Shown here in pieces: positions 1-64,000 of a DNA stretch of 64,000 nucleotides. A program made the translations under genes and the position numbers. A model generated the notes under the pieces. It did no database searches. It worked only from the letters and a program-made list of their open reading frames with translations, and was not told the DNA's origin. Source of the stretch: an uncultured Collinsella sp. (lineage in GTDB: Bacteria; Actinomycetota; Coriobacteriia; Coriobacteriales; Coriobacteriaceae); contig CAKTWK010000003.1 in NCBI GenBank assembly GCA_934630735.1, positions 33,874 through 97,873 on the forward strand, written 5' to 3'. Numbering within the stretch: position 1 is the stretch's first letter; every line of letters begins with the position of its first letter.

Positions 1-87
1 ATTACGCGCACGCCGAGTAACGTGTTTATTCCGCCCACATTTGGATGTAGGCAAACTTAGCCGACGCCGCAATCGCGCGTCATGCGC

Positions 88-127
88 AGCCCCGGAAAGC
101 GATTCGCCCGCTTTCCGGGGCTTTTTG
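88..127 (+). terminator. Rho-independent terminator of an upstream gene
   Basis: A perfect 14-bp stem (88-101 with 109-122) with a 7-base loop is followed by a T-rich run. It must end a plus-strand gene lying mostly outside the window. Bases 1-60 contain short open frames on the plus strand, but none is long enough to identify. Confidence 0.8.
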
Positions 128-257
128 TTGTTGCGCGCATTCACGCACATATGCAAAACCTCTCTCACAGATAAAATCAGATTTCCAACCGACTGACAGC
201 CCTATGTGACCCCAATTTTGGGTACATTGTTGTCCCGATATCGAGCTTGGGGGATAT

Positions 258-1760
258 ATGAAAGATGAGACGATGGGCCAAGAGGATGCGGCCCAAGATG
301 CAGAAGCGTGTGCCGAGGCCCTGGAGAGCCTAGACCAGATCGCGCTGGCCGAGATTGCGTTTGACGATTCGAGCGTTGATGTGCAGGATGAGCCGGAAAT
401 CGAGGCGCAGCCCGATGATCAGGATGCAAAAGACGATGGCACCGCGCCCACCGAAGACGAAGCGGGGCACGAGGAATCCGAATGCGAGGCCGACGACCAG
501 CCCGAATCCGACACGAGCGAGGAAACCATCTTGCTCGACAGCTTGCCGGCCGAAGATTCGCTGACCCGCGAGCTTCCCGGCCTGGGCTCCGCTCCCGCCG
601 TGGACGAGACCATCGCCATGGGCGATATTCCCCTACCGTCCGTTCCCTCGGCACGCGAAGCCGAGGTTCGTCATCGTAAGATGTCGCCCAAGCGCCGCAA
701 CCTGATGGTTGCCGGCGTTGTGGCAGTCGCGCTCGTCGCCGGCGGCGCGGGCTATGCTGCCTGGAACGGATATCAGCAAGAGCAGGCTGCCGCTGTCGCC
801 GCCAGTGCGCACACGATGATGTCGGTGCAGATTGGCGTGCATGCCGCGGGCCTCGACTGCTCAACTGGCTCCAAGATTCCCGTACAGGTGAGCGGACAGG
901 ATTCCGACGGTTCTTCCGTGAGCGAAACGCTCTACGTTGACGAGCATGGTCGCGGCATTAAGCTGCTGCCCGGCGATTACACGCTCTCCATCGCCGCCTC
1001 CCCCATCGCGGCCGACGGCACCATCTACACCGTCCCGACCACCAAGGCGCAGGTTACGGTCAAGAGCGATGGGCAGGACCTGCGCGCTCAAGCCACCTTT
1101 AAACTTAAGGTACCTTCAGCCGACACAGTGACCGACGACCAGATCGATGCCGCCGCCAAGTATGCCGAGGAAGGCGGCGCGAGCTCTGCCGCCGCGGCAA
1201 AGATACTCCAGCAGGCGGCAATTACGCGCCGCGATGCCGCCGCCAACGCCGTGAGCGCAAGCGAGGCTCAGTCCGCCCGCGATGCCGACGCTCGGCACAA
1301 GGCGACGGATCTGTATCAACTCGATATTCCGGTTGAGTGGTACGGTAAGGTTGCTACCTGGCAAAACGGCAGCACGCTGTGCATCTATCTGGGCGATGAC
1401 ACCAATACGCCAATCGTGACGCTTGTCGCGGTGCGCGAGGGCGAGAGCTTTACGCCCGATGAGGGCGATACGGTTTTGGGTGCGGCCAATCTAGGCAACG
1501 GTTACACCGTCTACGTCAGCGGCCCCGTCTATCCGTACGTGGTGCCCCAGACCATCAACGGACGGACGCAGAATCCCGTGTCAACCTACCCCATGGACAC
1601 GGCCATTGAGCTTGTCGAGCTCACGACCGGCAACCGCTACACCTATAGCCAGATCAAGAACGTACTGGTCGGCAAAGACGGCAAGGCCGACGCTGCAACC
1701 AAACTCGAGACCGACTACCTCGCCCAGATTCTCCTGCCGAGCATCAAGGCCCAGGACTAG
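258..1760 (+). CDS. Membrane-anchored protein with acidic cytoplasmic N-terminus
   Basis: 500 residues, function unknown. The ATG follows a GGGGGA ribosome-binding site. Residues 1-135 are strongly acidic (Asp/Glu/Ala/Pro-rich, probably disordered). A basic stretch (RHRKMSPKRR) then leads into one hydrophobic helix at about 148-167, so the topology should be N-in/C-out. The roughly 330-residue outer part has a beta-rich section (about 190-285), an Ala-rich helical section that may be coiled coil (about 295-350), and a second globular section to the end. I see no catalytic motif, lipobox or sorting signal. It stands alone, with a terminator upstream and an inverted repeat downstream. The coding call is firm, but the function is not recognisable by eye. 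Confidence 0.85.
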   Translation: MKDETMGQEDAAQDAEACAEALESLDQIALAEIAFDDSSVDVQDEPEIEAQPDDQDAKDDGTAPTEDEAGHEESECEADDQPESDTSEETILLDSLPAEDSLTRELPGLGSAPAVDETIAMGDIPLPSVPSAREAEVRHRKMSPKRRNLMVAGVVAVALVAGGAGYAAWNGYQQEQAAAVAASAHTMMSVQIGVHAAGLDCSTGSKIPVQVSGQDSDGSSVSETLYVDEHGRGIKLLPGDYTLSIAASPIAADGTIYTVPTTKAQVTVKSDGQDLRAQATFKLKVPSADTVTDDQIDAAAKYAEEGGASSAAAAKILQQAAITRRDAAANAVSASEAQSARDADARHKATDLYQLDIPVEWYGKVATWQNGSTLCIYLGDDTNTPIVTLVAVREGESFTPDEGDTVLGAANLGNGYTVYVSGPVYPYVVPQTINGRTQNPVSTYPMDTAIELVELTTGNRYTYSQIKNVLVGKDGKADAATKLETDYLAQILLPSIKAQD

Positions 1761-1802
1761 CCGGCCCAAAGACAGCCGCCCAACACCCACACCCCTAACG
1801 CA

Positions 1803-1867
1803 GTTGCGGTGAAATAGGGACTGTTTTTGCTGGTCAAACCGCAAAACAGTCCCTATTTCACCGCAAC
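1803..1867. repeat. Inverted repeat, GTTGCGGTGAAATAG family, copy 1
   Basis: Arms of about 26 bp starting GTTGCGGTGAAATAGGGAC face each other across a short loop. The same outer arm recurs at 14888-14952 with altered inner bases matched on both arms. It lies between convergent genes (the 500-residue protein and the small minus-strand gene), so it may act as a bidirectional terminator or be a non-autonomous mobile palindrome. Confidence 0.8.
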
Positions 1868-1892
1868 TTATTGGTGGCCTTTTGGGTGGCAC

Positions 1893-2078
1893 TCAGCGCC
1901 AGGGGTCGGCTTCGAACATCGGCTCGCGCTCGGGGCGGCGATCGCTGTAGGGATCGTAGCCGTCGTCGTCCTCGTTCTCGGCACGGATGTAGGGGTCGCG
2001 CGGCTTGGGCGCCGGCTTGGGCGCAGACTTGGGTGCGGCATCGGTCGCCGGCGTATTCGTCTTGTTCTTGTCTATCAT
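1893..2078 (-). CDS. Small acidic/proline-rich protein, unknown function
   Basis: 61 residues starting MIDKNKTN. I chose this ATG because an AGGAG site lies 8 bases upstream; the ATG two codons earlier (2084) is only 2 bases from that site, and a much longer frame to 2150 would run into the clpB terminator. The protein is low complexity: an Ala-Pro-Lys repeat segment (SAPKPAPKP) followed by an acidic Asp-rich tail. It is probably disordered and cytosolic. It sits just downstream of clpB on the same strand but is separated from it by a strong terminator, so it is probably transcribed separately. No family recognised. Confidence 0.55.
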   Translation of the reverse strand: MIDKNKTNTPATDAAPKSAPKPAPKPRDPYIRAENEDDDGYDPYSDRRPEREPMFEADPWR

Positions 2079-2130
2079 CTGCATATCTCCTTGCCATGCA
2101 ATCGTGTTCAACACCATCGATTGTCGCACG

Positions 2131-2167
2131 AAAAAGGGCGGCGGACCCAATTGGATCCACCGCCCTT
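2131..2167 (-). terminator. Terminator of clpB
   Basis: On the minus strand, 50 bases past the clpB stop, a stem of about 13 bp (AAGGGCGGTGGATCC with its complement) with an AATT loop is followed by six T. This is a textbook intrinsic terminator. Confidence 0.85.
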
Positions 2168-2212
2168 GGCGTTTAGAGACGGCTGGCAGATTTTAAGGCA
2201 TGTCCCATAAAT

Positions 2213-4840
2213 CTACTCGGCGTCGGGGACCTCGTAGGTGGCCGCCGGCATGTTGTCGCACACGACGGTAAAGCCGCCGTCCTTGTCGGCATCGACCGTC
2301 ACCTGATCGCCCTCGCGCACCGTGCCGTCGATGATGGCGGCGGCGATGGCGTCCACGACCTCGCGCTGGACCAGGCGCTTGAGCGGACGGGCACCGAACA
2401 CGGGGTCCAGGCCACCCACGGCGAGCATCTGCTTGGCCGCCGGGGTGATGGCAAGCGTCATGCGCTCCTTGGCCAGGCGTGCGCGGACGTCGGCAAGCTG
2501 GATGTCGACGATCTTCTCGATCTGCGCCATGCCGAGCGGATGGAACACCACGATATCGTCGATACGGTTGAGGAACTCGGGGCGGAAGGTCTGAGCCATG
2601 GCGTTGTCGACCTGATGGCGCATTTCTTCCTCGTCCTTGCCGGACAGATCGGCGATGGCCTTGGAGCCCACGTTGGACGTCATGATGATAATCGTGTTCT
2701 TGAAGGACACCTGGCGACCCTGGCCATCGGTCAAACGGCCGTCATCAAGCACCTGCAGCAGCACGTTGAAGACATCCGGATGGGCCTTCTCCATCTCGTC
2801 GAGCAAAATCACCGAGTACGGACGACGGCGCACGGCCTCGGTGAGCTGGCCGCCCTCGTCGTAACCCACGTATCCCGGGGGCGCACCGATCAGACGTTGG
2901 ACGCTGAACTTCTCCATGTATTCGGACATGTCGATACGCACGAGCGCGCGCTCATCATCGAACAGGCACTCGGCAAGCGCCTTGGCGAGCTCGGTCTTGC
3001 CCACGCCGGTGGGGCCCAGGAAGAAGAAGCTGCCGATGGGCTTGTCCGGATCGGAGAGGCCCGCACGGCTGCGACGTACGGCCGCGGCCACAGCGGACAC
3101 GGCCTCGTCCTGGCCGATGACGCGCTTATGCAGCTCGCCCTCCAGGCCCTTGAGCTTGTCGAGCTCGCCCTGCATCATCTTGGACACGGGCACGCCGGTC
3201 CAGGCGCTCACGACCTCGGCGATCTCATCGGAGGTCACCTGCTCGTTGAGGCCATCGCCGTCCTGCTCCTTTTGTGCCTCGAGCGCAGCCTCGGACTCCT
3301 GAATCTGCTGCTGCAGGCCCGGAATCACGGAGAAGCGCAGCTCGGACGCACGACCCAGGTCGCCGTTACGCGTCGCGCGCTCCTCTTCGCTCTTGGCCTC
3401 GTCGAGCTGTCCCTTGAGCTCCTGCACGTGGTCGATGGCGTTCTTTTGGTTGAGCCAGCCGGCCTTTTGCACGTTGAGCTTTTCCTGGACCTCGGCAATC
3501 TCCTGGCGCAGAGCATCCAAACGCTCCTTGGAGGCATCGTCGGTCTCCTTCATGAGCGCCTGCTCCTCGATCTGCAGCTGGGTGAGCTGACGCGTGGTGG
3601 CGTCGATCTCGACCGGCATGCTGTCGAGCTCCATGCGCAGGCGGCTTGCGGCCTCATCGACCAGGTCGATGGCCTTGTCGGGCAGGAAGCGGTCAGCGAT
3701 GTAGCGATCGGAGAGGTCGGCGGCGGCCACGAGCGCGCTATCGGTGATATGCACGCCGTGGAAGATCTCGTACTTCTCCTTGAGGCCACGCAGGATCGAG
3801 ATGGTGTCCTCGACGGTAGGCTCGCTCACCATAACGGTCTGGAAACGACGGGCGAGCGCCGCGTCCTTCTCGATGTACTTACGGTACTCGTCGAGCGTGG
3901 TCGCGCCGATCGCATGCAGGTCGCCACGGGCGAGCGCAGGCTTGAGGATGTTGCCGGCGTCCATGGAGCCCTCGGTGGCACCCGCGCCCACGATGGTGTG
4001 GAGCTCATCGATGAACAGGATGACCTTACCTTCCGATTTTTGCACTTCCTTGAGCACGGCCTTCAAGCGGTCCTCGAACTCGCCGCGGTACTTGGCGCCG
4101 GCGACCAGCGCGCTCATGTCGAGCTCGATGAGGTCGCGGTCGCGCAGGGTGCTCGGCACGTCGCCGGCCACGATACGCTGGGCGATGCCCTCGACGATGG
4201 CCGTCTTGCCCACGCCCGGCTCACCGATGAGCACGGGGTTGTTCTTGGTGCGGCGGGACAGGACCTGAATAGTACGACGGATCTCGTCGGTACGGCCGAT
4301 GACCGGGTCGAGCTTGCCGGCGCGGGCCAGGTCGCAGATGTTGCGGCCATACTGCTCCAGCGCCTCAAACTGGGTCTTGTCCTCGGCAGACGTCACGCGG
4401 TCATCGCCACGCAGCTCCTCATAGACCTGCTCGATGCGCTCCTTGGTAACGCCGGCGTCGCGCAGTACACGACCAGCCTCGCCCTTGTCCTCGGCAAGCG
4501 CCATCAGCAGATGCTCGGTTACCACAAAGCTGTCGCCCATCTTGGTGGCCTTCTTCTCGGCCTTCTCGATGACGCGGACGAGCTCGTTGGACAGGCCCAT
4601 CTGCTGACCCTCACCCGAAACCTTGGGCGCGTGGTCGATGGCATCCTGCGTGGAGCGCGCGAGCTGAGCCGGGTCGGCACCGATGCGCTCGATGATCACG
4701 GAGATATTGCGCTCGCCGGCACCGAGCAGGGCAGACAGCAGGTGAATCGGCTCCACCGCGCCGGCCTGCGCATCGGCAGCCGTGCTCATGGCGGTCTGTA
4801 ACGCCTCGCGCGACGTCATTGCTAGCTTATCGATTCTCAT
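2213..4840 (-). CDS. clpB: ATP-dependent disaggregase ClpB
   Basis: 875 residues, the usual ClpB length. A Hsp100 hexamer that threads aggregated proteins through its pore together with DnaK/DnaJ/GrpE. Domains in order: double Clp N-domain (1-145); NBD1 with Walker A GEPGVGKT near residue 205 and Walker B (ILFIDELHT); the long coiled-coil M-domain (about 405-525) that docks DnaK and separates ClpB from ClpA/ClpC; NBD2 with GPTGVGKT near 607 and the pore loop GYVGYDEGG; then the C-terminal D2-small domain. The ATG follows AGAGAGGTG. The DnaK partners are encoded 5-9 kb away on the same strand, and the clpB leader carries the same inverted repeat as dnaK (4930-4956), which suggests joint heat-shock control by HspR. 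Confidence 0.98.
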
Positions 4841-4929
4841 GGAATCACCTCTCTTGGGGCGGCCGCCCTACGGGGCGGCTTCACGTTGTTCGAGAAGTAT
4901 TGTTGCCAGCTTTGTACGATCTTATACAC

Positions 4930-4956
4930 AAATCTAAGTCTCTATATATAAGATTT
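4930..4956 (-). promoter_or_regulatory. Candidate HspR operator at the clpB promoter
   Basis: An imperfect inverted repeat, AAATCTAAGT then (after a short spacer) ATATAAGATTT. The same 27-bp layout occurs upstream of dnaK at 14149-14175, with only the spacer and flanks changed. On the minus strand it abuts a TATAAG -10-like hexamer. It is not the classic HAIR sequence of Streptomyces, so assignment to HspR rests on gene content and on being shared by exactly the two expected targets. Confidence 0.6.
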
Positions 4957-4979
4957 TCTGAGTGCTCCCACGACATGCA

Positions 4980-5016
4980 AACCACCACAAAGGGGACAGG
5001 CACCTTTGTGGTGGTT
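4980..5016. repeat. ACCACCACAAAGG inverted repeat, copy 1
   Basis: Arms AACCACCACAAAGG and its complement enclose GGGACAGGCAC. This is one of five copies in the window (also 5785, 6653, 6853, 51321). It lies just past the stop codon of the following minus-strand gene. Confidence 0.85.
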
Positions 5017-5023
5017 GCAGCCT

Positions 5024-5695
5024 CTATTTACTTGCCGAGCCCGTGCTTCCCGATTCGGCGTTCCAGGGCATCTCATCCTCGAACAGCCATGTACGGGCAG
5101 ACCCACTATCGCGTGCAGTCTGCGGGTCGGGCAAGCAGGTCTGTTCATAGGCATCCTGAATGCACTGACCCATGAAATCGTTGAGCTCGGTCTGGTTGCC
5201 CTCCATGACATAGGCGACATCGCCGTCCAAGATGTAGATGCCCGGCCCCTCATTGCCCTCGTAGCCAGGATCGTACAAAACATCACATAACTTGGCGCCA
5301 TTCACGGTGTCCAACTCGATGGACGAGTGACATCCGCCAACCATGTCGTTCGCTTTTGCCCGATAGGACGCATATCCATACCAGCGCTTAAAGGTTTTGC
5401 CCCTGATCAGCTCGGACGCCCTGTCGATCAGACTAGAATCCGTGGTATAGCGCATAGCCCCAAGCTGAATATGTGGATAATTACTAATGCCCAGCGCAGC
5501 CGGTTGCTCATCAAAATCAACGGTAATGGTCTCAGGCTTGTCGTCGCCGGTCAGAAGTTCGACAGATTGAGTCACAGGCTTGACCACCGGCTCCGTCACC
5601 GCAGCAGGTAGAAACGCCATGCCGACAGCGCCCATGCCAACCACGGTGATCGCAAGCGCCAAGACAATCAATCCAATACGGGCAGAACGGCTCAC
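5024..5695 (-). CDS. Signal-anchored extracytoplasmic protein, unknown
   Basis: 223 residues from a GTG (MSRSARIGLIVL) preceded by GGGGTG. A GTG 13 codons upstream (5734) is possible but lacks a ribosome-binding site. One hydrophobic N-terminal helix (about 7-28) is followed by an extracytoplasmic part with four cysteines (GGCHSS, AKLCDV, GQCIQD, EQTCLP) that could form disulphides. No lipobox, catalytic motif or known domain is visible. The next gene (5930-6598, opposite strand) has a similar size and layout, but I could not align the two convincingly. Confidence 0.7.
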   Translation of the reverse strand: MSRSARIGLIVLALAITVVGMGAVGMAFLPAAVTEPVVKPVTQSVELLTGDDKPETITVDFDEQPAALGISNYPHIQLGAMRYTTDSSLIDRASELIRGKTFKRWYGYASYRAKANDMVGGCHSSIELDTVNGAKLCDVLYDPGYEGNEGPGIYILDGDVAYVMEGNQTELNDFMGQCIQDAYEQTCLPDPQTARDSGSARTWLFEDEMPWNAESGSTGSASK

Positions 5696-5784
5696 GGCAA
5701 AACACCCCACAATGCAAACCTTCGCCACCTGCACTAATGATACCGCCAGCTAACACTATTACCAAAAGAAGCCGCGCGCTCCTC

Positions 5785-5819
5785 ACCACCACAAAGGGGA
5801 CAGGCACCTTTGTGGTGGT
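5785..5819. repeat. ACCACCACAAAGG inverted repeat, copy 2
   Basis: A near-perfect palindrome with the same GGGACAGGCAC core as copy 1, followed by TTTCGAC, a flank shared with copies 3 and 4. It lies between the divergent small membrane-protein genes. Confidence 0.85.
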
Positions 5820-5929
5820 TTTCGACGCTAACGGTCGACCATCTCGCGCCATGAGATTAAACTTGAATTGTTCTCTGAACATATCCATTTCTGCCTATCC
5901 TCAACAGATCTTTGTCTCGAGGAGCGCAT

Positions 5930-6598
5930 ATGAAGCCGTCTCATTCCACCGGTCGCAACGTCATTACCATTTTCGCCATACCCATCGCGATGTTCTTCTT
6001 TATCGTCGTCACACCCTTTTCCCTCGGTATCGCCTCGCCCTTCGATTTATGCGGAATGGTCGACGCCGGCTCGCGTGCCACCTCGCTCTCCTTTATCTGC
6101 CGTGGTGTGTTCTACGAAGACGCAATTCCCACCGGGCTTTGGCGGTCAAAGCTGCCGCTGCTCGGTCAGGTCGATGGACGTTCTCCTTATTTCTGCCTTG
6201 AACCTCAGGCGATGAATTATTTGATCGACGATCAGCCCCTCGGCTCCATCACCCTCGCCTACGACTACGCACCAAACACCGATGAGCGCCACATGAACCA
6301 AGTCCTCGACAAGATGCTTGGACAGTGCGGGCTCACCGAGGAGGCCGGTCGAACCATCTATAGCAACCAGAAATTAAAGCGAACAGAACTCCGCCGTGTC
6401 GGAAAAATCAAAGGGCGAAACGGGGCCGCCTACTGGGATGCCTGGGCAACACGCGACAAGGGCGAATTCGGACACAGCACCTATACGGTCACCGTCTACA
6501 CCAAAGACGGAATTAAGGACAATGTTGACGATTTCGCGTCATCCAAACTCGGCATCCCCAAAACAACCAAGCCCGCCAGCCCAGATGAAATCCTGTAG
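5930..6598 (+). CDS. Membrane-anchored protein, unknown function
   Basis: 222 residues. The ATG at 5930 follows GAGGAG with good spacing; an upstream TTG in frame at 5912 is less likely. A single hydrophobic segment (about 12-38, IFAIPIAMFFFIVV) near the N-terminus is a signal anchor; the rest (about 185 residues) should be outside the cell and contains a few cysteines. No family recognised. It is transcribed alone, divergently from the 5024-5695 gene, and is followed by a dense block of inverted repeats. Confidence 0.75.
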   Translation: MKPSHSTGRNVITIFAIPIAMFFFIVVTPFSLGIASPFDLCGMVDAGSRATSLSFICRGVFYEDAIPTGLWRSKLPLLGQVDGRSPYFCLEPQAMNYLIDDQPLGSITLAYDYAPNTDERHMNQVLDKMLGQCGLTEEAGRTIYSNQKLKRTELRRVGKIKGRNGAAYWDAWATRDKGEFGHSTYTVTVYTKDGIKDNVDDFASSKLGIPKTTKPASPDEIL

Positions 6599-6652
6599 AG
6601 ACGCTCATTAGAATGTCGTTCAGCGAGCACGGCAGCATCGAGCTCGCCCCCC

Positions 6653-6687
6653 ACCACCACGAAAGGGACAGGCCCCTTTGTGGTGGT
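6653..6687. repeat. ACCACCACAAAGG inverted repeat, copy 3
   Basis: Same family with core GGGACAGGCCC and one arm substitution (ACCACCACGAAAGG). It ends in the shared TTTCGAC flank. Confidence 0.85.
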
Positions 6688-6709
6688 TTTCGACTCTGGC
6701 ACTCGACTG

Positions 6710-6764
6710 TCTCGATCTGTAACATCTAGCGGCCCTTTTCGATCTTAGATGTTACAGATTGAGA
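6710..6764. repeat. CTGTAACATCTA hairpin, first of a tandem pair
   Basis: 19-bp arms (TCTCGATCTGTAACATCTA) with one mismatch around a 17-base loop. The second member starts 25 bases later. Confidence 0.85.
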
Positions 6765-6788
6765 TGAAATGATCAGCGGTGATCGTTT

Positions 6789-6845
6789 GTCTCAATCTGT
6801 AACACCAAGCCCACTTTTAGCGGCCAAGATGTTACAGATTAAGAC
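6789..6845. repeat. CTGTAACATCTA hairpin, second of a tandem pair
   Basis: Arms starting GTCTCAATCTGTAACA pair with 6826-6845 with a few mismatches. It shares the arm sequence with 6710-6764 but not the loop. Confidence 0.8.
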
Positions 6846-6852
6846 GAATCGA

Positions 6853-6887
6853 GCCGCCACAAAGGTGCCTGTCCCCAATGTGGTGGT
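6853..6887. repeat. ACCACCACAAAGG inverted repeat, copy 4 (core inverted)
   Basis: The same palindromic arms, but the core reads GTGCCTGTCCCC, the reverse complement of copies 1-3. The element is therefore found in both orientations. Confidence 0.8.
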
Positions 6888-6981
6888 TTTCGACAAAAAG
6901 AAGCCGCCCCGATAACAGAAGCGGCATCAAGCAAGTCTATTTATTAGCGTCCCTCAAAACCCAACGAGAACGTCGCGGTAG

Positions 6982-7051
6982 CCCCGGACACACCTTTCCC
7001 TCGGGCGACCCTCGCGAAGCGCGTGAGCACGAGGGAAAGGTGTGTCCGGGG
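6982..7051 (-). terminator. Long palindrome after the hydratase gene
   Basis: A perfect 22-bp stem (6982-7003 with 7030-7051), GC-rich, starts 12 bases past the stop of the minus-strand hydratase gene. There is no T-run, so it may stabilise the 3' end or terminate weakly. Confidence 0.55.
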
Positions 7052-7063
7052 CGTACAGCAACG

Positions 7064-9364
7064 TTACTCGGCAGCGGCCTTGAACTTGTTGTAGTTGATC
7101 AGACAGCCGGCCTTGACGATGGCACGCTCCTCTGCCGTCATATCGGCAATATAGAGCTCAATCTGCTCGACCGCACCGTCGGCACGCACCACGTAGGCAG
7201 CGATGTTCTTCAGGTCGCCGTCGAGCGCGGCGCGGATACCCGGCACAAAGACGTAGTCGCCCACCTCAAAGTTGGGCTCGGCCTCCATCTGGAAGGGCAC
7301 CATGCCCCAGTTCATGACGTTGGAGCGATAGCGCTTGGTGGCGTACTCGTGGACGATGTTGGCCAGGCCGCCAATTACGCGCTGGCAGCTCGCGGCCTGC
7401 TCGCGGGCAGAACCGTCACCGGGCTTCTTGGCATAGAGCATGGAGCCGTACTCGGTCGCCTTGGCATCGGCCGCGACACCCACGCCGGCCAGTGCCTCGA
7501 ACACACCGGCAAGCTCGGCATCGAGTGCCGCCAGGTCGCCCGCGGCCTCGCCGGCCACGCGACGCTTCTCCACGGCGTCGACCTCCTTGGAGCGGCCCAC
7601 GTAGGCCGGATCGCGACGGCTCAGCGTAAACTCGGCCAGGCCCAGCGGGTTGGAGCGGAAGGAGCTCGTCTCGCCCGAAGGAATGAGCTCGTCGGTCGTG
7701 GTGACCGGGTCCATGATCTTGGAGCACACCTTGAGAAGGATGTCGTCGCCGAGGGGCTCCATCGCGGGCCACGGCTTGATGTTGGGGCCCTCGACCAGCT
7801 CATCGGCCGGCTCCGCCTTGCCAAAGCCCCAGTACACGCGCTTTTTGTACGGCGCGTCGTCAAAGGTGTACTCGCAGGCCTCGTCCCAGGTGTCCTCGGG
7901 CAGGTCGGTCGCCGGCGTCAGGACGCCGCCGTTGGCAGCCGTCGCCGCAATGGAGCGAGCGTCCATCAGGGCTACGGCGCTCAGCTGGCCATTGCCCGGC
8001 TTGGAACCCTCGCGGTTGGGGAAGTTGCGCGTAGTGTGGCGGATGGACAGGCCGTTGTTGGCAGGCGTGTCGCCGGCACCAAAGCACGGGCCGCAGAATG
8101 CCGTGCGCACAATCGCGCCGGCCTCCATAAGGTCGTAGATATAGCCACGACGCGTAAGTTCGAGCGCCACGGGCTGGCTCGTGGGATAGACCGACAGCGA
8201 GAACTCGCCGCAGCCGGTGTTGGCGCCCTTGAGCACGCGGGCAGCCTGAACCACGGAGTCGTAGTTGCCGCCCGAGCAGCCGGCGATGACACCCTGCTGC
8301 ACGTGCAGCTTGCCGTCGACGATCTTGTCGAGCAGGCTAAAGTGCGTCTTACCCTCGCCGATCTTGGCGGCCTCGAGCTCCACCTCGTGCAGGATGTCCT
8401 CGAGGTTCTCGTTGAGCTCGTCGATCTCAAAGCCGTTGGAAGGATGGAACGGCAGCGCGATCATGGGCTTGATGCCCGACAGATCGACCTCGACGCAGCC
8501 GTCGTAGTAGGCGACATCGGCGGGCTTGAGCTCGCGGTAGTCGTCGCCGCGGCCGTGCATGGTCAGGAATGCGTGCGTGTCCTCGTCAGTTGCCCAAATG
8601 GAGGAAAGGCAGGTGGTCTCGGTGGTCATGACGTCGACGCCGTTGCGGTAATCGGTCGTCATGCTCGCGATGCCGGGGCCCACAAACTCCATGACCTTGT
8701 TCTTGACGTAGCCCTTGGCAAAGACGGCGCGGATGATGGCAAGCGCAACGTCGTGCGGGCCGACGCCGGGTCGCGGAGCGCCCGTGAGGTAGATGGCAAC
8801 GACGCCGGGATAGGCGACATCGTAGGTGTCGCGCAGCAGTTGCTTTGCCAGCTCGCCGCCGCCCTCGCCCACGGCCATGGTGCCCAGAGCGCCGTAGCGG
8901 GTGTGCGAGTCGGAGCCTAGGATCATCTTGCCGCAGCCGGCGAAGTTCTCACGCATAAAGGAGTGGATGACGGCGATGTGCGGCGGAACGAAGATGCCGC
9001 CGTACTTCTTGGCCGCGGAAAGGCCAAAGACGTGGTCGTCCTCGTTGATGGTACCGCCCACGGCGCACAGCGAGTTATGGCAGTTGGTGAGCACGTAGGG
9101 CAGCGGGAACTGCTCCATGCCCGAGGCGCGCGCCGTCTGGATGATGCCGACAAAGGTGATGTCGTGGCTCGCCATGGCGTCGAAACGAATCTTGAGTGCC
9201 TCGGGATCTCCGGACGTATTGTGTGCCTGGAGGATCGAATACGCGATGGTGCCGCGCTTGGCATCCTCGGGCGCCTGCGTAATACCGCGCTCAGCAGCCT
9301 CGGCCGCAGGCACAACCTCGCTGCCACCGCGCAGGTAGATGCCGTCCTCGTACAGCTTAACCAT
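7064..9364 (-). CDS. Aconitase-family hydratase (YbhJ-like)
   Basis: 766 residues from the ATG at 9364, which follows GGGAGA; the longer frame to 9409 has no ribosome-binding site. It belongs to the aconitase/isopropylmalate-isomerase superfamily, cytosolic enzymes that isomerise or hydrate hydroxy-acids on a [4Fe-4S] cluster. Visible landmarks are the substrate-binding DSHTRYG, the cluster cysteine regions ([26 protein letters not shown]) and a C-terminal swivel domain (about 580-766). It resembles E. coli YbhJ, whose substrate is unsettled, more than AcnA/AcnB, so citrate/isocitrate is only a guess. It is monocistronic; a palindrome (9465-9482) about 100 bases upstream may be its operator. 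Confidence 0.85.
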
Positions 9365-9578
9365 ACTGTCTCCCACTCTGCCCGAAAAGCTCGGGCGCAT
9401 AGCATACATTCGTTCAATATCGTGCCATAGAACAGTTGCGAGTGGGTTACGAATCTACACGTTCACTTTATCTAGGTAAAGTAAAGGACGAACCCAGCGT
9501 GGGCCGGCAGATTTTGTGCAAGAGCGTCCCTTTCGACTAGTCATTTAAGAACGTCCCCAATGACTACCCAATGACTAC
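9365..9578. other. Upstream region of the hydratase gene
   Basis: No gene seen. It holds the hydratase promoter region, the ACTTTA palindrome at 9465-9482, and at about 9538-9567 a small inverted repeat TAGTCATT/AATGACTA that also flanks the copy of the 3' element near pyrE (about 50092-50120). Confidence 0.6.
9465..9482 (-). promoter_or_regulatory. Palindrome upstream of the hydratase gene
   Basis: ACTTTATCTAGGTAAAGT, 6-bp arms around a 6-base centre, about 100 bases before the start codon. A plausible operator; regulator unknown. Confidence 0.4.
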
Positions 9579-9740
9579 CGATGTTTTGGCGCAGACAGCG
9601 AAAGCCCGCCAGAGCGAGCAAGGTGACGTGAAAGAGGAGGGAAGCGTACTTCGGTACGCGACCGACGATTGAACGTCAGATTGCCGCTCTGGCGGGCTTG
9701 CAGCGTCGAGCCGTTACGCGGTTTGCTAAAACCGCGTAAC
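9579..9740 (-). repeat. Structured 3' element, copy 1 (after hspR)
   Basis: Read on the minus strand it begins at the hspR stop codon with a hairpin (GTTACGCGGTTT and complement), then GCTCGACGCTG, then a long stem (CCCGCCAGAGCG with CGCTCTGGCGGG) enclosing GACGT/ACGTC and a GCGTAC-TTCG-type hairpin, and ends AAAACATCGG. Two more copies follow a lipoprotein gene (41222-41481) and pyrE (50158-50322). The stems vary in sequence between copies while staying paired. Confidence 0.8.
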
Positions 9741-10156
9741 TACAAATCTCCGCCGGCGCCCAGTAGTTTGCGCATGACCTGTTCGGGGTTGACCGAGCCG
9801 TCGCGCGGGGCCAGGGCGGTGATCTTCTTCTGCATCTTATACTCGTGCAACTCGTCCTCGAGCTGGCGCACGCGGGCGCGGAGCTTCTCGTTCTCGCGGT
9901 CGCGCTCCTCGGCACGCTCCTTCATATCGAGGATGCGCACCACGCCGGCAAGGTTGATGCCCTCGTCGGTCAGTTGGTTGATGAGTTCCAGACGCTCGAT
10001 ATCGGCACGCGAATACAGGCGCGTGTTACCGCCCGAGCGCTGAGGATTCACCAGGCCCTTGGACTCGTAGACGCGCAGAGTCTGCGGGTGCATGCCGGTC
10101 AGCTCGGCCGCCACGCTGATCATGTACAGCGGTTTGTTCCTATTGTCCTCGGCCAT
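9740..10156 (-). CDS. hspR: Heat-shock repressor HspR (MerR family)
   Basis: 138 residues. MerR-type winged-helix regulator: HTH MISVAAELTGMHPQTLRVYESKGL at the N-terminus, the conserved NTRLYS wing, then a coiled coil (about 75-110) for dimerisation. HspR represses chaperone genes with DnaK as co-repressor. It is the last gene of dnaK-grpE-dnaJ-hspR, the standard actinobacterial order, 72 bases after dnaJ. An AGGGG site precedes the ATG. The stop codon overlaps the first base of the structured 3' element. Expected targets here are the inverted repeats at 4930-4956 and 14149-14175. Confidence 0.93.
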   Translation of the reverse strand: MAEDNRNKPLYMISVAAELTGMHPQTLRVYESKGLVNPQRSGGNTRLYSRADIERLELINQLTDEGINLAGVVRILDMKERAEERDRENEKLRARVRQLEDELHEYKMQKKITALAPRDGSVNPEQVMRKLLGAGGDL

Positions 10157-10228
10157 GCTACCTGACCCCTTTCCGTCTCGTTATCGTCCATCATAAGCCC
10201 GCGGGCGTGGGCGTGCGCCGCGACCGCC

Positions 10229-11194
10229 CTAGTACGTCGCCTTGTAACGGTTGACCTTCTCGCGATAATCGCGCGTGTCGGCCTCGCGCAGCTTGGTCAT
10301 GGCATCGCGCTCATCGTCGGACAGGCTCGTGGGGACCTGCACCTTGATCTCGACGAGCAGCGCGCCCGTACGACCACGGTGCTTAACGTCGGGCGCGCCC
10401 ATCTCCTTAAAGCGGAACTTCTTGCCCGTCTGGGTGCCAGCGGGCACCTTCAGACGAACCGTCGCGCCGCCGGGCGTGGGCACATCCACCGTGCAGCCGA
10501 GCGCCGCCTCGTAGACCGAGACCGGCACCTCCATGGTCACATCGGCACCCTTGCGCTTAAACAGCGGATGCTCCTCCACATGCGTGGTCACGACCAGGTC
10601 GCCGCGCTCGCCTCCGGCAACGCCGTACTCGCCGCGGCGCTTGTAACGCAATTTGCCGCCGTCGACCGCGCCCGCGGGCACCGAGACCGTAATGGTCTGC
10701 TGCTCGCCCGTCGAGGGAATGCGATAGGTGACCTTGTGCGTCACGCCGCGAAACGCGTCCTCGGCCGTTACGTCGACAGTCAGCGACAGGTCGCCGCCCT
10801 TGCGCGCGCGGTTGCGGCCCGCGCCCGCACCGGCAGCGCCCGCGGCCCCGGCAAAGCCCGAGCCCCAATCGCTGCCCCAGGCGCCGTTGCCGCTAAAGAT
10901 GCTGTCGAAGATGTCGCCCCAGCCGCTGGCGCCCGCGCCGGCACCGTAGCCGCCGCCATACGCGCCGCCTGCGCCCGGCATGCCGCCAAACATGAGCATC
11001 TGGTCGTACTCTTTGCGCTTCTTCTCGTCCGAAAGCGTCTCGTAGGCCTCGCTAATCTCCTTGAACTTGGCCTCGTCGCCGCCGGCATCGGGGTGATATT
11101 TTTGCGCGAGCTTGCGAAACGCGCTCTTGATCTCTTTGTCGGAGGCGCTCTTGGATACGCCCAGGATGTCATAGAAGGTTTTGCCTGCAGCCAT
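10229..11194 (-). CDS. dnaJ: Co-chaperone DnaJ without zinc finger (CbpA/DnaJ2 type)
   Basis: 321 residues. The J-domain (1-70) with the HPD tripeptide (YHPDAGG) stimulates DnaK ATPase. A long Gly-rich region (about 72-130) follows, then the two beta-barrel substrate-binding domains CTD-I/II (about 135-300). The four CxxCxGxG zinc repeats of classical DnaJ are absent: the sequence passes straight from the Gly-rich linker to CTD-I. It is therefore a type-B J-protein placed in the main chaperone operon. The ATG follows GGAGAGGAG. A hairpin with a short T-run lies between grpE and dnaJ and may lower its expression relative to dnaK-grpE. Confidence 0.92.
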
Positions 11195-11263
11195 CGTAGC
11201 TCCTCTCCTGTTTCATCCGCCGCCCAGCGGGCGGCGGCTCATGCTTTCATATGGCACTAGGCC

Positions 11264-11297
11264 AGAAAGGGCCCCGGGTGTTGCCCCGGGGCCCTTC
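11264..11297 (-). terminator. Intercistronic terminator/attenuator between grpE and dnaJ
   Basis: On the minus strand GGGCCCCGGG and its complement form a 10-bp GC stem followed by TTTCT, directly after the grpE stop codon. Confidence 0.6.
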
Positions 11298-11301
11298 TCA
11301 A

Positions 11302-12144
11302 TTACTCCTCGGTGCTCTCAGCCGTATCGGCCGCAGCATCCTCGGGCGCCGCTTCGGGCTCCGGTGCGGGGCGCTTCTCGCCACCGTAGGTCACCGTCAC
11401 CATCGCGGAGCGCAGGATGCGGTCCGCCATGCGGTAGCCCTTCTGGTACACGTCGTTGACGGTCTCGTCGTACTGCGATGCGTCCTCGACACGCCCCACG
11501 GCCTGGTGCTCGAGCGGATCGAACGCCTCGCCCTTGGGGTCGATGGGCTCAACGCCCTCGTGCGCAAACACATCGAGCAGCTTGGCATGCACCGCGTCAA
11601 CGCCATCGACGAACTGCTTAAAGTCGTCGGAAAGCTCCTGGCTACGGGCATGGTCGATTGCACGCTCGATATCGTCAACCACCGGCAACAGCGCGGTGAC
11701 GAGCTTCTCGGTCGCGCGCTCGCGCTCGGCGATACGCTCGCTAGCGGTGCGGCGACGGAAGTTCTCCCAGTCGGCCTGCAGACGGGCGGTACGCTCGGTG
11801 GCGTCCTTTGCCTTGTCCTCGGCGGCCTTCTGGGCCTCTGCCGCAGCATCGAGCTCGCTGCGCACGTCGGCAAGCTCCTTTTGGGCCTGCTCGAACTTGA
11901 GCTTAAAGTCGTTGTCGGCGGCTTCCTCACCGGCGCGGATAGCGGCTTCCACCATCTCGTCCTCGGTCATCGTCGCCTCCTTGTTGGAATCCTCTACCTG
12001 GTTCTCGGCAGCCTCGGCGGCCTCGGCCTCGTTGGCCTCGGCAACGCCTGCGGCCTCTACGGGAATCTTCACGTCCTTCTCCTCAGAGTCAACGGGGGCG
12101 GCGCCAGCGGCGGCCGCCTCCGTGCGAGCTTTACGGGCGGACAT
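11302..12144 (-). CDS. grpE: Nucleotide-exchange factor GrpE
   Basis: 280 residues from an ATG two bases after the dnaK stop. GrpE dimers release ADP from DnaK. The conserved part is the long helix (about 80-150) and the beta domain ending in the GrpE signature (PLEHQAVGRVED to YRMADRILRSAMVTV). Residues 1-58 are acidic low complexity, and the C-terminus is also acidic. An internal ATG at 11970 (residue 59, MTEDEMVE) is preceded by a perfect AAGGAGG at ideal distance, giving a 222-residue protein. That may be the main start or a second product. Confidence 0.95.
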   Translation of the reverse strand: MSARKARTEAAAAGAAPVDSEEKDVKIPVEAAGVAEANEAEAAEAAENQVEDSNKEATMTEDEMVEAAIRAGEEAADNDFKLKFEQAQKELADVRSELDAAAEAQKAAEDKAKDATERTARLQADWENFRRRTASERIAERERATEKLVTALLPVVDDIERAIDHARSQELSDDFKQFVDGVDAVHAKLLDVFAHEGVEPIDPKGEAFDPLEHQAVGRVEDASQYDETVNDVYQKGYRMADRILRSAMVTVTYGGEKRPAPEPEAAPEDAAADTAESTEE

Positions 12145-12146
12145 GA

Positions 12147-14039
<1,893 letters not shown>

Positions 14040-14148
14040 TAGAAATTCCCTCTCTCTTTTGCGTTCGCGCCGCCTCGACGGTCTGTCGCGCGGCGCTTCG
14101 GCTTGTCTTTCAGGATGTAGTGTATCCCCTTATGGGCCGGAATATACA

Positions 14149-14175
14149 AAATCTAAGTCAATTCATATAAGATTT
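14149..14175 (-). promoter_or_regulatory. Candidate HspR operator at dnaK
   Basis: AAATCTAAGT then ATATAAGATTT, same spacing and arms as 4930-4956 at clpB. A TTGACT and a TATATT hexamer on the minus strand overlap or abut it, so a bound protein would block RNA polymerase. Confidence 0.6.
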
Positions 14176-14312
14176 CTTATCTCTGAGAGTTTAGGTTCTC
14201 AAATGCGCAGGTAGATGCACTGTTTGAGTTCTCGGCAGATCTATTGAGATCTATGTAGAGATGGCTGAGGTTTGGGCTTGGGAGCGCACATGGCGGCCCC
14301 GGGCTTCCCTGG

Positions 14313-14358
14313 GGAAAGTTCGACCCGTTTCTCGGCAAAATAACGGGATGCGCTTTCC
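14313..14358. repeat. GGAAAGCGCATCCCG inverted repeat, degenerate copy
   Basis: Outer arms of about 17 bp (right arm AACGGGATGCGCTTTCC) with several mismatches. A better copy lies at 40962-41008. Confidence 0.55.
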
Positions 14359-14493
14359 GCAAGCACGCTCAATCGCCCTATATTTCAAGTCACCTGTAGC
14401 TAACATTTGCGCAGCTCAACGGCCTCACCTGCATGTTTTTTAGTAAGCCGTGGCATACTCGGCGAACGGTATGAAGATGCCGGTCAGAGGGTA

Positions 14494-14521
14494 TTGCAAA
14501 CGGTCGCTCCCGTGGTATGTT
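14494..14521 (+). promoter_or_regulatory. Putative ferredoxin promoter
   Basis: TTGCAA, 16 bases, TATGTT, about 60 bases upstream of the ferredoxin ATG. A reasonable sigma-70-type match. Confidence 0.5.
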
Positions 14522-14582
14522 TTTGCCCGAATCAAACCGACGCGCATCGCCTGTAGCGTCGGTCAACAGAGAGGAAACTACC

Positions 14583-14768
14583 ATGGCTCATCCCGTAATT
14601 GATGCCGACGAGTGCATCGCTTGTGGCGTTTGCGTCGACTCCTGCCCCGCTGGCGTTCTGGAGCTTCAGGACGTCGCTACCGTCGCTGACGAGGATTCCT
14701 GCGTCGCCTGTGGCGCTTGCCAGGACGCTTGCCCCGCCGGCGCGATCACCGAGATCGTCGAGGAGTAA
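14583..14768 (+). CDS. 2[4Fe-4S] ferredoxin
   Basis: 61 residues, a typical clostridial-type ferredoxin for low-potential electron transfer in the cytosol. It has two CxxCxxCxxxCP motifs (CIACGVCVDSCP and CVACGACQDACP), each cluster taking three cysteines from one motif and one from the other. The ATG follows GAGAGGAAA; the longer in-frame start at 14517 has no support. It is monocistronic with its own promoter and a strong terminator. Likely partners in an anaerobe (pyruvate:ferredoxin oxidoreductase, hydrogenase) are not in the window. Confidence 0.95.
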   Translation: MAHPVIDADECIACGVCVDSCPAGVLELQDVATVADEDSCVACGACQDACPAGAITEIVEE

Positions 14769-14807
14769 CAGCTCCCCCACCTGCACACTCAAAAGTACAC
14801 CGTGCAC

Positions 14808-14849
14808 AAAAAGGAGGCCTCCGCATCGCCGCGGAGGCCTCCTTTTGTT
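14808..14849. terminator. Bidirectional terminator between ferredoxin and niaR
   Basis: A perfect 15-bp stem (AAAGGAGGCCTCCGC and its complement) with A-run before and T-run after, so it works for both convergent genes. Confidence 0.9.
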
Positions 14850-14887
14850 TGTATAGGCAGCTAATTGGGGACAGGGCTACCTTGCCA

Positions 14888-14952
14888 GTTGCGGTGGAAT
14901 AGTTCCCGATTCATTGCTTAGGTGCCGATTTTAGGAACTATTTCACCGCAAC
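14888..14952. repeat. Inverted repeat, GTTGCGGTGAAATAG family, copy 2
   Basis: Outer arms GTTGCGGTGGAATAGTTCC and complement, with a 27-base loop. Same family as 1803-1867, again next to a gene end (niaR stop at 14972). Confidence 0.75.
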
Positions 14953-14971
14953 TTATAAAGACAGTATCGGG

Positions 14972-15517
14972 CTAGGACAAATCATCCTCGTAGGGCATCA
15001 GGTCTGCCAGATAGCCTTTCTCCTTGAGTATGGCCTCGATCTCGTCGAGGGTTTGCTCGTCATCTGCCGCAATGCGATGGAAGTGATAGCCACTCGTCAC
15101 CGTTAATAGCGGAAAGCTCTTGCCACTCTCGATATCGTGTAGGTAGCGCTCGACGTCGCGACGATTGCGGATGTCCAGGTCGGCTGTGATCTTACCGTAC
15201 ACGCGGTGGTTGACGATCACGTTGAGCACGGCGCCGCCCGCGTCGACGATGCTCGTGAGCTCATCGCCCGCCTGCTCCACGCCGTGGCGTACCTTGACCA
15301 GACGCGTGGGCACAGCCGGGCTGCTCGCTGCCTCCTGTAGCACATAGCCGCGATTGGTGGCGACAATATCGTGCCCGTCGGCGCGCAGCAGGGCGATGTC
15401 CTGCACCACAACCTGACGGCTCACGCCCACCTCGCGGGCAAGCGCACTGCCCGAGACAGGATCTTTGACTTCCTCGAGCACGGCCATGATGGAACGGCGA
15501 CGCTCGCGGGCGTCCAT
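14972..15517 (-). CDS. niaR: NAD biosynthesis repressor NiaR
   Basis: 181 residues. N-terminal winged HTH (about 8-58: SGSALAREVGVSRQVVVQDI) and a C-terminal 3H ligand domain with conserved histidines (VRHGVEQ, VNHRVYG, YLHDIES, YHFHRI). NiaR proteins repress NAD synthesis and niacin uptake genes when nicotinic acid is bound. It is the last gene of nadA-nadB-nadC-niaR; its ATG overlaps the nadC stop (TAATG), so it is translationally coupled and would be autoregulated with the operon. The probable target is the 44-bp palindrome in the nadA promoter (18881-18924). Confidence 0.92.
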   Translation of the reverse strand: MDARERRRSIMAVLEEVKDPVSGSALAREVGVSRQVVVQDIALLRADGHDIVATNRGYVLQEAASSPAVPTRLVKVRHGVEQAGDELTSIVDAGGAVLNVIVNHRVYGKITADLDIRNRRDVERYLHDIESGKSFPLLTVTSGYHFHRIAADDEQTLDEIEAILKEKGYLADLMPYEDDLS

Positions 15518-16377
15518 TATTTACCGTCCAGTAGACGCAGGTGCTTAAGCGAGAGGTCGAGGATCGGCGCAGAGTGCGTCAGAGCGCCCGAACTAATATA
15601 GTCAACACCCAGGTCGGCCAGGGCGCGAATGTTGTCGGCGTCTACGTTGCCCGAGCACTCGGTCTTGGCACGACCGGCGATAAGCTCAATCGCAGTAGCC
15701 ATGTCATCGTGGGTCATGTTGTCGAACATGATGATGTCGGCACCGGCCTCCACGGCCTCGCGTACCATGTCCAGGTTCTCGCACTCAATCTCGACCGTCG
15801 TGGTAAACGACGCATGGGCGCGCGCCATCTCAATCGCGCGCGCCACGCCACCGGCGGCGTCGATGTGGTTGTCCTTGAGCATGACAGCCGTCGACAGGTT
15901 ATAGCGGTGGTTGCTGCCACCGCCGATCTCGACTGCGGCCTTCTCGAAGACACGCATGCCCGGCGTGGTCTTGCGCGTGTCGACAAGCACGGTCTTGGTA
16001 CCCTCGAGCGCAGCCGCCATCCGATGCGTGTAAGTAGCGATGCCGCTCATGCGCTGCAGGTAGTTGAGCGCCACGCGCTCGCCCGAAAGCAGCACGCGCG
16101 CGTCGCCGCGCACCTGGCCCACGTGATCGCCGGCGTGCACCTCGTCGCCATCCGAGACATCGAACAACACGGAGCTCTGCGGATCCAGCAGCTCAAAGGT
16201 GCGGGCGAATACGTCCAGGCCGGCGATAATGCCATCGGCCTTGGCGATGAGCTCAACGGTAGCGGGGCGCGCCGTGGGGCACACGCTCGCCGTACTCACG
16301 TCCTCAAACGTGATGTCCTCGCGCAGAGCCTGCAAAATCAGATCATCGACGACGAGCTTCATGGTAATGGGATTCAT
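15517..16377 (-). CDS. nadC: Quinolinate phosphoribosyltransferase (carboxylating) NadC
   Basis: 286 residues. Converts quinolinate plus PRPP to nicotinate mononucleotide, CO2 and pyrophosphate, the third step of de novo NAD synthesis. Typical QPRTase features: N-terminal alpha/beta sandwich, then an alpha/beta barrel with LNYLQRMSGIAT, the DTRKTTPGMR motif, the GGGSNHRYNLS active-site loop and a Lys/Glu-rich barrel end (VEIECENLD, IMFDNM). It starts 3 bases downstream of the nadB stop and overlaps niaR by one base. Confidence 0.97.
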   Translation of the reverse strand: MNPITMKLVVDDLILQALREDITFEDVSTASVCPTARPATVELIAKADGIIAGLDVFARTFELLDPQSSVLFDVSDGDEVHAGDHVGQVRGDARVLLSGERVALNYLQRMSGIATYTHRMAAALEGTKTVLVDTRKTTPGMRVFEKAAVEIGGGSNHRYNLSTAVMLKDNHIDAAGGVARAIEMARAHASFTTTVEIECENLDMVREAVEAGADIIMFDNMTHDDMATAIELIAGRAKTECSGNVDADNIRALADLGVDYISSGALTHSAPILDLSLKHLRLLDGK

Positions 16378-16380
16378 GGT

Positions 16381-17757
16381 CTACTCCTCCACGGCCTGCG
16401 TGCCGGCGGCACGGGCCAAATCATCGATTGCAAGGGTATCGGCACTCAGGGCGCGGTGACGCCCGTCAAGCGCGGGCTCACCGGCCTGCTCCACGGCCAG
16501 CGACTCGCCGGTGCGCATGTACCACGCGGCACGGCGGCCCCAAACCAGAGACTCGAGCAGGCTGTTAGAAGCCAGGCGGTTCTTTCCGTGCACGCCATTG
16601 CAGGCCGTCTCGCCGGCGGCGTAGAGTTCGGGCATCGAAGTGCGGCCGTCCTTGTCGACCCATACGCCGCCCATAAAGTAGTGCTGCGTGGGTGTGACGG
16701 GAATGGGCTCGTCCAAGATGTCGCGGCCGTCCTCCAGGCAGCGTGCGCGGATATTGGCAAAGTGCCCGGTCACCACGTCGCGCTCGACGGGAGCAAAGCT
16801 CAGCCACTCGTGCTCGGTGCCGTCCTGCTTCATCTGCTCGCGAATAGCGGCGGCGACCACATCGCGCGGCTGAAGCTCATCGGTAAAGCGCTCGCCGGCG
16901 GCGTTGAGCAAAATCGCGCCCTCGCCGCGGCAGCTTTCGCTGATCAGGAAGGTGCGGCCCGGCTGCGGCGAGAACAGGCCCGTGGGGTGGATCTGCACGT
17001 AGTCCAAGTGCTCCATCGTGATGCCGTGCCCCTGCGCGATGTAGCAGGCGTCACCGGTGAGCTGCGGGTAGTTGGTCGAGTGGTCGTACACGCCACCAAT
17101 GCCGCCCGTCGCCCACAGCGTGTGGCGGGCATGGATCTTAAACAGCTTACCGGCATGCACGTCCTCAGCGGCATTTGCCAGCTCGTCGGCGGGGCGAGCT
17201 GAATCGTCCTCATCCACGGCAACGGCGACGACGCCGGTGCACACCGTGGCGCCATCGCGCTCGACGGTCAGGATGTCGGTCATGGCCACGTGTTCGAGAA
17301 TCTGCACGTTGTCCAGTTTGCGGACAGCCTGGAGCAGTTTGGTCGTAATCTCCTTGCCCGTAATATCGGCGTGGAAGGCGATGCGTGGGCGGCTGTGCGC
17401 GCCCTCGCGGGTAAAGTCGAGGCTGCCGTCAGCCTTGCGCTCAAAGTCCACGCCCATGGCCAGCAGGTCGTTGATGACCGAACGGCTCGAGCGAATCATG
17501 ATGTCAACACTCTCGCGGCGGTTCTCGTAATGGCCGGCGTGCATGGTGTCCTCAAAGAAGGCATCGTAGTCAGAACCCTCGGGCAGCACGCAGATGCCGC
17601 CCTGCGCGAGCATCGAATCGCACTCATCGACGGCGCCCTTGGAGAGCATGATCACGCGCGTGCTCGTCGGCAGATTGAGAGCCGCATACAGGCCTGCCAC
17701 GCCGCAACCGGCAATGACGACGTCACATTCCATATCGGGGTATTGTTTGGTTTCCAC
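16381..17757 (-). CDS. nadB: L-aspartate oxidase NadB
   Basis: 458 residues from a GTG (VETKQYPDMECDVVIAG) that follows GGGAGAGG; the longer frame to 17802 would start inside the nadA-nadB hairpin. FAD flavoprotein oxidising L-aspartate to iminoaspartate, which NadA uses. It has the dinucleotide fold GCGVAGLYAAL, the succinate-dehydrogenase-like SMLAQGGI and the active-site region HPTGLF with RGEGAILLN. It is somewhat shorter than E. coli NadB (540), missing much of the C-terminal helical domain, as in several Gram-positives. In anaerobes fumarate is the likely electron acceptor. Second gene of the operon. Confidence 0.95.
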   Translation of the reverse strand: METKQYPDMECDVVIAGCGVAGLYAALNLPTSTRVIMLSKGAVDECDSMLAQGGICVLPEGSDYDAFFEDTMHAGHYENRRESVDIMIRSSRSVINDLLAMGVDFERKADGSLDFTREGAHSRPRIAFHADITGKEITTKLLQAVRKLDNVQILEHVAMTDILTVERDGATVCTGVVAVAVDEDDSARPADELANAAEDVHAGKLFKIHARHTLWATGGIGGVYDHSTNYPQLTGDACYIAQGHGITMEHLDYVQIHPTGLFSPQPGRTFLISESCRGEGAILLNAAGERFTDELQPRDVVAAAIREQMKQDGTEHEWLSFAPVERDVVTGHFANIRARCLEDGRDILDEPIPVTPTQHYFMGGVWVDKDGRTSMPELYAAGETACNGVHGKNRLASNSLLESLVWGRRAAWYMRTGESLAVEQAGEPALDGRHRALSADTLAIDDLARAAGTQAVEE

Positions 17758-17771
17758 AGGAATCCTCTCCC

Positions 17772-17815
17772 TTGTAATGTGGCATAAGGGACCGTCCCTC
17801 ATGCCGCATTGTTCT
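17772..17815. repeat. nadA-nadB intercistronic hairpin
   Basis: Imperfect arms AATGTGGCATAAGGGA and TCCCTCATGCCGCATT, in the gap between nadA and nadB. There is no T-run; it may tune expression of nadB or be a small repetitive palindrome. Confidence 0.6.
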
Positions 17816-18839
17816 AGCGCGCTGCGTACTCGAGCATGCGGTCGAGCGTGAGCTTGGCCTGATCGGCAGCCTCGTCCGACACGCCAATCTGCACCTCGCC
17901 CTCGCCCGTCTCCAGGCAGTGCACGAGCTTTTCGAGCGTGATGAGATCCATGTTGACGCAGGTGGGCTGCACCGCAGGGAAGTAGAACTTCTTGCCGGTG
18001 CCCTGGCAGCGGCGCTCAAGCTCGTAGAGCACGCCGCGGACCGTCACGATGATGAACTCGCTCGCGTCCGACTCCTCGGCATACTTGATGATGCCGGCAG
18101 TGGAGCCGATGTAGTCGGCCTCGGCCAGGACGTCGGCCTTGCACTCGGGGTGCGCCAGCACGAGTGCGTCGGGGTGCGCCTCCTGCGCGTCGACGATCTG
18201 CTCGACGGTGATGATGTGATGACGCGGGCAGTAGCCGTTGTTGAGGATGACGTGCTTTTGGGGCACCTGCTCAGCCACAAAGCGGCCCAGGTTCTGGTCG
18301 GGAATGAACAAGATGTGCTGCTGCGGCAGCTCGGAGACGATCTTGACGGCGTTGGAGCTGGTGACGCACACGTCACTCCAGCTCTTGATCTCAACCGTCG
18401 AGTTGACGTAGCAGACGACAGCTAGGTCGTCGCCATACTCGGCGCGCGCCGCGTCGACCGTCTCGCGCTTGACCATGTGCGCCATGGGACAGTCCGCGCC
18501 CGGCTCGGGCAGCAGCACAGTCTTGGTGGGATTGAGCAGCTTGGCGCTCTCGCCCATAAACTCCACGCCGCACAGCACGATAGTCTGCTGCGGCAGGCTC
18601 TTGGCGAGCTTTGCCAGGTAGAAGCTGTCGCCGACGAAATCGGCAACGGCTTGGACCTCAGGCGCCACATAGTAGTGCGCCAGGATCACCGCGTCACGTT
18701 GGGTTTTTAGTTGCTGAATGGCCTCGACGAGCTCTGCGGGCACCAGTGCCGCGCGCTCCGTTGCCGTCGTTGCCGATGCCAGGCCGGCCGCGATATCGCG
18801 TGCAAGCTCCGACGCATCCATGTTCGCGCTCTGTGCCAT
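17814..18839 (-). CDS. nadA: Quinolinate synthase NadA
   Basis: 341 residues. Condenses iminoaspartate with dihydroxyacetone phosphate to quinolinate on an oxygen-sensitive [4Fe-4S] cluster. Three-fold repeated NadA architecture with likely cluster cysteines in VLCGVEFMGE, HPECKAD and VQPTCVNM, the catalytic HYY (AVILAHYYV) and NSTVEIK. The ATG at 18839 follows GAGAGGGG; a TTG codon just upstream is not needed. First gene of the nadABC-niaR operon, with its promoter and operator at 18875-18924. Confidence 0.97.
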   Translation of the reverse strand: MAQSANMDASELARDIAAGLASATTATERAALVPAELVEAIQQLKTQRDAVILAHYYVAPEVQAVADFVGDSFYLAKLAKSLPQQTIVLCGVEFMGESAKLLNPTKTVLLPEPGADCPMAHMVKRETVDAARAEYGDDLAVVCYVNSTVEIKSWSDVCVTSSNAVKIVSELPQQHILFIPDQNLGRFVAEQVPQKHVILNNGYCPRHHIITVEQIVDAQEAHPDALVLAHPECKADVLAEADYIGSTAGIIKYAEESDASEFIIVTVRGVLYELERRCQGTGKKFYFPAVQPTCVNMDLITLEKLVHCLETGEGEVQIGVSDEAADQAKLTLDRMLEYAAR

Positions 18840-18874
18840 CAAGGCCCCTCTCTTTTGGCGAATCTTGGGGCTTT

Positions 18875-18924
18875 AGTATGACACCTGGCTTTACAGCTGA
18901 CAAGACAGCTGTAAAGCCAGGTGT
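18875..18924 (-). promoter_or_regulatory. nadA promoter with probable NiaR operator
   Basis: On the minus strand TTGTCA (18898-18903), 17 bases, then CATACT (18875-18880). The -35 box sits in the centre of a perfect palindrome (18881-18899 with 18906-18924, arm ACACCTGGCTTTACAGCTG). A repressor on this site would block the promoter. Assignment to NiaR follows from niaR being in the operon. Confidence 0.75.
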
Positions 18925-18949
18925 AAAGTTGGAATAAAGATTCAATCTT

Positions 18950-19006
18950 GGGGCGGGTCCATTTTCGAACTGGCAAGCTGAGGATAGTCGAAAATGGACC
19001 CGCCCC
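18950..19006. repeat. GGGGCGGGTCCATTTTCGA inverted repeat
   Basis: A perfect 19-bp-arm palindrome with a 19-base spacer, upstream of the nadA promoter. Only copy seen in the window. Confidence 0.8.
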
Positions 19007-19044
19007 ATGATTCGAGCGGCCCGTTTTGTCCTGAACCAAGGGGC

Positions 19045-19255
19045 GGTGGTCAAAAAAGGCCAAAAATGAGTACTGTCACCAAATTAGTAGCAGCGATTTT
19101 CCGGTCCAGAGCAGCAAAATCGCCTTGTTTGGAGCCCGATTGCAACTCTGAAGGACGAAAATCGATGCACTTTTGGCCGCTGGCACCGATTTTTGAGGCC
19201 ATGTGGCTGTCACTAAACTGGTAACAGTACTCATATTTGGCCTTTTTTGACCACC
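19045..19255. mobile_element. 211-bp MITE-like element
   Basis: Terminal inverted repeats of 32 bp (starting GGTGGTCAAAAAAGGCCAAA) with one mismatch enclose 147 bases without an open frame. Inner subrepeats (ACTGTCACCAAATTAGTA and CTGTCACTAAACTGGTA) extend the symmetry. Size, long TIRs and lack of coding sequence fit a miniature inverted-repeat element. No target duplication is obvious. Confidence 0.55.
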
Positions 19256-19273
19256 GGGTTTCCGGCAGACCCC

Positions 19274-19308
19274 AAAAGCGGGTCCGGATCGCTCGATCCG
19301 GACCCGCT
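19274..19308 (-). terminator. Terminator of the giant surface-protein gene
   Basis: AGCGGGTCCGGATC and its complement (14-bp stem, 4-base loop), followed on the minus strand by TTTT, 16 bases past the stop codon. Confidence 0.85.
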
Positions 19309-19324
19309 GGGAACTGGCGCGCGG

Positions 19325-22300
19325 TTAAGCGCGGCGCTTCATGGCCCAGGCCAGCAGCAGAGCTGCCACACCGGCAGCGAGTACGGCACCAGCCATGGCG
19401 TACATGCTATCGCCGGACTCAGGCAACGCCTCCTTGCCAGCCTTCTTCTTAGGCTTGGAAGTCGTAGTCGTGGTCGTAGCGGTCTGGCCAGGAGTGGGCT
19501 TGGCAGCCTCGGCGACCGTAAAGGTCGTCTCGGCCGTGCCCGTGGCCGAAACCACGCTCAGCTTGTGTTCGCCCACGCCAAGTGTCTTTAGGAAGCTCGC
19601 CTTGAGCGTCACGATCGTAGAGCCCTCGGTGAGCACGTAGTTCTCGGCGGCGACCTCCTTGTCGTCGACCAGCACCTTCTGGAAGTACCTGATCGGCGCG
19701 CTCGAGCGGAAGGTCAGGTCCTTGGCTGCCTCGACCACCATCGTCTGACCCTTGCCGTCGGTGATCTCGGGCGCCAGAATCGCGATCTCCTCAGTCTTGC
19801 CCTTCTCGTGGCAGACGGTGCACTCCTGATGCTTCTCACCCTTGGCCTCGACAGTCGCCGGCCAGTCGACGACCCACTCAAAGGTGTGCTCCGCCTTGTC
19901 GATGATGTCGCCGCAGCGGCAGACATGCCAATGATTCTTGGCATCGTGCGCCCAGCCCGTGCCGTCGGGCTCGTGCTTGAGGACACCCTCGACCGTCACA
20001 TTCACGTCGTCCTCGACATCCTTGAGCTCATAGGTGCCCTTGTCGGAGAGCTCGATGGCCTTACCATCGACCTTGACGGCGTAGCCCTTGCCCGCAAAGT
20101 ACGCGCTGTCGATGCTCACGGTAAGCGTTGCGGAGCCGTGCCAGTCGAGCTCGGTTGCCGTCGCGGTAAGCGTGTAGCCCTGCTGGTTAGTCGGCAGCGC
20201 CACGACCAGCTTGCGGCCGGCAGCCACGGTGATCTCGGTAACAGAGGAAACATCGTAGTTGGCCTTAGCCTGGTAGCGAACCTCGTACACACCGGCGGCG
20301 AGATCCTTGAGCTCGGTCACGCCCTCGCCCACGGCCTGGTACTCGGCGGCACCCTTGGCGCGCCACTCCATCGTCGCGTTGACGCCCGCGATCTTACCGT
20401 CACGCCTGCCGCTCACGGTCTCGGCCTCGGCCTGGACCTTCGGCGCGTCCTGGGCGGCGTTCTTGATGGAGAACCCACACGTCAGACCTTCAGTCGGAAG
20501 CGCGTAGTTGCCCGCGGCCTTACCCGTCAGCGCTGTGAGGGTCGCCTGATACGAATCGCCGGCCTCGACCTGGGAGCCCTCGACGGTCGCACCAAGGTCA
20601 TCCTTGTCGATGACGTTGCCGAGCGTTGCCTCGGGGCAGTGCTCCTTGCCGTCGTAGACAAACTCTCTGGTACCCCACGTCACGGTGAGCGGGCGCTGGT
20701 TGATGGTGAACACGCCATCGACGAACGTGATGTTGTAGTTGGGGTTTGCACCCTCGGGCTGCGTCAGCTGCAGAGCATAGCCGCCGTCGCGCACGTTGTC
20801 GTTATTTTCGCGCTCGATCTCGAGGCCCTGAAGCGTTTCGCCCGCGACGAGTTTGCCAGAAGTGACATCCCACGTAAACACGGGGTCAGCCTCGCCGTAG
20901 GTCTTAGAAGCGTCCTGGGCGGTGACCGTAATCGCGCACGGCTTGACCTCGAGCTCAACCTTGCCCTCGGCGGTCGCACCGTCAATCGTCACCTTGTAGG
21001 CGACGATCAGTTTGCCGACGTCCTTAATCTTGGGGGCCTCGGGGGACCAATTCTTGCCGTCGGTGCTGTACTGAGCCGTTGCGCCCTCGGGTAGTCTCGT
21101 CGCATCGACCGTGTGATACGCACCGTCGTACTCGTCGGAGTAGCCAACGATGGCGGCAGTCGGAATCTCGACTGCAGGCAACGCATGCCCACAAACCGTG
21201 CACTGCTGATGCTTGGAGCCCACCTCGGTTGCCGTGGGTGCCTTGTCGACAACCCACTCAAAGGTGTGCGCAGTCTCGTCGATCTTCTCGCCGCAGGTGC
21301 ACTGATGCCAGTGCGCGCTGTCGTCGGAGAACCACTGGTCGTTCACAGCCTCGTGCTTGCGCACACCCTCGACCGTCACGTTCACGTCGCTCTCGGCGTC
21401 TTTGATCTTATATGTACCGTTGTCTGCAAGCTCGACCTTCTCGCCGTTAACCTTGACGGCAAACTTCTTTCCATCGGTGAAGTAGTTCGAGTCGAGCGAG
21501 AACGAAAGCGTCGCGGAGCCATGCCAGTCGAGCTCGGTCGCGTCAGTCGTGAGCGTGTAGCCCGTCTGCTCGGCCGGCAGCGTCACCTTGAGCTTGCGGC
21601 CAGCATCGACCGTAACGGTAACGGTCTTGGAAGCGTTGTAATTCGTCGTCGCTCCGTAGCACAAACGGTATGAACCGGGCGCTAGATTCTCAAGCTTGTC
21701 GCCATCGACCAAATCGCTCTCTTTGATAAACATCATCTGCGCGCGAGGTTTGCCCAGCTGCATCGACGTATCGACGCCCTCGAGCTTACCGTCGTGTTTA
21801 CCACTCACGGTCTCCGCCGTCGCCTTTACCTCAGGAGCGCTTTCCCTATCGGCCTTGGCAATAACGTACTTGCACTCGATGCCCAAAGGCTTACTGTAAT
21901 TAGCGAGAACCTTATCCTCACCGACGAGCTTGCTCAACTTCGCTGTATACGAGCCAGCATTTACTTTTGCGGCATCCACAACTTTGAGAGACACGTCGTC
22001 GTTGTTAACCAGATTGGTAATCTCTGCCGTGGGACCCTGTTCTTGGCCGTTGTAAACGTACCAATCGACCGTCCATCTCACCTCGACAACGCGGCGCTTA
22101 ATGGTGAAATCGCCCGCCTCAAACGTAATGTCATAGTTAGCGTTGGCGCCCTCTTTCTGAGAAGCCGTCACCTTGTACGTCTTATAACCGGTCAGAACAT
22201 TCTCGCCCTCATCACGTTTGTACGTAATATCAGAAAGCGTATCGCCCTCCATAAGAGAGCCGGCCGTCACTTCATAGGTAAAGTCGGGATCCGGGTCGCC

Positions 22301-25300
22301 ATACGTTTTAGATGCGGCAGCAGGCGCCACCGTGATCGCAAGCGGCGTCACCTCGAGCGTCACCTGCCCATTGATGTCGGAAGCACCAGGGGTGGTCACC
22401 TTATAGTCGACAGTGGTCTTGCCGACGTTTTTGATTGTGGGAGCATCCGTTTTCCACGTGACGCCACCGTCGATGCTGAACTGAGCCGTCGCGCCATCCT
22501 TAAGGTCCACGCTCACGGCATGCTCGTTGCCGTCATACACGCCGACATAACCGCCGATGCACGCCGGAGGAATCTCCTCCTCGCGCAGGACATAGCCGCA
22601 CGTGGAGCATTGATACCGCTTTAGACCGGGCTTCTCGGTGGTGGGAGCCTTAACTTCCTCCCAAGAGAAGACATGCGTGTCTTCGTTGAGCTTCTTGCCG
22701 CATCGACACACCTGCCAGTGAGCGCCATTCGAACCCTCGGTCTTATACCAAGTACCGTCAGCGGACGCGCAAGGGCCCTCCGCAATTTCGAAGACGTTAG
22801 CCCCCGAAGCGTAGTGGTTATTGTCCGCTTTGAAGCGCACCTCATACTTCCCGGCAGGCAGTCCATCGACCGAAGTTTTACCGGCACCGATGGACTCCCA
22901 GTATGTGTCCCCGTATTTTCTCCACTCATAGGTCTTATTCAAGTTGGAGAGCGACCCATCCTCGAGCAAATGCGCACTTTGGCCCTTGACCTTGACACCT
23001 GTGCCTTCGCTAGCGATATAACGCCAAGGAACAGACTGGCCGGCCGGCGTAATCTTGATTTCAACCGACCCGCTCTTTGTCACATAGTCTTTCGCGGTGA
23101 TGCGGTAATCGACCGTTACGGAGCAGATCTCGCCCTTACGGTTACGCTGAACGTCCGTATAGCTCTTCGCCTCCGTTGTCCAGCTGTCGCCCTCATCAAA
23201 GCTGTACTCGATCGTCATGTCGGCAGGGGCATTTGACACCGAAATGTTGACGCCGTGAGGCTGTCCGTCGTAGACGCCCTCGAATCCCTCTGCCGTCACG
23301 TTCTCAAACTGCGTACCTGTGATAGTCCAATTTGCATATGCTGAGCCCGTATAGTTACCCGTGCCCTTGATATAGACCTGATAGTACGGGAAGTAGGAAT
23401 TGGAGCCGGGAGGATCGATCGCGCTCACCGTGCTATACGACGAATCACTATCAATCTTGTAGTCACCGCCCTTGACAAAGGATGACCAGCTCTGAGTGCT
23501 GTAGTTGTAAACCTCAACGGAAAAATTGGGCGTAATCGTCTTTCCCGTCCATGAGTACGCGCGAACTGCCTCACCATTAATCGTGGTGTCTGTTCCGCCG
23601 TCATTAAACTTGAACGTGAGTCCGCTGACATTGCGCAAATCGAGCGGCAAAATCTGGAACTCGCGGGTGAGCGTCAGGTCACTTTCCTGGCCATCAACCT
23701 TAACTTTGGACTCGATACGGTAAATTCCCGCATCGGTAGGAACTTTTTCCAGTGGCTCGCCCGCGTCGTCGCCCCACTTCGAAAGCTTGTAATACTGAGA
23801 CCCGGAGATACGTACGCCTCCCGTCGAGACGATATCGTCTCGAGCGTAGCCGTCCTTATTCGACATCATCAGCGTTGGAGTGACTTCTCCGCCGCTGTAT
23901 GTAACGCCAAGCTTTCCCTTATCCTGCGTCGCCCCGTCGATGCCCAGCTCGACGGCATAGCCATTTTTGTAGCTGCAATCGCTCGGGCGCATCTTGCCGG
24001 AGCAGGTGACCTTCAGCTGATATGAGCTGTTGGCAGCCTTTTCCACCGACCACACATGTTCATGCGGCAGGCGCGAGGCGTACACATATCCGTCGTCTGT
24101 CCTTCCGATGCCAACGCTCGGGTCGTCCGTAGTAACACGAGCGCGCAGGTCGCTCTCTTCGATGCCGCAGGTGCCAAGCTTCCACTGCGTGCCCGCATAG
24201 GCGCCCAGCTGATCGTCCTTGAGCGACAGCTGGACCTTACCCGTGAAGGTGTCGGCAATGTTCAGTTTGCCGTAGTAATTAATCCCCGGCGTGTCAAGCG
24301 CAAGGCCTCGGGCGCTCTTCTCTCCGTTAGTTGTAATGGTCGTATTGCCAGCAAGCGTCACCGTTCCGCGGGCATACACAGTGTTTCGACGCGTGTTCGC
24401 ATCGGAATGGTAGTACGTGCCCTCTGCATAAGTGTCGCTCACCTGCGTATTGTTGAGCGTGCATGTCGAATTTTTAGCCACCGCAATTGCGCTCGTCATA
24501 ACCATATCTTGCGTATAGTTCGCCGCTTCTTGCGTCGATGTGATGGTGCAACCGTTCAGTGCTACGTCCGCATTATTGACAACAATGTTGCCGGCATGGG
24601 TATGCTCATTTTTATCCTGCACGTTAAGTTCTTTACACCAGATCGATTCTTGTTGATTGTTCTTGAAGGTGCAGTTGTTGAGCACAACCTTGGGCCTGCA
24701 CCCACGGCCTACGACACTTAGCGCACCAGTGCAGTCATCTTCATTATCCGTAAATTCACAGTTGCTAAACGTGACGTCCAAACTCTTTGCACCGTTCGCC
24801 GAGCTGAGGATCGTAACCGGCGCCGGAGAGGCTTCATATTCTGTTGCGATGTTGCTGTACTTGTGACTGCTACCATAAGTCGCACCGTTCGGCGTGCAAT
24901 CCCATTTGCTGACCTTGATATTGTCGAAGGTTGCCGTTTCGCCATCGACCATCGTGCCGTACAGCGCAATTGGCCTTTTAGACACCCCTGAGGCTACCGT
25001 CTTAAACTCGATGCCGGAAACCTTAAGGTTCAGGCTGTTGGAGACCCTGTTTTTATCGGCGCCATCGCCGTAGCCGTCTCTTTTGCCGGCATTATCGGAC
25101 AAAAAGCTCTTGCCGTTGCAATAGACGGGAGTTCTGCCATTCCCGTTGGTTCCAATGAACTCAACATAGCCGCCGTCAAGCACAAAGAGCTCGTCGTAGC
25201 CGCGGTCTCTTTTGTCCTTAATAGAACCATTCCAGCGACCTTGACGTGCATTCTCGGTAAGGTATATACGCGTCGGATTTTGCTCGGTACCGCCCTTTAC

Positions 25301-25540
25301 GACGTAGTGGTTGATCTCGATCTCTCCTCCGACGACGTAATCCTCGCCCGCCTCGAGCGTCACCGTATCGGCAACGTAGGGGTTATTGCTTTTTGTTTGA
25401 GCAATCTTCGCGTTCGACGGAATATCCGCCGTTGTCGCCGCCCCAGCCACCGCTGGCGTCGCTACGAGTGCGCATGCTACGGTGGCGATGCCCAGCAGGC
25501 GCGTCAACACAGCGCGCATCCCCATCTTCTTCTCCCTCAT
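19325..25540 (-). CDS. Giant wall-anchored surface protein with beta-helix and MBG repeats
   Basis: 2071 residues from the ATG at 25540 (MREKKMGMRAV) after AAGGGGAG; the longer frame to 25750 lacks a start signal. Signal peptide at about 1-35 (cleavage after AGAA). The N-terminal ~500 residues look like a right-handed parallel beta-helix. Immunoglobulin-like MBG-type units follow, each containing SKTYGDPDPDF or SKTYGEADPVF. Three small Cys/His modules (HWHQCTCGE to CTVCGH, HWQVCRCGK to CSTCGY, HWHVCRCGD to CTVCHEKG) could each hold a zinc ion. The C-terminus has LPESG, a hydrophobic helix and KRRA: an LPxTG-like sortase signal. A likely adhesin or glycan-binding protein on the cell wall. It is divergent from the LytTR pair, which may regulate it. 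Substrate unknown. Confidence 0.88.
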   Translation of the reverse strand: MREKKMGMRAVLTRLLGIATVACALVATPAVAGAATTADIPSNAKIAQTKSNNPYVADTVTLEAGEDYVVGGEIEINHYVVKGGTEQNPTRIYLTENARQGRWNGSIKDKRDRGYDELFVLDGGYVEFIGTNGNGRTPVYCNGKSFLSDNAGKRDGYGDGADKNRVSNSLNLKVSGIEFKTVASGVSKRPIALYGTMVDGETATFDNIKVSKWDCTPNGATYGSSHKYSNIATEYEASPAPVTILSSANGAKSLDVTFSNCEFTDNEDDCTGALSVVGRGCRPKVVLNNCTFKNNQQESIWCKELNVQDKNEHTHAGNIVVNNADVALNGCTITSTQEAANYTQDMVMTSAIAVAKNSTCTLNNTQVSDTYAEGTYYHSDANTRRNTVYARGTVTLAGNTTITTNGEKSARGLALDTPGINYYGKLNIADTFTGKVQLSLKDDQLGAYAGTQWKLGTCGIEESDLRARVTTDDPSVGIGRTDDGYVYASRLPHEHVWSVEKAANSSYQLKVTCSGKMRPSDCSYKNGYAVELGIDGATQDKGKLGVTYSGGEVTPTLMMSNKDGYARDDIVSTGGVRISGSQYYKLSKWGDDAGEPLEKVPTDAGIYRIESKVKVDGQESDLTLTREFQILPLDLRNVSGLTFKFNDGGTDTTINGEAVRAYSWTGKTITPNFSVEVYNYSTQSWSSFVKGGDYKIDSDSSYSTVSAIDPPGSNSYFPYYQVYIKGTGNYTGSAYANWTITGTQFENVTAEGFEGVYDGQPHGVNISVSNAPADMTIEYSFDEGDSWTTEAKSYTDVQRNRKGEICSVTVDYRITAKDYVTKSGSVEIKITPAGQSVPWRYIASEGTGVKVKGQSAHLLEDGSLSNLNKTYEWRKYGDTYWESIGAGKTSVDGLPAGKYEVRFKADNNHYASGANVFEIAEGPCASADGTWYKTEGSNGAHWQVCRCGKKLNEDTHVFSWEEVKAPTTEKPGLKRYQCSTCGYVLREEEIPPACIGGYVGVYDGNEHAVSVDLKDGATAQFSIDGGVTWKTDAPTIKNVGKTTVDYKVTTPGASDINGQVTLEVTPLAITVAPAAASKTYGDPDPDFTYEVTAGSLMEGDTLSDITYKRDEGENVLTGYKTYKVTASQKEGANANYDITFEAGDFTIKRRVVEVRWTVDWYVYNGQEQGPTAEITNLVNNDDVSLKVVDAAKVNAGSYTAKLSKLVGEDKVLANYSKPLGIECKYVIAKADRESAPEVKATAETVSGKHDGKLEGVDTSMQLGKPRAQMMFIKESDLVDGDKLENLAPGSYRLCYGATTNYNASKTVTVTVDAGRKLKVTLPAEQTGYTLTTDATELDWHGSATLSFSLDSNYFTDGKKFAVKVNGEKVELADNGTYKIKDAESDVNVTVEGVRKHEAVNDQWFSDDSAHWHQCTCGEKIDETAHTFEWVVDKAPTATEVGSKHQQCTVCGHALPAVEIPTAAIVGYSDEYDGAYHTVDATRLPEGATAQYSTDGKNWSPEAPKIKDVGKLIVAYKVTIDGATAEGKVELEVKPCAITVTAQDASKTYGEADPVFTWDVTSGKLVAGETLQGLEIERENNDNVRDGGYALQLTQPEGANPNYNITFVDGVFTINQRPLTVTWGTREFVYDGKEHCPEATLGNVIDKDDLGATVEGSQVEAGDSYQATLTALTGKAAGNYALPTEGLTCGFSIKNAAQDAPKVQAEAETVSGRRDGKIAGVNATMEWRAKGAAEYQAVGEGVTELKDLAAGVYEVRYQAKANYDVSSVTEITVAAGRKLVVALPTNQQGYTLTATATELDWHGSATLTVSIDSAYFAGKGYAVKVDGKAIELSDKGTYELKDVEDDVNVTVEGVLKHEPDGTGWAHDAKNHWHVCRCGDIIDKAEHTFEWVVDWPATVEAKGEKHQECTVCHEKGKTEEIAILAPEITDGKGQTMVVEAAKDLTFRSSAPIRYFQKVLVDDKEVAAENYVLTEGSTIVTLKASFLKTLGVGEHKLSVVSATGTAETTFTVAEAAKPTPGQTATTTTTTSKPKKKAGKEALPESGDSMYAMAGAVLAAGVAALLLAWAMKRRA

Positions 25541-25591
25541 CGTTTCGCTCCCCTTACCCCTATGCTTTCGCGATGACCGCCATCGCTTGGC

Positions 25592-25628
25592 GCCGGCGGT
25601 CGGTCTGATTCCCCGTCCGACCGCCGGC
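25592..25628 (-). promoter_or_regulatory. Hairpin in the giant gene leader
   Basis: GCCGGCGGTCGG and its complement (12-bp stem, 13-base loop), about 50 bases upstream of the start codon on the minus strand, in the shared region with the LytTR gene. It could be an mRNA-stabilising leader or an operator. Confidence 0.45.
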
Positions 25629-25785
25629 ATCGATTGATATGTGTATCCATGGAGTATTGTGAGGTCACCAAAACTGACACCCCGCCGCTCGGCGCGAGTT
25701 GCGTACCGTGGGGCGCAAATGGAACGCACCCCCGCGGGCGGCGCGTGCACGATGTGGCAAAATCGAGGTACTAAGGGGGCCCAAT

Positions 25786-26508
25786 ATGCTCAAAATCATC
25801 GCCTGCGACGACGACGTCGCCTTTCTAGATAACCTGCACCGCATGATCAACCGCTGGTCAGCCGAGACGGGTACGGCGGTCGATGTTGCACTCGTTACGC
25901 GCGGCGAGGACCTGCTGGCACGCCATGCCGCATCGCGCGCCGACATTATCATGCTCGACATGATCATGCCGCTCGTCAACGGCATGGACACCGCCCGCGA
26001 GCTGCGCCAATCCGATACCGCCGTACGCTTGGTGTTCCTCACCTCATCGCCCGAGTTCGCGCTTGAGTCCTACGAGGTCCGCGCCTTCGACTACCTGCTC
26101 AAACCCGTGACCTACGAGCGCGTGGCGCAACTGCTCGACGAGCTGTCGAGCCTGCGTCCGGCAGCGACCGACGAGCTCGTCATCAAGACGTCCTTTGGCT
26201 ACCATGCCCTGCGCCTATCCGATATCGAATATGCCGAGGCTCGCAACAAGCACGTGATCTTCCACCTGCGCGATGGCCGCGATATCGAGGCGCTCGAGCC
26301 GTTCCGCAGCATCGAGGACCGACTGGCCCAAAACGCGACCTTCTTTAAGTGCCACCGCAGCTACCAGGTCAATCTGCGCAACATCGACCACTTTAACCGC
26401 ACGGAAATCGTCATGCGCTCGGGCGCGTGCATACCGCTCGCGCGCAGCTGCAAGCAGGGATTCCAAGACGCCTACTTTGCAGTGCGGTTCGAGGGCGGGA
26501 GACGCTGA
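25786..26508 (+). CDS. LytTR-family response regulator (AgrA-like)
   Basis: 240 residues from the ATG after AAGGGGG; the longer frame to 25699 is unsupported. Receiver domain 1-~120 with acidic pocket ACDDD, phospho-acceptor Asp in IIMLDMIMP, and KPVTYE lysine; LytTR DNA-binding domain about 135-235 (HALRLSDIEYAEARNKHVIFHL). Members bind two direct repeats upstream of surface or peptide genes. Its stop codon overlaps the kinase ATG (TGATG), so the pair is coupled. The divergent neighbour is the giant surface protein. Confidence 0.93.
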   Translation: MLKIIACDDDVAFLDNLHRMINRWSAETGTAVDVALVTRGEDLLARHAASRADIIMLDMIMPLVNGMDTARELRQSDTAVRLVFLTSSPEFALESYEVRAFDYLLKPVTYERVAQLLDELSSLRPAATDELVIKTSFGYHALRLSDIEYAEARNKHVIFHLRDGRDIEALEPFRSIEDRLAQNATFFKCHRSYQVNLRNIDHFNRTEIVMRSGACIPLARSCKQGFQDAYFAVRFEGGRR

Positions 26509-27785
26509 TGCTTTCCTCGGCAGAACTGGTACTTTGGGCAATCCACCATGCGACGACATTGCTCTTTGGCGTCTTTGCCTCGGCGGCGCTGTGCGGTGTC
26601 GAGATCAACGGCCGCCATTCGCTCGAACTGGTGGGGGTCGGCGCCGTAACCGGATGTGCATTCGGCCTCGCCAATGCCGTCGGCGGCGAGCTTTTCGCCC
26701 GACAGGTCTATCCGCTCGTCGTGCATCTGCCACTTGTCGTCTACCTGTGCGTACGCTATCGCCTGGGTCCGCTGCTCGCCATCCTGGGCGTTACCAGTGC
26801 CTACCTGAGCTGCCAGTTTAGCAACTGGATGGGCATCGCCGCATTCGCCGCCACCGATTCGCAGGTCGCGTACTACGCGGCGCGCATCATCACCACGCTC
26901 GGCGTCTTTGCTGTCTTGTTGCATTGGGCAAGCGACATTGGCCCCCGCCTGGCGATCAAAAGCCCCACCGAGCTGGAGATTCTGCTCATCCTGCCGCTCG
27001 TCTACTACATCTTCGACTACGCCACCAACGTCTACACCACGCTCTTCCACTCGGGCTCGGTGGTAACCGTTGAGTTCTTGGCGTTCGCCCTCTGCGCCTT
27101 CTACCTTATGTTTCTTGCCGTCTACCTTCGCGAATACGAGGCAAAGGAAATCGCCGAGCGCGAGCGCTGGATGCTCGCGACCCGCGACAGCGCGGCCATC
27201 AAAGAGCTCGAAGCCTGGCGCCAGTCCGGACGCGAGCTCTCGGTTCTCCGTCACGACATGCGCCACTACCTGCGCGGTCTAGCGGCCCTGATCGAAGAGG
27301 GTCACACTGATGAGGCGCTCGAGCGTATCGACACGCTCTGCGAGACCAACGACCGCACCGCCGTGCGCCGCTACTGCGCCAACGAAACGGTCAACATTGC
27401 GCTCTCGTCGCTTTCCGCGGACATCAACGCGCACGGCATCACCGCCGACCTACGCGCCGCCGTGCCCGAAACCGTCCACGTGGGCGATGTCGATCTGTTC
27501 AGTGTGGTATCGAACGCCCTGGACAATGCCATCGCCGCGGCGAGCGCCGCCCCCGAAGGCAAGCGGTTTGTCGACCTGGACCTTCGCTACGAAGACGGTC
27601 AGCTTCTATTGCTGGTTTCCAACACGTTTGGCCGTGCGCCGCACATGGTCGACGGCATGCCCGTGGCTCAGCACACTGGGCACGGCTTTGGCACCAAGAG
27701 CATTAAGCTTGCCGTCGAGCGCATGAACGGCAACTGCCAGTTCCGCATTAACGGCGACCGGTTTGAGCTACGCGCCGTGATGTAG
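26508..27785 (+). CDS. AgrC/ComD-like sensor histidine kinase
   Basis: 425 residues. The N-terminal half has about six hydrophobic segments (to about residue 205), a polytopic sensor like those that detect peptides. A dimerisation helix carries the phospho-acceptor region LRHDMRHYLRGLAALIEEG, and a GHKL ATPase follows with N-box NALDNAIAAAS and glycine box GHGFGTKSIK. The start codon overlaps the regulator stop. No AgrB/AgrD-type peptide gene is visible nearby, so the signal is unknown. Confidence 0.9.
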   Translation: MLSSAELVLWAIHHATTLLFGVFASAALCGVEINGRHSLELVGVGAVTGCAFGLANAVGGELFARQVYPLVVHLPLVVYLCVRYRLGPLLAILGVTSAYLSCQFSNWMGIAAFAATDSQVAYYAARIITTLGVFAVLLHWASDIGPRLAIKSPTELEILLILPLVYYIFDYATNVYTTLFHSGSVVTVEFLAFALCAFYLMFLAVYLREYEAKEIAERERWMLATRDSAAIKELEAWRQSGRELSVLRHDMRHYLRGLAALIEEGHTDEALERIDTLCETNDRTAVRRYCANETVNIALSSLSADINAHGITADLRAAVPETVHVGDVDLFSVVSNALDNAIAAASAAPEGKRFVDLDLRYEDGQLLLLVSNTFGRAPHMVDGMPVAQHTGHGFGTKSIKLAVERMNGNCQFRINGDRFELRAVM

Positions 27786-27803
27786 GGGCTGCCGCCAGCC
27801 TCG

Positions 27804-28379
27804 CTACAGCGGTGCAGCCGCCGGGGTCAGCTGCTTAATGTAGGCCCACATGCGCTGCTTGGCGGCCTTGTCGGTGAGCGCCGCCTCAAAACCGTCGAGC
27901 GCCAGCACGCGGCGCCCCTGCACATGGGCGACCAGGCCGGGCTTGAGCATGGCGGTGTCAAAATCATCAATTGCCACAAGCATGTCGGCATAGGTCTCGC
28001 GCATGACATCGGCCGCACTGTTGTCCAGCAGCAGCACCGCCTCGGGGTCCAAGGTCTCCAGCGCCTCGCGGAACAGGTCACACGTCAGGGCATCGCCCGC
28101 CGCGACCGCTCCGTCGCCCGCGCCGGCGACGCTTGCCAGCACGCAAAAATCCTCGGGGGCATATCCGATGGCGCCGAGCGCCTTGCGCAACGCGGCGCCA
28201 TCCGCGCCGGCGGCCAGCTCGCCGCCCGAGCACTCGGCTTCATCCAAATCGCCTTTGACCAGCACAATCGGCGAGCACGCATTGCCCGCGATACGCACAC
28301 CGCGATCTGCAAGCGACGCGAGCTCCTGCTCGGTCGCCTGAGCGATGGCTTCTTTTTTCTGGCTTTGTGACGTGGGCAT
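27804..28379 (-). CDS. Hypothetical protein
   Basis: 191 residues from the ATG at 28379 (MPTSQSQKKE) after GGAGAGCGC; an upstream ATG at 28409 is possible. Predicted soluble, alternating alpha/beta, no signal peptide. Motifs worth noting: VRIAGNACSPIVLVKGDLDE and LLLDNSAADVMRETYADML, with a Pro-Ala-rich C-terminus. I do not recognise the family. It is convergent with the kinase gene (18-base gap) and divergent from trxA, whose promoter region it shares (a TATAAT lies about 25 bases upstream on its strand). Confidence 0.75.
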   Translation of the reverse strand: MPTSQSQKKEAIAQATEQELASLADRGVRIAGNACSPIVLVKGDLDEAECSGGELAAGADGAALRKALGAIGYAPEDFCVLASVAGAGDGAVAAGDALTCDLFREALETLDPEAVLLLDNSAADVMRETYADMLVAIDDFDTAMLKPGLVAHVQGRRVLALDGFEAALTDKAAKQRMWAYIKQLTPAAAPL

Positions 28380-28515
28380 GCGCTCTCCAATCGTTTGCGT
28401 GCCCACCATTATATAAAAGAGCCGCCCGCGAGTGGTTGCTTTACGAGCCGCTGGGTATAAGCACGGTCGTACTGATTTTTACGCGGCCGAGCCGCGTCAC
28501 ATTATGGAGGTCACC

Positions 28516-28836
28516 ATGGCTGACATTAAGCAGATTGCCCCCGAGAACTTCGACGCTGTCGTCAACGATAGCCTGCCCGTACTGGTTGATTTTTGGGCCC
28601 CGTGGTGCGGCCCCTGCCGCTCGCTCTCGCCCATCGTAGACGAGGTTGCCGACGAGCTGGCCGGCAAGCTGGCCGTGGCCAAGTGCAACGTCGACGACAA
28701 CCAGGACCTGGCCATGAAGTTTGGCGTCATGAGCATCCCCACGCTGATCGTCTTTAAGAACGGCGAGGAGGTCGACCGCTCGGTCGGCGCCTTACCCAAG
28801 GCAAGGCTTCAGGCACTGCTGGAGAAACATCTGTAA
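28516..28836 (+). CDS. trxA: Thioredoxin
   Basis: 106 residues, canonical length. Active site WCGPC within VDFWAPWCGPCRSLSP, cis-Pro in MSIPTLIVFKNG. Cytosolic disulphide reductase recycled by thioredoxin reductase (not in the window). The ATG follows GGAGG; the frame extending to 28432 is not needed. Monocistronic, followed by a terminator. Confidence 0.97.
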   Translation: MADIKQIAPENFDAVVNDSLPVLVDFWAPWCGPCRSLSPIVDEVADELAGKLAVAKCNVDDNQDLAMKFGVMSIPTLIVFKNGEEVDRSVGALPKARLQALLEKHL

Positions 28837-28948
28837 TACGCTTGTTACTTGCCTGCCGTCCATGAGCGGTTTCGCACCGCTCGCCGGAGTGCCAAACGCA
28901 AGGCATGCGACCACGGATAGTATGGTAGACACAAACAGCCCCCAGTGA

Positions 28949-28986
28949 ACGGGTGCGGGCCAGACGGACTCGCACCCGTTTTCTTA
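28949..28986 (+). terminator. Terminator downstream of trxA
   Basis: AACGGGTGCG and its complement (10-bp stem, 12-base loop) followed by TTTTCTT, about 110 bases past the trxA stop. A smaller hairpin (GAGCGG/CCGCTC, about 28864-28882) precedes it. Confidence 0.75.
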
Positions 28987-29057
28987 TGCGGCGGCGCCCA
29001 AGGCGGGCGTAGTAGAATCTGAACCACCATATCGCCCCGTACAAAAGGAGACTCCCC

Positions 29058-29306
29058 ATGCATGACGTCGGAATGAACATGAGCCAGCTTGCCATGAGCG
29101 TCAAGCAGGTCGACGACACCATTGAGCTCGCTCACGAGTGGAGCCATCAGCTGCTGCACGCGACCGAGAACTTTGACATGGAGCGCATTGGCGCCAAGCT
29201 CGAGGCCGCCATGTCTGCGCTGCACGAGGCGCACGATGCGCTCGAGGGCTACGAGGAGGCCATCGAGGCAGATCACAACTCCGTCGGCTCTGTGAAACTG
29301 GTGTAA
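29058..29306 (+). CDS. Small helical protein co-transcribed with nikR
   Basis: 82 residues, starting after AAAAGGAGA. Predicted almost entirely helical with heptad-like patterning (VKQVDDTIELAHEW, LEAAMSALHEAHDALEGYEEA), so probably a coiled-coil dimer. It is rich in His, Met and acidic residues (MHDVGMNMSQLAM, five His in total), which could coordinate metal, but that is inference. The nikR GTG starts one base after its stop, so the two are translationally coupled. No family recognised. Confidence 0.75.
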   Translation: MHDVGMNMSQLAMSVKQVDDTIELAHEWSHQLLHATENFDMERIGAKLEAAMSALHEAHDALEGYEEAIEADHNSVGSVKLV

Positions 29307-29307
29307 C

Positions 29308-29802
29308 GTGGCCGAGCACGAGCACGCGCACGACCACGGTGCGGACGACGATGCGAGCTGCCGCTGCAGCGGCCCCAGCTCCGAGCTGGTCCGCTTTTCG
29401 GTCACCGCGCCCGACGACCTACTGCGCCGCTTTGACGAGCAGATCGCGCGCCGCGGTGACGTGGCCAACCGATCCGAGGCCGTACGCGATCTGATTCGCG
29501 CCTCGATTGCCAAGGAGCAGATGCGCACGCCCGACGAGCAGGTCATCGGTTCGCTCACCATGATCTATGACCACCATACCGGCGATCTGACGCGCCGTCT
29601 GGACGAGGTGCAGCACGACTACACCGACGAGATCGTCTCGACCATGCACGTGCATCTGGACCACCACAACTGCCTGGAGATTCTGGCGCTCAAGGGTCGC
29701 GGCAAACGCGTCTACGAGCTGGCGGACCGGTTGCTGGGGCTGCGCGGCGTTAAGCACGGCGAGCTCACCTGCGCCGCCACCAAGCAGAGCCTAGGGCTGT
29801 AG
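29308..29802 (+). CDS. nikR: Nickel-responsive regulator NikR
   Basis: 164 residues from GTG. Ribbon-helix-helix DNA-binding domain (LVRFSVTAPDDLLRRFDEQIARRG, about 29-70) and an ACT-like nickel domain with the expected ligands: His in EVQHDYTD, His-Val-His in STMHVHLDHHNC, and that Cys. Nickel-bound NikR tetramers repress nickel uptake. The first 25 residues (AEHEHAHDHGADDDASCRCSG) form a His/Asp/Cys-rich extension not present in E. coli NikR and may buffer metal. It lies upstream of hypF-hypC-hypD-hypE, fitting nickel supply for hydrogenase. Confidence 0.93.
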   Translation: MAEHEHAHDHGADDDASCRCSGPSSELVRFSVTAPDDLLRRFDEQIARRGDVANRSEAVRDLIRASIAKEQMRTPDEQVIGSLTMIYDHHTGDLTRRLDEVQHDYTDEIVSTMHVHLDHHNCLEILALKGRGKRVYELADRLLGLRGVKHGELTCAATKQSLGL

Positions 29803-29825
29803 CGGGTCTTTGTGCGGCGTACCCG

Positions 29826-29896
29826 CCAAAAAGGGACAGGTTTGTTTTGGCAGGTTTAGAAGTTTTACCTACCAAAATAAACCTGTCCCTTTTTGG
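29826..29896. repeat. CCAAAAAGGGACAGGTTT inverted repeat, full copy
   Basis: 25-bp arms (CCAAAAAGGGACAGGTTT then GTTTTGG, and complement) with two mismatches around a 21-base spacer, between nikR and hypF. Half or altered copies occur at 44570-44594 and 48279-48314. Confidence 0.85.
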
Positions 29897-29920
29897 TCGG
29901 TTTAGATGAGGGAGAGTCGC

Positions 29921-32359
29921 ATGCGACATGTGTATATTCATGTGACGGGCATTGTGCAGGGCGTTGGCATGCGGCCATTTGTGTATCGCGAGGCTATGGC
30001 GCATGGCATTTGCGGCTGGGTGCTCAACGCGGGCGATGGCGTGCACATCGAGGCGCATGCTTCGGTCGAGGCACTCGACGGCTTTGTCGCCGCGCTGTCG
30101 GAGCACGCGCCGGCCGCGGCCCGCGTTGAGCATGTTGCCGTTGCAGACCTGGAGCCCGACGCTTGGGGTGCCGACGATGAGCAGGTCTTTCGTATCGTAG
30201 CGTCGCAAGATCAGACCGAGCACACGACGCTCATCTCTCCCGATATCGCCACCTGTAACGACTGCCTGCGCGAGCTGTTCGACCCCGCCGACCGACGCTA
30301 TCACTACCCCTTTATCAACTGCACCAACTGCGGTCCGCGCTTTACCATCATCCGGTCGCTGCCTTATGACCGAGCGGCCACGTCGATGGATTGCTTTCCT
30401 ATGTGCCCCGAGTGCGCTGCAGAGTATGGCGACCCGCTTGACCGGCGCTTTCATGCGCAGCCCGATGCCTGCTTTGACTGCGGGCCACATATTACCTGGC
30501 GCGAGGCGGCAGGCGACATGGAGCTCGAAGGCTCGGGGGCGACGCCAGCCGTCGGCAGCACGCGCGAAACCAGCGATGCCATTATCGACCGCTGTGTCGA
30601 GCTGCTGGCCAGCGGCGGTATTGTCGCCATCAAGGGCCTGGGCGGATTCCATCTGGCCTGCAACGCCGCCAATGAGCAGGCGGTGGTCGAGCTGCGCCGT
30701 CGCAAGCGCCGCAGCAACAAGCCGCTTGCCGTTATGGTGCGCAGCCTTGCCGATACTGAACGCCTGTGCCATGTCGATGATGCCGAGCGCGGCTTGCTAA
30801 CCGGTAGCATCCGCCCCATCGTGCTGTTGCGCCGGCATGCTGTTGGCGAGGGAGATTCCCCCGACGCCCTTACACTCGCGCCATCCGTCGCGCACGATCT
30901 ACCCGAGCTCGGCGTCATGCTCCCCTATACACCGCTTCAGCATCTGCTGCTTGCAGCTGCCGCGTCGCATGACATGCACGCGCTGGTTATGACCAGCGGA
31001 AACCTGAGCGAAGAGCCCATCGAGACCGACGATGCTGTTGCATGGGAGCGCCTCGTTGCCGCCGGCATTGCCGACGCGCTGCTCGGCAACGACCGTGCGA
31101 TCCTCTCGCGCTACGACGACTCCGTGGTGCGCCTGGTCGACGGCGCCGTTATGCCCGTGCGCCGCGCTCGCGGATATGCACCTCGGCCGTTGCCGCTGCC
31201 GGCACTCGACGGCACTGCACCCTGCGTGCTCGTCTGCGGCCCACAGCAAAAGGCCACGATTGCGCTCACGCGCGAAGGGACGAACGGCGAGGCAACCTGT
31301 TTTGTGTCGCAGCATATCGGCGATGTTGAAAACGGCGCGACCTTCGATGCCTGGAACGCCGCGCGCACGCGTCTAGAAAACCTCTTTGGCCTGACGCCTG
31401 CCGCCTTGGCATGCGACATGCATCCCAGCTATCTGTCGAGCCAGTGGGCGCGCGAACAGGCACGGGAGCACAATCTGCCGCTTATCGAAGTCCAACATCA
31501 TCATGCGCACATCGCGAGCGTAATGGCCGAGGCCATCGCCGCGGGGCAGCTTGCAACCGACGCGCGCGTCCTCGGCATCGCCTTTGACGGCACCGGCGCC
31601 GGCACCGATGGGACCATTTGGGGCGGTGAGTTTCTTATCGCCGGCCTTGGCGGCTTTGAGCGCGCCGCGCATTTGCGCACCTGGGCGCTCCCCGGCGGGG
31701 CGGCCTCCGTGCGCGACGCCCGCCGCAACGCCTTTGCCCTGCTCAGTGAGCTCGGCCTGCTCGAGCACCCGGGTGCCGCTCGGCTTTTGGACAGCCTCGA
31801 CGAGCAAACGCGCAGCGTGACAGCCACCATGATCGAGCGCGGCATCAACAGCCCGCGCACCAGCAGCATGGGGCGTCTCTTTGATGCCGCAGCAGCGATT
31901 CTGGGCATCTGCGACAAGGCAACCTACGAGGGCGAACCCGCCATAGAACTCGAAGCCGCCGCCTGGCGCGCGCTTGACGGTAAGCCCGTTCGTCTCGACG
32001 GCAATCATACAAGCGTATTCACGTCTGCCGACGACTCCCCCATCTTGGACCCCCGACCGCTCATCGAAGCTCTTCTGAATGGAATCGAGGCAGGCGCGCC
32101 GGCCGACCGGCTCGCCCTCGGGTTTCACATCGCCATTACGCACGCTACGACCCACATCGCACGCGAGATCTGTGATCACGAAGGCCTCGATACCGTCGCG
32201 CTCTCGGGCGGTGTGTTCATGAACCGGCTTTTGCTTCAGCTCCTTACCCACGAACTCAAAGACGCCGGTCTTGCCGTCTTGATCCCCCACGCCGTGCCCG
32301 TTAACGACGGCTGCATCGCCTACGGTCAGGCCGCCATCGCTCGCGCTCGCCTCGCGTAG
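29921..32359 (+). CDS. hypF: Carbamoyltransferase HypF
   Basis: 812 residues. Uses carbamoyl phosphate and ATP to make the thiocarbamate on HypE that becomes the cyanide ligands of the [NiFe] active site. Domains in order: acylphosphatase-like (1-90, HVTGIVQGVGMRPFVYR); two zinc fingers of CxxC-x18-CxxC type (CNDC/CTNC and CPEC/CFDC, about 110-185); YrdC-like (about 195-385, KGLGGFHLACNA, KPLAVMVR); and Kae1-like (about 400-812, metal-binding HHHAH). The ATG at 29921 has GGGAGAG upstream; the ATG five codons earlier overlaps that site. Followed by hypC, hypD and hypE. Confidence 0.96.
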   Translation: MRHVYIHVTGIVQGVGMRPFVYREAMAHGICGWVLNAGDGVHIEAHASVEALDGFVAALSEHAPAAARVEHVAVADLEPDAWGADDEQVFRIVASQDQTEHTTLISPDIATCNDCLRELFDPADRRYHYPFINCTNCGPRFTIIRSLPYDRAATSMDCFPMCPECAAEYGDPLDRRFHAQPDACFDCGPHITWREAAGDMELEGSGATPAVGSTRETSDAIIDRCVELLASGGIVAIKGLGGFHLACNAANEQAVVELRRRKRRSNKPLAVMVRSLADTERLCHVDDAERGLLTGSIRPIVLLRRHAVGEGDSPDALTLAPSVAHDLPELGVMLPYTPLQHLLLAAAASHDMHALVMTSGNLSEEPIETDDAVAWERLVAAGIADALLGNDRAILSRYDDSVVRLVDGAVMPVRRARGYAPRPLPLPALDGTAPCVLVCGPQQKATIALTREGTNGEATCFVSQHIGDVENGATFDAWNAARTRLENLFGLTPAALACDMHPSYLSSQWAREQAREHNLPLIEVQHHHAHIASVMAEAIAAGQLATDARVLGIAFDGTGAGTDGTIWGGEFLIAGLGGFERAAHLRTWALPGGAASVRDARRNAFALLSELGLLEHPGAARLLDSLDEQTRSVTATMIERGINSPRTSSMGRLFDAAAAILGICDKATYEGEPAIELEAAAWRALDGKPVRLDGNHTSVFTSADDSPILDPRPLIEALLNGIEAGAPADRLALGFHIAITHATTHIAREICDHEGLDTVALSGGVFMNRLLLQLLTHELKDAGLAVLIPHAVPVNDGCIAYGQAAIARARLA

Positions 32360-32505
32360 ACAGCATTGCGATAGGCTGTTTTGCCAGCCTGCGCGCCGCC
32401 GTCTCACAGGTGTAACGCGTTTGCTCGTGACTCCCGCGAGCGCTACCATCATCTGATGGGTAATTAGGCGCCTATCCAGCGCAAAACGTATAAAAGGGGA
32501 ACATT

Positions 32506-32766
32506 ATGTGCCTTGCCGTTCCCGGTAAAGTGGTCAAACGCGACGACGACCTTAAGGCGACCGTCGACATGATGGGCATCGAGCGCCCCGTTTCGCTGCG
32601 CCTCGTGCCGACGGCACAGGTAGGCGACTATATTCTCGTGCACGCCGGCTTTGGCATTCAGATTGTCGACGAGCAGGAGGCCCAAGAGACACTCGAGCTC
32701 GTCAATACCATGACCGAGCTGGCCGAAGAGGACCAGCTCGCCACCAACCCGGCCGAGGCATACTAG
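32506..32766 (+). CDS. hypC: Hydrogenase maturation chaperone HypC
   Basis: 86 residues with the defining N-terminus MCLAVPGKV, where Cys2 (after Met removal) binds iron with HypD. A small OB-fold, carrying the Fe(CN)2CO unit to the hydrogenase large subunit. The start follows AAAGGGG. The last base of its stop codon is the first base of the hypD GTG, so they are coupled. Confidence 0.97.
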   Translation: MCLAVPGKVVKRDDDLKATVDMMGIERPVSLRLVPTAQVGDYILVHAGFGIQIVDEQEAQETLELVNTMTELAEEDQLATNPAEAY

Positions 32767-33878
32767 TGGCGGCGGCACAGCCGGTTCGCTCCGGTATCGA
32801 CTTTTCGGCATTTCGCGACCCCAAGCTGGCTCGTGAGCTCATCGATCGTATTCACGAGCTTGTCGGCAACCGCAGCATCAACCTTATGGAAGTCTGCGGT
32901 ACGCATACCGTGAGCATTGGCCGCTATGGCTTTCGCTCCATTATGCCGACGGGACTCAAACTGCTAAGCGGCCCGGGATGCCCCGTTTGCGTCACCGCCA
33001 ACCGCGACATCGATCACGCAATCGCGCTTTCCAACATGGACGGCGCCATCATCACCACCTTTGGCGACATGATGCGCGTGCCCGGATCGTCCACCTCGCT
33101 TGCCGCGCAAAAGGCGGCGGGGCGCGACATCCGCATCGTCTACTCTCCGCTCGACGCACTCGACATTGCCAAGCAAAATCCCGAACGCCCGGTCATCTTT
33201 ATGGGCGTCGGCTTTGAGACCACAACGCCCACCATTGCCGCCGCTATCCTGGAGGCCGACGCGCGCGGGCTCCAGAACTTCTCGGTCTACTGTGCTCACA
33301 AGACCACGCCGCCGGCTCTGCGTGCGATCTCCAACGACCCCGAGACGACCATCGACGGCTTTATCCTGCCTGGTCACGTCGCTACCATCACGGGCCTGGC
33401 ACCCTTTAGGTTTTTGGTCGATGAGTTCGAGACCCCCGGCGTGGTCACGGGATTTGAGCCGGTCGATATCTTGCAGGGCATCAGCATGCTGGTCCAGATG
33501 GTTGTCGAGCACAGGCCCGCAATCGACAACGCCTACCGCCGTGGCGTCAACGCTGACGGCAACCCCGTGGCACGCCAGCTGGTCGAGCAGGTGTTTGAGC
33601 CGTGCGACACCACGTGGCGCGGGCTGGGACCGATTGCCAACTCGGGTCTTTCCATCCGACCCGAATTCGCGCGCTTTGATGCCGGCGCCCGCTTTGACGT
33701 GCCCATTGAGGCGACGGTCGAGCCGCGCGGGTGCCGCTGCGGCGACGTGCTGCGCGGTGCCATCACGCCGAGCGACTGCCCATTGTTTGGCCGCACCTGC
33801 ACGCCCGAGCACCCCGTCGGCCCGTGCATGGTGAGCTCCGAAGGCAGCTGCGCGGCGTACTACCGCTACCGCGACTAA
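32766..33878 (+). CDS. hypD: Fe-(CN)2CO assembly scaffold HypD
   Basis: 370 residues from GTG overlapping the hypC stop. Signatures: MEVCGTHT, GPGCPVC (active-site cysteines), GVGFETTTP, PGHV, and the C-terminal [4Fe-4S] ligands in RGCRCGDVLRG, DCPLFGRTC and GPCMVSSEGSC. Accepts cyanide groups from HypE together with HypC. Confidence 0.97.
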   Translation: MAAAQPVRSGIDFSAFRDPKLARELIDRIHELVGNRSINLMEVCGTHTVSIGRYGFRSIMPTGLKLLSGPGCPVCVTANRDIDHAIALSNMDGAIITTFGDMMRVPGSSTSLAAQKAAGRDIRIVYSPLDALDIAKQNPERPVIFMGVGFETTTPTIAAAILEADARGLQNFSVYCAHKTTPPALRAISNDPETTIDGFILPGHVATITGLAPFRFLVDEFETPGVVTGFEPVDILQGISMLVQMVVEHRPAIDNAYRRGVNADGNPVARQLVEQVFEPCDTTWRGLGPIANSGLSIRPEFARFDAGARFDVPIEATVEPRGCRCGDVLRGAITPSDCPLFGRTCTPEHPVGPCMVSSEGSCAAYYRYRD

Positions 33879-33926
33879 CCCGGACGCGCCCGCATGCTGA
33901 CACCACCCACGATTGGAGTTTTCGAT

Positions 33927-34961
33927 ATGTCCCGTACTGCCACCGATAGCACTGTCCTGCTGGGCCACGGCTCCGGCGGCCAGATGATGAAGCGCATTAT
34001 CGATGAGGTCTTTCTGGATGCCTTTGGGTCGCCCGAGCTGCTTGCGGGCAACGATGCTGGTGTCGCCGCGCTGCCCGCAAGCGAGCGAATCGCCATGTCG
34101 ACCGACAGCTTTGTGGTAACGCCGCAGTTCTTCCCCGGCGGCAATATCGGCCGCCTCGCCGTATGCGGAACCGTCAACGACGTCGCGACCTCGGGCGCTA
34201 ACGTGCGCTACCTCTCATGCGGCTTTATCCTCGAAGAAGGCTATCCCATGGACAAGCTGCGCCAGATCGTGCAGACCATGGCCGAAACGGCGCGCGAGGC
34301 GGGCGTGAAGATTATCACCGGCGACACCAAGGTGGTCGAGCGTGGCGGTGCCGACGGCGTCTACATCAATACCGCCGGCGTGGGCGAGGTGCCCGCGGGC
34401 GTGGCGCTCAGCGGCGCCAACTGCCGCCCCAGCGACGTCATCCTGGTCTCAGGCACGCTAGGCGACCACGGCATCGCCATCATGAGCCAGCGCGAGGGCT
34501 TGGCGTTTTCGAGCGCGATTGAAAGCGACGCCGCACCGCTCAACCACCTGATTGCCGATGTGCTTGCCGCAGCACCCGACACACGCTGCTTCCGCGACCC
34601 CACGCGCGGTGGCCTGGCCTCGACGCTTAACGAGTTTGCCCAGGCCAGCGATGTTGCCATGGAAGTTGACGAGGATGCCGTGCCCGTGCGCCCCGACGTG
34701 CAGGCCGCCTGCGAGATGCTCGGCTACGATGTGCTGCAGGTGGCAAACGAGGGCAAGATGGTCGCCGTGGTGCCTGCTGAGCAGGCCGATGCCGCGCTGG
34801 CCGCCATGCGCGCCGCCCGCTACGGCGAAAACGCCGCCATTATCGGTCGCGTGCTGCCGCTTGCCGAGGACGCCCGCCCCGCTGTGCGCGTGCGCACCGG
34901 CTGGGGATCGACCCGCATCCTCGACATGCTCGTGGGAGAGCAGCTGCCTAGGATTTGCTAG
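33927..34961 (+). CDS. hypE: Hydrogenase maturation protein HypE
   Basis: 344 residues from the ATG after TTGGAG; the 33894 start lacks a site. PurM/AIR-synthase-like ATPase that dehydrates the C-terminal Cys thiocarbamate to thiocyanate. N-terminal GHGSGGQMM, NDAGVAAL and FRDPTRGGLA motifs, and the required C-terminus PRIC. Last gene of the hyp cluster; hypA, hypB and hydrogenase structural genes are not in this window. Confidence 0.97.
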   Translation: MSRTATDSTVLLGHGSGGQMMKRIIDEVFLDAFGSPELLAGNDAGVAALPASERIAMSTDSFVVTPQFFPGGNIGRLAVCGTVNDVATSGANVRYLSCGFILEEGYPMDKLRQIVQTMAETAREAGVKIITGDTKVVERGGADGVYINTAGVGEVPAGVALSGANCRPSDVILVSGTLGDHGIAIMSQREGLAFSSAIESDAAPLNHLIADVLAAAPDTRCFRDPTRGGLASTLNEFAQASDVAMEVDEDAVPVRPDVQAACEMLGYDVLQVANEGKMVAVVPAEQADAALAAMRAARYGENAAIIGRVLPLAEDARPAVRVRTGWGSTRILDMLVGEQLPRIC

Positions 34962-35050
34962 CGGCTGCTCTGCAAGCTGCCCAGCATCCGGCTACAATCG
35001 GCCCGCCCATTTTCACTGGGACGTTGCCCCACTCAAACTGTGGGGAGATG

Positions 35051-35093
35051 GAAGGGCCCTCCTGCCGAGCTAATCGGCAGGAGGGCCCTTCGC
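35051..35093. terminator. Strong hairpin between hypE and the next gene
   Basis: An 18-bp perfect stem (GAAGGGCCCTCCTGCCGA and complement, 5-base loop). The T-runs are short (CGCTTTG on the plus strand). It separates the convergent hypE and toroid surface-protein genes. Confidence 0.7.
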
Positions 35094-35142
35094 TTTGCAA
35101 GACCATACTCCTTGCAGTATTTACCTGGTAGGCAGAGGCTCG

Positions 35143-38100
35143 CTACGCCGCGCGGCGTTTGGTGTAGACAAACCAGCCGCCGACGGCCCCGATACCGACG
35201 ATGCCCACGGCAACGCCAGCGATAGCAAAGCCGTTTGAACCCGCGTCCGCAGCCTTGTTGGCGGCGCCGGCGCTCAACACGGCGGTCTTGCCGGACGTGC
35301 CCGACTTTTTGGCGCTCTTGTCTGTCTTACCGGCGACGGAAGACTCCGTCGAATCCTTCTTGCCGGATTCAGTCTCGACCTTGGAATCACCAGCTGCCTT
35401 GGCGCCCTCGCTCGAGGAAGCACCGGCCATCTTGGCGGCCACAGGAGCCATTACGCCCGCAAAACCGGCGGTCCCGTTGCCGGCACCGCCGTCCGACCCG
35501 GCACCCGGCGTCAGGACGCCCGGCGCCACCGTGGGCTTCTGCGGGTCCTTGCTGCTCGAGCCCTTGCCCGCCGTCACGGCCGTCTTCCAGGCAATCGTCT
35601 CTCCCGAGGAGACACGATACGTCGTGAGCGCGCGGAGCGCCTGCTCGGTCGCCATGGCGTTGGCCGCGCCGCCCTTGCTGTGCGCATAGCCGTTGCCGCC
35701 GTCCACGCGGTACAGGTCCAGCGCGCAGACCACGTTGGTCACGGCATTTGCAAACCCGTTAACGGGGTTGGCCGGGTCACGGTCGAGCGAAAGCAGCGCG
35801 AGGATCACCTGGGCATTGGCCTCGGCAGAACCGAAATCACAGGTACCCGCGCTCATCTTGCCCTTGAGGTAGGAGAGGCCGTTCTCGATGGCAGCATCGA
35901 CCTTGGTGTCGCCCTCATAGGGCGCCACGGCCTGGATCGCCATGGCCGTCAGGTCCACGTCGCCCAGACGCGTACCCTCCACGGCGTCGTCGCTGCCGAG
36001 AAGCTCGCAGACAGCGTCCGCGAGACTCGCGCGCGTCCAGGCAGAACCGGCGGGTACATCCGATCCGCTCGCATTAAGCGCCATCAGCGCAAAGATCTTC
36101 TCGTTGGCGCGCGTCATATCGGTGCGGCTGCAGATGAGCTCGACCAGGTTGACGCCGTCATAGTCGGTGATGTCCTCGCCGATGGCGGAGAGGGCCAGCG
36201 CCACACGCTCGGTCTCAGTCAGAGCGCAGGTCGCACTCCCCCACTCGGCCTTGTGCTCGGCCAGCGAGGCGCGGTAGTTGTCGAGCAGCTTGGAATCGAT
36301 CTTGCGGCCCGCCTTGGCAAAGTCGTAGATCTCCCACTCGTCGCCGTACTGGAAGGCGTCGGAGCTGCGGCGCACGTCGATGAACGCAGCGGCAGCATCG
36401 ATGCCCGCCGAGGCGGACTCACTCGTGGCGGGGCTCGCGGCCACACCGGCCACGGTGATGGTAAGCGTCACGGGCTCGGCACCGGCGGTCGTGTCCACCG
36501 GCGTACCCGTCGCGACCACCGTGCCGGCCGAAAGCGCAGTCACCGTATAGTCACTCGAGGCCACGTACAGGCCGTCATCGGGAGCGCCGTCGACGTGCTT
36601 CCAGGCGCCCTTCTCGATGCGGTCGATGCCCACGATACCCGAGGCGTCCTTGCCGTCGAGTGTCTTGAACGTCCAGGTGAGGCCGGGCTCGGTCACGCTC
36701 CAGCCGTCCGCGTCGTTTTTACCGGTAAAGGTCAGGTCGAGCTTTTGCGCCGAGCCGGCCTTGAGGTAGAGGCTGTCCGTGCCGGCCGTCACGCTCGCAA
36801 GCGGATTTTGGTAAGCATAAGTCACGTCGCACGACGCGCTGATGACCTTGCCATCGGCGTCCGTGTCGGGCAGCGTCGCGGTAAACGTGGTGGTGCCAGC
36901 CTTGTACGCCGTGTAGCCGATCTCGCCCGCGGTGGCGTAGGCCGCCACGGCAGGATCGCTGCTCGTCACGGTAAAGTTATCGCGGTTGGTGGCGTTGTCG
37001 GGCGCCACCACCGGGCGTGCGTGATCGGTCAAAAACGCGCCGCGCTCGGAGAGCGGGTTGCGGCCCTGCAGGTAGACGGTGGCGCCGTCCTCGTTATAGC
37101 CCATCGAGATGGACGTGGCGGCCACGGCTTCTGACGTCAGCGTCACGCTCTTGGAGCCAGCGCCCGCAGATGCGACGTCGCGCGGGGTAACGGTGATCGT
37201 GGCACTGCCGGCATGCTTGAAGTAAAAGCAGGCCGAGTAGTCGTTGCTGTAGATGGTCGTAGAATCGCTCGAAGCAAAGTGGAAGCGGCTGAACGAAACG
37301 GGCACGTACTTGTCCTTATCGGCGTCGACGTAATGCACGCGCACCTCGAGGTTGCGCACCTCGGAGCCCTGGACGGTAGCCGCGCCATCGGTCACGTCGC
37401 TCACGGTGCCGTCGGAGGCACGATACCACAGCTCAAAGTCATCGAACTGTTTGGCCTTGGCCTTGATCTTGATGGTGGCCACGGTCTGCTCGGAACCATT
37501 GGCCTTATGCTCGGTGGCGGTCACCGTGCCGATGGCGTTGTCGTAGATGTAGAGCTCGCCCGTGGACTCGTTGATACCGATGTTGCCGCGGTTGGCGTCA
37601 TCGGTGCCCCAGGTGATGGTGCTCGTGGCCGGGACGCCCTTAAGTGCAAAGACGCCAAGTTTGCGGTAGGCGTTCACAGCGTCGGGCGAAACCTCGAGCA
37701 TATGGTCGGCAACTGTCTGGCTGGTGCCGTCGTTGGCCGTGAAGCTCACGGTGTAGGCGTCGTCGGGCGTGGTGTCCTCGGGTGCCTGGTAGCTGTTGCC
37801 CGAGCCAAAGACCGGCGTGCCATTTTTATCGATACCCCAGCTGCTGCCGTTGGCGCCGCAGTTGGCGTTGATGAGATCGGCGAAGGCATCGGTGGCCATG
37901 TCGGCGGGGTCGACGGCATAGGAGTTGACGAGCGCCGAGGCGGGAGCGTCCATCTTGTTGGTGAGGAATGCGCCCCAGTAGGTGTTGACGAGCTGGCCCG
38001 CGCTATAGGTCGCGAACAGCGCGCCCGCTGTGCCCTCGGAGGTCGACACGCAGTTGGACACGATGCCGCCGTCGAGCGTACGCGCAAAGCCCGCGACGCC

Positions 38101-39696
38101 CTTGCCGGTCACACTCGTGGAGCAGTTGAGCACGGCACCCTGAACCTTGTTGCCCAGGGGGCCGAACGCCTTGCCGTCCGTCGCTTGCTTCAGTTTGCCG
38201 GCAAACGAGATGTTCTGCACCACGCCCGTGGAGACAACGCCGTCCATGAGCGACTTCACGCCGCCGCCGTTGGCGAAGGTGATGGTGTGGCCCTGGCCGT
38301 CGAGTGTGCCCGCAAGTATGCCCATGGGGGCAAAGAAGTACTCGTCATCGATGGTAATGTCGTTGTCGAGAACGTAATAGGCGTCGGCGTCGGCGGGTTT
38401 GAACTTGTTTTCGAGGTCGCTCTGCGAGCTCAGGTGCACTACATTCTGCGGCTGAGCCACGGGCTCGGTGGGCTTGGGCTTCTCGAGCGCGGCAATGGCA
38501 TCGGTGAGCGTCTTGGTTGCGGCGTTGACCTCGGCCTGCTTGGCGTCATCGTTGGCGTAGACGTCTTGAGCGCTCACAAGGGCCTCAGCGAGCTTCGACC
38601 AGCTCTCGGCCGTGTAGTCGTTCTCGATCTTGGCGTTGGCATCGTCAATCGCAGCCTTGAGGGCATCCTTGTTCACAACAGCCGCAGCGCCGCCCGAGAT
38701 CAGCACAGGCAAACCGCCCTGCGCAGACCAGGTAAAGCCGGTGGCAGGGGCATCGGTGTTGAGCTTATCGACCGAGGCCTGGGTCTTGAGGTCGTCGACA
38801 GAGATTTTGTTGCCAAAGGAAGAATCGACCTTGTAGCCGCACGCCTGATCGCCCGCAGTGAACAGATTGTTGGTCACGGTGCCAGACTGATACCAGGCAA
38901 CGAGGCCGTAACCGCCAAAGGGCATGCCGCTGAGGCTGCCGGCGTAATACGAGTTGAGCACCGAACCGCCATCGAGCTTGCCTACAAGACCGGCAGCGTC
39001 AGCGAAAGTCCAATTGTCGTCAGAGGGGCTTGCCGTCGACCAGCACATTTGCACGGTACCCGAGCATGTGGTGGCGATAGGACCGTCGGTGCCAGAAATC
39101 GTCATCGAACCCGTCACGCCCAGATTCTGTACCGTACCAGCCACGCTCTTCGCCAGCGCCTTGCCGTTGAGCACGATGCTGTGGCCCTGGCCATCGAGCG
39201 TACCGGCCACGGTCTCGATCTGTTGGCCAGCCTCAAGGCTGATATTCGCCGCGAGCTTCACGACAGCCCCGGCCTCGATGGTGGTGGGCAGCTCATCGGC
39301 AAAAGAGACCATCACGGTCTCGCCGGCCTTGGCGACGCGCGCGCCGCGTGTCTGCTGAGCATCGGCATCCTCGTCGTCGACGTCCGCCGCGGCGGCATTC
39401 TGCCCGTTCGCACCCAGCACGGCGGCAAGCCCCTCATCGGCAGACGGAGCAACGTCGGATCTTGCCTCGTCCGCCGACGCCTCGGCGCCTTCAACACCCG
39501 TCCGCTCGTCCGCAGTGAAACTCGACTCGTCGGCATTCTCGGCAGCATCCGCCTGCTGCGAGGCCTGGGTCTGCGCCTGCACAGCGATCTCTGCCACGCC
39601 CTCGGCAAATGCCGACGTACCCGGCATCGACCAGACGAGCAGCACCGAGAAAGCAGCGGCTCCCAGGCGCTTGAGCATAATGTTGTTTCGCGTCAC
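35143..39696 (-). CDS. Cobalamin-riboswitch-controlled surface protein with alpha/alpha-toroid
   Basis: 1517 residues from a GTG (VTRNNIMLKRLG) after GAAGGAGAACGG; the frame to 39849 runs into the riboswitch. Signal peptide about 1-31. Order: acidic Ala-rich stretch; beta-helix-like GLUG/right-handed repeats (TLDGQGHSIVLNG, TLDGQGHTITFAN); a FIVAR-like helical module between them (ALKAAIDDANAKIENDYT); several Ig-like beta domains; then at about 1150-1400 a helical region with VDLTAMAIQAVAPY, SAEANAQVILALLSL and NAMATEQALRALTTY, which matches the prenyltransferase-type toroid of intrinsic-factor-like bacterial proteins. Ser/Lys/Ala-rich stalk and a C-terminal TM helix with KRRAA; no LPxTG. Proposed role: capture of corrinoids, based on the toroid plus the riboswitch. 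A DUF4430 partner domain is not obvious. Confidence 0.85.
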   Translation of the reverse strand: MTRNNIMLKRLGAAAFSVLLVWSMPGTSAFAEGVAEIAVQAQTQASQQADAAENADESSFTADERTGVEGAEASADEARSDVAPSADEGLAAVLGANGQNAAAADVDDEDADAQQTRGARVAKAGETVMVSFADELPTTIEAGAVVKLAANISLEAGQQIETVAGTLDGQGHSIVLNGKALAKSVAGTVQNLGVTGSMTISGTDGPIATTCSGTVQMCWSTASPSDDNWTFADAAGLVGKLDGGSVLNSYYAGSLSGMPFGGYGLVAWYQSGTVTNNLFTAGDQACGYKVDSSFGNKISVDDLKTQASVDKLNTDAPATGFTWSAQGGLPVLISGGAAAVVNKDALKAAIDDANAKIENDYTAESWSKLAEALVSAQDVYANDDAKQAEVNAATKTLTDAIAALEKPKPTEPVAQPQNVVHLSSQSDLENKFKPADADAYYVLDNDITIDDEYFFAPMGILAGTLDGQGHTITFANGGGVKSLMDGVVSTGVVQNISFAGKLKQATDGKAFGPLGNKVQGAVLNCSTSVTGKGVAGFARTLDGGIVSNCVSTSEGTAGALFATYSAGQLVNTYWGAFLTNKMDAPASALVNSYAVDPADMATDAFADLINANCGANGSSWGIDKNGTPVFGSGNSYQAPEDTTPDDAYTVSFTANDGTSQTVADHMLEVSPDAVNAYRKLGVFALKGVPATSTITWGTDDANRGNIGINESTGELYIYDNAIGTVTATEHKANGSEQTVATIKIKAKAKQFDDFELWYRASDGTVSDVTDGAATVQGSEVRNLEVRVHYVDADKDKYVPVSFSRFHFASSDSTTIYSNDYSACFYFKHAGSATITVTPRDVASAGAGSKSVTLTSEAVAATSISMGYNEDGATVYLQGRNPLSERGAFLTDHARPVVAPDNATNRDNFTVTSSDPAVAAYATAGEIGYTAYKAGTTTFTATLPDTDADGKVISASCDVTYAYQNPLASVTAGTDSLYLKAGSAQKLDLTFTGKNDADGWSVTEPGLTWTFKTLDGKDASGIVGIDRIEKGAWKHVDGAPDDGLYVASSDYTVTALSAGTVVATGTPVDTTAGAEPVTLTITVAGVAASPATSESASAGIDAAAAFIDVRRSSDAFQYGDEWEIYDFAKAGRKIDSKLLDNYRASLAEHKAEWGSATCALTETERVALALSAIGEDITDYDGVNLVELICSRTDMTRANEKIFALMALNASGSDVPAGSAWTRASLADAVCELLGSDDAVEGTRLGDVDLTAMAIQAVAPYEGDTKVDAAIENGLSYLKGKMSAGTCDFGSAEANAQVILALLSLDRDPANPVNGFANAVTNVVCALDLYRVDGGNGYAHSKGGAANAMATEQALRALTTYRVSSGETIAWKTAVTAGKGSSSKDPQKPTVAPGVLTPGAGSDGGAGNGTAGFAGVMAPVAAKMAGASSSEGAKAAGDSKVETESGKKDSTESSVAGKTDKSAKKSGTSGKTAVLSAGAANKAADAGSNGFAIAGVAVGIVGIGAVGGWFVYTKRRAA

Positions 39697-39703
39697 CCGT
39701 TCT

Positions 39704-39744
39704 CCTTCTTTCGCGAACCTGCAATAGAGCCATGGCGAAGAAGG
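39704..39744 (-). promoter_or_regulatory. Shine-Dalgarno-sequestering hairpin of the riboswitch
   Basis: In the mRNA CCTTCTTCGC pairs with GCGAAAGAAGG (one bulge), and the second strand contains the AAGG of the ribosome-binding site of the GTG start. This would be an expression platform controlling translation. Confidence 0.5.
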
Positions 39745-39877
39745 CGGGAGAGGCGATACCCCGGCAGCACAAAGGCGCACGTCAGCCACCCTATCGGCAG
39801 CAAAACGCACGCTCAGCAGCACCCCTTGTAGACCGGAATCCAGCGGCAAACAGAGAGGCCCTCGGTTTCGAGAAGAG

Positions 39878-40012
39878 CGCGGGCAGGTAATCTGGCTCGC
39901 GGGCGCGCCCGCACACAGTAACCGCCTTGCTCGGGATTCTCACCCGATTCCCCTTTATGCGCTCGCGCGCACCCGTGCTCCGGCTTCTATTTTTTAACGG
40001 AGGAAGTGTACG
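39878..40012 (-). ncRNA. Cobalamin riboswitch aptamer
   Basis: On the minus strand the conserved cobalamin core is readable in order: GGTGCGCGCGAGCGCA (P3 hairpin), AAAGGGGAATCGGGTG, AGAATCCCGAGC, GGCGGTTACTGTG, then a short hairpin (TGCGGGCGCGCCCGC) and GAGCCAGATTACCTGCCCG (B12 box complement). The short insert between ACTGTG and GAGCCAGA suggests a compact class-II-type aptamer. It precedes the toroid surface-protein gene by about 180 bases. Confidence 0.9.
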
Positions 40013-40254
40013 TTACCGCAGGTAAATCGGTCAATGCGCTACACAAAAAACCGCCATGCCCGAGCCATATGGCTCCCGGATGACCACCTATAGGCAACCC
40101 ATATCGCCACTAGGCCGCTAACGAACCAAGCCCGCCCGCAAGATTGAGCGGCCAGAATGTCCCCCGTGGGACTTTTGACCCGCTCATTCCCGGTTGGACG
40201 ACACGCGCTATTATGGTTGCCGTTTACGTGAGCTATTTAGATGGGAGCGTACCT
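40013..40254. other. Divergent upstream region
   Basis: Holds the start of the riboswitch transcript and the promoter of the HAD gene. No gene or clear repeat seen. Confidence 0.5.
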
Positions 40255-40920
40255 ATGGCTGCTTTTTCCACCGTGATCTTTGACCTTGACGGCACCATCC
40301 TCAACACGCTCGAGGACCTGGCGGCCGCCGGCAACCACACCTGCGAGATGCACGGCTGGCCCACGTTTGCCGTGGACGAGTACCGCTACAAGGTGGGAAA
40401 CGGCATGCTTAAGCTGGTTGAGCGCTTTATGCCCGCCGAGTACGCGGGCGACGGCCGTATGTTTGAGCAGACGCTTGCCGAGTTTAGGGCCTATTACGGC
40501 GAGCACAAGGAGGACCATACCTCACCCTACGCCGGCACGATTGAGATGCTCGACCGTCTGCGCGCAGCGGGCGTTCAACTTGCCGTGCTCACCAACAAGG
40601 ACCATATTTCGGCAGCCCCGCTTATCGAGAAATACTTTGGTTCCGAGCACTTTGCGCTGGTGCAGGGCCGTGTCGATGCGTTTCCGCCTAAGCCCGAAGC
40701 GCCCGTCACGCTGCATGTGATGGAGGAGCTGGGCGCCGATCCGGCAACCACGCTCTATGTGGGCGATTCCAATGTCGATGTTCTGACCGGCCACAACGCC
40801 GGCCTTAAGAGCGCCGGCGTCAGCTGGGGCTTCCGCGGCCGCGCAGAGTTGGAGGCCGCCGGCGCCGACTACGTGGTGGACAGTCAGGCAGAGCTCGCAG
40901 CACTGGTGCTGGGCGAATAG
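40255..40920 (+). CDS. HAD-superfamily hydrolase, phosphoglycolate-phosphatase-like
   Basis: 221 residues from the ATG after GGGAGCG; the 40144 frame start is unsupported. HAD motif I DLDGTILNT, motif II LTNKD, motif III Lys in PPKPEAP, motif IV GDSNVD; a helical cap lies between motifs I and II (about 15-85). Most like Gph/PGP-type small-molecule phosphatases (substrate could be phosphoglycolate or a sugar phosphate). Monocistronic. Confidence 0.88.
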   Translation: MAAFSTVIFDLDGTILNTLEDLAAAGNHTCEMHGWPTFAVDEYRYKVGNGMLKLVERFMPAEYAGDGRMFEQTLAEFRAYYGEHKEDHTSPYAGTIEMLDRLRAAGVQLAVLTNKDHISAAPLIEKYFGSEHFALVQGRVDAFPPKPEAPVTLHVMEELGADPATTLYVGDSNVDVLTGHNAGLKSAGVSWGFRGRAELEAAGADYVVDSQAELAALVLGE

Positions 40921-40961
40921 CGGAGCCGCCGCTCAGCGCGGCTGCGACAATTCTTCCGCGA

Positions 40962-41008
40962 GGAAAGCGCATCCCGTTTTGGAGCCTCCAGAATGGGATG
41001 CGCTTTCC
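40962..41008. repeat. GGAAAGCGCATCCC inverted repeat
   Basis: A perfect 14-bp-arm palindrome with a 19-base spacer. Degenerate relatives of the same arm follow at about 41030-41080 and at 14313-14358. The segment to 41221 holds only such degenerate repeats. Confidence 0.75.
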
Positions 41009-41221
41009 GTTTGAGGCGCGTCGGGGAAACGCCATCCCGTTTTGGAGCAATATTCCGGGTCGCACTTTCCGCAACCCACCCCATCCGGAAACCGCGACCC
41101 GGAATTCGACCAAAAACCGGGCCATATTTTCCCGAGCACTCGATGCAACGCCGGCGCAAGGAGTGTCCCCAACTGCCGGCAGAAAAGGAACGTCCCTAAC
41201 CGCCGTCCCGACAACAAAAAA

Positions 41222-41481
41222 ACGCCGATGTTTTGGCATCGCCAGCGAGCGGGCCGCATTTGAGACAAGGTGACGTGAAACGAAAGGGCGCTGACCTTCT
41301 GGTCGCGCCCTTGAAGTTGAACGTCAGATTGTCCAAATGCGGCCCGCGCAGCGTCGGCCGGTCCGCCGTTCGGCAGAACGGCGGAACCTTCCTGGTCATG
41401 CCGTCCTCTTTGAATGACAAGTTGTCGCTCTGGTGCCCGCGCAGCGTCGAGCAGTTGCGGCGTTTGGTAAAACGCCGCAAC
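41222..41481 (-). repeat. Structured 3' element, copy 2 (composite, after lipoprotein gene)
   Basis: Begins 3 bases after the lipoprotein stop with hairpin GTTGCGGCGTTT (complement AAACGCCGCAAC). It then has a partial unit, a second GACGCTGCGCGGGC start, and a complete unit with stem GGGCCGCATTTG/CAAATGCGGCCC around TGACGTTCAACTTC, a GGGCGC-GACC-TTCT hairpin and TTTCACGTCACCTTG, ending AAAACATCGGCG. Compared with copies 1 and 3, several stems have changed on both sides. Confidence 0.8.
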
Positions 41482-41484
41482 GAA

Positions 41485-42042
41485 CTAGCTCATCATCGCA
41501 TTCATCATCTCGTTGGTTGCAGAATCGTCGGCAGACCACTCGCCGTCGTCATTGCAGGAGTACTTGAAGGTGACCTTGGTGTCCTTGGTCTTAGCAGCCT
41601 TGGTCACGTCGACCATAACCTGACCGGCCATCTTGTACAGTTCGTCATCGGAAGGCATCGAATCGAGCGCGGCAACCTTCTCCTGGTACTGGGTGGCAAA
41701 ATCCTCAACGATCTGGTTCATGGACTTGCAGGTAATGGTGACCTCGGCAGTCGCGGTACCCTTGTCCTCGTCGACCGTCACGTCGCCGATCTTGTAGTCA
41801 AAGCCCTCGAGATAGCTCTTGGCGTACTCCTTGGGATCGATGCCCAGCTGCTCGAACTCGTCGCCCGAGGCCTCTTCCAGGCCGGCGAGGAAGTCGTCGC
41901 CACCGTTCTTGACCTCGTCAAACTGCGTCGTAAGATCATCGGTGATGAGCTCCTCAACCGAAGGGCCTCCGCAGCCGGAAAGCACAACTACGCACGCGAC
42001 CAGAACAGCCACCAGGGGCGCAAGCAGCAGCTTCTTCTTCAT
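41485..42042 (-). CDS. Small secreted lipoprotein
   Basis: 185 residues from the ATG after GGGAGGAA. Lipobox LSGC (VVVLSGCGG) at about residues 21-24, so lipid-anchored to the outer membrane leaflet after signal peptidase II cleavage. The mature part is acidic and mostly helical, with a beta segment (KGTATAEVTITCKS and TKVTFKYSCNDDG) and a NEMMNAMM C-terminus; resembles short DUF-type lipoproteins common in Collinsella and other anaerobes. Function unknown. The structured element follows the stop directly. Confidence 0.88.
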   Translation of the reverse strand: MKKKLLLAPLVAVLVACVVVLSGCGGPSVEELITDDLTTQFDEVKNGGDDFLAGLEEASGDEFEQLGIDPKEYAKSYLEGFDYKIGDVTVDEDKGTATAEVTITCKSMNQIVEDFATQYQEKVAALDSMPSDDELYKMAGQVMVDVTKAAKTKDTKVTFKYSCNDDGEWSADDSATNEMMNAMMS

Positions 42043-42221
42043 GACATTCCTCCCAACAAGCGGCACCGCGCTTCCCGACGCGGTGCACGTCGTAACAATA
42101 AGGCCATACTAGCCGCTAACGAACACCCCCGGCAAAGCAAAGGCGCAATCGGCTCGATTTAACGTCCGAACGGTTTACCGGTCCGCCCAACGTGCAATAA
42201 AACGTTCCGCCGCATTGTAAT

Positions 42222-42256
42222 AAAAAAGGGCGGCCGGATAACCCGACCACCCTTGC
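42222..42256 (-). terminator. Terminator of the PTS EIIA gene
   Basis: On the minus strand a stem of about 13 bp with two G-U-type mismatches (AAGGGTGGTCGGG and CCGGCCGCCCTT) with a 4-base loop, followed by TTTTTTATT. Confidence 0.85.
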
Positions 42257-42277
42257 ACATCCTTATGTTGCCGCAGT

Positions 42278-42814
42278 TTACTTGCGGACGACCTTGACGA
42301 TGGCATCGCCGGCGGCGACAGCAGAGTCAGCCTCGACGGCGAGCTCGACGTCGGCGAACTCGGCGGTGTTGGACACAGCCACGACGACGCAGTCCTTGTA
42401 GCCGGCAGCGGCGATCTTGGCGCGGTCGATCTTGAGCATGGGCTGGCCAGCCTTAACGACGTCGTCGGCCTTGACGAAGCCCTCGAAGCCGTCGCCGTTC
42501 ATGTTGACGGTATCGACGCCAACGTGCACCAGAACCTCGATGCCGTTATCAGACTGCAGACCCACGGCGTGACCCATGGTGACGGTCACCTTGCCGTCGC
42601 AGGGAGCGTAGACCAAGTCGTCCTCAGGCCACACAGCGCAGCCCTTGCCCAGAACCTCGCCGCCAAAGACGGGATCGGGCACGTCGGCCATCTTGATGAC
42701 CTTGCCCTTGACGGGCGAGCACAGCACGTCGGCGCCGGCAGAAGCAGAGATGGAGGACGGAGCAGCGGCAGCCGCGGGCTCAGCCTTCTTCTTGAACATG
42801 TCAAACAGACCCAT
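42278..42814 (-). CDS. PTS glucose-type EIIA protein
   Basis: 178 residues from the ATG after AGAGGAGAA; the longer frame to 42922 runs through the promoter. After a 20-residue Lys/Ala-rich lead (FKKKAEPAAAAAP) comes an EIIA-Glc domain with catalytic His in IEVLVHVGVDTVNMNG and the partner His in TMGHAVG. It accepts phosphate from HPr and passes it to an EIIB. The EIIBC at 58606-60027 lacks its own IIA domain, so this is a plausible partner. It has its own promoter (42864-42892) and terminator. Confidence 0.93.
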   Translation of the reverse strand: MGLFDMFKKKAEPAAAAAPSSISASAGADVLCSPVKGKVIKMADVPDPVFGGEVLGKGCAVWPEDDLVYAPCDGKVTVTMGHAVGLQSDNGIEVLVHVGVDTVNMNGDGFEGFVKADDVVKAGQPMLKIDRAKIAAAGYKDCVVVAVSNTAEFADVELAVEADSAVAAGDAIVKVVRK

Positions 42815-42863
42815 ACGTTTTCTCCTCTTGATTAAGCGCAACGTTTTGCGCATGCCTATGGTG

Positions 42864-42892
42864 ATTATAGTGCCAAATGATCTGAAAACTAA
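42864..42892 (-). promoter_or_regulatory. Promoter of the EIIA gene
   Basis: On the minus strand TTAGTT, 17 bases, consensus TATAAT, about 50 bases upstream of the ATG. Confidence 0.6.
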
Positions 42893-42965
42893 GGTGAGGA
42901 CTCGAATCGCAAGCCCTTCCAAGGCCTTCCCAAAACCTTTTCCCCAGTGGCACTCATATTGTCAA

Positions 42966-44594
<1,629 letters not shown>

Positions 44595-44600
44595 TCGGTT

Positions 44601-45608
44601 TTATCTGGGCAAACGCTGGCGATACGCTGCCGGCGTGCAGCCATAGCGCTCGGCAAACTTTTTGTAGAAGAAGCTCATGTTGGCGTAGCCGACCTCGCGC
44701 GCCGCGGCTTCCGCAGTGGAGCCGGCGTCGAGCAGTGTTGCCGCGCGTGTTAGGCGACTCTCCTGCACGAGCTGCATAAACGTGCGTCCCGTCTGCCGTT
44801 TGAGCAGCGCGCTTGCGTAGTTGGGACTCAGATGGAGGTGGCGAGCTACGTCCTCGAGCGTACAATCGCAGGCATGGCGCTCGATGTAGCCCACGGCGGC
44901 CGCGACCTGCGCCGAGGGAAGTGTAGGTTTGCCCGCTTGCAGCAGTGCGGCCTCATAGCTTTGCATCAGCTCAACCAACAGCAACTCAAACAGCTTCGAC
45001 ACGATCTGGGGACTCGCAGCCGTCGGCTCCAGAAGCTCGCACAGCATCTCCTGCATATATCGACGCACGCGGCGGCTGTTGCCCGTGCGGAAATGCACAT
45101 GACCGCGGTGGTCGGTTTCGTCATTGAGGGCATTAATGAGGAACTGCGAGACGGTGCTTGACGGCGACAGGCTCTGCTCCAGACTGCGGTGCAACATCGT
45201 CCGCGAGATGACGATGCTCAGCATAATGTCATGCTCGCCGAGCTCGCCTACGGCATGTGGACAGGCGGCGTCGAGTAAGAGCACCTCGTTTTGGGCAAGC
45301 ATAAGCTGTTCGCCGTTGACGGTCTGCGGCGCATGCCCGCGATAGACATAGCTGATTTCGACATAATCGTGCACATGCTCCGGTACAGGGTTGAAGCGCG
45401 AGTTGCGCACGATTGATAGGCCCTCGGGCATGCCTTCTTGGTGCAAGGCTCGCGTCGGGTCACCGATTTTATGGATATGTTTTTCACCGATATTCTGTTG
45501 ATGACCCCAGCTGAACGCATCATTCCAGTCATAGCGGGCGCCCGCGTGGTAAGCACGCTCGCTGTCGGTCAGCTCGAGCAAAAGGCTGTCTAAACGTGCA
45601 AGATCCAT
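44601..45608 (-). CDS. AraC-family regulator of the beta-glucosidase
   Basis: 335 residues. N-terminal cupin/AraC ligand domain (about 70-160: PEHVHDYVEISYVYRG, QNEVLLLDAACPHAVG) and a C-terminal double HTH (about 235-332: CTLEDVARHLHLSPNYASALLKRQTGRTFMQLVQESRL and AREVGYANMSFFYKKFAERYG). Probably a sugar-responsive activator. Divergent from the rhamnosidase-like hydrolase at 45725 and upstream of the GH1 gene, so either or both are candidate targets. Confidence 0.9.
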   Translation of the reverse strand: MDLARLDSLLLELTDSERAYHAGARYDWNDAFSWGHQQNIGEKHIHKIGDPTRALHQEGMPEGLSIVRNSRFNPVPEHVHDYVEISYVYRGHAPQTVNGEQLMLAQNEVLLLDAACPHAVGELGEHDIMLSIVISRTMLHRSLEQSLSPSSTVSQFLINALNDETDHRGHVHFRTGNSRRVRRYMQEMLCELLEPTAASPQIVSKLFELLLVELMQSYEAALLQAGKPTLPSAQVAAAVGYIERHACDCTLEDVARHLHLSPNYASALLKRQTGRTFMQLVQESRLTRAATLLDAGSTAEAAAREVGYANMSFFYKKFAERYGCTPAAYRQRLPR

Positions 45609-45724
45609 GGCATCACAATCGTTGATTCGGTCATATTCTGCTGTGGTTTTGATATTAGCAGGACGGCGCGCTCGGCGTACTCTGACTTCAATCGATTTAA
45701 AAGGTTGCTTTTAGAGGAGTGGAT

Positions 45725-48292
45725 ATGGCGGCATACGACAACCATGTGCTTCCGTTCTTGTGGCTCAAGGGCGAGGCGCACGAGACGATTACCGAATACC
45801 TGGAGCAGATCGCCGGTGCGAACATCCGCGAGGTCTGCCTCGAATCGCGCACGCATCCCGAGTTTTGTCGCAACGGCTGGTGGGCTGACCTGCGTTTTAT
45901 CATCGGCGAGTGCAAGCGCTTGGGGTTGAAGATCTGGCTGCTCGACGACGCCCATTTCCCCACGGGCCACGCCAACGGCGCGCTTGCGGGCGAGAACGTC
46001 GACCCCGCGCTTAAGAAGACCGTGCTCAAACATCGCACGGTTACGGTCGTCGGTCCCCAGCCGTCCACGGTCATCAAGCTCGGCAATCTTATGGATCCCA
46101 CGGAGCGCTTTGTGGGCGCGGCGACTTTCGACGCCGCCGGCGCACCGCTCGACCTTGAGCTCTCCGTTGAGCAGGCCGACGGCACCCCCGCTCGCCTGCG
46201 TTTTGACGCGCCCGCCGGCATCACCACCGTCGAGCTCTTCGTCACCAGCCAAAAGACCGGCTTTCGCGATGAGTACATCAACATGGTCGACGCCGATTCG
46301 TGCCGCGTGCTCATCGATGCCGTCTACGAGCCCACGTTTGAGCATCTGGGCGACGAGTTCGGCTGCACCATCCTGGGGTTCTTTACCGATGAGCCGGGCT
46401 TTATGAACGAGAAGGGCACGGCTCTCGACGATGCTTCTACCAGCAGCTTTATTGGACGCGGCGATATGTCACTGCCCTGGTCGGACGAGCTTGCCAGTCG
46501 CCTGTGCAATGCACTTGGCGAGGACTGGCTCACCAAGCTACACGGCCTTTGGACACGCGAGGCAGATGGTGCCCGAGCCCGTCACGCCTACATGGACATT
46601 GCCACGCAACTCTACCGCGCATGCTTTGACGAGCAGATTGGCGACTGGTGCCGCGAGCGCGGCGTCATGCACATCGGACATGTGATTGAGGACAAAAGCT
46701 GCCACACGCGCCTGGGCCAGGGCGCCGGGCACTACTTCCGCGCGGTCGCCGGACAAGATATGGCGGGCATCGACGTTGTCATCAACCAGCTTGCCCCCGG
46801 CATCGACCACGGGCGCTACAGCTACTTCCACGGCGCGTGGAACATGGAGTTCTTTACCTACGCGCTTGCCAAGCTGGGCTCTTCGGCCGCGCGTCTCGAC
46901 CCAAAAAAGCAGGGGCGCTGCATGGCCGAGGTCTTTGGCGCCTTCGGTTGGCACGAGGGCCTGCGCGAGATGAAATGGATCGCCGACCACATGCTCGTCC
47001 GCGGTATTAACTGGTTTACGCCGCACGCGTTTAGCATGGCGCCCTTTCCCGATTGGGACTGCCCGCCGCACTTTTACGCACACGGCAACAATCCGCAATG
47101 GCCGCACTTTGGCCAGCTCATGAGCTATATGAACCGCACTGCCACGCTGCTTTCGGGAGGCAGCGCCACGCGTCCCGTCGCCATCCTGTACCACGCCGAT
47201 GCCGAGTGGGCCGGCAGCGCCATGCCTATCGAGCGCGTGGCTGCCGAGCTCACGCGCGCGCAGATCGACTTTGATTTTGTACCCGCCGAGGCTTTTGAGG
47301 ATGAGGACCGTTACGAGGTTTCGATTGCCGATGGGGTATTGGCCGTTAACGGCTGCCGCTACCAGGCGTTTGTTATGCCAGGAGCTTCATTTATTGGCTC
47401 GGCGACGGCGCGGGCCGTAAGGCGCATGATGGATGCGGGAGTTATGGCCCTCGCCGTCGACGAGGTGCCGAGCGCGCTTTACGACGCCAATGGCGTGGTT
47501 GAACTGGGTGAACTTGCAGCGACTCCGCTTGCCGATATGGCGGGCGTGCTGGCGAGCGCTGGGCTGCAGACGGTTGTCACCGACACGCCCCAGTCCTGGC
47601 TGCGCGCGCTTCGTTACGAGCGCGCCGACGAGACCTACGTCATGTTGGTCAACGAGCATCCGCGCGAGTGCATCGACTGCACAGTTAAACTCGCGCAGGG
47701 CGAGCGACTTTGCGGCACGCGCCTCGACCTGTTGAATGGCACCGATCCCGTTGCGTTTGACGGAACGCTTGAGCTCGCACCCTTCGAGAGCTGCTTCGTT
47801 GCCTTGGAGACGGACGGCGAGCTTGAGTCCGGGGACGGCGCGGACATGGGCTCGAGCGATGCGCTCGCCCTCGACATCAACGGCCCTTGGACCGTCGCCC
47901 TCTCCCCTGCCGGCGGCGGAACCTTTGGCGCCCCGCGGGAACTCGAGCACTTGTGCGATCTCACGGCCGAGCGATTCCCCAATGCCTGCGGGACGTTCCG
48001 CTATCGCACGTTGTTCGAGCTGGCGAACGACCTTGCCGATGCCACAATCGACCTGGGAGATGTCTACGAAGTCGCGGCACTTACGCTCGACGGACACCCA
48101 CTCGGCACACGCATCTGTCCGCCCTATCGCTTTGCCATCGACCCGCTTGCCGCCGGCACGCACGAACTCACCGTCGACGTCATCAACACGCTCGATCATG
48201 CGATTCCCGACATCTTCGCCCTCACCGAACCCATCGCCCCGAGCGGCATCCTCGGTCCCGTTACCCTTTGCGGGCAAAACCTGCCAAAATAA
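45725..48292 (+). CDS. Rhamnosidase-related glycoside hydrolase
   Basis: 855 residues from the ATG after AGAGGAG; no signal peptide, so cytosolic. N-terminal signature LPFLWLKGEAHETI and CLESRTHPEFCRNGWW with LKIWLLDDAHFPTGHANG belong to a large family of uncharacterised Firmicutes/Coriobacteria hydrolases distantly related to alpha-L-rhamnosidases (barrel about 1-560, jelly-roll modules about 640-855). Candidate acid residues are in FFTDEPGF and HIGHVIEDKS. The last six codons (GQNLPK then stop) lie inside a CCAAAA inverted repeat, so the native C-terminus may have been altered. An rpiR-type gene follows after 42 bases, probably in operon. Confidence 0.8.
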   Translation: MAAYDNHVLPFLWLKGEAHETITEYLEQIAGANIREVCLESRTHPEFCRNGWWADLRFIIGECKRLGLKIWLLDDAHFPTGHANGALAGENVDPALKKTVLKHRTVTVVGPQPSTVIKLGNLMDPTERFVGAATFDAAGAPLDLELSVEQADGTPARLRFDAPAGITTVELFVTSQKTGFRDEYINMVDADSCRVLIDAVYEPTFEHLGDEFGCTILGFFTDEPGFMNEKGTALDDASTSSFIGRGDMSLPWSDELASRLCNALGEDWLTKLHGLWTREADGARARHAYMDIATQLYRACFDEQIGDWCRERGVMHIGHVIEDKSCHTRLGQGAGHYFRAVAGQDMAGIDVVINQLAPGIDHGRYSYFHGAWNMEFFTYALAKLGSSAARLDPKKQGRCMAEVFGAFGWHEGLREMKWIADHMLVRGINWFTPHAFSMAPFPDWDCPPHFYAHGNNPQWPHFGQLMSYMNRTATLLSGGSATRPVAILYHADAEWAGSAMPIERVAAELTRAQIDFDFVPAEAFEDEDRYEVSIADGVLAVNGCRYQAFVMPGASFIGSATARAVRRMMDAGVMALAVDEVPSALYDANGVVELGELAATPLADMAGVLASAGLQTVVTDTPQSWLRALRYERADETYVMLVNEHPRECIDCTVKLAQGERLCGTRLDLLNGTDPVAFDGTLELAPFESCFVALETDGELESGDGADMGSSDALALDINGPWTVALSPAGGGTFGAPRELEHLCDLTAERFPNACGTFRYRTLFELANDLADATIDLGDVYEVAALTLDGHPLGTRICPPYRFAIDPLAAGTHELTVDVINTLDHAIPDIFALTEPIAPSGILGPVTLCGQNLPK

Positions 48293-48314
48293 ACCTGTCC
48301 TTTTTTGGCAGGTT
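48279..48314. repeat. CCAAAATAAACCTGTCC repeat overlapping a gene end
   Basis: AACCTGCCAAAA and complement arms with the AAACCTGTCC core of the 29826 family. It contains the stop codon of the preceding hydrolase and lies directly upstream of the RpiR gene. Confidence 0.75.
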
Positions 48315-48334
48315 TGTTGAGTGTGGGAGTTCGC

Positions 48335-49189
48335 ATGGATATCAAACGCAAGATTTCCGAGGCGCAGGGCCTTACCCCTACCGAGCAACAGCTCGGCATC
48401 TCGGCCCTTGCCATGGGCGAAGACGTCCGCGGGCTCTCTATTAAGGAATTTGCCGCGCGCACCAACGTTTCCGTTGCGAGCGTGCACCGTTTTTGCAAAA
48501 AGCTCGGCCTCGAGGGATTCAAAGACCTCAAGGTCGAGCTCATCCGTCAGGCAGCCGAGACGGGTAACCGGCGCGACGTGGACATCAACTTTCCCTTCGA
48601 TGCCACCTCCACTCCTGCGCAGGTGATGGAGCGTATGGAGGGGCTCTATCAGACCACTTTGGCCGAAACGCAGGAGCTGCTCGACCCCACACAGCTCGAC
48701 CAGGCCGCCAAGCTTATCGTGCGCGCCGGCACCGTGGACATCTACACGGGCTCGCATAATCTGTATCCAGCGGGAATGTTCCGCGATCGCCTGCTTTCCG
48801 CCGGCAAAAGCGCGACGTGCCACGACAGTGTCGAGGCGCAGGTGCGTACGGCGCTCGCCTCGGGCCCCGACCATGTGGCAATCGTTATCTCCTACAGCGG
48901 CCTTGCCCCCAACCTCAGGGAGATCTTGCCAATCCTCAGCAGTCGACATGTCCCGGTCATCGTCATCGGCACACCGCACTGCGCCCGCATTCACCCCGGC
49001 TTTGCCGCCTATCTCACGGTGAGCGATCACGAGAGCATGACGCATCGCATCACACAGTTCGCCAGCCACATCGCCGTGCAATACGTGCTCGATTCGCTCT
49101 ACAGCAGCTACTTTGCCAAAGATTACGCCCGCTGCTCCGAGTTCTTAGAGCGGTCGTTTCCCTACACCCGCCTGCCCGGGCTCAAGTAG
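48335..49189 (+). CDS. RpiR/MurR-family sugar-phosphate regulator
   Basis: 284 residues from the ATG after GGGAG. N-terminal HTH (about 20-75: KEFAARTNVSVASVHRFCKKLGLEGFKDLK) and a SIS sugar-phosphate domain (about 125-260: TGSHNLYPAGMFRDRL, VIVISYSGLAPNLREIL, VIVIGTPHC). Likely senses a phosphosugar from the hydrolase encoded just upstream and regulates that operon. Confidence 0.9.
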   Translation: MDIKRKISEAQGLTPTEQQLGISALAMGEDVRGLSIKEFAARTNVSVASVHRFCKKLGLEGFKDLKVELIRQAAETGNRRDVDINFPFDATSTPAQVMERMEGLYQTTLAETQELLDPTQLDQAAKLIVRAGTVDIYTGSHNLYPAGMFRDRLLSAGKSATCHDSVEAQVRTALASGPDHVAIVISYSGLAPNLREILPILSSRHVPVIVIGTPHCARIHPGFAAYLTVSDHESMTHRITQFASHIAVQYVLDSLYSSYFAKDYARCSEFLERSFPYTRLPGLK

Positions 49190-49222
49190 CGACGAGCGTG
49201 GATTTTCGGACACTAACCTAAC

Positions 49223-49286
49223 GAGCGTGGATAATCTCCCACTTTGAGCCCGCGCACAGGCCAAAACCGGGAGATTATCCACGCTC
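49223..49286. repeat. GAGCGTGGATAATCTCCC inverted repeat, copy 1
   Basis: A perfect 18-bp-arm palindrome with loop ACTTTGAGCCCGCGC plus 13 more bases. Copy 2 at 63705-63768 has GAGAGTGG/CCACTCTC, a compensatory pair change. It sits between convergent genes. Confidence 0.85.
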
Positions 49287-49332
49287 ATTTTGGGTCCCCT
49301 GGGAACGCATGAGGAGGGCGGATAGACAGCCG

Positions 49333-49953
49333 TTATTTGCGAGGCGTCAGCGACGTAAAGAGTCCGTGTTGGTTGCAGTAAAGATATATCCTGCCGCGCC
49401 CGGTAATATGGAAGCGCGGCTGCACCGATTGCTCTGGATAGAGCTTCTTAAAGCAGATGCCATCCATAGTCGCATATGCCACAAAGCTAATGTAGTGATC
49501 CTTGGTCATGGGATGATCGAGCGTGACGTACCAATCGTCCTCGATGCGCTCGATGGAAAAGGCGTGGTCCGCGTCCGGCTCTTCGGCCTCCTGGGGAAAC
49601 ATCGTGGAGCCACAGCAGCTAAAGCTGCCTTCTCCGAGCGCGTGCACAACGTTTCCGCAGATAGGGCAAACGTAAAAGACGCCTTTGAGCATATTGCCTG
49701 CACGGTTGGCGTTGGCCCGAATGTCACCAGCCAAAAGCTCAGCCACGCTTATGCCGAGTCTCTGGGCCAAAGGCCCAACGAGGGAAATGTCGGGAAGGCC
49801 GCGGCCGGATTCCCACTTGCTGACGGCTTTATCGGTCACGCCAAGGCTTTCCGCTAGGGCGCGCTGGGTGAGGCCGCGCTCTTCGCGCAGCCGCTTGATG
49901 ACATGCGCTGCCAAAAAAGTATGGGAAGCATTGGTTTGCCGTGTCTGGTTCAT
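49333..49953 (-). CDS. XRE-family regulator with C-terminal metal/redox-like domain
   Basis: 206 residues from MNQTRQT; an ATG 19 codons upstream (50010) is possible, neither has a strong site. Cro/CI-type HTH (about 16-75: LREERGLTQRALAESLGVTDKAVSKWESGRGLPDISL) followed by a Cys-rich segment (FYVCPICGNVVHALGEGSFSCCG), a CxxC...CC putative zinc or iron site, and a beta domain with His (TLDHPMTKDHYISF, CNQHGLF) of a desulfoferrodoxin-like arrangement. Possibly a redox- or metal-responsive regulator; the sensing role is inference. Confidence 0.82.
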   Translation of the reverse strand: MNQTRQTNASHTFLAAHVIKRLREERGLTQRALAESLGVTDKAVSKWESGRGLPDISLVGPLAQRLGISVAELLAGDIRANANRAGNMLKGVFYVCPICGNVVHALGEGSFSCCGSTMFPQEAEEPDADHAFSIERIEDDWYVTLDHPMTKDHYISFVAYATMDGICFKKLYPEQSVQPRFHITGRGRIYLYCNQHGLFTSLTPRK

Positions 49954-50157
49954 GGGCTGTCCAATCAAATTGAAGAAATGGAGTGAACCGGTTCGACAGT
50001 CAGTATCCATTTGAAGGCCAGACTCGACAACCTACGCTGCGTAGACATGCGCCAATCGAACGAGCGCGGATTTTTGGACGCTCATCCTGAGTAGTCATTT
50101 AAGAACGTCCCCAATGACTACTCATTTATGTCTGTCCCCAATGACTACCACGGCAAC
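49954..50157. other. XRE gene upstream region with repeat flanks
   Basis: No gene. It contains TAGTCATT/AATGACTA repeats and two CCCCAATGACTAC segments that also border copy 1 of the structured element (9538-9578). Confidence 0.5.
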
Positions 50158-50322
50158 GCCGATGTTTTGGTAGCGACAGCGAAAACCCGCCAGAGCGAGC
50201 AAGGTGCCTTGAAACGAGGCGGCATTGACCTTCTGGTCATGCCGCCGAAGTTGAAAGGCAGATTGCCGCTCTGGCGGGTTTGCAGCGTCGAGCTGTTACG
50301 CGGTTTGGTAAAACCGCGTAAC
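50158..50322 (-). repeat. Structured 3' element, copy 3 (after pyrE)
   Basis: Minus strand: starts within the pyrE stop codon (TAG), hairpin TTACGCGGTTTT-ACC-AAACCGCGTAA, GCTCGACGCTG, long stem CCCGCCAGAGCG/CGCTCTGGCGGG, inner pair TGCCTT/AAGGCA replacing the GACGT/ACGTC of the others, GGCGGCAT-GACC-TTCT-GGTC hairpin, and the AAAACATCGGCG tail. Confidence 0.85.
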
Positions 50323-51002
50323 TAACGGACTCCGTACTGCTCGTAGTAGGCGTCGATGGCGGCCTTGAGCTCGTCGTCGATGACAACCTTGCCGTCGATC
50401 TCGTGGTTGTAGAGAGTCTCGACGACCTCGGCCATGGAGACGATGCTCGCGACGGGGAAACCGTACTTGGCCTCGATCTCCTTCTGAGCGGTGGTCACGC
50501 CACCCTTGCCGACCTCCATGCGGTTGAGGGACACGATCAGGCCCTTGATCTCGACATCGGCAGCCGCCTTGACCTTGGGATAGGTCTCGTCGATGGACTT
50601 ACCGCTGGTGGTGACGTCCTCGACCATGATCACGCGGTCGCCGTCCTGGGGCTCGTAGCCCAACAGGTTGCCCTTGTCGGCGCCGTGGTCCTTGGCCTCC
50701 TTGCGGTCACAGCAGTACTTGACCTCCTTGCCGTACAGCTCGTGGTAGGCAATCGCGGTCACGACGGCCAGGGGAATGCCCTTGTAGGCCGGTCCAAACA
50801 GCACATCAAAGTCATCGCCAAAGTTATCGTGAATAGCCTGGGCGTAATACTCGCCCAGCTTCTTGAGCTGATAGCCCGTCACGTAAGCGCCGGCGTTCAT
50901 AAAGAACGGGGACTGACGGCCGCTCTTGAGCGTAAAGCTGCCGAACTTAAGGACGTCGGACTCAACCATAAACTTGATGAACTCTTGCTTGTAAGCCTCC
51001 AT
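50322..51002 (-). CDS. pyrE: Orotate phosphoribosyltransferase PyrE
   Basis: 226 residues from the ATG after GAGAGGAG; the frame to 51086 overlaps the upstream region. Converts orotate plus PRPP to OMP in pyrimidine synthesis. PRPP-binding motif VIMVEDVTTSGKS, N-terminal LKFGSFTLKSGRQSPFF and flexible catalytic loop (RKEAKDHGADKGNLLG). Monocistronic here; other pyr genes are not in the window. The structured 3' element begins at its stop codon. Confidence 0.97.
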   Translation of the reverse strand: MEAYKQEFIKFMVESDVLKFGSFTLKSGRQSPFFMNAGAYVTGYQLKKLGEYYAQAIHDNFGDDFDVLFGPAYKGIPLAVVTAIAYHELYGKEVKYCCDRKEAKDHGADKGNLLGYEPQDGDRVIMVEDVTTSGKSIDETYPKVKAAADVEIKGLIVSLNRMEVGKGGVTTAQKEIEAKYGFPVASIVSMAEVVETLYNHEIDGKVVIDDELKAAIDAYYEQYGVR

Positions 51003-51131
51003 GCGGGCTCCTCTCGTAATCGCGTACGTGCCCTCCAGTTTAGCGCAGGCGAGGCGCGTTGCGGGCGCGCTTTGAGGCCTCGGCATTCTGTAAAGGCTTT
51101 GTCAGGGGCAATGGTTTTCCGAACAATGGGG

Positions 51132-51160
51132 TTGACACGGCAAATCCCCTCATCAAAAAT
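51132..51160 (+). promoter_or_regulatory. Putative promoter of the leader ORF and mgtA
   Basis: Consensus TTGACA, 17 bases, AAAAAT. Transcription would start near 51167, giving a leader of about 270 bases before the P-ATPase gene. I looked for the M-box magnesium riboswitch core and did not recognise it. Confidence 0.5.
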
Positions 51161-51226
51161 ACGGGCGGATTAAAACGGGTACGAGATACCCAAAGCGCGC
51201 CGCGCCCGGCCTTAAGGAGGTGTGCC

Positions 51227-51298
51227 ATGGAAGGCAGTCATAGTCGAAAAACCTGCATGTCGTCCTCGGCACGCCGCGAGGATTCCGCACACGCATAA
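51227..51298 (+). CDS. Possible 23-residue leader peptide upstream of mgtA
   Basis: ATG preceded by a perfect TAAGGAGG at 6-base spacing, encoding MEGSHSRKTCMSSSARREDS then AHA and stop. It is basic with three arginines, Cys and many Ser; no Pro run as in enterobacterial MgtL. It lies about 60 bases after a good promoter and 141 bases before the P-ATPase gene, with an inverted repeat between. The excellent ribosome-binding site is the main evidence. Confidence 0.4.
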   Translation: MEGSHSRKTCMSSSARREDSAHA

Positions 51299-51320
51299 GT
51301 GCCAATAGCCGATCGTCAAA

Positions 51321-51356
51321 ACCACCACAAAGGTGCCTGTCCCCTTTGTGGTGGTT
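51321..51356. repeat. ACCACCACAAAGG inverted repeat, copy 5
   Basis: A near-perfect palindrome with core GTGCCTGTCCCC (same orientation as copy 4), in the leader of the P-ATPase gene. In RNA it would form a stable hairpin between the leader ORF and mgtA. Confidence 0.85.
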
Positions 51357-51439
51357 CGTGAGTATGACGTGGGCGACATCTAGGTTTTTTTGAAGCAAAT
51401 ACGACACGTACGCTAACTCCCTTCAACAAGGAGGACCCT

Positions 51440-54208
51440 ATGCTGATGCTCAAAACCGCTACGGTACTCGAAGCTATCTCCAAGCGCCGCCGCACGGCGC
51501 GCCCCGCCGCTCACGCCGGCCTATCCAAGAACACCATCTTCGCCGCCACCCATAGCGCCCAGGACGCCCTCGTGCTGCTCGACGCCACAGCCGACGGCCT
51601 CACCGCCGAGCACGCCGCCGAGCGCCTGAACGCCGTCGGCCCCAACACCATCGAGGCGCCGACCAAGACGCTTGCCCGCCGCATCGCCGACGCGTTCATC
51701 GACCCCTTCGCCGGCATCCTCGCCGCGCTCGCGCTGGTCTCGCTCTACATCGACGTGCTCGCCGTGCCCGAGCCGCAGCGCGATCCCTCCACGGTCATCG
51801 TCATCGGCATCATGCTGCTGGTATCGGGTGGCATGAAGTTTATCCAGGAAGCCCGCAGCGGCAATGCGGCCGAGGCCCTCAAAGACCTGGTCTCCAACAC
51901 CTGCTGTGCCCTGCGCGACGGCGGACGCATCGAGATTCCCTTCGACGAGCTCGTCCCCGGTGATATGATCCGCCTCTCTGCCGGCGATATGGTGCCGGCC
52001 GATGCCCACATCGTCACCGCGCGCGACCTGTTTGTGATCGAGTCCGCACTCACCGGCGAGAGCGAGGCCGTCGAGAAGACCGCCACCACAACGATCGTCG
52101 AGGGCGCCGACAGCTCCACGTTGCCGCTCTCTGCCTGCAAGAACATCATCTTTACCGGCACCTCCGTGCAAAACGGCACCGCCATGGCACTTGTTGTGGC
52201 CACCGGCTCGGACACCTACCTGGGCGGCATCGCCAAGATGCTCAACGGGCCCGGCGAGAAGAGCGCGTTTGACCGCGGCGTCTCGAGCGTCTCCATGCTG
52301 CTCGTACGCCTTATGCTCGTTATGGCGCCGGCCGTCTTTGCCATCAACGCCGCCACCAAGGGCAACGTCATCAACGCGCTGTTGTTCGCCACGAGCGTGG
52401 CCGTGGGCATCACGCCGCAGATGCTCCCCGTCATCGTGACCACGAGCCTGTCGCAGGGCGCCAAGGACCTCGCCCGTCGCCAGGTTATCGTCAAGGAGCT
52501 GCCGGCGATCCAAAACCTCGGCGCGATGGACGTCCTGTGCTGCGACAAGACCGGCACCCTCACCGAAGACCGCATCGTGCTCGAGCGCTACCTCAACACC
52601 GACGGCAACGAGGACGCGCGCGTGCTGCGCCATGCGTTTTTGAACAGCTTCTTCCAGACCGGCCTCAAAAACCTTATCGACCTGGCCGTTATCGACCGTG
52701 CCGACGTGACGCCCTCGGCCACAGCACCCGGTTCCATGCTGGGCCAGAGCCTGCGCGACCGCTATACCAAGGTCGACGAGGTGCCCTTCGATTTCTCGCG
52801 CCGTCGCCTGAGCGTAGTTGTCGCCGACGCCCAGGGCAAAACCCAGATGGTGACCAAGGGAGCTGCCGAGGAAATGCTCGAGATCTGCTCCTTTGTCGAG
52901 GTCGATGGCATCGCTCAGCCGCTCACCGACGAGAAGCTCGCCCAGATTCGCAAGCAGGTCGCCGGGCTCAACGCCGAGGGCCTGCGCGTGATTGCTGTGG
53001 CGCAGAAGACCGATCCGCGCTGCGTGGGCGAATTTGGCATCGCCGACGAGTGCGACATGGTGCTGATGGGCTTTTTGGCCTTCCTCGATCCGCCCAAAGC
53101 AAGTGCCGCGGGCGCCGTCGCCACCCTCGAAGCCAAGGGCGTCGCCGTTAAGGTCCTGACCGGCGACAATGACCGTGTCGCCGCCACCGTCTGCGAGCAG
53201 ATCGGCATCGACGCGAGCAACGTCTTGCTGGGCTCCGAGATCGATGCGCTCGACGACGCCGAGCTTGCCGAGCGCGCCGAGAACACCCACCTCTTCGCCA
53301 AGCTCTCGCCGCTGCAGAAGGCGCGCCTGGTGCGCGTCATGCGCGAGCTGCCCGGCCACACCGTGGGCTTTATGGGCGACGGCATCAACGACGCCGCCGC
53401 CATGCGCGCGAGCGACTGCGGCATCTCGGTCGACTCCGCCGTCGACATCGCCAAGGAATCCGCCGACATCATCTTGCTCCAGAAGGACCTGGGCGTGCTC
53501 GAGCGCGGCATCATCGAAGGCCGCCGCACCTACGGCAACCTGCTCAAGTACCTCAAGACCACGGTGAGCTCCAACTTTGGCAACGTGCTGTCCGTAACCG
53601 CCGCGAGCCTGTTCTTGCCGTTTTTGCCCATGAGCGCTCTGCAGCTGGTGCTGCTGTCGCTGGTCTACGAGATCGTGTGCATCGCACTGCCGTGGGACAC
53701 CGTCGACAACGCCTGGACTGCCCGCCCGCGCGCCTGGGACGCTGCGTCCATCAAGGGCTTTATGCTCGAGCTGGGCCCCGTGAGCTCGCTGTTTGACATC
53801 GTGACCTTCGCCGCGCTCTTCTTTGTGGTGTGCCCCGCCGCCGTGGGCGCAAGCTGGTCCGAGCTTGCCGCCGCGGGCGACGTCGCGGGTATGGCGACCT
53901 TTGCTGCGCTCTTCCAGAGTGGCTGGTTTGTCGAGTCCATGTGGTCGCAGACGCTCGTGATCCACATGCTGCGCTCCCCGCGCCTGCCGAGCCCGCGCGA
54001 CCACGCCGCGCCCGCGCTGTGCGTTCTCACCGTGCTGGGCCTGGCGCTCGTCACTTGGCTGCCGGCAAGCCCCATCGCCGATGCACTCGGCCTCATGACG
54101 CTACCAGCGAGCTTTTTCGCGCTGCTCATCGGCATCGTTTCCGCCTATATCGCGCTCACCCAGCTGGCAAAGCGCCGCTACATTGCCCGCCACGGCGAGC
54201 TGCTGTGA
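51440..54208 (+). CDS. mgtA: P-type ATPase, MgtA/MgtB magnesium-transport type (IIIB)
   Basis: 922 residues from the ATG after AAGGAGGA. Cation-ATPase N-terminal domain (about 35-95), TM1-2, actuator with ALTGESEAVEK, TM3-4 with the PVIV-type site (MLPVIVTTSLSQGAK), phosphorylation motif CCDKTGTLTED, nucleotide domain with KGAAEEM, hinge GDGINDAAAMRASD, and a six-helix C-terminal block ending at residue 915. Length and motifs fit the P3B Mg2+ importers. The preceding 270-base leader may regulate it. Confidence 0.93.
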   Translation: MLMLKTATVLEAISKRRRTARPAAHAGLSKNTIFAATHSAQDALVLLDATADGLTAEHAAERLNAVGPNTIEAPTKTLARRIADAFIDPFAGILAALALVSLYIDVLAVPEPQRDPSTVIVIGIMLLVSGGMKFIQEARSGNAAEALKDLVSNTCCALRDGGRIEIPFDELVPGDMIRLSAGDMVPADAHIVTARDLFVIESALTGESEAVEKTATTTIVEGADSSTLPLSACKNIIFTGTSVQNGTAMALVVATGSDTYLGGIAKMLNGPGEKSAFDRGVSSVSMLLVRLMLVMAPAVFAINAATKGNVINALLFATSVAVGITPQMLPVIVTTSLSQGAKDLARRQVIVKELPAIQNLGAMDVLCCDKTGTLTEDRIVLERYLNTDGNEDARVLRHAFLNSFFQTGLKNLIDLAVIDRADVTPSATAPGSMLGQSLRDRYTKVDEVPFDFSRRRLSVVVADAQGKTQMVTKGAAEEMLEICSFVEVDGIAQPLTDEKLAQIRKQVAGLNAEGLRVIAVAQKTDPRCVGEFGIADECDMVLMGFLAFLDPPKASAAGAVATLEAKGVAVKVLTGDNDRVAATVCEQIGIDASNVLLGSEIDALDDAELAERAENTHLFAKLSPLQKARLVRVMRELPGHTVGFMGDGINDAAAMRASDCGISVDSAVDIAKESADIILLQKDLGVLERGIIEGRRTYGNLLKYLKTTVSSNFGNVLSVTAASLFLPFLPMSALQLVLLSLVYEIVCIALPWDTVDNAWTARPRAWDAASIKGFMLELGPVSSLFDIVTFAALFFVVCPAAVGASWSELAAAGDVAGMATFAALFQSGWFVESMWSQTLVIHMLRSPRLPSPRDHAAPALCVLTVLGLALVTWLPASPIADALGLMTLPASFFALLIGIVSAYIALTQLAKRRYIARHGELL

Positions 54209-54260
54209 CGCCCGAACTGTGACGCGCAACCCATCAGGCGATCAAAAAGTCCCGCCTCAA

Positions 54261-54304
54261 ATTAAACCGCCCCCATTTCCCGTGCTAAGGAAATGGAGGC
54301 GGTT
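54261..54304. terminator. Shared terminator of mgtA and the ROK kinase gene
   Basis: AACCGCCCCCATTTCC with its near complement (16-bp stem, one mismatch), A-rich before and T-rich after on the minus strand, between two convergent genes. Confidence 0.75.
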
Positions 54305-54348
54305 CACGCCGGCCTTTATCTTTATTTGACAGCCTCGTTTGGCTCGCG

Positions 54349-55260
54349 CTACACCAGGCGCATGGCTTCCTGGACAGCACCGTAAAGGTTGGCGTCGTTG
54401 CCGAGCTCGGCCGCCTTTATCTGCGGCACAGGAATGCCGGCAAGGGTCCCTTCGTAACTCGCGAGGGCCAGCGGCATCTGCGCACGCAGGGCATCGACGA
54501 GTTCGGGATGGCACGAGATGCCGCCTGCGATCACAAAGACCTCGGGGTCGAGCACGGCCTGCAGGTTGATGAGCTGTCCGTCAAAGGCGCGAGCGTAGCG
54601 GTCGAGCGCGCGCTGCGCCGCCTTGTCGCCATCCGCGATCCACTCAAAGACGCGGCGGCCGTCCACCGAAGAACCCGCAGGCAGGCCCTTCTCGGCAACG
54701 GCAGCATCGCGGAGCGCACGCCAACCGCCCGAATCGGCAAAGGAGTTTCCCATGTTCGCGGCAGTCGTGACATCATTGCGCAAGAAGCTGAACTCGCCTG
54801 CAAAGCAGTGCGCGCCGCGCAGGACCTTGCCGTCAATGACTATACCGCCGCCGATGCCCGTGCCGATAGCGAGCACCACGCCAAAACGCGTCCCGCGCAG
54901 GGCGCCAGCCGCATACTCACCAAGTGCACAGCACTTACCGTCGTTATTGACGGCAACCGGCACCCCCAGCGCCTCGCGCATGAGCTTTCCCAGCGGGCAG
55001 CCGTCCATAAACGTGAGCGCACCGCCGCGATGGATCGTTCCCGTGACATCTCCCTCGTAGATACCGCCGGGTGCGCTCACGCCTACGGCGCTCACGCGCT
55101 CACAGTACGGCTCGACGAGCCCGATCAGCGCCGAAACCGTCTCCTCAGCCGTGGTAAAGCCCGTCGGCAGGCTTCCACGCTCGCGGATGGAAAAATCCTC
55201 GCCCAGCACAGCCCATTTAACGGCCGTACCGCCCACATCGATTCCAAAGAACTCCTGCAT
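54349..55260 (-). CDS. ROK-family sugar kinase
   Basis: 303 residues starting MQEFFGIDVGGTAVKWAVLG after GAGGAGCG. ASKHA fold: phosphate 1 motif FFGIDVGGTAVKW, adenosine motif GIGGGIVIDG, and the catalytic Asp in VAVNNDGKCCALGE. The ROK zinc motif CxCGxxGCxE is not evident. Could phosphorylate glucose or beta-glucosides (BglK-like). First gene after the DUF4038/EIIBC set on the same strand, separated by an IS insertion. Role inferred from context. Confidence 0.88.
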   Translation of the reverse strand: MQEFFGIDVGGTAVKWAVLGEDFSIRERGSLPTGFTTAEETVSALIGLVEPYCERVSAVGVSAPGGIYEGDVTGTIHRGGALTFMDGCPLGKLMREALGVPVAVNNDGKCCALGEYAAGALRGTRFGVVLAIGTGIGGGIVIDGKVLRGAHCFAGEFSFLRNDVTTAANMGNSFADSGGWRALRDAAVAEKGLPAGSSVDGRRVFEWIADGDKAAQRALDRYARAFDGQLINLQAVLDPEVFVIAGGISCHPELVDALRAQMPLALASYEGTLAGIPVPQIKAAELGNDANLYGAVQEAMRLV

Positions 55261-55374
55261 ATTCGCTCCTCACGCGCCATAGCCCCGGACGTACATCGCC
55301 GCGACCACCACAGGAGCTGCCCCCTTATGATGGTCATGCAGCAAATCGCGCCCGGAGCCGATTATCTCCCTGTT

Positions 55375-55560
55375 TTACGCCGCTACTTTGGTCAGACGAA
55401 GCGACATACATTGTTCACTAGGGAGGTCAATGCGGAACTTGCCCTCAAAGGTTCCGGGAAGCTCCTCCTCCGTCATATCCCATGTGTCCACGACATTCAC
55501 CTTGTAACGAGCGCCCGACTCGCCCTCAAACTCACGAGACCACTCATTTAAGTACGTCCA
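55375..55560 (-). pseudogene. C-terminal remnant of a DUF5605-type glycoside hydrolase
   Basis: On the minus strand a 61-codon frame ends at TAA (55375-55377) and reads WTYLNEWSREFEG, then RYKVNVVDTWDMTEEELPGT, FEGKFRIDLPSEQCMSLRLT. This matches the C-terminal beta domain of DUF4038/DUF5605 hydrolases (VDTWDMT...G.F...LP pattern). The frame has no start and runs into a stop at 55561 at the edge of the IS110 element. I could not find the 5' part on the other side of the IS, so it is a deletion remnant. Confidence 0.7.
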
Positions 55561-55579
55561 TTACAGTCGAAATTGTCAG

Positions 55580-55808
55580 CCCGGGACCGTCTCGGGCTAC
55601 GATTGAGGCGCGCCCAGAACGGGCCGCCGACCGGGCGCCCGCGCACGGCCGAACGTCCCTGCCCCCGAGAGGGCCCGTTGGGTGCTGCCGGCGCGGGACG
55701 CGCCGCCCCCGACGGCTGATAGGAAAGTGCCGGGCAGGCGCCGCAGCTGGTAATGTGAGTGCCGAGGGGGAGGCCATCCGGTCGAACGACTACCGGAAGG
55801 ATACCACC
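55580..55808 (+). ncRNA. Candidate bridge RNA region of the IS110 element
   Basis: The non-coding left end of IS110 group elements encodes a bridge RNA that pairs with donor and target DNA. This region has several strong potential hairpins (CCCGGGACCGTCTCGGG; GGGCGCGCCC-like clusters; GCCGGCGCGGGACGCGCC; CCGGTCGAACGACTACCGG) directly before the transposase start. Assignment is by position and family knowledge, not by a matched consensus. Confidence 0.45.
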
Positions 55809-56942
55809 GTGAAAGCGCCATCCACCAGGCCCGCGGCCGTGCTCGGCCTGGACGTCGGCAAGTCATCGCACTGGGCCTGCCTGGTCGACCGCGACGGGGA
55901 GGTGCTGGCCAGCGCCCCCGTCCGCAACAGGGAGGCCGAGCTCGACGCGCTGTTCGCCTCCGCGCCCGCCGGCACGCTCGTCGTCGTCGACCAGTTCCGC
56001 AACATAGGGTCCCTCGCCGTGAGGCGGGCCCGCGCCGCGGGGCTCGGGGTCGCCCACCTGCCCGGGCTCGCCGCCAGCCGCGCCGCGGGCCTGTTCGCCG
56101 GCGAGGCCAAGACCGACGAGCGCGACGCCGCGGTGATCGCGCGGACCGCCCTGGGCGTGCCGGACTCCCTGTCGGGGGTCCCGGGCCGCGGCGAGGCCCT
56201 CGAGGCCGCCCGCGCCCTCTCGTCGCAGCGCGACCACGTCGTCGCCTGCGCGACCAGGGACAAGAACCGCCTGCGCGCGGTGCTGCTCGAGTCCTGCCCG
56301 GCCCTCGAGGCCGCGGTCGACCTGTCGGACCGGCGGTGGCTGGAGCTGCTCGCCGGGTTCGGCGGGGCGTGGGGGATCGCCCGCTCCGGGGCCGGGGGCC
56401 CGCGGGCCGAGGCCGCCGGGGAGGCCGCGGCCGCCTCCACCGCGCCCCCGCCGGCGCTCGTCGAGGCCGAGAACAGGCAGGTCAGGTTCCTGGCCGCCCG
56501 GATATCGGAGGCCCTCGACGAGGCCGGGGCCCTCGAGGCCGAGACGGCGGCGCTGCTCGAGGGCGACGAGACCTACGCGTGCCTGCTCACCGTGCCCGGC
56601 ATCGGCCCGAGGACCGCGGCGCAGCTCGCGGTGTCGGTCGACATCGGGAGGTTCCCGGACCACGACCACCTGGCCTCGTACTGCGGCATAGCCCCGAGGG
56701 TGAGGAGCTCCGGCACGTCGGTGAGGTCGGTCAGGGCGTCCAGGCGCGGCGACGCGAGGCTCAAGTCCCTGCTGATCTTCTCGTGCAACAGCCTGGTGAG
56801 GTCCTCGGGGCGCTACGGCGAGTACTACCGGGCCTGCAGGGCGCGGGGCATGGGGCACGGGCGGGCGCTCAAGGCCGTCGCGAGGAAGCGGCTCAGGGCG
56901 ATATACGCCGTGATGCGCGACCGGGTGCCCTACCGGGAGTAG
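55809..56942 (+). CDS. IS110-family transposase (DEDD)
   Basis: 377 residues from GTG at 55809 after GGAAGGA; the frame continues open to 55482 but homology begins at VLGLDVGKSSHWACLVDRDG. N-terminal RuvC-like DEDD domain: D15 (GLDVGK), D61 in VVVDQF (an Asp where the usual Glu sits), D103 and D106 (KTDERDA). The C-terminal Tnp_20 domain has VPGIGPRTAAQL and YCGIAPRVRSSGTSV with the candidate catalytic serine. The protein directs cut-and-paste insertion guided by bridge RNA. It lies in a carbohydrate locus and truncated a hydrolase gene. Confidence 0.92.
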   Translation: MKAPSTRPAAVLGLDVGKSSHWACLVDRDGEVLASAPVRNREAELDALFASAPAGTLVVVDQFRNIGSLAVRRARAAGLGVAHLPGLAASRAAGLFAGEAKTDERDAAVIARTALGVPDSLSGVPGRGEALEAARALSSQRDHVVACATRDKNRLRAVLLESCPALEAAVDLSDRRWLELLAGFGGAWGIARSGAGGPRAEAAGEAAAASTAPPPALVEAENRQVRFLAARISEALDEAGALEAETAALLEGDETYACLLTVPGIGPRTAAQLAVSVDIGRFPDHDHLASYCGIAPRVRSSGTSVRSVRASRRGDARLKSLLIFSCNSLVRSSGRYGEYYRACRARGMGHGRALKAVARKRLRAIYAVMRDRVPYRE

Positions 56943-57083
56943 CCCCGACGGTTGACAAAACTATAGGAACACCCAATGAGCGTGGCGGAATGGCTCCCCT
57001 TGGCAGCTTAAAGCCGTCATGCAGGAAGCATTCCGTCGCAGCCTAATGAAAGGGACTGGGTTGTAAATGTTGGAGAAGAGCCG

Positions 57084-58397
57084 TTAGCGCCCGGGGGCCA
57101 GGATCACCAGCGCGTCGTGCTCAAAGGGATGCTGAGCCACGCGCACGGTGCCGTCACCGTTATCGCGGACGGGCAGCTTGGCGATGCGCTTGTCCTCCAT
57201 GTCGAGGACCGTCGCCGTCCAGCCGCGCGCGCCGTCGAGCTTAAACTTGAGCGCCGTGGTGCGCGGCAGGTACGTGACGACGCGATCGCCAACGCGCGCC
57301 ACACGAATGGCCTCGCGCGCGTCATCGAGGAGCTCCTGCGCCGGAACCACGGCAAGCGCGTCGTCGGCAGCCGTGGCACCCAGGCCGGCAAGCACATGCT
57401 CAATCGCGCCAAAGTCCCACACGCCCGCAAACTGCAGGCACTCTTGCCAGCGGAACGGCATGTCAAAGCCCTCGCCCAGCACCGAGCCTTGGCTGCGCGA
57501 TGTCTGCCAGTTCCAAACGCCGTGTGCGCCGTAAGTTACGCCGGCACTGGCGCCGGCAAGAATCGACGACCATACGCTCGCGCGGCAATCCTGCGCGGTG
57601 AAGCGCCAGTACACATTGCGCGACGCACCCATCTGCTCGTAACAAGGCTCAGAGTTGACCATCGGCTTTTTAGGGTAGTTGGCGATAAAGTCCTGCGGCA
57701 GACGCCATGCCTCGGGCTGGCCCTCGTAGTTGTGGCCGGGCTGGAACATATAAAAGTCCAGACGGTCCAGGTACTGTGCCGGAATGGTGCGATTGCCGCG
57801 ATTGATATGCATGGTGCGCAACGCGTCGGGCGCGCGCTTAACGACCTCGTCGAGGGCGTCCTCGTAATAGGCGATCGCCTCGTCGCCGGCAAAGTCGGTA
57901 TCGCCCGTCACCACGTAGACGGGGTCGAACTCGCCCAGGTTCTCGACGACGCGGGCAACGTGGGCACGGACCTCCTCACGCGGCATAACCTCGGCGCCGC
58001 AACGCTCGGCGATCTTGGCACCCCAGGTACCGGGCACGTAGTTGCACCACATAAGCACGAGCGCCGGACGGATGCCGTGCTCGACGGCCGCGCGGCACAT
58101 GGCGGCGGCGCGGTCCCAATATGCCTGGTTGGGACGGGACCAATCAAAGTGCACGCCGTCCTCGCTGGCATAGGGCCAAATACCCAGGTCGGGGCAGCAG
58201 CGGTCCCACTGCGGCAGCGTGTTGATCTGCAGCACATTCATGCCCTGCTCGGCACGGCGGGTCAGGTAGTAGTCCCAGTCATCCTCGGCAATGCTCGTAA
58301 ATGCGCTCCAGCACGTATCGGCAAACCAGAAGAACGGTTTGCCCTCGCACAAAAAGCCATCCTGGCGACCGTTGACGATCAGCTTTCCCAAACTCAT
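57084..58397 (-). CDS. DUF4038 apiosidase-like glycoside hydrolase
   Basis: 437 residues from the ATG at 58397 (MSLGKLIVNGRQDGFLCEGKPFFWFADTCW); the longer frame to 58829 is unsupported. No signal peptide. DUF4038 barrel: FFWFADTCWSAFTSI, NVLQINTLPQW, VTGDTDFAGDEA and NSEPCYEQMG (probable catalytic Glu), then a C-terminal collagen-binding-like beta domain (about 355-437). Relatives include GH140 apiosidases. It follows the EIIBC gene on the same strand (208-base gap with terminator) and suggests cleavage of a phosphorylated or intact plant glycoside. Exact substrate unknown. Confidence 0.85.
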   Translation of the reverse strand: MSLGKLIVNGRQDGFLCEGKPFFWFADTCWSAFTSIAEDDWDYYLTRRAEQGMNVLQINTLPQWDRCCPDLGIWPYASEDGVHFDWSRPNQAYWDRAAAMCRAAVEHGIRPALVLMWCNYVPGTWGAKIAERCGAEVMPREEVRAHVARVVENLGEFDPVYVVTGDTDFAGDEAIAYYEDALDEVVKRAPDALRTMHINRGNRTIPAQYLDRLDFYMFQPGHNYEGQPEAWRLPQDFIANYPKKPMVNSEPCYEQMGASRNVYWRFTAQDCRASVWSSILAGASAGVTYGAHGVWNWQTSRSQGSVLGEGFDMPFRWQECLQFAGVWDFGAIEHVLAGLGATAADDALAVVPAQELLDDAREAIRVARVGDRVVTYLPRTTALKFKLDGARGWTATVLDMEDKRIAKLPVRDNGDGTVRVAQHPFEHDALVILAPGR

Positions 58398-58528
58398 CTG
58401 CGTGTCCTTTCGTTTGATAAAGGATTTGCGAACCGCCGGGGGCTTTCGCGGTAACCCCGTGCGAAAGCCCCCGCCGCTTGGCAAACCCTCGCGGGCAAAT
58501 CCCGTCCGCCCCATCAGTCTACCTTGCA

Positions 58529-58566
58529 AGAAGGGCCCCGCCGGGCTTACGCCTGACGGGGCCCTG
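58529..58566 (-). terminator. Terminator of the EIIBC gene
   Basis: Minus strand: GGGCCCCG and complement with a 14-base inner part (TCAGGCGTAAGCCCGG can extend it), followed by TTCTT. Confidence 0.65.
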
Positions 58567-58605
58567 TCGTGTAGGTGAGGTCGTATGCGACCGAATGGCT
58601 TGGCC

Positions 58606-60027
58606 TTAGGCCTCCATCTCGGCGAGCTCCTCCTTGGAGAAGCCGGTGAAGTAGACCACGATGGCGGACACGATGCACGCGACAGCCATACCGGCAACGG
58701 CGCAAATGGTGTTCTCGAGACCGCCCTGGAGGTAACCAAGGAACACCAGGAAGTTCGTGGCCATGGCACCAACGTAGAGAGTGACGTGGAGAAGCGCGGA
58801 GACAAGGGCGCCAGCGGCACCGCCAACAATCATGCCGAGCATGGTGCGACGGAAGCGAAGCACGGTACCGAAGAGCGCAGGCTCGGTAACGCCACCGACG
58901 AGCGCGGAGACAATGTAGCCAGCGCACATGCCCTTCTCCTCCTTATTGCGGATGCGGAGGAAGGCACCGATAGCGCAGCCCCAAACAGCGGTCATGGCGC
59001 AGTTTGTAGCAACGAACAGGAAGGGATCGTAACCGACCTGCATGATCTGGACCTGAGCGAGCATGATGACGGGCATGTGCATACCGGCAACAACGAACAG
59101 CTGCCAGAAGGCGCCAAGAATCATCATGGCGAGAATAGTGAAAACGCCGCCGAAGTTCTGCAGACCAAAGAGGATAGCAGCGATGCCCTGGCCGAGCAGG
59201 TTGCCGATGGGAGCGAGGCACAGGAACATAATGGGGACAACGACGATCATGGTAAAGAAAGGCGTGAAGAGCGTGGACAGAACGTCGGGCACATGCTTCT
59301 TCATGAACTTTTCAACCACATAGAGCACAGGCACGGTGAGCATAATGGGCAGAACCGTCTGGGAATAGTTGGTCGCAGCGATCTGGATGCCGTAAACGCT
59401 CATCATCGAGCCCTCGGCAGAGGCCGAGACGATGCTCGGAGCGACAAGGATGCCACCGCAGAGCAGGCCGAGCATCGGGTTGGCGCCAAGCTTCTTAGCG
59501 GCGGCATATCCCAGGTAGATCGGCAGGAAGTAGAAGCCGGCCTCGTACAGCGTAGTATTGAAGAACGTGTATGTAGGATCGGTTTCGGACAGAAGGCCAA
59601 AGACCTGCGGACCGAGAATGACGGCAAAGGTGCGGAACAGACCAGCGGCCATGATGAGCGGGATGAGCTGGGTCATGGTGCCGGAAAGGTAATCCATGAT
59701 TGCGTTACCGATTCCCTTGAGCGTGAGCTTCTCCTTGGGAGCGTCGTCGAGATTCTCGTCGACGGCAGCACCGCGGGCAACACCGGAAATAGCCACGAAC
59801 TCCTCAAGAACCTTGGGCACGTTCTGACCGATAATGACCTGGAGCTGGCTACCGGAGAACTGGCAACCCAGAACACCCTTGACCTTCTTGATCTTCTCCA
59901 CGTCGGCCTTGTTGTTGTCATTGAGCGTCAGACGCAGGCGCGTCATGCAGTTAGTGGCGATCTTGACGTTCTCGGCGCCACCAACGAGCTCGAGGACATC
60001 GGTGGCAATCTGCTTGTTATCTGCCAT
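58606..60027 (-). CDS. PTS beta-glucoside-type EIIBC permease
   Basis: 473 residues from the ATG after GGGAGGGG. IIB domain (1-~85) with the phospho-cysteine in IATNCMTRLRLTLND; IIC domain (about 105-465) with about ten hydrophobic helices, GITEPALFG-type motif (GGVTEPALFGTVLR) and the conserved GAFWQLFVVAGMHMPV. No IIA domain, so it needs a separate EIIA such as 42278-42814. Divergent from the esterase gene across an operator-rich region. Substrate probably an aryl- or apiosyl-beta-glucoside. Confidence 0.95.
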   Translation of the reverse strand: MADNKQIATDVLELVGGAENVKIATNCMTRLRLTLNDNNKADVEKIKKVKGVLGCQFSGSQLQVIIGQNVPKVLEEFVAISGVARGAAVDENLDDAPKEKLTLKGIGNAIMDYLSGTMTQLIPLIMAAGLFRTFAVILGPQVFGLLSETDPTYTFFNTTLYEAGFYFLPIYLGYAAAKKLGANPMLGLLCGGILVAPSIVSASAEGSMMSVYGIQIAATNYSQTVLPIMLTVPVLYVVEKFMKKHVPDVLSTLFTPFFTMIVVVPIMFLCLAPIGNLLGQGIAAILFGLQNFGGVFTILAMMILGAFWQLFVVAGMHMPVIMLAQVQIMQVGYDPFLFVATNCAMTAVWGCAIGAFLRIRNKEEKGMCAGYIVSALVGGVTEPALFGTVLRFRRTMLGMIVGGAAGALVSALLHVTLYVGAMATNFLVFLGYLQGGLENTICAVAGMAVACIVSAIVVYFTGFSKEELAEMEA

Positions 60028-60131
60028 GGGACCCCTCCCCATATCTTCGTGTGCCTACTCACTTGCGTAGGCACGCCTTTGGCTCGGCAACTATAACCCC
60101 TTACGGTTACCGAACCCTTGAATACGCTGTC

Positions 60132-60148
60132 GTAAACAATTTGTTTAC
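60132..60148. promoter_or_regulatory. TAAACA-TGTTTA operator 1
   Basis: GTAAACAATTTGTTTAC, perfect 7-bp arms with a 3-base centre, about 105 bases upstream of the EIIBC start. Confidence 0.6.
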
Positions 60149-60368
60149 TGAACGTTTACGGGCTTTAGTTTACACGGAGTGCCCGATTTATGGCAATTTT
60201 GCCGTTTGGAGTCCGGTGAACGGTAGGAAATCGGGGGTAAGCGTATCTGAATAGCAGTAGATTGTCTCTTTGCTTATGCATTGCTAAATGGCTATTTACG
60301 TGGGCTTTTACTTTAATGAACACCACAGTAGCCTGTTAATTCAGCAACAAAAGCCCTGCTAGAAGATA

Positions 60369-60384
60369 GTAAACATGTGTTTAG
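60369..60384. promoter_or_regulatory. TAAACA-TGTTTA operator 2
   Basis: GTAAACATGTGTTTAG, one-base-spaced version of the same half-sites, between the two genes. Confidence 0.55.
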
Positions 60385-60449
60385 TAGTTCAGCACCTGTT
60401 CAATATGACCTTTTATCGAGTTCATCTGGCTATTCTGCAATTCTGCATT

Positions 60450-60469
60450 AAACTAAACATGTTTAGTTT
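60450..60469. promoter_or_regulatory. TAAACA-TGTTTA operator 3
   Basis: AAACTAAACATGTTTAGTTT, a perfect 20-bp palindrome, 47 bases before the esterase ATG. Probably the strongest site. Confidence 0.65.
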
Positions 60470-60515
60470 GTATTGCCGCGGATGTTAGGCATGCGCGGCG
60501 CAAGGGAGGCAGCTC

Positions 60516-61853
60516 ATGGAACTCAGATCGTGTACCTACACAACCGTCACCACCTTGGGTGACTTTGGCCCCTGGATCAGCAAGGCTGTGCTCGACCTGC
60601 CCTGCACCGTGCGCGCCAACGACATCGACGCGAACACTTTCCATATATATGTAGAACGTCACGAGCGCACAGGCGAAATCCTGATGCGCAAGGAGCACGG
60701 CGCCGACCATGCCGCGCCCTCCGTGGGTTACATCGACGTTCTCGCCGCGTATCCGTGTGACGAGAACGGCCGTAAGCTCGCCGTGGGCACCCATGTGGCA
60801 CTCGAAGTCGCCGAGCAGCGCCTGACCAAAAAGATCGAAGGCGGCGTCATGGGCTCGCGCATGCTCGATGACCAGCTGCGCATCACGCAGCTCGCGGCTC
60901 TTCCCGGCGACGACGGCGACGACCCCACCTGCGGTCTGGTCTTCGATGCCTGCCGCGGCGACATCTGCCCCGCGCTCAAGGGCTGGAGCAATGCCGTGCA
61001 AAAGACCGCCGTCGACGGCATCGCGCTCGAGTACGGCTTCTTTGAGCCCAGCTTTAAGGCAGAGGACTCGGCCTGCTTCAATCCCTTCGCGCCCGAGGCC
61101 ACGGTCGTGCCCCAAAAGGCCCCGCTCGTGGTGTACCTGCACGGCGCCGGCGAGGGCAAGGGTGCCACGCAGGACGAAGGCGCCACGCGCGCCTATGTCG
61201 GCAACCGCGTGACAGCCATTAGCCAGACGCAAATCCAGCGCTACTTTGGCGGCTTTGCCTGGGTGCTCGTGCCGCAGTCTCCCACGTTTTGGATGGACAA
61301 CGGCGTCGAGCAGCTCGGTCGCTCCAACCAGAGCATCTACTCCCCCGTGCTCAAGGCGCTCATCGACGAGTTTGTCGCCGAGCACGCCGACCGCATCGAC
61401 ACCGACCGCATCGTGGTCGCCGGCCTTTCCAACGGCGGCTTTATGACCCTGCGCCTGTGCGCCGACTACCCCGATTTCTTCGCCGCGGGCCTTCCCTGCT
61501 GTGCCCCGTGGTACAACGCCACGGACGAGGACGTAGCCGCGCTCGCCAAGACGCCGCTGTGGTTTACGCACTCCAAGGGCGATGAACTCGTGTCTCCGCA
61601 ACAGACCGTGCTGCCGCTCACGGCACGCCTGCGTGACGCCGGAGCCAACGTGCACCTCACCTACTTTAGCCATGTCGAAGACCTGACCGGCGTGTATCGC
61701 GAAGCCGACGGCTCGGCCAAAAAGACGTTCAACCATGGCGTGTGGATCCACCAATTCAACGACCTGTGTTATCAAGACTTCGACGGGGGCAACGTACTCA
61801 TCGACGGCGAGCCGGTGGGCTGCTGGGAGTGGTCGGCCAGGGTCGACCGCTAA
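60516..61853 (+). CDS. Alpha/beta-hydrolase esterase, polyhydroxybutyrate-depolymerase-like
   Basis: 445 residues from the ATG after AAGGGAGG; no signal peptide, cytosolic. N-terminal beta-sandwich domain (about 1-135) and a C-terminal alpha/beta-hydrolase (about 195-420): oxyanion HGAGEG, nucleophile serine in VAGLSNGGFMTL, acid near HSKGDE, His in FNHGVWIH. Fits prolyl-oligopeptidase/Esterase_phd families used to deacylate plant glycans. Divergent from the EIIBC gene, probably induced with it via the shared operators. Confidence 0.85.
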   Translation: MELRSCTYTTVTTLGDFGPWISKAVLDLPCTVRANDIDANTFHIYVERHERTGEILMRKEHGADHAAPSVGYIDVLAAYPCDENGRKLAVGTHVALEVAEQRLTKKIEGGVMGSRMLDDQLRITQLAALPGDDGDDPTCGLVFDACRGDICPALKGWSNAVQKTAVDGIALEYGFFEPSFKAEDSACFNPFAPEATVVPQKAPLVVYLHGAGEGKGATQDEGATRAYVGNRVTAISQTQIQRYFGGFAWVLVPQSPTFWMDNGVEQLGRSNQSIYSPVLKALIDEFVAEHADRIDTDRIVVAGLSNGGFMTLRLCADYPDFFAAGLPCCAPWYNATDEDVAALAKTPLWFTHSKGDELVSPQQTVLPLTARLRDAGANVHLTYFSHVEDLTGVYREADGSAKKTFNHGVWIHQFNDLCYQDFDGGNVLIDGEPVGCWEWSARVDR

Positions 61854-61864
61854 GCCCTCCCATC

Positions 61865-61987
61865 GCGGGGACCGGGGTTTAGTCTTGCAAACGTCCTCGG
61901 GCATGCATGGGCTGGCGCTTTGCGCTTCGCGCTGCGCCTGCCCATGCCCCCTGCGGAATGTTTGCAAGACTAAGCCCCGGTCCCCGC
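61865..61987. repeat. Long GC-rich palindrome between esterase and DUF1593 gene
   Basis: About 28-bp outer arms (GCGGGGACCGGGGTTTAGTC and onward) with one mismatch, and an inner hairpin (GCATGGGCTGGCGC and complement) give a 123-base foldback. It ends near the esterase stop; could terminate or be a mobile palindrome. Confidence 0.75.
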
Positions 61988-62115
61988 TGCGTTGACGTTG
62001 CCGTGACCCTGGTCGGCCGCTTCTAGCGGGTCGCCGGGTCGCGGGCGATGGGGGCGTGGGTCCCGTCTTGCCTTGCGCGTAACTGGCTGAATTGATTTTG
62101 ATTGGAGCTGTTCCT

Positions 62116-63627
62116 ATGTCCCAGAAGTTGACTCGGGTGATTGTTACTACCGATATGGAAGTCGATGATATGAACTCGCTTGTTCATTTGGCTTTGTATC
62201 TTAACTTGCTTGATGTGCAGGCTGTGGTGTATACGGCTTCGCAGTATCACTTTCTTGGCGATGGCGTGCATACGCTTGGCGAGGTGAATCCGCATTGGCG
62301 GGCCAAGGGTGTGCGCTCCTATACCTGGGATATTGTGCCGCATGAGCCCGATCCGCTGGCTGGCGAGCTTCGCGAGTATCGGCCGTTTCCCGAGCATTGG
62401 ATTGAAAGTCTTTGGAGCAATGAGTATGCCCAGGCTTGGCCGCAGCTGCAGGCAAATGCGGCCGCTGCCGGTGAGCCGCCGTTTCCTACGCCGGCCCAGA
62501 TGATTGAGCGCACGTTTGTGGGAAATGTTGCCTTTGAGGGTGATGTGCGCGAGGAAACGCCCGGTTCGCGCGTCATTGCCAATGCCATCATGGATGACGA
62601 CCCCCGCACGCTGTGGCTGCTCAGCTGGGGCGGTATGAATACGATCGTTCGCGCCCTCATGAGTATTGCCGAGCGTTATCGCGCCACACCCGAATGGCCC
62701 GCCGTGCAGCAGCGGGTCTATCAGAAGGTGCGCGTGATGGGCGTTGCCGATGGTGTGGGGCAGGATAACTCGTGGCTCGACCATGGGCGCGAGCTCTTTC
62801 CCGAGCTCATCTTTTGGCGTACACCCTATATGTATGGCAACTATTTCGACGCCAAAACAGCTCAGCCCGATACGCTGCCGCTGTTTAAGGCTCCTTGGCC
62901 CGAGCAGAATCTCACGCAGGGCAACGGCCCCCTCATGGCACGCTATATGCTCTATGGCGATGGCAGGGTCTACGAAAACGAGCCCGAGCGCTTTCAGTTT
63001 GGCAAGCATGCCCGTCTGGATTGGGGCCTGGAAGGCATGCCCGCGGTGCAGTTTGAGCGCGGCGATTTTATGGCCGAAGGCGACAGCATGACCTATATTC
63101 CGCTGCTGCCGTTTGGCCTGCGCGGTATTGACGACCGCGACTTTGATACGCTGCTGGGCCGCATGTTTCTTGATGGACACCCCGATGCGAGCGTACCCGC
63201 CGGTTTTGCCGCCATCGGCACGCCCTCAGACGACAATCTCAATCCCTACCTGCGCGCCTATCAGGAAGACTTTGCCGCCCGCGCGCAATGGTGCGCCCAT
63301 GCGCCGGCAGCCTGCTCGCATCCGGCACATGTTGTCGAGGTCACGGCCGACCGCAACGCCGCAGCCGGCGAACGTGTCGACCTTACAGCGACCATCGTCG
63401 ACCCCGACGACAGGGGCTTCGATGCACATTGGGATGTGGCCGTAGACCCATCGAGCTATGCAGGCGCGCAGGATCTTTCGCTGTGGCAGGAATGCGCGTT
63501 GAGCACCGCTTTTATCGTGCCCGCCGACGCGCAGCCCGGCGACCGCTTCGTGCTCACCCTTACCGTGCAGACGCGCGCCGAACGCCCCTGCAGCCGCTAC
63601 GCTCAGGTTGCCGTGACCGTGGCGTAG
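62116..63627 (+). CDS. DUF1593 nucleoside-hydrolase-like protein
   Basis: 503 residues from the ATG after TTGGAG (MSQKLTRVIVTTDMEVDDMNSLVHLALYL). The DUF1593 domain (1-~330) has the IU-nucleoside-hydrolase-like metal site TTDMEVDD and LLSWGGMNTIVRAL; a C-terminal Ig-like domain (about 400-503) follows. The family occurs with cellulose- and plant-glycan degradation genes and may hydrolyse glycosides. No signal peptide. The first ~400 bases are lower in GC and T-ending-codon-rich compared with the rest, possibly from recombination. Confidence 0.85.
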   Translation: MSQKLTRVIVTTDMEVDDMNSLVHLALYLNLLDVQAVVYTASQYHFLGDGVHTLGEVNPHWRAKGVRSYTWDIVPHEPDPLAGELREYRPFPEHWIESLWSNEYAQAWPQLQANAAAAGEPPFPTPAQMIERTFVGNVAFEGDVREETPGSRVIANAIMDDDPRTLWLLSWGGMNTIVRALMSIAERYRATPEWPAVQQRVYQKVRVMGVADGVGQDNSWLDHGRELFPELIFWRTPYMYGNYFDAKTAQPDTLPLFKAPWPEQNLTQGNGPLMARYMLYGDGRVYENEPERFQFGKHARLDWGLEGMPAVQFERGDFMAEGDSMTYIPLLPFGLRGIDDRDFDTLLGRMFLDGHPDASVPAGFAAIGTPSDDNLNPYLRAYQEDFAARAQWCAHAPAACSHPAHVVEVTADRNAAAGERVDLTATIVDPDDRGFDAHWDVAVDPSSYAGAQDLSLWQECALSTAFIVPADAQPGDRFVLTLTVQTRAERPCSRYAQVAVTVA

Positions 63628-64000
63628 CAAGGGCAACGCCCACATTCGACAAAGAGTGTCCCCCAGGCGCCAAACGAGCGAGGATTTTTGGACGCCCAAA
63701 TGACGAGAGTGGATAATCTCCCACTTTGAGCCCACAAACGGGCCAAAAAAGGGAGATTATCCACTCTCATTCTGCGTCCCCAATGAGTGCTGATGGGCCC
63801 AAAAATCGAGCCGCATGTCCCAAAATCCGCTGACGGCAAGGAGTGTCCCCAAGTGCCGGCACAAAGGGAACGTCCCCAAGTGCCAACTCAAACAGTAGAT
63901 GTTTGATCTATTCCGTTAATTGAAAGGCTCTGTTAGACCAAGTTTGACACGATCGGCTGTTCGTCGAACCGGAAAATAATCGGGCTATCCCCGTCCATCG
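63628..64000. other. Intergenic repeats at the window edge
   Basis: No gene. It contains the second GAGAGTGGATAATCTCCC palindrome (63705-63768), a GGAGTGTCCCCAAGTGCCGGC / GGAACGTCCCC segment also seen near 41155-41200, and at 63929 a GGCTCTGTTAGACC start that may be an IS end. Confidence 0.5.
63705..63768. repeat. GAGAGTGGATAATCTCCC inverted repeat, copy 2
   Basis: A perfect 18-bp-arm palindrome; loop begins ACTTTGAGCCC as in copy 1 (49223-49286). Confidence 0.85.

Follow-up and report, generated by a model that had tools for sequence, protein, structure and literature searches.

The closest described systems to the gene studied here are Gram-positive toroid/SLBB surface proteins that were predicted to scavenge vitamin B12 (Burroughs et al. 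2007; PMC1796856). That paper reports SLBB domains fused to a toroid or to FIVAR, Ig-like or propeller domains, as well as operons that include CbiO/CbiQ genes, and it proposes that animals acquired toroid/SLBB proteins from such bacteria; its main text never uses the term 'riboswitch'. The protein described here is encoded within a 64-kb window (the whole stretch of Collinsella DNA that was analysed) and resembles these systems in being multidomain and, judged by eye, exported, with FIVAR and Ig-like domains and an alpha/alpha toroid. Related operons likewise carry CbiO/CbiQ-type ABC genes, whereas the window locus itself has none. It also differs from the systems described there: the organism is an actinobacterium, and the toroid has a riboswitch to itself, with no SLBB (DUF4430) domain in the same protein or operon and with DUF4430 and ECF genes at other loci. 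A toroid-only protein with its own riboswitch and with the DUF4430 half encoded elsewhere was not seen in PMC1796856, although the B12-scavenging kind itself was already predicted there.

The animal carriers intrinsic factor, haptocorrin and transcobalamin share the alpha/alpha toroid with the window protein, but the latter lacks a beta-domain on the same chain and is membrane-tailed (by eye) whereas the carriers are soluble; sequence similarity to transcobalamin is marginal. ECF-CbrT, whose structure is 6FNP, is described in the text of its report as a membrane importer (PMC5997447). The S-component of one toroid carrier (G044) is homologous to it, whereas the window protein would act earlier, at the surface. 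In the texts on Bacteroides, BtuG and BtuH are surface B12 binders of riboswitch-bearing transport loci (PMC6143338; PMC8941943); BtuG has a different fold, a seven-bladed propeller, and both proteins, which belong to Gram-negative Bacteroidetes, are taken here as analogous and unrelated. The open-licence literature searched showed no description of the window protein. No genes for transcobalamin, squalene or prenyltransferase are named in the text of a survey of riboswitch regulons (PMC3766115), whose supplementary tables may list toroid genes.

The toroid gene and its cobalamin riboswitch

The gene and its leader comprise the following features:

39865-39991, minus strand: cobalamin riboswitch aptamer, compact form (RF00174, cmscan)
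39704-39744, minus strand: hairpin, candidate expression platform and possible Shine-Dalgarno mask (folding)
39702-39708, minus strand: Shine-Dalgarno GAAGGAG, 5 bases ahead of the GTG start (sequence)
35143-39696, minus strand: 1517-aa surface protein, predicted to be exported and membrane-tailed (open reading frame, GTG start)

The open frame (35143-39849, minus) begins at a TTG, but the GTG at 39696 is preferred as the start, with GAAGGAG at 39708-39702 ahead of it, and this yields the 1517 residues given in the preliminary description. With both flanking genes (hypE/hydrogenase maturation, by eye, and a HAD phosphatase) on the opposite, plus strand, the gene appears to form a transcription unit by itself. 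Orthologues with 97-98% identity occur in three of 43 genomes of the genus (G001, G042 and G044), and a 53% homologue in G041, in different surroundings (by eye), brings the carriers to four of 43. Copies with 97-98% identity are present in uncultured Collinsella MAGs, relatives that mark the window as Collinsella DNA; these loci (L001-L003) are not independent of G001, G042 and G044. A phmmer search of the whole protein against the PDB returned nothing meaningful, and NCBIfam gave only ZmpB, far below its cut-off and at the FIVAR domain. Elsewhere in the window, an NAD synthesis cluster (14972-18842, minus) encodes NadA, an FAD-binding protein, QRPTase and a 3H-domain regulator.

RF00174 matches at 39991-39865 on the minus strand with 48.1 bits (E 5.8e-9, cmscan, Rfam), well over the gathering cut-off of 31.5, and is the only Rfam match above gathering score in the entire window. 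The cobalamin riboswitch that had been proposed from the letters alone is thus borne out by the covariance model, with its boundaries of 39878-40012 displaced by 13-21 bases. The aptamer lies 5' of the gene on the same strand, 168 bases from the GTG. It scores 46.8-48.2 bits in L001-L003, and 25.7 bits, below the cut-off, in the leader of the 53% homologue in G041 (L028), where the core motifs are kept. The free energy of the aptamer is ordinary (z -0.08; 88 of 200 shuffles equally good), and the call is founded on the covariance model and on conservation.

Closer to the start, a hairpin at 39704-39744 pairs CCTTCTTCGC with GCGAAAGAAGG, adjoining and overlapping the Shine-Dalgarno sequence. 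The segment 39690-39755 has a minimum free energy of -23.7 kcal/mol (z -1.4), which is equalled by 18 of 200 dinucleotide shuffles. L001-L003 retain the hairpin sequence; the leader of G041, which has diverged, does not, and its Shine-Dalgarno region folds another way. The hairpin that had been described earlier thus exists; because shuffled sequences fold as well and G041 does not conserve it, the masking role assigned to it is plausible but unproven. A possible L5-L13 kissing-loop complementarity was seen by eye in the window leader and dropped, the G041 loop pairing unconvincingly.

Two further observations concern related leaders. In L026 (927-1055) a long inverted repeat lies upstream of the riboswitch and gives a spurious MIR8670 match on both strands, far below cut-off. 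In L002 (3139-5343) a 734-aa exported-looking protein is encoded just upstream of the riboswitch, and no such frame is listed near the riboswitch of the window.

Domain architecture of the surface protein

From the N-terminus to the C-terminus, the protein is organised as follows (all on the minus strand):

39601-39696, minus strand: signal peptide, about residues 1-32 (basic N-terminus, hydrophobic core, AFA-E site; by eye)
38692-39345, minus strand: beta-helix domain 1, residues 118-335
38482-38670, minus strand: FIVAR domain, residues 343-405 (PF07554; helices in model)
37801-38445, minus strand: second beta-helix-like stretch, residues about 418-632 (AF2 strand pattern)
36448-37752, minus strand: Ig-like beta-sandwich array (stalk), residues about 649-1083
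35563-36411, minus strand: alpha/alpha toroid, residues 1096-1378 (AF2 model, PDB fold matches)
35146-35232, minus strand: C-terminal transmembrane tail with a KRRAA end (sequence, by eye)

The FIVAR assignment exceeds its cut-off narrowly (29.7 against 29.2 bits), and alignments to tailspikes and lyases, weak and of high rmsd, span part of the second beta-helix-like stretch. For residues 118-1095 as a whole the fold comparison leaves room for other folds, and residues about 596-748 are barely covered. No LPXTG motif is seen by eye at the C-terminal tail. The region from about residue 1398 to 1516 is similar, at 35-43% identity, to the C-terminal end of the DUF4430 surface protein of G042, G001 and G038. 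A second very large protein of 2141 aa is encoded in the window at 19325-25750 (minus); it has MBG_2 domains and matches a beta-helix weakly, and Rfam shows no riboswitch for it.

Fold and relatedness of the toroid

The three toroid motifs that had been noticed in the C-terminal helical region are present at residues 1247-1260, 1291-1304 and 1348-1360, and D1248, T1250 and Q1352 are among the invariant columns of an alignment of 17 sequences. The structure prediction gives the expected toroid: the AF2 model is confident (pLDDT 87.3, pTM 0.86), has 12 helices and retrieves toroid folds from the PDB.

By sequence, the toroid profiles match squalene-hopene-cyclase-type chains (best E 4e-16 and 2e-18) and not transcobalamin, and the fold match is also slightly better for cyclases. 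Transcobalamin fragments score 2.1-5.5 bits against the toroid profiles, and for each fragment between 0 and 7 of 1000 shuffles score as high; such low scores are a hint and no evidence of membership, and in one transcobalamin alignment the motif is out of register. PF01122 is not among the matches reported for the window protein at E values up to 1, and four of 29 relatives match it weakly (best E 0.015). The beta half was not detected on the chain either: PF14478 (DUF4430) has no match up to E 1, the DUF4430 profile reaches at best -0.5 bits, under the best shuffle at 1.8, and the modelled residues 649-1095 show no evident beta-grasp with a helix.

The class II cyclase motif DxDD is found in none of 32 toroid domains, the window's included, and DxDD[TS]A in none of 71 relatives (P0121-P0191); the TED thioester motif CGEQ is absent from both sets. 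On the predicted model, the toroid would correspond in fold to the alpha half of intrinsic factor. Membership of the intrinsic-factor family is not assigned, because no beta-domain was found. The label 'intrinsic-factor-like' therefore holds for the alpha half only; the beta half was not detected, and the sequence lies nearer to squalene-hopene cyclases.

Linkage of toroid genes to cobalamin sensing

Eight loci were picked by protein similarity alone, three of them from Collinsella, and a cobalamin riboswitch scores above threshold at all eight. The other five are two Clostridia MAGs, Bacillus sp. FJAT-27264, Clostridium tagluense and Caryophanon latum. In these, the riboswitch is followed by large toroid and/or DUF4430 surface proteins and then by a DUF4430 protein and ECF-type genes. 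Pfam supports the ECF-type calls for CbiQ in L004 and for an S-component in L008, the rest being judged by sequence and gene order. In one such operon, the protein at L007:1987-2934 has one toroid and no DUF4430 match in Pfam.

Across the order to which Collinsella belongs, the toroid profile matches in 40 of 297 genomes, four of which are the Collinsella carriers. Among the remaining 36, the 20 with the highest scores were searched over as much as 7.5 kb surrounding and preceding their best toroid; in nine, a contig end shortened the region. Ten of the 20 regions have a same-strand upstream riboswitch of the cobalamin clan that exceeds its gathering score, and in one more such a riboswitch lies downstream of the toroid; these longer regions replaced an earlier pass with 1.5-kb flanks, which had found such riboswitches at six of 20 loci. 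Three more genomes (G196, G262 and G057) have a weaker or farther upstream match. The remaining seven regions, six of them shortened by contig ends, have no upstream cobalamin riboswitch even with weak or farther matches included; one of these seven genomes, G108, has two other toroid contigs (C110 and C183) with a same-strand upstream riboswitch. With RF00174 at E up to 0.001 in the 20 genomes, 12 of 44 matches fall inside the toroid regions, which sum to 114,155 bases of about 49.6 Mb, against an expectation of about 0.1. Judged from these genome sequences, the link between the toroid family and cobalamin sensing is thus not a matter of chance. In G059, two divergent cobalamin riboswitches stand about 140 bases apart before a toroid gene (L105:550-1040, also L147).

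DUF4430 proteins, the ECF importer and B12 genes in Collinsella

What follows on partner genes comes from relatives, above all G001, G042 and G044, whose proteins are 97-98% identical to that of the window. RF00174 exceeds its cut-off in these three of the 43 genus genomes only, each time solely before the toroid gene, and the toroid profile has one match each in G042 and G044, namely the window's gene. DUF4430 occurs in 42 of 43 genomes, all four toroid carriers included, and is located away from the toroid gene in G001, G042, G044 and G041; the DUF4430 locus of G001 runs past a contig end. In G042, G044 and others its locus, separate from that of the toroid gene, encodes a giant surface protein plus a smaller protein. 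Giant surface proteins with several DUF4430 domains include:

L090, 8587-15918, minus strand
L099, 6955-14229, minus strand
L096, 8597-12535, minus strand

Three DUF4430 stretches are present in the G042 version of the giant protein, and four in that of G023. The propeller-like region of the G042 protein matches only BamB, and weakly (E 0.014), and homology of this region to BtuG is not claimed. A conserved core resembling a cobalamin riboswitch is present ahead of the giant gene, in its leader, in G042, G038, G023, G012 and G044; scored as AdoCbl-II it reaches 30.5 bits in G044 and 29.1 in G023, below the cut-off of 36.5. No cobalamin riboswitch match is listed for the DUF4430 locus of G041 (L094).

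The ECF query matches in all 43 genomes, and its S-component part in 42 by the rows listed. G047 is the sole genus genome without DUF4430 and without a listed S-component match, and CbiC is present there, a pattern hinting that DUF4430 and this ECF transporter may go together. The ECF operon occupies a separate locus in G044 and G001, and none stands beside the window gene. The S-component of G044 matches 6fnp_A (E 2.9e-6) and is 33-35% identical to those of the Caryophanon and Bacillus toroid operons; that of L004 shows no similarity to it. NCBIfam gives the S-component no name, and the ECF loci of G044, G042 and G001 yielded no cobalamin riboswitch. A DUF4430 protein in G049 is directly followed by a single 1046-aa frame joining the ECF ATPases and the S-component (L097:2495-6546), and similar long ECF frames occur in G034, G008, G048 and G030, those of G048 and G030 with one in-frame stop each.

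CbiC is absent from all four toroid carriers, which is not significant by itself because 26 of 43 genomes lack it; its presence in 17 of 43 would split the genus into possible makers and scavengers. G001, G042 and G044 have no BtuF-type Peripla_BP_2 protein, G041 has BtuF-type proteins, and each of the former three encodes a short MetE-like protein, along with a single B12-binding protein whose length resembles that of MetH. With a MetE-like protein present, B12 may be dispensable.

Proposed function of the surface protein

Taken together, the window protein is likely the surface receptor, under riboswitch control, of a system that scavenges corrinoids (vitamin B12), with binding predicted, so that the ring-domain protein probably serves as a hook catching B12 outside the cell. 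The corrinoid-capture reading first offered for this locus gains support from genomes in which related toroids are linked to cobalamin riboswitches as well as to ECF-type and DUF4430 genes, and from the CbrT-like S-component of a close relative. When intracellular cobalamin is low, the riboswitch would permit expression (OFF-type regulation, as its class suggests). The protein would then be exported and anchored by its C-terminal membrane tail, with the toroid presumably held beyond the membrane on the Ig-like and beta-helix stalk. There the toroid would bind extracellular corrinoid, either alone or with the DUF4430 domain of a separately encoded surface protein. Most likely that domain would close over the corrinoid as in transcobalamin, and the ligand may then be handed to the CbrT-like ECF transporter and end on the MetH-like enzyme. 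The corresponding fuller proposal, a two-piece intrinsic factor in these Collinsella species, whose toroid and DUF4430 halves have separate loci, their own cobalamin riboswitches and similar membrane tails and close around the corrinoid in trans before delivery to ECF-CbrT, is tentative.

Several observations count against a scavenging receptor. Only four of 43 genomes carry the gene, so that most of the genus does without it; cyclases are the nearer match to the toroid in sequence and, slightly, in fold; no DUF4430 was detected on the chain, and no ECF gene adjoins it. Searches for a cobalamin riboswitch found none at the ECF loci of G044, G042 and G001, at L094, or upstream of the toroid in seven of 20 regions, six of which are shortened by contig ends. 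The G041 leader falls below the Rfam cut-off, the L004 S-component is dissimilar, G041 has BtuF-type proteins, and a short MetE-like protein is present.

The toroid might also bind corrinoid without help from DUF4430, in which case the protein would be a reservoir that only raises the ligand's concentration at the cell surface. The missing beta-domain, the apparently solitary transcription of the gene, its different surroundings in G041 (by eye) and the single-toroid protein of L007 would fit this, yet in the main text of PMC1796856 the transcobalamin ligand is sandwiched between two domains, and the near-universal DUF4430 of the genus extends to every toroid carrier; a lone reservoir is rather unlikely. 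Beta-helix, FIVAR and Ig-like domains are frequent in adhesins. The window protein has all three, and toroids also occur in complement-type TED domains, points in favour of an adhesin or glycan-binding protein for which cobalamin is merely an environmental cue of expression. Against this reading stand the cobalamin riboswitches linked to related toroids, joined in Firmicutes by DUF4430 and ECF-type genes, and the lack of CGEQ in the window domain and all 71 relatives; it is improbable. An enzymatic toroid under cobalamin control, terpene-cyclase-like or glycan-active, draws on the best sequence and fold matches, which are squalene-hopene-cyclase-type proteins, and on a fold common to some glycan enzymes. 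The absence of DxDD and DxDD[TS]A throughout the 32 domains and 71 proteins, the exported location by sequence and the linkage to riboswitches and transporters make it very improbable.

Under the preferred reading as a corrinoid receptor, the locus offers a receptor candidate, a sensor RNA, a likely partner and a likely importer in a common gut genus. If this is true, animal intrinsic factor would be tied to living bacterial relatives in which its halves are separate proteins.
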